Both the position numbers and the translations under genes were made by a program. Source: a virus. From it: a DNA stretch of 22,413 nt. Position 1 is the stretch's first letter; each line of letters begins with the position of its first letter. The notes under the pieces are model-generated. The model did not search any database and was not told the DNA's origin. It saw only the letters and a program-made list of their open reading frames with translations. Below are positions 1-22,413 of this stretch, in pieces. The stretch covers positions 1-22,413 of the IMG/VR virus record IMGVR_UViG_3300025151_005920. One strand, written 5' to 3'.

Positions 1-16
1 AACTCCCAGCAGTCCT
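1..16 (+). tRNA. possible 3' end of a tRNA gene (partial)
   Basis: The first 16 bases can be read as the end of a T-loop (AAC), a T-stem 3' strand (TCCCA), an acceptor 3' strand (GCAGTCC) and a discriminator T, directly before a complete tRNA gene. The 5' part lies outside the window, so pairing cannot be tested. The call rests on layout and on the habit of T4-like cyanophages to cluster tRNA genes. Identity unknown. Confidence 0.3.
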
Positions 17-20
17 ACCA

Positions 21-93
21 GGGGGATTAGCAATCTGGTGAATGCACCGAACTCATAATTCGGCTAAGGTGGGTTCGATCCCCTCATCCCCCA
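21..93 (+). tRNA. tRNA-Met (anticodon CAT)
   Basis: A 73-nt cloverleaf can be drawn. The acceptor GGGGGAT (21-27) pairs fully with ATCCCCC (86-92), with discriminator A93. The D-stem GCA/TGC is short. The anticodon stem CCGAA/TTCGG (47-51/59-63) encloses the loop CTCATAA with anticodon CAT at 54-56. The variable loop has five bases. The T-arm is GTGGG-TTCGATC-CCCTC, with one T-T mismatch. CCA is not encoded. A CAT anticodon could be elongator Met, initiator Met, or a tRNA-Ile that needs lysidine modification; elongator Met is the simplest guess. It would supplement host tRNA during infection. Confidence 0.93.
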
Positions 94-94
94 C

Positions 95-123
95 TTGACT
101 CCACGGAGTCAAACCCTTATAAT
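95..123 (+). promoter_or_regulatory. sigma70-type promoter, -35 overlapped by a palindrome
   Basis: TTGACT (95-100), a 17-bp spacer and a perfect TATAAT (118-123) lie 23 bp before the ATG at 146. The -35 box is the left arm of an 8-bp inverted repeat, TTGACTCC-AC-GGAGTCAA (95-112), placed directly after the tRNA. The repeat could be an operator, a processing hairpin or a weak terminator without a T-tract. Confidence 0.75.
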
Positions 124-145
124 ACTAAGGTCAACATTCGAAAAA

Positions 146-361
146 ATGACTATCACTTCTAAGTTCAAGAAAGACATCAGCACTCTTCGTGCTGCAGCAA
201 ATGGCGAAATTTTCCTTGATGTAAAGAATCCGAAACTTTTCAAAAAGGTTCGTCGGTATTATGAAAATAATGGCGTAGTCTTTTCTGGTGATCCTATGGA
301 TGATTATGAAATGCTTATGGAGCATGTCTTCAGTGATCTGGAGTCTGTTGAGGTCGCTTGA
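146..361 (+). CDS. small hypothetical protein (71 aa)
   Basis: Not recognised. The ATG at 146 is preferred over the longer reading from 95, because that reading would run through the promoter's -35 and -10 boxes. The protein is soluble and mixed charge: a basic N-terminal part (MTITSKFKKDIS), an RRYYENNG segment near residues 37-44 and an acidic C-terminus. No membrane segment or cysteine is seen. It is the first gene after a strong predicted promoter, and its TGA overlaps the next ATG by one base (TGATG), so the two are probably co-translated. Confidence 0.65.
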   Translation: MTITSKFKKDISTLRAAANGEIFLDVKNPKLFKKVRRYYENNGVVFSGDPMDDYEMLMEHVFSDLESVEVA

Positions 362-624
362 TGAAAGTTTCTGTGAAACCAACCGTTCTTCTTGAGCGGT
401 TTCCTTATCGTTATGTTCAAGTTGGCAAACTGGAAACCAATGGTATGCCAGATTGTCGTATTCAAAAAGTAGACTCTTACACGGGTCGATACAGGGACAT
501 GTATCTTTGTGATAATGAAATGCAGTTGATGACTGCCATGGAAGATCATGATTATACTTGCTGGTTAGATCCAGAAAATGTTCCTGCTTACCGTAAAGAT
601 GTAGTTAGTCGGCATGTTGATTGA
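361..624 (+). CDS. small hypothetical protein (87 aa)
   Basis: Not recognised. The ATG at 361 overlaps the preceding stop by one base. The protein begins MKVSVKPTVLLERF and contains tyrosine/arginine-rich segments (SYTGRYRDMYLCDNE) that look like beta-strands, with no membrane segment. Its end overlaps the start of the Nudix gene by 11 nt. It therefore belongs to the early operon driven from the promoter at 95-123, which runs into sugar-nucleotide genes; its role is unknown. Confidence 0.65.
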   Translation: MKVSVKPTVLLERFPYRYVQVGKLETNGMPDCRIQKVDSYTGRYRDMYLCDNEMQLMTAMEDHDYTCWLDPENVPAYRKDVVSRHVD

Positions 625-1042
625 AAAAGATTTATACAGCAAAATTAGAGAAGTAATTCCTACCCTTTGTGTGGATATGGTTGTTACTAATTGGAAGAAT
701 GAATTTCTTCTGATTAAAAGAACTCAATCTCCAGCAAAGGGTCAGTGGTGGTTGCCTGGAGGTAGAGTTTTCAAAAACGAAACTCTTCAACAAGCAGTGC
801 TGCGTAAGGCTAGGGAAGAAATTGGTGTTGATGTTACTTTCAAAGATTTTATTTCTGTTGAGGAAACAATTTTCAAAAAAGATAATGTTCACACAGTCAA
901 TGCTGTCTTCCATGTAACATATTATGGAACAGATATTAATCTCGATGAAACTCATTCGACATATGTCTGGGAGAAAGAAATTGATGAATCTCTTCATTTT
1001 GCTGTAAAAAATCCTATTAAAAAAGTCATGGAGAGACTTTAA
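614..1042 (+). CDS. Nudix hydrolase, GDP-mannose mannosyl hydrolase-like
   Basis: A 142-aa protein with a Nudix box at residues 50-72: G50, E56, R64, E68-E69 and G71-V72 match the Gx5Ex7REUxEExGU pattern, but the first Glu of REUxEE is Lys65. The lead-in (GQWWLPGGRVFKNETL) resembles the GDP-mannose hydrolase (Gmm/NudD) subgroup, whose box also departs from canonical at that position. Known Gmm enzymes hydrolyse GDP-mannose or GDP-glucose to GDP and sugar. A GDP-sugar role fits the nearby manC-type cupin, gmd and fcl. A generic (d)NTP Nudix activity is the alternative. The gene overlaps its upstream neighbour by 11 nt. Confidence 0.85.
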   Translation: MLIEKDLYSKIREVIPTLCVDMVVTNWKNEFLLIKRTQSPAKGQWWLPGGRVFKNETLQQAVLRKAREEIGVDVTFKDFISVEETIFKKDNVHTVNAVFHVTYYGTDINLDETHSTYVWEKEIDESLHFAVKNPIKKVMERL

Positions 1043-1079
1043 AAACCCTGGTCGGTGGAGGATCCCCTTCAATCCCGAA

Positions 1080-1105
1080 GTTTCCTAGTTCTTAAAACTA
1101 GGTGG
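1080..1105 (+). repeat. hairpin element, copy 1 (GTTTC-stem-loop-stem-TGG)
   Basis: The inverted repeat CCTAGTT (1084-1090) / AACTAGG (1096-1102) has a five-base loop. It is preceded by GTTTC and followed by TGG, the same flanks as the two hairpins at 1374-1401 and 1427-1456. There is no T-tract, so it is not a simple terminator. It sits 59 bases before the ATG at 1164. Confidence 0.55.
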
Positions 1106-1129
1106 TGGAGTCAATAGACCCTCTAAAAA

Positions 1130-1137
1130 CTAAATAA
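1130..1137 (+). promoter_or_regulatory. possible T4-type late promoter motif
   Basis: CTAAATAA, close to the T4 late promoter core TATAAATA, lies 26 bases before the ATG at 1164. A related GTAAATAA follows at about 1144. Cyanomyoviruses use T4-like late elements, but AT-rich DNA gives such matches by chance, so this is tentative. Confidence 0.35.
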
Positions 1138-1163
1138 ATCAGAGTAAATAAACAACAAAAAAA

Positions 1164-1370
1164 ATGGCAACTAAAGGACAAGCAGCAAGATCAGCAACAG
1201 GTGCAGCGATGTCAAAATACGATGTAGAAGTCGAATCTAGACTCAAGGCACTTGAAGCACAGGCGCATTCTAAATGTGATGGTGGTGGTGATTCTGAAAG
1301 AGTTGCTGCACTTGAAGCAAAAGTAGATGAACTGATTGCTAAACTTCGTAGAAAAATTGATCTTGGATGA
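1164..1370 (+). CDS. small coiled-coil protein (68 aa)
   Basis: Not recognised beyond fold class. The N-terminus (MATKGQAARSATGAAMSKYD) is small-residue rich and flexible. Two heptad-like blocks follow, EVESRLKALEAQA and ERVAALEAKVDELIAKL, split by a glycine-rich CDGGGD hinge, then a basic end. This suggests a short oligomerising helix-turn-helix rod. The gene is monocistronic in layout: a late-type motif upstream, and hairpins plus a terminator downstream. An internal ATG at 1212 is a less likely start. A virion or scaffold accessory role is possible but only a guess. Confidence 0.7.
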   Translation: MATKGQAARSATGAAMSKYDVEVESRLKALEAQAHSKCDGGGDSERVAALEAKVDELIAKLRRKIDLG

Positions 1371-1373
1371 TCG

Positions 1374-1401
1374 GTTTCTTGCTTTTCCTAAGAGCAAGTG
1401 G
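1374..1401 (+). repeat. hairpin element, copy 2
   Basis: GTTTC leads into CTTGCT (1378-1383) pairing with AGCAAG (1393-1398), followed by TGG. A second hairpin, GGAG-GAAA-CTCC (1409-1420) with GCG/CGC outside it, follows at once. The arms match copy 3, so this is a diverged tandem duplication. Confidence 0.6.
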
Positions 1402-1426
1402 TGCGGATGGAGGAAACTCCCGCCTA

Positions 1427-1456
1427 GTTTCTTGCTTCTAGTTAAAGAGCAAGTGG
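1427..1456 (+). repeat. hairpin element, copy 3
   Basis: GTTTC, then CTTGCT (1431-1436) pairing with AGCAAG (1448-1453), then TGG. Stem arms and flanks are identical to copy 2 while the loop differs, suggesting selection on structure. It lies just before the terminator at 1478. Confidence 0.6.
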
Positions 1457-1477
1457 CGTGCATGTAAAGACCTTAAG

Positions 1478-1504
1478 AAGGAGGGATTCATCCCTCCTTT
1501 TTTT
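1478..1504 (+). terminator. rho-independent terminator
   Basis: A perfect 10-bp inverted repeat, AAGGAGGGAT / ATCCCTCCTT (1478-1487 and 1490-1499), runs into a run of T to 1504. It ends the transcript of the coiled-coil gene and its hairpin region, before the sugar operon. Confidence 0.93.
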
Positions 1505-1525
1505 ATACATATATTATCTAATCAT

Positions 1526-1873
1526 ATGTGTATGGAAAAATCAGAAAGACCTTGGGGATCATATGAAGTAATTGATTCTGGTGAGAGGTTTAAGGTTAAA
1601 AAAATAATTGTCAATCCAGGACAAAGTATATCGTATCAGTACCATCACCATAGATCTGAACACTGGGTAGTTACTAGTGGCACGGCATTAATTAGAAATG
1701 GCGATAAAGAGTTTCTGATGGGTGAATGTGAGAGTACATATATCCCAATGGGGGTAAAGCATAGATTGTCTAATCCAGGATGTATTCCACTTCAGATCAT
1801 AGAAGTGCAGAGTGGATCTTATCTTGAAGAAGATGATATTGTTAGAATTGATGATGCCTACGGAAGGAATTGA
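1526..1873 (+). CDS. mannose-6-phosphate isomerase-type cupin (ManC C-terminal-like)
   Basis: A 115-aa single-domain cupin. It has the RPWGSYEV opening typical of the isomerase half of bifunctional ManC/XanB proteins, then the cupin metal-site pattern ([13 protein letters not shown], about residues 37-49), [17 protein letters not shown] and a [11 protein letters not shown] end. The family interconverts fructose-6-P and mannose-6-P. The guanylyltransferase half of ManC is absent, so GTP-dependent activation would depend on the host or on a gene elsewhere. ATG at 1526 or 1532 (MEKSERPW) are both possible; no clear Shine-Dalgarno is seen. It stands just after a terminator and heads the sugar operon. 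Confidence 0.88.
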
Positions 1874-1898
1874 CACGCTATGATTTCTTTGTTAGTAT
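1870..1898 (+). promoter_or_regulatory. sigma70-type promoter before gmd
   Basis: TTGACA (1870-1875), 17 bp, then TAGTAT (1893-1898; 4 of 6 consensus). It starts within the cupin stop codon and lies 19 bp before the gmd ATG at 1918. It could make gmd and the following genes independent of the cupin. Confidence 0.55.
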
Positions 1899-1917
1899 AG
1901 AAAAAAATAATCCTTAT

Positions 1918-2916
1918 ATGAAAGTTGCTCTAATTACAGGTATTACTGGACAGGACGGTTCATACCTTGCAGAACTTCTCCTTGAAAAGGGGTATGAAGT
2001 TCATGGTATTGTACGGCGTTCTTCCATGATTAATACTCATCGTATAGACCACATTTATAAACGTATTCATCTGCACTATGGTGATTTGACTGATTCTACT
2101 AATATTATGAGAGTCATTCAAAAAGTCAAACCTACTGAGATTTACAATCTCGGTGCTCAGAGTCACGTCAAAGTTTCATTTGAAGTTCCTGAATATACAG
2201 CACAGACTGATGCTTTGGGAACTCTTCGCGTTCTTGAAGCGGTTCGTCTTCTTGGTATGGAAGATAAGGTTCGTATCTATCAAGCATCCACTAGCGAATT
2301 ATATGGACTTGTTCAAGAGACTCCTCAGAAAGAGACGACTCCTTTCTATCCACGTTCTCCATATGGTGTGGCAAAACTATATGCTTATTGGATTATCAAG
2401 AACTATCGTGAAGCATATGGGATGCATTGTAGTTCTGGTATTTTGTTTAACCATGAATCTCCCCGTCGTGGTGAGACTTTTGTGACTAGTAAAATTGTTC
2501 GTGGATTGAAAGCAATTTCTGAAGGAAATCAAAAAGTTCTTTATCTGGGTAATCTTGATGCCAAACGTGATTGGGGTCATGCAAAAGATTATGTTCGTGC
2601 TATGTGGATGATGTTGCAGCAAGATGAACCTGATGATTATGTGATTGCTACAGGAGAACAATATTCTGTCCGTGAATTTATTGAAAAAGCAGCACCATAC
2701 TTTGGATTTGATCTTGAATGGCATAGTAATGGTGAAGATGAAATTGCTATGGATAAAAATACAAAGAAAACTATTGTTGCTGTAGATCCTAAATATTATC
2801 GTCCTGCTGAAGTCGAAACGTTACTTGGAGACGCGACTAAAGCAAAAGAAAAACTTGGTTGGGAACCAAAAATTACATTCAATCAATTAGTAGAGGATAT
2901 GTGTAAAAATGTCTGA
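1918..2916 (+). CDS. gmd: GDP-mannose 4,6-dehydratase
   Basis: A 332-aa extended short-chain dehydrogenase that converts GDP-D-mannose to GDP-4-keto-6-deoxy-D-mannose. The NAD(P) motif GITGQDG is at residues 8-14. The catalytic set is visible as STSELYG (T125, E127) and Y149-x3-K153 in [29 protein letters not shown] and [16 protein letters not shown] are Gmd signatures. ATG 1918 is chosen because the protein then starts MKVALITG as in the family; an upstream TTG at 1870 falls in the -35 box. It overlaps the methyltransferase by 8 nt. Product use: GDP-fucose via Fcl, and possibly a methylated branch. Confidence 0.96.
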
Positions 2917-4180
2917 TAAAATGTTTCGTAAAATCAACAAATGTCGTGTTTGCGGAAATCCTGATTATAATCTTGTATTAGATCTTGGTGAGCAATATCT
3001 CTCTGGCATTTTTCCAAAAGAAAAAGATTTGGATATGCCTAAAGGACCTCTCCGCCTAGTTAAATGTAACGTAGAAACAGGTGGATGTGGACATGTTCAA
3101 CTTGAGCATACTTATGATCTTCCTACAATGTATGGAGATAATTATGGATATCGTTCTGGATTAAATGCTGGAATGGTGCAGCATTTGCAGAATAAGGCAA
3201 TCAACATTCAGAAATTTGTTGTTGAAAATAATGGTAGTTTTGATAAAGGAGATATTATTGTTGATATTGCTGGGAATGATGGAACTTTCCTGGGATTTTG
3301 GAATGAGAGTTATAATAGACTAATTATTGATCCAACATCAGATAAATTTCGGGAATTTATTCCTCCTGATGTTAGACATGCAGCAAAATTCTTTTCTAAA
3401 GAAGTCTTTCAAGAAGTTTATGGTGACAAAAAAGCAAAAGTAGTAACTACTTTCTCTATGTTCTATGATCTTGATGATCCATGTAAATTTGCTCGTGAAG
3501 TTAATAGTATTCTAGATGACAACGGAATATGGGTTTTGGAACAGAGTTATGTTTCATTAATGCTGCAAGCAAATTCTTTTGACACCATTTGCCACGAACA
3601 TCTTTCATACTATGCAATGGAACAGATTGAATTGATCATGCAAGTATCTGGATTTAAAGTTATTGATTATGAGCTTAATGATGTAAATGGTGGAAGTATT
3701 TCAATCATAGTTGCTAAAGAAAATTCTGGGTATAAACCAAGATCTGAGCATATGATGAGAGAAATTGCTGCAAAGGAGAAGAATCTAGGATTACAAACGA
3801 GTGTTCCTTGGGACAACTTTAAGATGAACATTGAAACTTGTAAGGAAAATTTTCTAAACGTTCTGTCATCTTATGCTCGTCAAGGTAAGAAAGTTGCGGG
3901 ATTGGGTGCAAGTACAAAAGGAAATGTGTTACTTCAATCTTGGGGAATTACTAGTGAACAAATTGAGGTTATTGGAGATGTAAATCCAGATAAGCATGGG
4001 TCGTTTACTCCAGGAACCTGGATTCCTATTGCAGATGAAGAATCTGTTTTGGAGAAGTATGAAATATTTGTTGTTCTTCCTTGGCACTTTAGAAATTTCT
4101 TTATGAATCATTCTAACTTTAAAGGAAAAACATTAATCTTTCCTCTACCAAATGTTACAGTTCAAAAACCTAGCTGGTAA
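2909..4180 (+). CDS. sugar C-methyltransferase (NovU/TylCIII-type)
   Basis: A 423-aa SAM-dependent enzyme with the three-part layout of NDP-ketosugar C-methyltransferases. An N-terminal zinc-binding domain has Cys12/Cys15 (CRVCG) and Cys53/Cys60. The SAM-binding core contains [13 protein letters not shown], where IGSNDG is usual. A C-terminal domain carries [15 protein letters not shown]. Also typical are [16 protein letters not shown] and the NGGSISI block. The family methylates a ketosugar carbon to make a branched sugar. Placed between gmd and fcl, its substrate may be a GDP-ketosugar, but that is inference. It overlaps gmd by 8 nt and ends 11 nt before fcl. Confidence 0.88.
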
Positions 4181-4191
4181 ATATAATAATT

Positions 4192-5124
4192 ATGGATAAG
4201 TTGAAAAAAGTTTATGTCGCAGGGCATAGAGGATTGGTTGGATCTGCAATTGTAAAAGCATTGCAATCCCGAGGATTTAAAAATATTATTACTAAGACGA
4301 GACAAGAGTTAGATCTTTTAGATCAAAAAGCAGTAACAGAATTTTTTGAATTTGAAAAACCTGCTTATGTATTTGACGCCGCCGCCAAAGTTGGAGGAAT
4401 CTACGCAAACGATACTTATTCTGCAGACTTCATCTATGAAAATATTCAAATTCAAAATAATCTAATTCATAGTGCATGGAAATCTGGTGTCGAAAACTTT
4501 TTGTTTTTGGGATCAGTTTGCATTTATCCTAAGTATGCAGAAGTTCCTGTTAAAGAAGAATCTCTTTTGACTGGTTACTTAGAACCAACGAATGATGCAT
4601 ATGCCATCGCTAAAATTTCTGGCATTAAAATGCTTCAGGCATACCATAAACAGTATGGAATGAAAAGTGTATGCTTAATGCCATCAAATCTTTATGGTCC
4701 TAGAGATAATTTTCATCCAGATAATGGACATGTAATTCCCGCAATGATTACAAAATTTCAAAATTCTTTTGGGCAGAAAGTCACTTTCTGGGGAGATGGT
4801 TCTCCAAAGAGAGAATTTTTGTACTCTGAAGATCTTGCTGATGCATGTTTATTTGCTATTGATCGATTTGAGAAAGGTGAGTTGATTAATGTTGGATCCG
4901 GGGAAAATGTCAGTATCAAGGATCTTGCAAATAAGGTTGCAGGTGTGGTAAGATTTAATGGTGAAATTGGATGGGATACTTCTCGCCCCAATGGAACTCC
5001 CAATAGACCATTAGATAGTTCTAAGATCATGGATCTTGGTTGGAAACCGAAGCACACTCTTTCTCAAGGTTTGCTAAAAACTTATGAGTGGTATAATGAA
5101 TCAGTATATTTGGAGACTATTTAA
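4192..5124 (+). CDS. fcl: GDP-L-fucose synthase
   Basis: A 310-aa NADPH-dependent epimerase/reductase that turns GDP-4-keto-6-deoxymannose into GDP-L-fucose. GHRGLVG at 11-17 is the nucleotide-binding loop. The catalytic residues are all present: Ser108 and Cys110 in GSVCIYP, Tyr137-x3-Lys141 (YAIAK), and the acid His180 in NGHVIPAMI. FLYSEDLADA and INVGSGENVSI are family blocks. Length is normal. The stop and the next ATG share one base (TAATG). With gmd it completes the de novo GDP-fucose branch. Confidence 0.96.
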   Translation: MDKLKKVYVAGHRGLVGSAIVKALQSRGFKNIITKTRQELDLLDQKAVTEFFEFEKPAYVFDAAAKVGGIYANDTYSADFIYENIQIQNNLIHSAWKSGVENFLFLGSVCIYPKYAEVPVKEESLLTGYLEPTNDAYAIAKISGIKMLQAYHKQYGMKSVCLMPSNLYGPRDNFHPDNGHVIPAMITKFQNSFGQKVTFWGDGSPKREFLYSEDLADACLFAIDRFEKGELINVGSGENVSIKDLANKVAGVVRFNGEIGWDTSRPNGTPNRPLDSSKIMDLGWKPKHTLSQGLLKTYEWYNESVYLETI

Positions 5125-5846
5125 TGTATAAAGTTGGTGAACATTGTTGGTCTTCTCAGAAATGTGGATGTCAACTTGCACAGCATGTATGGAGTAAAAT
5201 CAGTACATATCAAGATTATGTTTTCTATCAAGGTAGAAATCCTTTTGATAGAGTTGTGAGTTTATATGCTGGACACTTCGTTGATATTAACGGAGTGATG
5301 TGGTGGAACACGGGGCATGAGAGCACTCTTAACATGCCTCATGATCAGAGAGGACGTGCTATTGCTCAAAGAGATCCTAAAAAATTTCTTGGATTCGCTC
5401 CCGAATCAGTTTGTGATTATACTTTTGAGAGATTTGTTTTTGAGGTCTTGAACAAAAACATGACAACAAATGGTGATCCTCATGTCAGATGTCAGACAAT
5501 TGGAGCTCCAGATAGAAAGTTTGATGATATTGTTCTGTTAAATTCTTTACCAGAAGCATATTCAAATATAGTGGATAAAATTCATGGACTTGAAATTGAG
5601 TTTGACTTTAATGAATTGAAGAAAGATTCTGGAGTTGTTACTCCGAACAAACATATTACTCCTAAATCTGACTTAAATGATTTGGATGCTGCAAAAGTTA
5701 CTCCACAAGAATGGTGGGAGTATGGATCATTCCCATCAAAGTACTCTTGTTTTTACAAAGATGAGAATGTAATCGATAGAGTTCAAGATCTTTATGAAAA
5801 AGACTTTGAGTTTTTCAAAGAGTATGATATTTATTGCAACCCATGA
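5124..5846 (+). CDS. sulfotransferase family protein
   Basis: A 240-aa protein resembling the carbohydrate sulfotransferase group (Sulfotransfer_2 type), which moves sulfate from PAPS to a sugar hydroxyl. The N-terminal SSQKCGCQLAQHVW at about 10-23 sits where the 5'-phosphosulfate loop is expected. YQGRNPFDRVVSLYAGHF at about 36-53 matches the 3'-phosphate site (normally RdPfeRlvSay). The C-terminal LYEKDFEFFKEY matches the usual LYxxDFexFgY ending. The loop is not a textbook one. Overlap of one base upstream and four bases (ATGA) downstream places it firmly in the glycan operon. Confidence 0.75.
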   Translation: MYKVGEHCWSSQKCGCQLAQHVWSKISTYQDYVFYQGRNPFDRVVSLYAGHFVDINGVMWWNTGHESTLNMPHDQRGRAIAQRDPKKFLGFAPESVCDYTFERFVFEVLNKNMTTNGDPHVRCQTIGAPDRKFDDIVLLNSLPEAYSNIVDKIHGLEIEFDFNELKKDSGVVTPNKHITPKSDLNDLDAAKVTPQEWWEYGSFPSKYSCFYKDENVIDRVQDLYEKDFEFFKEYDIYCNP

Positions 5847-6814
5847 AGTATTCTAAAGTAGTAATTTGGGGTCATCCTCTATATTCCCATACTCATTCTT
5901 ATGTTCATGAAGCATACTATAGAGCATTTAAAAGTCTAGGTTATGATGTCTATTGGTTTCACGATGATGAATACCCAGAAGACTTTGACTATACCAACTG
6001 TCTTTTTATTGGCGAAGGATATGCTGATAAGAAGATTCCTATTAACGACAGCAGTTGCTATTTAATTATGTACTGTCCGTCTCCGATCAAATATGAGGAG
6101 GCGGAAAGATATATTGATGTTAGAATGTCTGCGGTTAATTTCAAAGATCATATTCAAGAATATTCTTTGGATAAAACCACGGCAACTAAACTAGGACCAG
6201 CATGTTACTTCGTACCAAAGACCTCTGATAAAGTCAGAGTCAAAAATGATTATCATGATTATGAAATGAATGATTATGATAAACTCTACATCAGTTGGGC
6301 AACAAACCTTTTGCCTGATGAATTTGAAGATGAAGATCTTTACATTGAAAGGGAAAATGCAATTTATTATTGTGGAACAATTTCTGCTCAAGGGGTATGC
6401 GAAAACTATTCAAAATGGACACCATTCTTGAAAGCATGTCAAGAAAATGGTATTCGATTCATTCATAATGATCCTTGGGCAAATCCACTCTCAATGGGTG
6501 ATGTAATTAATCGAACTCAAAGTTCTATTCTTGGAATAGATATTCGTGGTCCTCAACATTTGAAGCAGGGTCTTTTGACCTGTAGAGTCTTTAAGAACAT
6601 GAGTTATGGTCATCTTGGACTAACAAACTCTCCAGCAGTTTATGAAGAACTGGATGGAAATTGTATATACAATGATGATACAGAACAACTCTTTTACGAA
6701 GGTATGCGTAATAGAGAAAATTATGATTTTATTAGAAAAGGTATGCAATACGTCAAAGAAAATCATACCTATATAAATCGAGTCAATAGTATTCTAAGTA
6801 TTTTTGGAGATTGA
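5843..6814 (+). CDS. GT-B-like glycosyltransferase
   Basis: A 323-aa protein. The N-terminal half (KVVIWGHPLYSHTHSYVHEAYYRAFKSLGY spans about 4-33) looks like the acceptor-side Rossmann domain of a GT-B enzyme. The C-terminal half has the donor-side pattern LLTCRVFKNMSYGHLGLTNS, then an acidic YEELDGNCIYND segment and a final helix, as in CgeB-like or group 1 transferases. The donor sugar cannot be read from sequence. ATG 5843 overlaps the previous TGA as ATGA; an in-frame TTG at 5834 is less likely. Confidence 0.65.
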   Translation: MKYSKVVIWGHPLYSHTHSYVHEAYYRAFKSLGYDVYWFHDDEYPEDFDYTNCLFIGEGYADKKIPINDSSCYLIMYCPSPIKYEEAERYIDVRMSAVNFKDHIQEYSLDKTTATKLGPACYFVPKTSDKVRVKNDYHDYEMNDYDKLYISWATNLLPDEFEDEDLYIERENAIYYCGTISAQGVCENYSKWTPFLKACQENGIRFIHNDPWANPLSMGDVINRTQSSILGIDIRGPQHLKQGLLTCRVFKNMSYGHLGLTNSPAVYEELDGNCIYNDDTEQLFYEGMRNRENYDFIRKGMQYVKENHTYINRVNSILSIFGD

Positions 6815-6816
6815 AA

Positions 6817-7443
6817 ATGAATTTTTATTCTGATGCTGGTCAGGACCAGTTTGCAGCAAATCTTTTGAAGTTTAAGAGAGATGGATATTGTGTAGATATT
6901 GGTGCCTGTCATTCTGCAATTTCAAATAACACTTTTGTATTCCAAGAACTTGGATGGACATCTGTGAGTGTTGAGATTAATAGTCAGTATAATGACAGTT
7001 ATGCTAATCGTTCTCAAGGAACTCATTACAATGAGGACGCTACTAAGATGGATTATGTGAAAGCATTTGAAGAAAATGAATTCCCAGAAACTATTGATTA
7101 TCTTTCACTCGATGTAGATACTGCATCACTTACGGTTCTCAAGATTCTTCCCTTTGATAAGTATCGCTTCAAAGCAATTACTATTGAGCATGATGCATAT
7201 CTTTATGGAGACACTTATCGTGCAGAGCAGCGTGAAGTATTAGAAGGGTATGGATATAGACTGGTCTGTTCTAATATTCTTGTTCCTAATCCTGGTCATC
7301 AGGGGTATGATGGATTCTCTCCCTGTCCTTTTGAAGACTGGTGGGTACATCCTGATGAACATGATCCAGAAGTTCTTGATGCAATTCAAAGTGATCTTGC
7401 TCATCCTGGAAGTATCATTGCAAAACTGCAAGCTATGCAATGA
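6817..7443 (+). CDS. FkbM-family methyltransferase
   Basis: A 208-aa SAM-dependent O-methyltransferase-like protein. GYCVDIGACHSAISNNTFVF is the SAM motif I region with its FkbM spacing, SVEIN is motif II, and LSLDVDTASLTVLKIL plus AITIEHD are the later FkbM blocks. It probably O-methylates a sugar in the glycan made by this operon; the position is unknown. ATG 6817 is supported by GGAG at 6806-6809. Its end overlaps the next start by 4 nt. Confidence 0.8.
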   Translation: MNFYSDAGQDQFAANLLKFKRDGYCVDIGACHSAISNNTFVFQELGWTSVSVEINSQYNDSYANRSQGTHYNEDATKMDYVKAFEENEFPETIDYLSLDVDTASLTVLKILPFDKYRFKAITIEHDAYLYGDTYRAEQREVLEGYGYRLVCSNILVPNPGHQGYDGFSPCPFEDWWVHPDEHDPEVLDAIQSDLAHPGSIIAKLQAMQ

Positions 7444-8156
7444 AGTTAGGGTTTTTCTTTAGTTGCTATACGGAGAACAAAGCGGTAGAAAATTCTATTG
7501 CTGAACTCCGTAAGCATTATCCAGATAATCCGATCTACTTGGTTTCTGATGGTGGATCGGACTTTAGTTATTTGAAAGATCAATATAAAAATCTAGAAGT
7601 ATCTTTGGAAGAAGATACGATGAGTAATACTTTTAAAGTTACGGATCAAAATTGGAGAGAACCAGTTCACCAAGAAACTATTAAGATTGCAACATATGCA
7701 GTTTTGAATAGACTTGAGAGAGCAATTGATTATTGTAAAACAGATTACATTCTCATGATGGATCCAGACGCTTTAGTTAGAGGAACTCTTAATATTCCTG
7801 AAGGGGCAAAGTTACTTGGATCTAGAATCAATACAGGACTTCCTCAGGGAGTTAGAGATGTACTTGCACGAGTTGAAGGTGCGAGAGTAATTAATTGTTG
7901 GGGAGCAACTCCTGCAATGTTTGAGACTAAAACTTTTACAGAATCCTGGAATAAAATTAAAGAGACTCCAGAAGTTATGGATTTATTCTTTAATGAATTT
8001 TATGCAATTTATGCTCATGATGTTCTTCTTCCCTTAGTATTTGCTCTAGTTGGAGAAGAAGAAACTTTGAATCCTGATATTGTAGAGTGTAATAGAAATC
8101 CAAACTGGAGAAATAGCGGACATCCTCTTGTACACCAATATAAGGAGTTTTATTGA
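7440..8156 (+). CDS. GT-A-like glycosyltransferase
   Basis: A 238-aa protein. The N-terminus (MKLGFFFSCYTENKAVENSI) begins with a nucleotide-binding type strand. A metal/nucleotide motif, ILMMDPDALVRG, has Asp108-x-Asp110, the DxD of GT-A enzymes. The later NCWGATPAMFETKTF and HDVLLPLVFALVGE blocks resemble acceptor and base regions. The exact GT family is not recognised. Four-base overlap upstream, one-base overlap (TGATG) downstream. Confidence 0.65.
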   Translation: MKLGFFFSCYTENKAVENSIAELRKHYPDNPIYLVSDGGSDFSYLKDQYKNLEVSLEEDTMSNTFKVTDQNWREPVHQETIKIATYAVLNRLERAIDYCKTDYILMMDPDALVRGTLNIPEGAKLLGSRINTGLPQGVRDVLARVEGARVINCWGATPAMFETKTFTESWNKIKETPEVMDLFFNEFYAIYAHDVLLPLVFALVGEEETLNPDIVECNRNPNWRNSGHPLVHQYKEFY

Positions 8157-8956
8157 TGTTTAGTATTGTCACTTCATTATATAATCTCAGTGATGTTAGA
8201 CGCGGAGACGGTCGAAACTGGGATGATTATTTGGATTGGTTTGGGAGGACACTTCAAATTAAGTGTCCTTTTATTATCTTTACTGAAGAAGAAACAGTTG
8301 ATTTTGTTAAAGAGCAAAGAGGAGATCTCCCAACTCATATCATTACAACTACACTTGAAGAAGTTCCTTTATATGGTCTGAAAGATCAAATTCAGAAAGT
8401 ACTAGATTCTCCAGAGTATGAAGAATCTATGTCTGATACAAATAGAGTAGAGTGTAAAGACTCTATGTACTCTGTTATTCAGTATTCAAAATTCAAGTGG
8501 TTGAAAGAATCTTCTAAGATAAATCCTTTTGATTCAAAATATTTCTTTTGGTTAGATGCAGGAGCTAGTAGATTTATTGAAAAGAGTTTGTATAACGAAG
8601 AGTATCCTTCTAAACTCAGTCTAGAAAAACTAGATCAAATTGACAATTCGTTTTTAATTCAGTATAATACTGAATGTTATCCCGATTTAGTGAATCCTAA
8701 AACGTTGTCTGAGAACTATCTTTGGGACAATAGATCATTTGTTTGTGGAAGCATGTTTGGCGGTAATGCTAAATCCATAGATTCTGTTGATAGACAGATT
8801 GATGAAGTTATGGAAATTATGTTAGAAACTGGTTGCATGAATAATGAACAAATTGCTCTAGGATATTTGTGTAAGAATGATAGTGATGATTTGTTCGCTT
8901 GTTTTGAGAGAAACAATCCTAGACAACACTTAGCTTTATTTCAAGAAATGGCATGA
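8156..8956 (+). CDS. HtrL/YibB-like putative glycosyltransferase
   Basis: A 266-aa protein that fits the HtrL/YibB (WlaTC) family: SIVTSLYNLSDVR at the start, WDDYLDWFGRTLQIKCPFIIF next, and the hallmark FFWLDAGASRF at about 130-140. CGSMFGGN and NEQIALGYL follow. The family occurs in LPS and capsule loci and is taken to transfer sugars, though its chemistry is less well defined. ATG 8156 has AAGGAG at 8142-8147. A perfect consensus promoter lies inside the gene at 8640-8668. Confidence 0.75.
   Translation: MFSIVTSLYNLSDVRRGDGRNWDDYLDWFGRTLQIKCPFIIFTEEETVDFVKEQRGDLPTHIITTTLEEVPLYGLKDQIQKVLDSPEYEESMSDTNRVECKDSMYSVIQYSKFKWLKESSKINPFDSKYFFWLDAGASRFIEKSLYNEEYPSKLSLEKLDQIDNSFLIQYNTECYPDLVNPKTLSENYLWDNRSFVCGSMFGGNAKSIDSVDRQIDEVMEIMLETGCMNNEQIALGYLCKNDSDDLFACFERNNPRQHLALFQEMA
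8640..8668 (+). promoter_or_regulatory. perfect sigma70 consensus inside the coding region
   Basis: TTGACA (8640-8645), 17 bp, TATAAT (8663-8668), all consensus, within the HtrL-like gene. The -10 box lies in a perfect 19-bp palindrome, ATTCAGTAT-A-ATACTGAAT (8657-8675). If active it would boost the downstream GT4-GT11-GT6-GT25 genes. It may be a coding coincidence. Confidence 0.4.
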
Positions 8957-9897
8957 AAATTACTCTTATTGGACCAGGCATTATGCCTATCCCACCGACA
9001 GGTTGGGGTGCGGTTGAAATTTTGATTTGGGACACTAGAAATGCTCTAAAAGAGTTAGGGCATGAAGTACAAATCGTTAATACAAAAGATCCTAATGAAA
9101 TCATTAGTCAGATCAATCAGTTTAGACCTGACTTTGTTCATGTTCATTATGATGAATTTATTGGTGTCTATCCTTATATTCAATATCCCAAAGCAATAAC
9201 AAGTCATTTTGGATACTTAGAAAGAACTGAAATGTTTGGTGGGTATGCAAATGTTGCAAATGCATTTGCAAAAATTAAACCAAATGTTTTTTGTTTATCT
9301 GAGGGTATTCAAAAAGTCTATTCTGTTCTAATGAATATTCCGAAGCAGCAATTGTTTATAACTCCAAATGGTGTCAATAGGTCTGCTTTCAAATTTAATC
9401 CAGAACCTGAGTTTCCTGATCGTAGTTTATATCTTGCTAAGATTGACTACAGAAAGCGTCAGCACATGTTCCAGTCCATTGAAAGTCTTTGGTATGCTGG
9501 AAACAATGCAGATTCTCGTTTTGATGTAAATAAGAATTATCTGGGGGAATGGTCCAAAGAAGTTCTTCATAATAATCTAACTGATTATGGCAACCTTGTT
9601 CTTCTGTCTGATGGTGAAGCACATCCTTTAGTCTGTATGGAAGCTCTTGCTGCTGGACTTGGTGTTGTTGTAACTGAATGGGGTAAGGCAAATCTTGATC
9701 CTGATAAAGAGTTCATCACAATCATCCCAGAGTCTAAGGTGAATGATCTTGAGTTTGTTGAAGATGTAATTATCAAGAATAGAGAATATTCTATTGCACA
9801 TCGTGAAGAGATTAGAGAATACTCGAAAAAGTTTGACTGGGTAAATGTTATAAAAGAGCATTATATCCCTAGTGTTAAGGAGATTATTGGAAAATGA
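8953..9897 (+). CDS. GT4-type (group 1) glycosyltransferase
   Basis: A 314-aa GT-B enzyme. It opens MKITLIGPGIMPIPPTGWGA, the donor/acceptor glycine loop of group 1 transferases. PNGVNRSAF at about 138-146 links the domains. The C-terminal donor site is SDGEAHPLVCMEALAAGLGV, matching the E-x7-E region (EAHPLVCMEALA) that holds the nucleotide-sugar ribose and phosphates. It is a little short for GT4 (usually 350-400) but both domains are recognisable. Sugar specificity is unknown. ATGA overlaps on both sides. Confidence 0.85.
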   Translation: MKITLIGPGIMPIPPTGWGAVEILIWDTRNALKELGHEVQIVNTKDPNEIISQINQFRPDFVHVHYDEFIGVYPYIQYPKAITSHFGYLERTEMFGGYANVANAFAKIKPNVFCLSEGIQKVYSVLMNIPKQQLFITPNGVNRSAFKFNPEPEFPDRSLYLAKIDYRKRQHMFQSIESLWYAGNNADSRFDVNKNYLGEWSKEVLHNNLTDYGNLVLLSDGEAHPLVCMEALAAGLGVVVTEWGKANLDPDKEFITIIPESKVNDLEFVEDVIIKNREYSIAHREEIREYSKKFDWVNVIKEHYIPSVKEIIGK

Positions 9898-10685
9898 TTG
9901 GATATAATACTATTGGTTACTTGGGTAGACTTGGAAATCAGATGTTCCAGTTTGCTGCACTTAAAGGGATTGCTCGTAATAGAGGGTATGAATATTGTAT
10001 TCCCCCTTCAAAAAATCAGAATGAACTGTGTGATCATCAGTTGTTAGTTCCATTCAAATTAAAAAACGTTTCCTCTTTAAATGTTCAATACATTGATCGT
10101 GAAAGACCAACTGTAATTGAAGATGGATTTTGCTATGATAATAATCTATTTGAAAATTGTCCTGACTGGGTAAATGTTCAAGGATATTTTCAGACCGAAA
10201 AATATTTCAAACATATCGAAAAGGAAATTAGAGAAGACTTTGAATTCAAAGATGAGATTCTAGAACCATGTAAAGAAATGATTGCAGGAATTGAAGACCC
10301 AATTTCTTTGCACGTTCGTAGAACTGATTATATAACAAATCCAAATCATACTGCTTTGGATATTGATTACTATACAAATGCGCTGAAAGAATTTGATTCT
10401 GATGCAACCGTTCTTGTATTTTCTGATGATCCAGAGTGGTGTTCAGAGCAAGAGTTGTTTTCTGATGATAGATTTTTGATTGCTGAAGGAAACAGTAATT
10501 ATGTTGATATGTGTCTGATGACATTATGTTCTGGTCACATTATTGCAAACTCATCTTTTTCCTGGTGGGGAGCATGGTTGTCAAACAGTAAGAAAGTAAT
10601 TGCTCCTGCTGGTTGGTTTAGGGGATCTAAGAATGAACACCTAGATACTAAAGATGTCGTCCCAGATAATTGGATGGTGATATGA
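9894..10685 (+). CDS. alpha-1,2-fucosyltransferase (GT11)
   Basis: A 263-aa enzyme of family GT11, which moves L-fucose from GDP-fucose to the 2-OH of a terminal hexose. Clear motifs: GRLGNQMFQFA at 11-21, the GDP-fucose-binding HVRRTDY at 140-146, and NSSFSWWGAWLS at 219-230. Length is normal for bacterial members. Its donor is the product of gmd and fcl in the same operon. The ATG overlaps the GT4 stop as ATGA, and its own stop overlaps the GT6 start in the same way. I see no feature that argues for inactivation. Confidence 0.94.
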   Translation: MIGYNTIGYLGRLGNQMFQFAALKGIARNRGYEYCIPPSKNQNELCDHQLLVPFKLKNVSSLNVQYIDRERPTVIEDGFCYDNNLFENCPDWVNVQGYFQTEKYFKHIEKEIREDFEFKDEILEPCKEMIAGIEDPISLHVRRTDYITNPNHTALDIDYYTNALKEFDSDATVLVFSDDPEWCSEQELFSDDRFLIAEGNSNYVDMCLMTLCSGHIIANSSFSWWGAWLSNSKKVIAPAGWFRGSKNEHLDTKDVVPDNWMVI

Positions 10686-11401
10686 AAGTTGCAATTTGTT
10701 TTATAGGTACTTCAAAGTACATAGAATTTCTTCCAAAGTATCATGAAAATATTGAAAAGTATTTTCTTCCTGGTGTAGAAAAAACTATACTTGCATTTAC
10801 TGATGGTGAATTGCAAGGACTCCCTGATAATATCATTCCTTATTATCAGGAGCACTTGGATTGGCCATATATTACTTTAACTCGATTTGAAATTATCAAA
10901 CGTGCAAGTGATATTATCAGAAAGCATGACTGGTTTATTTTTATCGATGCTGATGCACTAGTAGTTGATACGATTACTAAGGAAGAATTTTTTGATTACA
11001 CTAAACCTTTCTTTGGTGTTCATCATCCTTGCCATTTTCTCAAGATGCAACCTCATCACAAGATGCCAGGTGCGTTTGAAACTAATCCAAAATCAACAGC
11101 ATGTATAACAGAATCTGATGATACTTCAGTATATTATCAAGGATGTTTATGGGGAGGTAGAGTTCCCGATGTTCTTGAAATGATTGATGAACTCAAGTAT
11201 AGAGTCAACAAAGATTTAAAGGATGGTGTCATTGCTGTTTGGCATGATGAAAGTCAGTTAAATAAGTTCTACTGTCAGCAGAAGGAATACGTTCATACTC
11301 TGGGACCTGAGTTTGCATATCCTGAAGTATTTGCAAATGCTTGCGATTTTGAACCAAAAATAGTACACTTAGCAAAAGAGAATTCAAAATATCATGTCTG
11401 A
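10682..11401 (+). CDS. GT6-family (ABO-like) glycosyltransferase
   Basis: A 239-aa protein with the catalytic-domain signatures of family GT6 (alpha-1,3-Gal/GalNAc transferases): WPYITLTRFEIIK at 61-73, the metal site FIDADALVV with Asp89-x-Asp91, HHPCHF at 114-119, YYQGCLWGGR, and WHDESQLNKF at 187-196 (compare the WHDESHLN block of animal enzymes). It has no N-terminal anchor. Many bacterial GT6 proteins carry NxN in place of DxD; this one keeps DxD. It directly follows GT11, whose H-type product is the usual GT6 acceptor. ATG 10682 overlaps the previous stop; an upstream TTG at 10670 is rejected. Confidence 0.85.
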   Translation: MKVAICFIGTSKYIEFLPKYHENIEKYFLPGVEKTILAFTDGELQGLPDNIIPYYQEHLDWPYITLTRFEIIKRASDIIRKHDWFIFIDADALVVDTITKEEFFDYTKPFFGVHHPCHFLKMQPHHKMPGAFETNPKSTACITESDDTSVYYQGCLWGGRVPDVLEMIDELKYRVNKDLKDGVIAVWHDESQLNKFYCQQKEYVHTLGPEFAYPEVFANACDFEPKIVHLAKENSKYHV

Positions 11402-12224
11402 TCTCGCACTACTTGATAAAAATAAGTCAGCATATAAACTTAAAAATATTGGACCTATCTATTGTATTAATCTAGATGATCAGACCGATCGTTGGGAATA
11501 TATGGAGGATCAATTTAAGTATTGGGAGATTGATAATTATGAAAGAATCTCTGCGTATGATGGTAGAGATGATGATCTAAGTGACATCATCAAAGGCAAG
11601 TATCCTAACAACATGAGTTCTAGTGAGATTGGTTGTACTACATCTCATCTGAAAGCAATGAAGCATTTTTTGGAGACATCTGATTCTCCATATGCAATTA
11701 TGATGGAGGATGATTGTGATTTAGATCTAGTCAAGTATTGGAATTTTACTTGGAGTGATTTCTATGCACACTTTCCTTATGATTATGATGTAGTTCAATT
11801 AGCAATTATTTCTACAGGAGATCTTCATGTAAGACTTCATAAAAGATTTGTAAATGATTTCTCTACAGCATGTTATGTAATCACTCGTCGTCATGCTCAA
11901 AAATTGATTGATTTTCATTGTCGTGGAAACAAATATAAACTGGACCAGGGTGTAAAACCACGTCCAGTTGCAGATGATCTTATTTACAATTCTGGAAATT
12001 CTTTTGCCATTCCTCTGTTTCTTTATAAAGTAGAACTAGGGTCTAGTATTCATCCTGATCATGTGGAAGTTTTTCACAAAGGTAATCAAGCAGCTTTGCT
12101 GAATTTTTGGCAACAGCAAGGTGCAAGTATTGACATCAAGGACTACATGAACTATGATCCTTACCTTGGTCGGATCACTGAACCGACCAGACCCCCACAG
12201 AGTGCGGAAACCCCAACCTCTTGA
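11394..12224 (+). CDS. GT25-family (LPS-type) glycosyltransferase
   Basis: A 276-aa protein. The N-terminal IYCINLDDQTDRWEYMEDQF at about 22-41 and EIGCTTSHLKAMKHFL at about 78-93 are GT25 signatures, followed by the metal site IMMEDDCDLD (Glu105-Asp-Asp). CYVITRRHAQKLIDF is also typical. GT25 enzymes add galactose or other sugars to LPS-type glycans. It is the last gene of the sugar operon, overlapping GT6 by 8 nt. The C-terminal proline-rich tail (TEPTRPPQSAETPTS) is extra to the domain, and its DNA holds a 7-bp inverted repeat (12167-12189). Confidence 0.85.
   Translation: MSDLALLDKNKSAYKLKNIGPIYCINLDDQTDRWEYMEDQFKYWEIDNYERISAYDGRDDDLSDIIKGKYPNNMSSSEIGCTTSHLKAMKHFLETSDSPYAIMMEDDCDLDLVKYWNFTWSDFYAHFPYDYDVVQLAIISTGDLHVRLHKRFVNDFSTACYVITRRHAQKLIDFHCRGNKYKLDQGVKPRPVADDLIYNSGNSFAIPLFLYKVELGSSIHPDHVEVFHKGNQAALLNFWQQQGASIDIKDYMNYDPYLGRITEPTRPPQSAETPTS
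12130..12158 (+). promoter_or_regulatory. possible upstream promoter within the GT25 gene end
   Basis: TTGACA (12130-12135), 17 bp, TATGAT (12153-12158; 5 of 6). It lies in coding sequence, about 90 bp upstream of the next promoter-like site, so it could be chance or a tandem promoter for the beta-barrel gene. Confidence 0.35.
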
Positions 12225-12249
12225 CAAGATCTTAAAACTCTATTAAGAT
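12221..12249 (+). promoter_or_regulatory. sigma70-type promoter for the beta-barrel gene
   Basis: TTGACA (12221-12226) overlaps the GT25 stop codon. After 17 bp comes TAAGAT (12244-12249; 4 of 6). Initiation near 12256 would put the leader hairpins right at the 5' end of the transcript. Confidence 0.6.
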
Positions 12250-12254
12250 AAATA
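12247..12254 (+). promoter_or_regulatory. T4-type late promoter motif
   Basis: GATAAATA differs from the T4 late core TATAAATA only at the first base. It overlaps the -10 of the sigma70-type promoter, so the same spot could serve early and late transcription. Confidence 0.5.
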
Positions 12255-12256
12255 AC

Positions 12257-12347
12257 AATTGTCACACGCATTTATACTCATTGAGTGTGACAGTTCGCAA
12301 ACAGAACCAAGTCGAGGTTCTTTCCATCTGCGGGTAATCATTCCGCA
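12257..12347 (+). promoter_or_regulatory. structured 5' leader with three successive hairpins
   Basis: Hairpin 1: AATTGTCACAC (12257-12267) with GTGTGACAGTT (12285-12295), 11 bp with one G-T pair. Hairpin 2: AGAACC (12303-12308) with GGTTCT (12316-12321). Hairpin 3: TGCGG (12329-12333) with CCGCA (12343-12347). All lie between promoter and ATG. They may stabilise the mRNA or regulate it; no known riboswitch is recognised. Confidence 0.5.
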
Positions 12348-12372
12348 AGTAAAAAAACGAGGTATTAAACAA

Positions 12373-12753
12373 ATGTTCAAATCTGTATTCGCAGCCACTG
12401 CTGCTCTCTCCATGTCTGCTGGTGCTGCCCTTGCAGGTCCCTACGTCAACGTAGAAACCAATGCCGGTTGGGTCGGAGACGACTATACCGGAGCGACCAC
12501 TGATTTCCACGTTGGTTACGAAGGTGCCATTGGTGATGGTGATGCTTCCTGGTACGTCCAAGGCGGACCTAGCGTTGTCGCTGTTGATGGTGCTGAAAAT
12601 CAGCAAGTTTGGTCTGGTAAGGTTGGTGCTAGTGCCGCTTTGTCCAGTAGCGTCGGTGTCTATGGTGAACTGAGTGCCGCTACTGCTGACAGCGATTTCT
12701 CCACTGAAGGACTTGGCGTCGGTGGTAAACTCGGTGTGAAGTATAACTTCTGA
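12373..12753 (+). CDS. small secreted beta-barrel-like (outer membrane/porin-like) protein
   Basis: A 126-aa protein with an N-terminal signal peptide (MFKSVFAATAALSMSAGAALA, probable cut before GPYV). The mature part alternates polar and hydrophobic residues in beta-strand fashion (DFHVGYEG, SWYVQGG, SGKVGASAAL, GVYGELSA) and ends GGKLGVKYNF. A terminal Phe with alternating hydrophobics is the outer-membrane barrel insertion signal. Length would suit four to six strands, less than a full barrel. The DNA is richer in GC than its neighbours and favours C-ending codons, which suggests high expression or separate origin. It is monocistronic, between a promoter-rich leader and a terminator. Role unknown: envelope insertion or a virion component are both possible. 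Confidence 0.75.
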   Translation: MFKSVFAATAALSMSAGAALAGPYVNVETNAGWVGDDYTGATTDFHVGYEGAIGDGDASWYVQGGPSVVAVDGAENQQVWSGKVGASAALSSSVGVYGELSAATADSDFSTEGLGVGGKLGVKYNF

Positions 12754-12784
12754 GTTTACAACTAAACATCTAGGTGTTATGATG

Positions 12785-12808
12785 GGGGTGCGACGGCACC
12801 CCTTTTTT
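12785..12808 (+). terminator. rho-independent terminator
   Basis: GGGGTGC (12785-12791), loop GACG, GCACCCC (12796-12802), then six T. It closes the beta-barrel transcript 31 bases after its stop. Confidence 0.95.
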
Positions 12809-12809
12809 C

Positions 12810-12995
12810 ATGCGTTACCTTCTTCACCCTCTGACTATTATGAATATATTGATTTGTGGATCTCTTGGGGTGATTGAATTTGTTCACACTAAAGCACATC
12901 ATACTTTGGAACAAGATGTTCATGGACATGTTCATAGAGCACTACAAAAGAATCCAGAGTTGGCACGTTCTACTTGTTGGGAATTAGAGGAATGA
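12810..12995 (+). CDS. small membrane-anchored hypothetical protein (61 aa)
   Basis: Not recognised. The N-terminal 25 residues are hydrophobic (LHPLTIMNILICGSLGVIEFV) and could be an uncleaved anchor; the rest is polar and His-rich (HTKAHHTLEQDVHGHVHRAL). ATG 12810 touches the T-tract of the terminator, so an internal ATG at 12840 (MNILICGS) may be the true start. No Shine-Dalgarno or promoter is visible for either. Moderately likely to be expressed. Confidence 0.5.
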   Translation: MRYLLHPLTIMNILICGSLGVIEFVHTKAHHTLEQDVHGHVHRALQKNPELARSTCWELEE

Positions 12996-13025
12996 AAAAG
13001 GAAGTACAAATTGATAGTGGTAATT

Positions 13026-13499
13026 ATGAGTGAAGTAAATTATAAGAAACACCGAGTATTTCGGGAAACAGACTCTGTAGTTTTCTACGACATTTCGGTG
13101 GAGGAATCAAATGCAAGTGACCTGGTTGTTCATACTGGATCTGCCATCTCACCCCCGAATGACATCGTTGGTGCGAAACAATTTTACATTCACTATCATC
13201 AGGTAGATCATAATCGTGTTCTGTCTGGTACTCGTACCTTTGAGTTGGTGAATCCTGAGTGGAAGTTCCCGTATCATATTGTTCACCTTAACAGAACCAG
13301 TGGTGCATTAGTTGTACCTAAGAAGACTTTCCATCGTTCTATGTCTGGTGACGATGGTTCTATTGTAATTAATCAGGCAGTCCGCGATGATGACTTTAAT
13401 GCTGAAACAGAGTTTATTCCTGTTTCTGCTGCTGAAAATGAAGACCTCTATAATATTTTACGTCACGAAAAACCAGTGATTCACAACATTGGTGATTAA
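13026..13499 (+). CDS. cupin-like hypothetical protein (157 aa)
   Basis: Starts MSEVNYKKHRVF. The middle looks like a double-stranded beta-helix: FYIHYHQVDHNRVLSGTRTFEL (two His and a following Glu, as in cupin motif 1), HIVHLNRTSGALVVPKKTFHRS (motif 2-like, ending in His). This suggests a metal-binding or sugar-binding RmlC/cupin fold, but no enzyme is identified. ATG 13026 is preferred to a TTG at 13011. It stands alone, upstream of the hli promoter. A structural or tail-related role is an alternative. Confidence 0.6.
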   Translation: MSEVNYKKHRVFRETDSVVFYDISVEESNASDLVVHTGSAISPPNDIVGAKQFYIHYHQVDHNRVLSGTRTFELVNPEWKFPYHIVHLNRTSGALVVPKKTFHRSMSGDDGSIVINQAVRDDDFNAETEFIPVSAAENEDLYNILRHEKPVIHNIGD

Positions 13500-13526
13500 T
13501 AAGTATTATTCACTACAATATATTTG

Positions 13527-13555
13527 TTGACAGAACTTTACATTTGCTATATAAT
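13527..13555 (+). promoter_or_regulatory. perfect sigma70 consensus promoter of hli
   Basis: TTGACA (13527-13532), 17 bp, TATAAT (13550-13555): both boxes and the spacing are ideal. It lies 27 bp before the hli ATG at 13583, so early strong expression by host RNA polymerase is expected. Confidence 0.88.
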
Positions 13556-13582
13556 TATGTAACAGTTCTTTACATAAGACAA

Positions 13583-13801
13583 ATGACCGTAACCACAAAT
13601 GAATTTGGACAACAGAATCTGTTTGCCAAAGAACCTCAGATGTATATCTCAAAAAGTGATGCTGAGCGTTATGGATATGAAACCCATGCTGAGCGAGCAG
13701 AAAAACTGAATGGTCGTACTGCTATGCTTGGATTCATGGCAGCGATTATTTCCTATGCTACTACTGGTAGTCTCTTCTTCTTTGGAGCATTCGGCATCTG
13801 A
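13583..13801 (+). CDS. hli: high-light-inducible protein (Hli)
   Basis: A 72-aa one-helix chlorophyll-binding protein. The core AERAEKLNGRTAMLGFMA (about 41-58) holds the ExxNGRxAMxGF signature, in which Glu and Asn ligate chlorophyll, and the helix continues into IISYATTGSLFFFG. The N-terminal polar extension of about 40 residues is usual for the longer Hli type. Hli proteins protect photosystems under stress; phage copies are thought to keep the host photosystem working during infection. The ATG at 13583 is used, since the longer reading would run through the promoter. Confidence 0.95.
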   Translation: MTVTTNEFGQQNLFAKEPQMYISKSDAERYGYETHAERAEKLNGRTAMLGFMAAIISYATTGSLFFFGAFGI

Positions 13802-13803
13802 AC

Positions 13804-13832
13804 TTGACACATTACTAACCTTTCTATATACT
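13804..13832 (+). promoter_or_regulatory. sigma70-type promoter of the ferredoxin operon
   Basis: TTGACA (13804-13809), 17 bp, TATACT (13827-13832; 5 of 6). It starts three bases after the hli stop codon ends and lies 22 bp before the petF ATG. Confidence 0.8.
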
Positions 13833-13854
13833 TATCAAAACACTACAAAACCTA

Positions 13855-14145
13855 ATGACTTACAGTATTACTCTCCGAACTCCCGATGGCGAACAGACCA
13901 TCACCTGCGAAGATGACCAGTACATCCTGGACGCCGCAGAGGAGCAAGGACTTGATATGAATTATTCTTGTCGTGCTGGTGCTTGTTCTTCTTGCGCTGG
14001 TAAGATTGTCTCTGGCACTGTTGACCAGTCTGATCAATCTTTCTTGGATGATGATCAAATAGCAGAAGGGTTTGTTTTGACTTGTGTTGCATATCCCACG
14101 TCTGATTGTGTGATTGAAACTGAAAAAGAAGAAGAACTTTACTAA
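13855..14145 (+). CDS. petF: [2Fe-2S] plant-type ferredoxin
   Basis: A 96-aa electron carrier with the exact plant-type cluster pattern Cys39-x4-Cys44-x2-Cys47-x29-Cys77, in [14 protein letters not shown] and [22 protein letters not shown] precedes the cluster as in photosynthetic ferredoxins, and the end is acidic (ETEKEEELY). It would accept electrons from photosystem I and pass them to FNR or reductases; for a phage, supply to nucleotide or bilin reduction is plausible. It has its own promoter and a one-base overlap with the next small gene. Confidence 0.96.
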
Positions 14146-14294
14146 TGCCTGATCCAGACGCACTTTGGAGAGACATCCAAAAACTGGATGATATGTATGA
14201 AGAACTTCTATGGCATCCAGATGACGAACTACAATTCACCCATGATGGTGAAAAAATAATCATTACAAACAAAACTTTAGAGGAAAGAAAATGA
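14145..14294 (+). CDS. hypothetical protein (49 aa) between petF and hli
   Basis: Not recognised. ATG 14145 shares its A with the petF TAA stop, and its TGA overlaps the next hli ATG by four bases. The product ([20 protein letters not shown] then LLWHPDDELQFTHDGEKIII) is acidic and soluble: one helix followed by a beta-hairpin-like part. Tight coupling to petF and hli suggests a role in the same process, but that is inferred only from position. Confidence 0.7.
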   Translation: MPDPDALWRDIQKLDDMYEELLWHPDDELQFTHDGEKIIITNKTLEERK

Positions 14295-14398
14295 ACGAAA
14301 ACGCAGAACGCATTAATGGTTGGGCAGCGATGATCGGAGTCGTTGCAGCGATTGGTAGTTACGCCACTACAGGACAAATCATCCCAGGTATTTGGTGA
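14291..14398 (+). CDS. hli: short high-light-inducible protein (second hli)
   Basis: A 35-aa protein, MNENAERINGWAAMIGVVAA followed by IGSYATTGQIIPGIW. It has the chlorophyll-binding helix ExxNGxxAMxG with Glu6 and Asn9, and the SYATTG turn shared with the first hli. In place of NGR it reads NGW. This is the minimal Hli length. ATGA overlap with the 49-aa gene and one-base overlap with the next gene show co-translation with petF. Confidence 0.92.
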   Translation: MNENAERINGWAAMIGVVAAIGSYATTGQIIPGIW

Positions 14399-14526
14399 TG
14401 TTAATTTTAGGATCTATATTACTAGCAACATTCATTTTTTATTCGGTTCTTTTTTCAGAAGATCCTCCCGATGATAATGATGATATGGATGGTGGTATGA
14501 TGATTCCTTCTTATAACCCAATTTAA
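14398..14526 (+). CDS. 42-aa single-pass membrane protein
   Basis: Starts on the last base of the second hli stop (TGATG). MLILGSILLATFIFYSVLF is one membrane helix, followed by a very acidic tail (SEDPPDDNDDMDGG) and MMIPSYNPI. Not recognised. It has the look of a small photosystem-type or phage membrane subunit, and its linkage with hli suggests thylakoid or plasma-membrane location. The transcript ends just after it. Confidence 0.65.
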   Translation: MLILGSILLATFIFYSVLFSEDPPDDNDDMDGGMMIPSYNPI

Positions 14527-14548
14527 AAAAAGATACATATATTAATGT

Positions 14549-14573
14549 AGAGGGTGCTTGACACCCTCTTTTT
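14549..14573 (+). terminator. rho-independent terminator of the petF-hli operon
   Basis: AGAGGGTG (14549-14556), loop CTTGA, CACCCTCT (14562-14569), then T to 14573. The loop and right arm contain the TTGACA of the next promoter. Confidence 0.92.
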
Positions 14574-14586
14574 CTTCTACTATCAT
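14558..14586 (+). promoter_or_regulatory. sigma70-type promoter interleaved with the terminator
   Basis: TTGACA (14558-14563) sits in the terminator hairpin. After 17 bp comes TATCAT (14581-14586; 5 of 6). It would fire just before the muramidase ATG at 14609, with a leader of about 15 bases. Confidence 0.65.
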
Positions 14587-14608
14587 AGAGGTGAATTTGA
14601 TAAAAAAT

Positions 14609-15160
14609 ATGATTACTGCATTACTTTCTTTGTTTTCTCTAGGACCTGTTGAGGCACCTCCTACGGTTAAACCAATTGAAGCAGTAGAGTATAAGTCCCC
14701 TACTTGGAAGTGTGAAGGATGTACACCAGAAGAACAATATGTCCTTAAAGAACTCCAAGAACACACCAAGATTTCCGATCGTAATGCTCTTGCTACGATT
14801 ATGGGAAATATCAAACAGGAGTCTAACTTCCGTGCCAACATATGCGAGGGAGGGGCTAGAGTTCCTTACGGGGACTGCCATCGCGGTGGTTATGGTCTTA
14901 TTCAGTGGACCTCAGTAGGTCGCTATAATAATCTTGGTAAGTTCTGTGATAAGTATGGGTGTGATTCTAGCAGTCTAGAAGGTCAAACTCGTTATATGAT
15001 TAACGAAAGTGTCTTCCGACGCTACTTGCCTGAGTTTGAGGGTAGAGGAAAAACTGTCCATCAGTACATGGTTCCTGCCTATTATTGGTTAGGATGGGGC
15101 ATTAAAGGCAATAGAGAGATCTACGCCTACGAGTACGTTAAAAAACTAAAGCAGTCATGA
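14609..15160 (+). CDS. phage tail-lysozyme-type muramidase with N-terminal export/anchor signal
   Basis: A 183-aa protein. MITALLSLFSLGPVEA is a short hydrophobic signal or anchor. The rest resembles the phage tail lysozyme domain (Phage_lysozyme2): NALATIMGNIKQESNF with probable catalytic Glu71, GGYGLIQWTSVGRYNNLGKF at 93-112, LEGQTRYMINE, and YYWLGWGIKGNREIYA. Such proteins cut peptidoglycan glycan strands. Cys35/Cys38, Cys79/Cys90 and Cys113/Cys118 could form disulfides in the periplasm. Starts at GTG 14591 or the ATG at 14609 are both possible; the latter gives the better signal. It may be the endolysin or a tail-associated enzyme. ATGA overlap with the next gene. Confidence 0.78.
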   Translation: MITALLSLFSLGPVEAPPTVKPIEAVEYKSPTWKCEGCTPEEQYVLKELQEHTKISDRNALATIMGNIKQESNFRANICEGGARVPYGDCHRGGYGLIQWTSVGRYNNLGKFCDKYGCDSSSLEGQTRYMINESVFRRYLPEFEGRGKTVHQYMVPAYYWLGWGIKGNREIYAYEYVKKLKQS

Positions 15161-15678
15161 TCATTAGAAAACTCAAAGAAACACTAGGACAAGTTTTTCA
15201 TTCGCCCGAAGCATCTGGAACATGGGGTGATGACATCACTGTTAATATGGATGGTGGTGTTGGCGGTTCTTGGAAAGTCGAATGTGCAATTGATGATGAA
15301 GTAGTTGATTGTGAGGAGATGGGTGATTGTATGCCTTCATGGGGACACAGTGACTTAGAGTATCTTGCAAAGAATCCTCCAGCATATACTGGCATTCCTG
15401 CTCCTCCATACTTAGAGATTGATCCTTGGTTCTCCCCTCCTATCTACTCTGAAAAGCAGATGAGTTACAAAGAAGCACACGAACAGGCAGTAGCAGAGCA
15501 ACAGATTCTTGATGAGTCTGAAAGCAAAGAGTCTGCTGATATTCATCAAAAACTCTATGAGAAAGCGACTGCAAATTGGAACACTGTAGCAGAAACACAA
15601 TATCAAGGTGGTTCTGAAAACTTCCAAGAAGGTCCTGGTGGTTGGCAATCTGGTACAGGTCTGGGGCAATTTCGATGA
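15157..15678 (+). CDS. hypothetical acidic protein (173 aa)
   Basis: Not recognised. It opens MIIRKLKETLGQVFHSPEAS, then a Gly/Asp-rich stretch (DDITVNMDGGVGGSW), four cysteines (Cys43, Cys52, Cys58 and neighbours), a proline-rich middle (PPAYTGIPAPPYLEIDPWFSPP, shown here as the region near 74-95), a helical Glu/Gln part and a glycine-rich end (GGWQSGTGLGQFR). There is no signal or membrane segment. Low-complexity composition suggests a structural or linker protein. It is coupled by four-base overlaps to the muramidase and to the next gene. Confidence 0.65.
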   Translation: MIIRKLKETLGQVFHSPEASGTWGDDITVNMDGGVGGSWKVECAIDDEVVDCEEMGDCMPSWGHSDLEYLAKNPPAYTGIPAPPYLEIDPWFSPPIYSEKQMSYKEAHEQAVAEQQILDESESKESADIHQKLYEKATANWNTVAETQYQGGSENFQEGPGGWQSGTGLGQFR

Positions 15679-15896
15679 GCATTGATGATTGGCGTTATAG
15701 TGATCAAAAGATGAAAGTTAGGGAGCAATCACTTCATGTTTTACTTTCAAAGTTTGGGCACCAGATGGAGGGAGTAGTTCCTAAATACTCAAACCAATCA
15801 ATCTATGAGTGTGCTCAAGATTGGGTTTCCCAAGGTAATATGAACACTGCGGGGATTGTAAAATACTACGAGGCTTATTATGCAAAAAGTAATTAA
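15675..15896 (+). CDS. hypothetical protein (73 aa)
   Basis: Not recognised. MSIDDWRYSDQKMKVREQSL begins a probably all-helical soluble protein with one cysteine (YECAQDWVSQGN) and a tyrosine-rich end (VKYYEAYYAKSN). ATGA overlap with the gene before; its end overlaps the next start by 17 nt. Part of the muramidase transcript. Confidence 0.65.
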   Translation: MSIDDWRYSDQKMKVREQSLHVLLSKFGHQMEGVVPKYSNQSIYECAQDWVSQGNMNTAGIVKYYEAYYAKSN

Positions 15897-16140
15897 TGTT
15901 CTATCAGTTCTATCATTTGTTGGTGTTGCGGGCATTATCGGCGGAGGAACTTATGTATATCTTCAAAGAGATGCCATCATTGATGGTGTAAAAGAACAAG
16001 TCACTAAACATGCCACAGAGGCAATCACAAACGCTCTTCCTGGTATGTTAGATTCTGCCATGCCTGAACTTCCAGATGCAACTGGTGGTGCTATTCCTGC
16101 TGTCCCTTCTACAACTGGTCCTGCTGTTCCTTCTTTCTGA
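15880..16140 (+). CDS. single-pass membrane protein with Pro-rich tail (86 aa)
   Basis: MQKVINVLSVLSFVGVAGII continues into GGGTYVYLQ, one long hydrophobic helix (about 4-28) with small residues. Then an amphipathic helix (DAIIDGVKEQVTKHATEAI), and a tail with a short internal duplication: IPAVPSTTG and PAVPSF. No named family. It may be a membrane-tethered accessory of the neighbouring exported proteins. ATG 15880 lies inside the end of the previous gene. The tail repeat is also visible in the DNA near 16089-16136. Confidence 0.7.
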   Translation: MQKVINVLSVLSFVGVAGIIGGGTYVYLQRDAIIDGVKEQVTKHATEAITNALPGMLDSAMPELPDATGGAIPAVPSTTGPAVPSF

Positions 16141-16141
16141 T

Positions 16142-16810
16142 ATGAAAAAAATTATTATGAGTTTGTTGGCGGCGGCATCGTTGTCTGCTCCAGCATTGGC
16201 TGATGACTCTAAGATCACCAAGGGTTACAACACTATGGATGCAATGGGGTGTATGTTACTTCGAGAGTGTACTGATGGAGTCGATAAAGTCGAAAGTATC
16301 ACTAGTATTGCTGACGAGTATACCGATATTGATTATAGTATCGTTGCTGACGAGTTCAACGCAATGCTCGTTGCCCTGGAACATGTCGGCGTTAATGTGT
16401 TTCTAGCGGATTCAAAGTATTTCCCTATCAATCATCGTGGTGTTTATCACACTGTGAGTAATAACTTTTTTCTCAACAGAGATCATATGGGAAGCACTAA
16501 TTATTTGATGCAAGTAATGCGTCATGAGGGTTGGCACGCTGCACAGGATTGTATGGCAGGTAGTATCAAGAATAGTTTGATTGCTATTATTAAACCTGAA
16601 GATGAAGTTCCTATTATTTGGCGTGTGATGGCAGAGCGCACCTATCCTGCCAATGCTGTGCCTTGGGAAGCAGAAGCAGGTTGGGCAGGTCGTACTGAAG
16701 GTATGACCATGAAAGCACTTCAAGCATGTGCTGCTGGTGAAATGTGGAAGGTTTATCCTCCAACACCTTTGACTAAGAAGTGGTTGAAAGAAGAAGGATT
16801 TATCAAATGA
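16142..16810 (+). CDS. secreted putative zinc metallopeptidase (HExxH)
   Basis: A 222-aa protein with a textbook signal peptide (MKKIIMSLLAAASLSAPALA, cut before DDS). The motif MRHEGWHAAQDC gives His128-Glu129-x2-His132, the zinc-peptidase helix, and WEAEAGWAGR at 175-184 could give the third ligand (Glu176 or Glu178) in gluzincin fashion. Cysteines at 37, 43, 137 and 196 fit an oxidising periplasm. I cannot name the family; the motif could also be a non-peptidase metal site. Its place beside a muramidase suggests envelope work: peptidoglycan or peptide cutting, or protein processing. ATG 16142 is chosen because the signal peptide then starts MKK. Confidence 0.72.
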   Translation: MKKIIMSLLAAASLSAPALADDSKITKGYNTMDAMGCMLLRECTDGVDKVESITSIADEYTDIDYSIVADEFNAMLVALEHVGVNVFLADSKYFPINHRGVYHTVSNNFFLNRDHMGSTNYLMQVMRHEGWHAAQDCMAGSIKNSLIAIIKPEDEVPIIWRVMAERTYPANAVPWEAEAGWAGRTEGMTMKALQACAAGEMWKVYPPTPLTKKWLKEEGFIK

Positions 16811-17040
16811 CACCTTATTACATTGAAGACCTTCGTTCATATCATCGACCACCCCCGATGATAGAAGTTTCTCAGGATATTGTAGAATATTGTGATTATT
16901 TTACAGTAGATGCTAAACGTACATCTTTGCGATATCAAGATTGTGTTTGGATGCATCTTGGATTTTATGGAAACAATGCTGATGAAATGAAGAAATTTCG
17001 TGAGAGTCATCCTCCTCAAATTAGACCAATTTTTGAATAA
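16807..17040 (+). CDS. hypothetical protein (77 aa)
   Basis: Not recognised. ATG 16807 overlaps the metallopeptidase stop (ATGA). The protein has a Tyr/Pro-rich start (MTPYYIEDLRSYHRPPP), a middle VSQDIVEYCDYFTVDAKR, and ends SHPPQIRPIFE. It seems soluble, with two cysteines, and no signal or membrane segment. Last gene of this co-transcribed block before a possible late promoter. Confidence 0.65.
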   Translation: MTPYYIEDLRSYHRPPPMIEVSQDIVEYCDYFTVDAKRTSLRYQDCVWMHLGFYGNNADEMKKFRESHPPQIRPIFE

Positions 17041-17043
17041 ATA
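17036..17043 (+). promoter_or_regulatory. possible T4-type late promoter motif
   Basis: AATAAATA (17036-17043) overlaps the stop codon of the gene before and lies 22 bases ahead of the ATG at 17066. It matches seven of eight bases of the T4 late core. No sigma70-type boxes are seen here. Confidence 0.4.
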
Positions 17044-17065
17044 AAAATGCCTTGCTACTCTACTA

Positions 17066-17371
17066 ATGGCAGATACAAAACCAAAAGTAGAGAAGGAAGA
17101 CCACGATGAAGATAAAAGTGAAGTCCTTGGTAATCTAGTCAAAGTTGTTGTATTGATTTGGTCTGCCTCTCTTCTCACATTCAGTTATGTAAGACTTCCA
17201 AATGGTCAAAAGATTTTAGATTTTGATCCTACTTTCATCGCGTCGGTGTTCTCCGGATCTTTAGCTGCCTTCGGTCTTAGTCCTGCTAAAGCAGGTGGCG
17301 GTAATGGATCTTCTAAGAAAAAGAGAGACGAAGAACCACCCGTTCAATCCGCAATCGAACCTAAAAAGTGA
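17066..17371 (+). CDS. small hydrophobic membrane protein, holin-like layout (101 aa)
   Basis: A charged N-terminus (ADTKPKVEKEDHDEDKSE) precedes a hydrophobic helix at about 22-42 (LGNLVKVVVLIWSASLLTF), a short loop (RLPNGQKILDFDP), a second weaker hydrophobic stretch at about 56-75 (TFIASVFSGSLAAFGLS) and a strongly charged tail (SKKKRDEEPPVQ). Two helices with charged ends and late-type promoter suit a class II holin, but no family is recognised. Any small membrane protein remains possible. Confidence 0.6.
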   Translation: MADTKPKVEKEDHDEDKSEVLGNLVKVVVLIWSASLLTFSYVRLPNGQKILDFDPTFIASVFSGSLAAFGLSPAKAGGGNGSSKKKRDEEPPVQSAIEPKK

Positions 17372-17596
17372 TTGACTTATAGAGAACCACATCTTCAAAA
17401 AAAGTCAGACGAGTGTGCTGAACTTTGGAGGGAGTGGTTTTCTTTTTTTCAGGATCCAGAAAAAAAGTATTTACAAGAAACTATAGAATTAAGAAAAAAA
17501 TGGTGTAAGTGTTGTGATGAATTTGGTGAAATGATTAGTCAGGAAGTCAAAACAAATCCTCGTTACATTAATATAAGAAAGGTAGATTATACCTAG
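17372..17596 (+). CDS. hypothetical Cys/Trp-containing protein (74 aa), TTG start
   Basis: Not recognised. The frame opens with TTG right after the previous TGA (TGATTG), and no in-frame ATG is found before residue 54 (GEMIS), so TTG is the only start that keeps the frame. The protein is helical and charged, with KWCKCCDEFGEM (three cysteines) and aromatic WREWFSFFQDPEKKY. Reuse of ribosomes from the gene before is likely. The coding potential looks real, but the start is uncertain. Confidence 0.5.
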   Translation: MTYREPHLQKKSDECAELWREWFSFFQDPEKKYLQETIELRKKWCKCCDEFGEMISQEVKTNPRYINIRKVDYT

Positions 17597-17619
17597 ATAG
17601 TGTAGTCGCGTAAACTTTT

Positions 17620-17943
17620 ATGAAGTTTATATTCGCATTTTTGGCTACACTTTTTTTCGCGCTTCCAGCATGGGCAGTGGACGTTCAAATGGGTTCTAAT
17701 GGGAATCTAGTCTTTGATCCAGCGGAGGTTACAATCGCTGCTGGTGAATCAGTCCATTTTGTAAACAACATGCTTCCACCACATAATGTTGTCGTTGAGG
17801 ATCATGATGAGTTAAGTCATGAAGCCCTGGCAATGTTGCCAGGTGAAGACTTTGAAGTTGCATTCACCGAACCTGGTGACTACACTTATTGGTGTGCTCC
17901 ACATAAAGGTGCGGGCATGATCGGTACTGTACATGTAGAATGA
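17620..17943 (+). CDS. petE: plastocyanin precursor
   Basis: A 107-aa precursor. The signal MKFIFAFLATLFFALPAWA (cut before VDV) sends it to the thylakoid lumen. Copper ligands are visible: His55 in PPHNVV, and Cys92, His95 and Met100 in YWCAPHKGAGMIG. It carries electrons from cytochrome b6f to photosystem I or a cytochrome oxidase. Overall length is that of a plastocyanin. The mature part lacks any visible extension. It is one base from PTOX, so the two are probably made together. No clear promoter is seen upstream; the gene may be read from upstream. Confidence 0.96.
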   Translation: MKFIFAFLATLFFALPAWAVDVQMGSNGNLVFDPAEVTIAAGESVHFVNNMLPPHNVVVEDHDELSHEALAMLPGEDFEVAFTEPGDYTYWCAPHKGAGMIGTVHVE

Positions 17944-17944
17944 T

Positions 17945-18538
17945 ATGAAATCAATTAACAGTTTTGTTTTAAACATCACTGTCGCAATCATTGACTATCT
18001 CTATAGAGGTCGTCACTTCCAAAGATTCTGGGTGCTTGAAGAGATTGCTCGGGCACCCTATTTTGCATTTTTGAGTGTGTTACATTTACGTGAATCTTTA
18101 GGTTTACGTGGTCAGTGGCATGTATACTTGATGAAAGAACACTTTGAGCAATCAGTCAATGAAACAGAACATCTGGAATACATGGAAAGTCGGGGCGGTA
18201 ATAGTTATTGGATCGATCGCTTTGTTGCCCGACACCTCGTACTCCTATATTATTGGATCAACGTGGCTTATTACTGGTTGGCTCCTCGCGCTGCATACCA
18301 TCTGTCATACGAAATAGAAATGCACGCTGCAGAGACATATGCAAAGTATCTTGCATATGAAGACTGGAATGATAAGGACATTTGGCGTATAATGAATGAT
18401 GAGATCCAACACTTCCAAGAATTGCAGGAAGCAATGAGAATCTTAGATCCAGATCGATTAACTGTAAGAGAGAAAGATCTTGAACCATTTCCACCAGATT
18501 TAAGTGATTTATTAAAAGAAACAGAGGTAAGCAAATGA
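17945..18538 (+). CDS. ptox: plastoquinol terminal oxidase (PTOX/AOX type)
   Basis: A 197-aa di-iron membrane oxidase that passes electrons from plastoquinol to oxygen. Iron-ligand motifs are visible: VLEEIARAPYF (Glu32/33), VNETEHLEYM (Glu73-x2-His76), YEIEMHAAETY (Glu125, His127) and NDEIQHFQEL (Glu153-x2-His156). Hydrophobic stretches 36-46 and 96-116 fit interfacial membrane helices. It is shorter than plant PTOX because it has no transit peptide. With petE next to it, it would relieve an over-reduced quinone pool while plastocyanin keeps the photosystem I side supplied. Its stop overlaps the following small gene. Confidence 0.94.
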   Translation: MKSINSFVLNITVAIIDYLYRGRHFQRFWVLEEIARAPYFAFLSVLHLRESLGLRGQWHVYLMKEHFEQSVNETEHLEYMESRGGNSYWIDRFVARHLVLLYYWINVAYYWLAPRAAYHLSYEIEMHAAETYAKYLAYEDWNDKDIWRIMNDEIQHFQELQEAMRILDPDRLTVREKDLEPFPPDLSDLLKETEVSK

Positions 18539-18702
18539 GAATGGATCAGTTCACAGAACAAGAAAAGAGAATGCTTGCAGAAGCAATTTGGCGGCGTCAA
18601 AGATGCTTTATTGCAGGAGACAGACAATTTAATGAGTATGGTAAACTTTTAAATGAAGTTTTACTCAGTCTTGAAGATTATGTTCCTGGGAGGGTTCTAT
18701 GA
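18535..18702 (+). CDS. hypothetical protein (55 aa) between PTOX and gnd
   Basis: Not recognised. ATG 18535 overlaps the PTOX stop by four bases, and its TGA overlaps the gnd ATG by four. Product MRMDQFTEQEKRMLAEAIWR then RQRCFIAGDRQFNEYGKLLN is a charged, probably two-helix soluble protein with one cysteine. Its 3' end carries the GGGAGGG used as Shine-Dalgarno for gnd, so it may serve mainly to couple translation, or be a small regulator. Confidence 0.65.
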   Translation: MRMDQFTEQEKRMLAEAIWRRQRCFIAGDRQFNEYGKLLNEVLLSLEDYVPGRVL

Positions 18703-19748
18703 AAGTTGGAATGATTGGACTCGGACGGATGGGCGAAGGCATGTCCCGCCGTCTTATCGATGCAGGTCACGAAGTATGGGGGTATAGAAACAACTATGAA
18801 AAAGCTTGTGAGCAATTTGAAAAGGGTTATATCAGTGGATGTACCACTTCTTTGGAAAGCCTTGTTCAAGTAGTACACGCTGATGTTGGAATCCTTACGC
18901 AGGAAGAGACAAAATCTCCCGGTGTTTTTATGATGGTTGTACCAGCAGAAACAGTAGAGGAGACACTCGATGAGTTACTACGATATTGTCGTGAAGGCGA
19001 TATTATTATTGATCATGGCAATAGCAATTTTAAGGACAGTCGGAAAAGAGCCGAGCGACTTGCAAAACTTGGCATCGCGTATCTTGACTGTGGTACTAGT
19101 GGTGGTGTTTACGGTTTGGACCGTGGATACTGTCTTATGGTTGGTGGGGGAGATACTGCGGTCTCCACTTGTGGTCCACTTTTTAACGCACTCGCCCCAG
19201 GAATCAACGGTGCCGAGCGGACTATCCCTGGCGATTTTGTTAGGCAATCTGAACTAGGATGGTTGCATTGTGGAGCACCAGGTGCAGGTCATTTTGTAAA
19301 GATGGTACATAATGGAATTGAATACGGAATTATGCAAGCATATGCAGAGGGATTTAACATCTTACACGAGGCAAATTCTGGAAGCAAATATGTCAAGGAA
19401 GGCGATGCTGAGGTTGCTCCGATGGAGAATCCACAAGACTATCAATATGATATTGACGTTGCTGAAGTGGCTGAGTTATGGAGGCGCGGTAGCGTTGTTG
19501 GCAGTTGGTTACTTGATCTTACCGCTGATGTACTTAGGCGCGATCGAGAGCTTAGCGAGTTCGGCGGGGGAGTCAGCGATAGTGGTGAGGGTCGTTGGAC
19601 GGTTCACGCTGCTGTGGATCTTGGGGTACCCGCTCCTGTTATCAGTAGTGCTTTGTATGAACGTTTTAATTCACGCAGTCTTGGTGCTTTCGCGTCCAAG
19701 GTTCTAAACGGAATGCGTTACATGTTTGGAGGACACCATGTCAGATAA
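18699..19748 (+). CDS. gnd: 6-phosphogluconate dehydrogenase (decarboxylating)
   Basis: A 349-aa enzyme of the oxidative pentose phosphate pathway: 6-phosphogluconate to ribulose-5-phosphate, CO2 and reduced cofactor. MKVGMIGLGRMGEGMSRRL holds the Rossmann GxGxxG (7-12). DHGNSNFKDS and LDCGTSGGVYGLDRGYCLMV are substrate-site blocks, and GAGHFVKMVHNGIEYG carries the catalytic Lys and the binding His-Asn. At 349 aa it belongs to the short class (about 300-340), not the 470-aa class. Strong Shine-Dalgarno GGGAGGG at 18688-18694. With zwf it yields NADPH and pentose for nucleotides. Confidence 0.95.
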   Translation: MKVGMIGLGRMGEGMSRRLIDAGHEVWGYRNNYEKACEQFEKGYISGCTTSLESLVQVVHADVGILTQEETKSPGVFMMVVPAETVEETLDELLRYCREGDIIIDHGNSNFKDSRKRAERLAKLGIAYLDCGTSGGVYGLDRGYCLMVGGGDTAVSTCGPLFNALAPGINGAERTIPGDFVRQSELGWLHCGAPGAGHFVKMVHNGIEYGIMQAYAEGFNILHEANSGSKYVKEGDAEVAPMENPQDYQYDIDVAEVAELWRRGSVVGSWLLDLTADVLRRDRELSEFGGGVSDSGEGRWTVHAAVDLGVPAPVISSALYERFNSRSLGAFASKVLNGMRYMFGGHHVR

Positions 19749-19760
19749 AGGACAGGAGAA

Positions 19761-19892
19761 ATGACATTTGCCCAATTCCTTTTATGGGCAGCAGCGCCCT
19801 TTGTATGTGCCACCATCTTTTTCGGACGATTTAGAGGTGAAAATGTATACTACGATTCAGACGACTACGATGGAAATGGAACCGCTCACTAA
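19761..19892 (+). CDS. 43-aa membrane protein overlapping the zwf start
   Basis: Not recognised. ATG 19761 follows GGAGAA at 19755-19760. MTFAQFLLWAAAPFVCATIF then FG is one hydrophobic helix, followed by RFRGENVYYDSDDYDGNGTAH, an acidic and tyrosine-rich tail. It ends inside the 5' part of zwf in another frame. Layout and the Shine-Dalgarno argue that it is real. Confidence 0.6.
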   Translation: MTFAQFLLWAAAPFVCATIFFGRFRGENVYYDSDDYDGNGTAH

Positions 19893-21210
19893 AGGCATAG
19901 TAATCTTCGGAGCAACGGGAGACCTTTGTAAGAAGAAACTTATTCCAGCACTTTATAAACTCTGGCAGAAAGAACTTCTACCAGACAATTTTTTAATTAT
20001 GGGTTCTGCTAGAAGAGAACCAACAACTGAAGATTGGAAGAAGTCATTGGGAGACTATCCTGATGATTTTTTGCACCATCTAGACTATCAATCTGCTGAC
20101 TTGTCTATGGTAGAAACACTTAGACATCTACCAGATTACATTGATGATATGACTTACTTCTTATCTGTTCCTCCTGAGAGATACGAAAATGCCATCACCA
20201 ACCTCAAAGAAGCAGGATGTCTCGATGACCCAGAAAGATCCCGTGTGGTTATTGAAAAACCCTTTGGGCACGATTATAAATCTGCTGATCATCTATCAGC
20301 TGTGGTTACTAGACATCTACGCGAAAAACAAGTCTATCGCATTGATCATTATCTCGGTAAAGATACTGTTAATAATATCCTTGCCACCCGTTTTAGCAAT
20401 ATTCTACTGGAACCACTTTGGAACAGGCAGTACATAGAGGAAATTCAAATCTTTGCAACTGAAACTATCGGTTGTGAAGGTCGCTCCCAATATTATGAAA
20501 CTGCTGGTGCAGTTAGAGATATGCTGCAAAATCATGTTCTACAGGTTTTGGCATTGATTGCAATGGAACCACCTTGCAGAATGGATGCAAAGGAGGTTCG
20601 TCGTGAGAAAACAAAAGTTCTTGCTGCTACTCGTTTAGGGGGGGATATTATCCTTGGACAATACGAAGGTTACAAATCTGAAGAGGGCGTTGATCCTCGT
20701 AGTCACACTCCTACCTATGTTGCTGGTACTCTATTCGTCGATAACTGGCGTTGGGAGGGAGTTCCTTTTCGTGTCATGACTGGTAAGAACATGCCCTATG
20801 GGTGTGTTGAAGTTGTAATTAAACTTAAAGTTCCATCATTAAAATTATATGAGGGGGAAGTCAACGACCGTATTGTTATTCGTCTTCAACCCAACCCTCA
20901 TTTGGATATTCGCATGGACATTAAGTCCCCTGGTCTTGGTAATGCTCTTGAACTTGCCACTCTTACCCATAACTATCCTCAAGACAGAGCAATCGATGGA
21001 TACGAAAAACTTCTTTACGACGCCATAAATGGTGATCAATCTCATTTTGTTCATTCTGAAGAAGTGATGGAATCCTGGAGGATTGTCGAAGATCTTTTGT
21101 GTACTGGTGAGAAGTGCCCTATTCGCACTGTTCCATATCTTTATCTTCCTGGAACTTGGGGTCCACAACACAAAACAGAATTTATTACTAATTGGGATTA
21201 TCCAGCATGA
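19843..21210 (+). CDS. zwf: glucose-6-phosphate 1-dehydrogenase
   Basis: A 455-aa enzyme that oxidises glucose-6-phosphate to 6-phosphogluconolactone, the first step of the oxidative pentose phosphate pathway. IFGATGDLCKKKLIPALY (about 21-38) is the NADP-binding region, VIEKPFGHD (136-144) and the active-site RIDHYLGK (166-173) are present; the residue after it is Asp where Glu is common. It is somewhat shorter than usual (about 490-510). ATG 19843 has AGAGGTGA at 19833-19840; ATG 19870 or 19876 (MEPLTKG) are alternatives without a good site. It overlaps the 43-aa gene by 50 nt. Redox regulation by host OpcA is possible but unseen. Confidence 0.95.
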   Translation: MYTTIQTTTMEMEPLTKGIVIFGATGDLCKKKLIPALYKLWQKELLPDNFLIMGSARREPTTEDWKKSLGDYPDDFLHHLDYQSADLSMVETLRHLPDYIDDMTYFLSVPPERYENAITNLKEAGCLDDPERSRVVIEKPFGHDYKSADHLSAVVTRHLREKQVYRIDHYLGKDTVNNILATRFSNILLEPLWNRQYIEEIQIFATETIGCEGRSQYYETAGAVRDMLQNHVLQVLALIAMEPPCRMDAKEVRREKTKVLAATRLGGDIILGQYEGYKSEEGVDPRSHTPTYVAGTLFVDNWRWEGVPFRVMTGKNMPYGCVEVVIKLKVPSLKLYEGEVNDRIVIRLQPNPHLDIRMDIKSPGLGNALELATLTHNYPQDRAIDGYEKLLYDAINGDQSHFVHSEEVMESWRIVEDLLCTGEKCPIRTVPYLYLPGTWGPQHKTEFITNWDYPA

Positions 21211-21293
21211 CATCTGCATTGTTTGTATTTGCTTTCATTTTGTTGCTAATTTCTGCCATGGAAGTAACATGGCCTGTAAGACGCCGTAAGTAA
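21207..21293 (+). CDS. 28-aa membrane microprotein
   Basis: ATG 21207 overlaps the zwf stop (ATGA). MTSALFVFAFILLLISAMEV is a single hydrophobic helix, then TWPVRRRK gives a positive end, which would orient that end to the cytoplasm. Not recognised. The short size lowers confidence, but the coupling and the helix suggest a real gene. Confidence 0.5.
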   Translation: MTSALFVFAFILLLISAMEVTWPVRRRK

Positions 21294-21294
21294 A

Positions 21295-21540
21295 ATGGAT
21301 GACAAGGAAAAGGAAAAGGAAAAACAAAAACGAATAGAGCAGATCAGTAAGCATCTTCATCCTCACGATGATGAGCCTGATCCTACTGCTCATATGGGGA
21401 ACTATAACTTCCCTCAAATGCTTTTTGCTTTCTGCGTCGGATTCTGTACTATGTTTGTCTTAGCAGTAGATGAGATAAACGATTTTAAAGGTTGTCCTTT
21501 CCCCGAGTATTTCGATGAACCACGTTCAACTGTTCGTTAG
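21295..21540 (+). CDS. 81-aa single-pass membrane protein
   Basis: Not recognised. A very charged start (MDDKEKEKEKQKRIEQISKH), an acidic His/Pro segment (LHPHDDEPDPTAHMG), then a hydrophobic helix at about 42-58 (MLFAFCVGFCTMFVLAV) with two cysteines, and a short polar end. No Shine-Dalgarno; the start is one base after the previous stop, so coupling is likely. Confidence 0.6.
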   Translation: MDDKEKEKEKQKRIEQISKHLHPHDDEPDPTAHMGNYNFPQMLFAFCVGFCTMFVLAVDEINDFKGCPFPEYFDEPRSTVR

Positions 21541-21547
21541 GTCTGTT

Positions 21548-21673
21548 ATGCAAACCCCATGGTGCCTCGGCGTCATGGGATTCTTTCTTGTGTTTGTTCC
21601 CATCATAGGAATGCACCTTGTCCATAAATATGGATGGGAACACTGGGAACCTTTCAATAGGAGTCACAAATGA
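21548..21673 (+). CDS. 41-aa membrane microprotein
   Basis: MQTPWCLGVMGFFLVFVPII is mostly hydrophobic, followed by GMHLVHKYGWEHWEPFNRSH, an aromatic, His-rich tail. An in-frame ATG at 21515 would add 11 residues and overlap the gene before. The TGA overlaps the next ATG by four bases. The GGAG at 21659-21662 serves the next gene. Not recognised. Confidence 0.55.
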   Translation: MQTPWCLGVMGFFLVFVPIIGMHLVHKYGWEHWEPFNRSHK

Positions 21674-21879
21674 ACCCAATTATTTTAATCGGTTGCTTTA
21701 CACCGCTTGTTTTAATTTTCATAATAATGAAACTTGCTGTTTGGATTTCTGCCGTTAATGCTGAGACGGATTATGTCAGACAAGAACCTCTACGAAAACG
21801 AGGACCCTTTGTGGAGAATGCATATGCAGACGTTGATGCTGAGGAAGAGGAATATGGAGATCGCACAGACTATAGATAA
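21670..21879 (+). CDS. 69-aa single-pass membrane protein
   Basis: MNPIILIGCFTPLVLIFIIM then KLAVWIS forms a long membrane helix, followed by a polar tail (NAETDYVRQEPLRKRGPF) and an acidic end (DVDAEEEEYGDRTDYR). GGAG at 21659-21662 is a fair Shine-Dalgarno. Its last 107 nt overlap the next gene in another frame. Not recognised. Confidence 0.6.
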   Translation: MNPIILIGCFTPLVLIFIIMKLAVWISAVNAETDYVRQEPLRKRGPFVENAYADVDAEEEEYGDRTDYR

Positions 21880-22000
21880 AGCCCTAGAGGAACACTATTC
21901 TGAACTTGGTTTAGAAGTTCCTAATTGGAAAAGACAGAAAGATCCGGATTGGTGGATAGATTACCTAGATAGTTTAGGTATTGATTCTGATAATCCATGA
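21773..22000 (+). CDS. hypothetical protein (75 aa), start uncertain
   Basis: From ATG 21773 the product reads MSDKNLYENEDPLWRMHMQT and goes on into a charged helix (LRKRNMEIAQTIDKALEEHY) and a Trp-rich end (KDPDWWIDYLDSLG). It overlaps the gene before by 107 nt. A shorter form from ATG 21854 (48 aa, MEIAQTID) has the better Shine-Dalgarno, GGAAGAGG just upstream. The Trp-rich end is outside the overlap and looks clearly coding. Function unknown. Confidence 0.6.
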   Translation: MSDKNLYENEDPLWRMHMQTLMLRKRNMEIAQTIDKALEEHYSELGLEVPNWKRQKDPDWWIDYLDSLGIDSDNP

Positions 22001-22167
22001 ACTTTGAATTAACGATGGAAGATTTTACCATCATTCAAAATGCTCTTCACTACTATAAAAAAGTAGAGAAGTATCCAAATTTTGCTCATTACGATGAGAA
22101 AAGAATTAATAAATTGCGCGACAAGTTGGCATATCAGATGATTCCTAGTAGGAATAGTAAAAGATGA
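21997..22167 (+). CDS. hypothetical protein (56 aa)
   Basis: ATG 21997 overlaps the previous stop (ATGA). MNFELTMEDFTIIQNALHYY then KKVEKYPNFAHYDEKRINKL reads as two or three short helices, basic, no cysteine, no membrane segment. Small helical proteins with this look are frequent in T4-like cyanophages. Not recognised. Confidence 0.65.
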   Translation: MNFELTMEDFTIIQNALHYYKKVEKYPNFAHYDEKRINKLRDKLAYQMIPSRNSKR

Positions 22168-22310
22168 ATTTACTTTTACGACCTCTTGCTGATGTAAATG
22201 ATGTAACTTGGAGTATTGTCATTTCCTTGCTAATACTTCTTGCTGGAGTTGGTTACTACATATATACAATTATGAAACTTGCTTTTGCGGAGTTGGAGGA
22301 CGATGAGTGA
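22164..22310 (+). CDS. 48-aa single-pass membrane protein
   Basis: ATG 22164 overlaps the previous TGA by four bases. MNLLLRPLADVNDVTW leads to a strong helix, SIVISLLILLAGVGYYIYTI, and ends MKLAFAELEDDE. The end carries the GGAGGA that serves the next gene. Not recognised. Confidence 0.6.
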   Translation: MNLLLRPLADVNDVTWSIVISLLILLAGVGYYIYTIMKLAFAELEDDE

Positions 22311-22413
22311 TCTAACAAATAAAGATGCAGAACAAGACTCTAAACTTGCTGTATTAGAAAGCAAGATTGAAAGTTTTCGTGAAAGAATTTATGCTCTTGA
22401 AGCGGAAACAAAA
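22303..22413 (+). CDS. coiled-coil protein, 5' part only (runs off the window)
   Basis: ATG 22303 overlaps the previous stop by 8 nt and follows GGAGG at 22295-22299. The 37 visible residues, MSDLTNKDAEQDSKLAVLES then KIESFRERIYALEAETK, have leucine/isoleucine heptads like a coiled coil. Truncated by the window edge, so neither family nor length can be judged. The preceding membrane gene plus a coiled-coil gene could be a pair acting at the membrane, which is only a guess. Confidence 0.6.
   Translation, partial: MSDLTNKDAEQDSKLAVLESKIESFRERIYALEAETK

Follow-up and report, generated by a model that had tools for sequence, protein, structure and literature searches.

In the blood-group-B O antigen of Escherichia coli O86, the GT6 enzyme WbnI and the GT11 enzyme WbwK build an H/B-type end (PMC4202792). 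BoGT6a of Bacteroides ovatus, a metal-independent GT6 enzyme with an A-type product, acts on 2′-fucosyllactose (PMC3961637). GT6 genes had been reported by 2014 in ‘two cyanophages’ (PMC3961637), as the preliminary description of the present locus had stated. In cyanophages such as P-SSM2, GT6 genes lie in glycan clusters with GT11 annotated nearby, and the two genes are adjacent in the deposited genomes of cyanophages S-CAM9, Bellamy, S-8S55 and DSL-LC02. The wcaG RNA motif (RF01761; PMC2864571) is the leader of cyanophage exopolysaccharide operons. Cyanophage GT6 and the O86 GT6/GT11 pairing are already known, but no paper describing a GT6–GT11 pair in cyanophages was found in the literature searched.

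The window considered here is the whole 22,413-nucleotide stretch of virus record IMGVR_UViG_3300025151_005920. We consider it moderately probable that its GT11 and GT6 genes are transferred together and translationally coupled, a cyanophage cassette whose two glycosyltransferases act one after the other. The donor of GT11 would be GDP-L-fucose, or the GDP form of a close 6-deoxyhexose, and its acceptor a sugar, most likely a beta-linked galactose joined in alpha-1,2 linkage. GT6, as a metal-dependent retaining enzyme, would then close the chain by attaching a hexose, most likely galactose in alpha-1,3 linkage, to the residue that GT11 has fucosylated. The acceptor chain would probably be built by the neighbouring GT4 and GT25 enzymes, and the operon, headed by its wcaG leader RNA, would serve to build or modify a glycan on the surface of the infected cell. 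We infer that GT6 needs a metal, and likewise the linkages, the donors of both enzymes, the acceptor, the order of the reactions and the destination of the glycan.

The operon and its gene pair

The features of the operon are listed below in window coordinates.

614..1042, + strand: Nudix hydrolase, nearest GDP-mannose mannosyl hydrolase, 5′ of the leader RNA (NF011963 E=6e-19, below cut-off)
1370..1467, + strand: wcaG candidate riboswitch (RF01761), operon leader (95 bits, above the gathering score of 42)
1478..1506, + strand: terminator-like hairpin and T-run directly after the wcaG RNA (read directly; folds as a separate stem)
1526..1873, + strand: mannose-6-phosphate isomerase type II / ManC cupin domain (PF01050 E=1e-48; C-terminal part of TIGR01479)
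1918..2916, + strand: gmd, GDP-mannose 4,6-dehydratase (TIGR01472 563 bits, cut-off 415)
2909..4180, + strand: sugar C-methyltransferase-like protein, between gmd and fcl (PF08484 E=1e-37, PF08421, PF13489)
4192..5124, + strand: fcl, GDP-L-fucose synthase-like (NF047922 best match by far, 416.6 bits, under cut-off 500; GSVCIYPK and YAIAK motifs)
5124-5846, + strand: sulfotransferase-like (Pfam)
5834-6814, + strand: glycosyltransferase-like (Pfam)
6811-7443, + strand: FkbM methyltransferase (Pfam)
7440-8156, + strand: unknown gene of the glycan run (Pfam)
8153-8956, + strand: HtrL/YibB (Pfam)
8953..9897, + strand: GT4-type glycosyltransferase, homologue fused to GT6 in other phages (PF13439 E=2e-6, phrog_33732 E=2e-177)
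9894..10685, + strand: GT11 family fucosyltransferase, predicted to use GDP-fucose, probably with alpha-1,2 linkage (263 aa, ATG start; PF01531, phrog_2644, AlphaFold, HxRRxD)
10682..10685, + strand: ATGA in which the GT11 stop and the GT6 start overlap (read directly from the sequence)
10682..11401, + strand: GT6 family retaining glycosyltransferase with DxD, and with Q-G-C where ABO enzymes select the donor (239 aa, start ATG at 10682; PF03414, AlphaFold)
11394..12224, + strand: GT25 family glycosyltransferase, possible beta-Gal/Glc transferase (PF01755 E=4e-14, phrog_2835)
12259..12753, + strand: cyanophage outer-membrane-like beta barrel, last gene of the operon (PF24653 E=5e-45)
12784-12803: terminator-like site after the barrel gene (terminator scan)

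The preliminary description had reported two complete genes overlapping by four bases, and this is borne out: GT11 and GT6 share the ATGA at 10682-10685, which likely couples their translation. The majority of viral GT11/GT6 pairs overlap or abut in the same way. Comparison with near relatives shows clear purifying selection on both genes (dN/dS 0.15-0.18 for GT6 and 0.11-0.17 for GT11). The same description placed gmd and fcl ‘just upstream’. They do belong to the same gene run, but the distance from their starts to GT11 is about 8.0 kb for gmd and 5.7 kb for fcl; the C-methyltransferase gene separates the two, and six further genes follow fcl before GT11 is reached.

In 12 of the GT6 loci that were scanned, the window among them, the leader RNA comes before a GT11–GT6 operon, and the hairpin that follows it shows paired changes in contigs L301 and L008. 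As a specific mark of such operons the RNA was rejected, since both genes occur in only 3 of the 49 viral operons with at least 2.5 kb downstream of the RNA; it rather heads sugar operons of cyanophages in general.

Family, fold and selectivity residues of the two enzymes

Both family assignments exceed chance, as GT11 (PF01531 E=4e-29, 102.2 bits against a curated cut-off of 23.9) and GT6 (PF03414 E=3e-19, 69.5 bits against 25) score above curated thresholds and have PHROG matches (phrog_2644, E=3e-111, and phrog_3317, E=4e-104, respectively). All the motifs named in the preliminary description were found, namely GRLGNQMFQF and HVRRTDY in GT11, and WPYITLTRF, DAD, HHPCHF and WHDESQLNKF in GT6. 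The best and only NCBIfam match of GT6, NF041524 (‘family 6 glucosyltransferase’), reaches 167.9 bits, under its cut-off of 250. Structure prediction, proposed earlier as a check, gave confident in silico folds for both proteins.

The GT11 model (pLDDT 96.6) has the GT-B fold of GDP-fucose transferases together with the HxRRxD motif (HVRRTD at 140-145). The first 43 PDB entries that it matches are without exception GDP-fucose transferases, including POFUT1 (Z 14.2), NodZ (Z 14.0), FUT8 and AtFUT1, and the next match is a GT9 (Z 11.0). This kinship came from fold comparison, phmmer of GT11 against the PDB having returned a chance match only. The family also includes the alpha-1,3 fucosyltransferase HhFT2 (PMC4202792), which counts against the alpha-1,2 assignment.

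The GT6 model (pLDDT 96.1) has the GT-A fold of its family. Its best structural match is BoGT6a bound to 2′-fucosyllactose (4ayj; Z 32.1, rmsd 1.6 A; 31% identity), followed by human GTA/GTB (Z about 28; 24% identity) and bovine alpha-1,3-GalT (Z 27.3). The catalytic E190 (human E303), W187/H188/D189 and K232 (human K346) are kept, so that the human enzymes are matched in DxD and in the equivalents of H233, W300-E303 and K346. The DxD is D89-A90-D91, in place of the NxN of the bacterial metal-independent BoGT6a clade. The early remark that this GT6 keeps DxD, unlike many bacterial members, is correct: DxD is found in 42/42 viral GT6 but in 8 of the 33 cellular GT6 sampled, the other 25 having Asn at the first position.

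The selectivity positions set the phage enzyme apart. Human positions 266, 268 and 235 correspond to Q153, C155 and C117, and Q-G-C occupies the donor-selectivity positions in 44/44 members of the window's GT6 clade, where human A reads Leu-Gly-Gly, human B Met-Gly-Ala and BoGT6a A-G-G. The clade thus lacks the Gly at 266 or 268 of the A type (Gln and Cys in 44/44), and the window enzyme lacks the Met266 and Ala268 of the B type. Under the proposed rule that GalNAc transfer needs Gly at human 266 or 268 (PMC4692239), the window GT6 is predicted not to be a GalNAc (A-type) transferase. Galactose is still possible as its donor despite the missing Met266/Ala268 and, judged from sequence, is favoured for the clade. 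Acceptor-side residues also depart from the ABO enzymes (F236 to H118, T245 to A131, G235 to C117), and the sugar choice of viral GT6 is apparently altered relative to them. Of the A/B/H-like end from a GDP-fucose operon that was first suggested, the analysis supports family, fold, catalytic residues and, above all, coupling. The A/B/H product itself is hypothetical: the donor positions match neither A nor B, and the GDP-fucose genes accompany the pair in a minority of loci (see below).

Conservation of the pair and the acceptor of GT6

With the GT6 protein alone as query, IMG/VR yielded one near-identical contig, and an alignment query was needed for more. Viral loci were chosen for their resemblance to proteins of the window itself and dereplicated, so that the figure of 34/34 loci with GT11 at most 2 kb from GT6 describes the window's clade. 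GT11 lies directly upstream of GT6 in 25/34, where random gene order expects 2.8 and reached a maximum of 12 in 200,000 simulations. The genes flanking the pair turn over between phage loci while GT11–GT6 is retained, also where GT4 and GT25 are not adjacent. The preliminary description had allowed that the adjacency might be found in no related phage; the search shows that it recurs in many phages and bacteria. GT11 is in the locus in 21/26 cases of a second viral GT6 lineage (P-SSM2 type; the GT6 of P-SSM2 itself, with A-G-G, is on another branch and 35% identical to the window GT6), and in 44/64 dereplicated cellular GT6 loci, adjacent in 17. The O86 pair is comparable by enzyme family; the phage genes overlap and their GT6 clade is divergent.

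A recent capture of GT6 from a cyanobacterial host was also considered. No source was seen in 386 genomes of the phylum around locus L220, which is not a clean negative since the taxonomic make-up of the sample is not visible. Eleven of the 386 carry GT6, and the copies inspected were NxN-type or close, unlike the phage clade; GT11 is present in 8 of these 11 as against 48/386 overall.

Adjacency might reflect a shared polysaccharide cluster instead of substrate dependence: GT6 would act, like mammalian alpha-1,3-galactosyltransferase, on a non-fucosylated sugar supplied by GT4/GT25, with GT11 working elsewhere on the same polymer. We regard this as unlikely, although several features agree with it. 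The acceptor-site residues are unlike those of ABO enzymes, and the fit to bovine alpha-1,3-GalT is good. In many phages (L021, L028-L032, L034, L039, L062 and others) GT4 and GT6 are fused in one ORF with GT11 separate and downstream, an arrangement that fits GT6 acting beside GT4 as well as after GT11. Distances of GT6 and GT11 are correlated (Mantel r=0.54, n=56), but on the same loci no more strongly than those of GT6 and GT4. Against it, every dereplicated viral GT6 locus of the clade has GT11 (34/34) and the reverse fails (36/77), GT11 often occurring without GT6 (Fisher 3e-9), an asymmetry expected if GT6 caps the GT11 product. Retention of the pair away from GT4 and GT25 and the recurrence of GT11 coupling in the second lineage argue in the same direction.

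The transferred sugar and the destination of the glycan

The sugar that GT11 transfers may differ from L-fucose. The C-methyltransferase gene between gmd and fcl means that the window's sugar may be a modified 6-deoxyhexose. In the fuller version of this idea, which we hold to be improbable, the enzyme acts first on the GDP-4-keto-6-deoxy sugar, GT11 transfers the branched 6-deoxyhexose and GT6 acts on that. The same gene order (gmd, C-methyltransferase, fcl) occurs in freshwater phage DSL-LC02, methyltransferase homologues are present in 5/36 loci, and fcl, at 417 bits, is below the 500-bit GDP-L-fucose synthase cut-off. The majority of GT11–GT6 loci, however, are without the methyltransferase, and the fcl of ACG-2014f, with none in between, scores the same (420 bits), so that the low score is not tied to it. 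As constant companions of the pair gmd and fcl were rejected, both being present in only 10/36 loci; in other loci the upstream epimerase is an unassigned SDR. GT25 is found in 19/36.

It is similarly improbable that the glycan sits not on the host surface but on the virion, on its tail fibres or on the outer-membrane-like barrel. In favour of this, a barrel gene ends the operon, a tail fibre gene lies near the ACG-2014f cluster and the two marine Synechococcus LPS structures studied are simple (PMC4515613), but the published view of cyanophage glycan genes is one of host surface change (PMC9602691). These LPS, of strains WH8102 and CC9311, consist for the most part of glucose, plus some glucosamine and galacturonic acid; neither fucose nor galactose is listed (PMC4515613), which counts against the proposed fucose/galactose glycan. 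The ‘blood-group logic’ is best taken as a working model, and a reasonable one, for the order in which the two enzymes act; it does not amount to an established structure.

Viral GT6 enzymes show at least three donor-site types (Q-G-C, A-G-G and A-A-A). One phage, on contig L301, carries two GT6 enzymes. Related cyanophages, or a single one with two such enzymes, may, though this is doubtful, display an ABO-like polymorphism, in which a shared GT11 step is followed by interchangeable GT6 enzymes that place different terminal sugars on a fucosylated glycan and alter how other phages or grazers recognise the cell or virion.

If an H-then-A/B-type end is indeed made, the two-step logic of human ABO would recur as a common cassette among viruses that infect very abundant photosynthetic cells, its donor site unmatched by the human or Bacteroides enzymes compared. 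It would provide new DxD-type GT6 enzymes for glycan synthesis and a tractable pair of enzymes with which to study the reasons for glycan remodelling by phages.

Glycan operon and leader RNAs

The glycan operon of the window is a single run of closely packed + strand genes (1526 to 12224) in the order ManC-type cupin, gmd, sugar C-methyltransferase, fcl, sulfotransferase-like gene, further glycan genes, HtrL/YibB, GT4, GT11, GT6 and GT25, with a barrel gene and then a terminator-like site (12784) 3′ of GT25. The 22.4-kb stretch, a virus record, has genes of cyanophage type: by Pfam, plastocyanin, an alternative-oxidase-like protein and the barrel, together with ferredoxin-, gnd- and zwf-like reading frames.

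Features of the operon
1370-1467, +, wcaG RNA (95 bits), heading the operon
1478-1506, +, terminator-like hairpin, 3′ of the wcaG RNA
2909-4180, +, sugar C-methyltransferase-like gene, between gmd and fcl
5124-5846, +, sulfotransferase-like gene (weak family match; glycan possibly sulfated)
8953-9897, +, GT4, with a homologue joined to the GT6 N-terminus in other contigs
9894-10685, +, GT11 (PF01531, E 4e-29)
10682-11401, +, GT6 (PF03414, E 3e-19)

An attenuator is plausible at the wcaG RNA and hairpin (1370-1506), since the pairing of the hairpin survives sequence changes in two other fetched contigs (L301 and L008). In related loci, the wcaG RNA is found 59–68 nt 5′ of GT11 (L017, L023, L025, L033 and L045) or one epimerase gene earlier (L005, L008, L059 and L070). 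In L085 (4938-5143) and L088 (4927-5143), a manA RNA takes its place 24 nt 5′ of GT11, so that two candidate riboswitches head the same gene pair. Seen from the RNA side, the majority of wcaG RNAs precede other sugar operons; the wcaG RNA is thus rejected as a specific marker of the pair and is a general control element, in agreement with PMC2864571. A related phage contig also contains a group I intron match (L025:902-1092, 66 bits).

Linkage of GT6 to GT11

GT11 and GT6 share the ATGA of a four-base overlap in the window, as the preliminary description had stated, and the conserved adjacency in cyanophages for which it had proposed a search is borne out. Relatives of GT6 occur in 71 records of the ‘phages’ collection and relatives of GT11 in 104. 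The overlap is also four bases in S-8S55, B23, Bellamy and SynMITS9220M01, and one base in the freshwater phage DSL-LC02, which has nearly the whole operon in the same order. When 80 GT6 loci drawn from IMG/VR were pooled with cultured phages and the window and dereplicated at 80% identity, 34 viral GT6 remained, all with GT11 in the locus: immediately 5′ in 25, farther 5′ but within 2 kb in five, and downstream in four. With random gene order, GT11 would be expected immediately 5′ in 2.8 cases (maximum 12 in 200,000 simulations). The neighbors vary, both 5′ of the pair (GT4, fcl, a different epimerase or some other gene) and 3′ of it (GT25, HtrL or others), which leaves GT11–GT6 as the constant core. 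The association runs in one direction, with GT11 in the locus of every GT6 and GT6 in the locus of only 36 of 77 viral GT11 with room (Fisher 3e-9), as expected if GT6 needs the GT11 product, adjacency alone being no proof. Among 64 dereplicated cellular GT6 loci on genome contigs, 44 have GT11 in the same locus (adjacent in either order in 17), and in the phylum around locus L220, GT11 is also present in 8 of 11 genomes with GT6.

In an 85-row GT6 tree, the window's clade comprises 49 phage sequences (support 88/95), whereas P-SSM2 GT6 joins a Bacillota sequence (99/96) in another part of the tree, surrounded by sequences of DxD type from amoeba-symbiont groups. Scanning with the P-SSM2 protein yielded 80 more loci and, after dereplication, 26 GT6 including one of Q-G-C type (residues at human ABO positions 266–268); GT11 lies in the locus of 21 of these 26, and the coupling therefore extends to two distinct phage lineages. 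A Pacearchaeota sequence joins the window's clade at 100/99; this gene (L173:7511-8302, on a contig named Pacearchaeota archaeon) forms a long branch beside the phage clade, and contamination is possible. A 2014 paper reported GT6 to be absent from archaea. Contig L301 has an operon of wcaG RNA, gmd, fcl, GT11, GT6 (A-G-G), two genes and GT6 (Q-G-C), so that a single contig (3066-6761) has GT11 ahead of two paralogous GT6 genes that differ in donor type.

In 21 contigs (L021, L028-L032, L034, L039, L040, L042, L043, L047, L048, L062, L063, L065, L066, L069, L072, L076 and L078), the GT4 homologue is fused to the GT6 N-terminus in proteins of ~560 residues, and GT11 is the next or one of the next few genes downstream where the contig reaches. 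The fusion links all three enzymes as a functional unit. It also fits GT6 acting after GT4 instead of after GT11, GT11 being a separate downstream gene.

Predicted folds, donors and acceptors

The family assignments of the preliminary description hold. AlphaFold models built on alignments of viral and bacterial relatives are confident for both proteins (mean pLDDT 96.6 for GT11 and 96.1 for GT6). The GT6 model matches GT6-family structures: with BoGT6a bound to 2′-fucosyllactose (4ayj), 223 residues superpose at rmsd 1.6 (Z 32.1, 31% identity), and Z is about 28 for human GTA/GTB and 27.3 for bovine alpha-1,3-galactosyltransferase. The GT11 model matches the fucosyltransferases POFUT1, NodZ, FUT8 and AtFUT1 (Z 13–14, rmsd 3.5–4.9), its best match outside them being a GT9 (Z 11.0). 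Both genes are under purifying selection. In three other phage GT6 (L149, L115 and L119), YYEE/FYEE replaces the WHDE loop and W61 and R68 are altered while the catalytic Glu is kept; the activity of these copies is possibly altered.

Human positions 176/235/266/268, which are R/G/L/G in the A enzyme and G/S/M/A in the B enzyme, correspond to Q56/C117/Q153/C155 in the window GT6. Within its clade, Q153 and C155 are invariant (44/44) and C117 is nearly so (42/44); outside the phages, Q-G-C was seen in only two sampled cellular GT6, from Chitinophaga (L196) and Saprospiraceae (L231), both of NxN type. Gln and Cys at 266/268 break a proposed rule, derived from human enzymes, that a GalNAc transferase requires Gly at 266 or 268 (PMC4692239), and therefore a non-GalNAc donor, most simply UDP-Gal, is predicted from the sequence. 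P-SSM2-type GT6 have A-G-G or A-A-A, A-G-G being shared with BoGT6a, a UDP-GalNAc enzyme. Among acceptor-side residues, H115 and W187 are conserved, whereas H118 and A131 stand in place of human F236 and T245, so that the acceptor may differ from that of ABO enzymes.

The claim that gmd and fcl of the operon make GDP-fucose stands in part. The gmd match is solid (563 bits versus a cut-off of 415), whereas fcl, whose best match is GDP-L-fucose synthase, reaches 417 bits, below the strict cut-off of 500, as does fcl of ACG-2014f (420 bits); gmd and fcl both occur with GT11–GT6 at no more than 10 of the 36 loci, and the other loci would depend for GDP-fucose on the host or on genes beyond the fetched stretch. 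A C-methylated (branched) 6-deoxyhexose instead of plain L-fucose is a real alternative as donor sugar, suggested by the C-methyltransferase gene between gmd and fcl in both the window and DSL-LC02.

Proposed pathway and its precedents

GT6 in cyanophages, mentioned in the preliminary description as known, had indeed been noted by 2014 (PMC3961637). Cyanophage S-SCSM1 has an alpha-1,2-fucosyltransferase with gmd/fcl, described as cell-wall modification (PMC9602691), and E. coli O86 pairs a GT6 (WbnI) with a GT11 (WbwK) (PMC4202792). Four features are apparently new, no description of them having been found in open-licence literature: the conserved GT11–GT6 cassette with its overlap, the one-sided dependence within it, the fusion of GT4 to GT6, and the clade with Q-G-C.

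Judging from family membership, the modelled folds, individual residues and the linkage of the genes, it is likely that GT4 and GT25 would lengthen a glycan chain, GT11 would add fucose to its galactose end and GT6 would cap the same galactose residue. The LPS of two described marine Synechococcus consists mainly of glucose with glucosamine and galacturonic acid (PMC4515613), and a fucosylated end would therefore be foreign to it if LPS is the target. The finished glycan would be displayed either on the virion or, while infection lasts, on the surface of the host.
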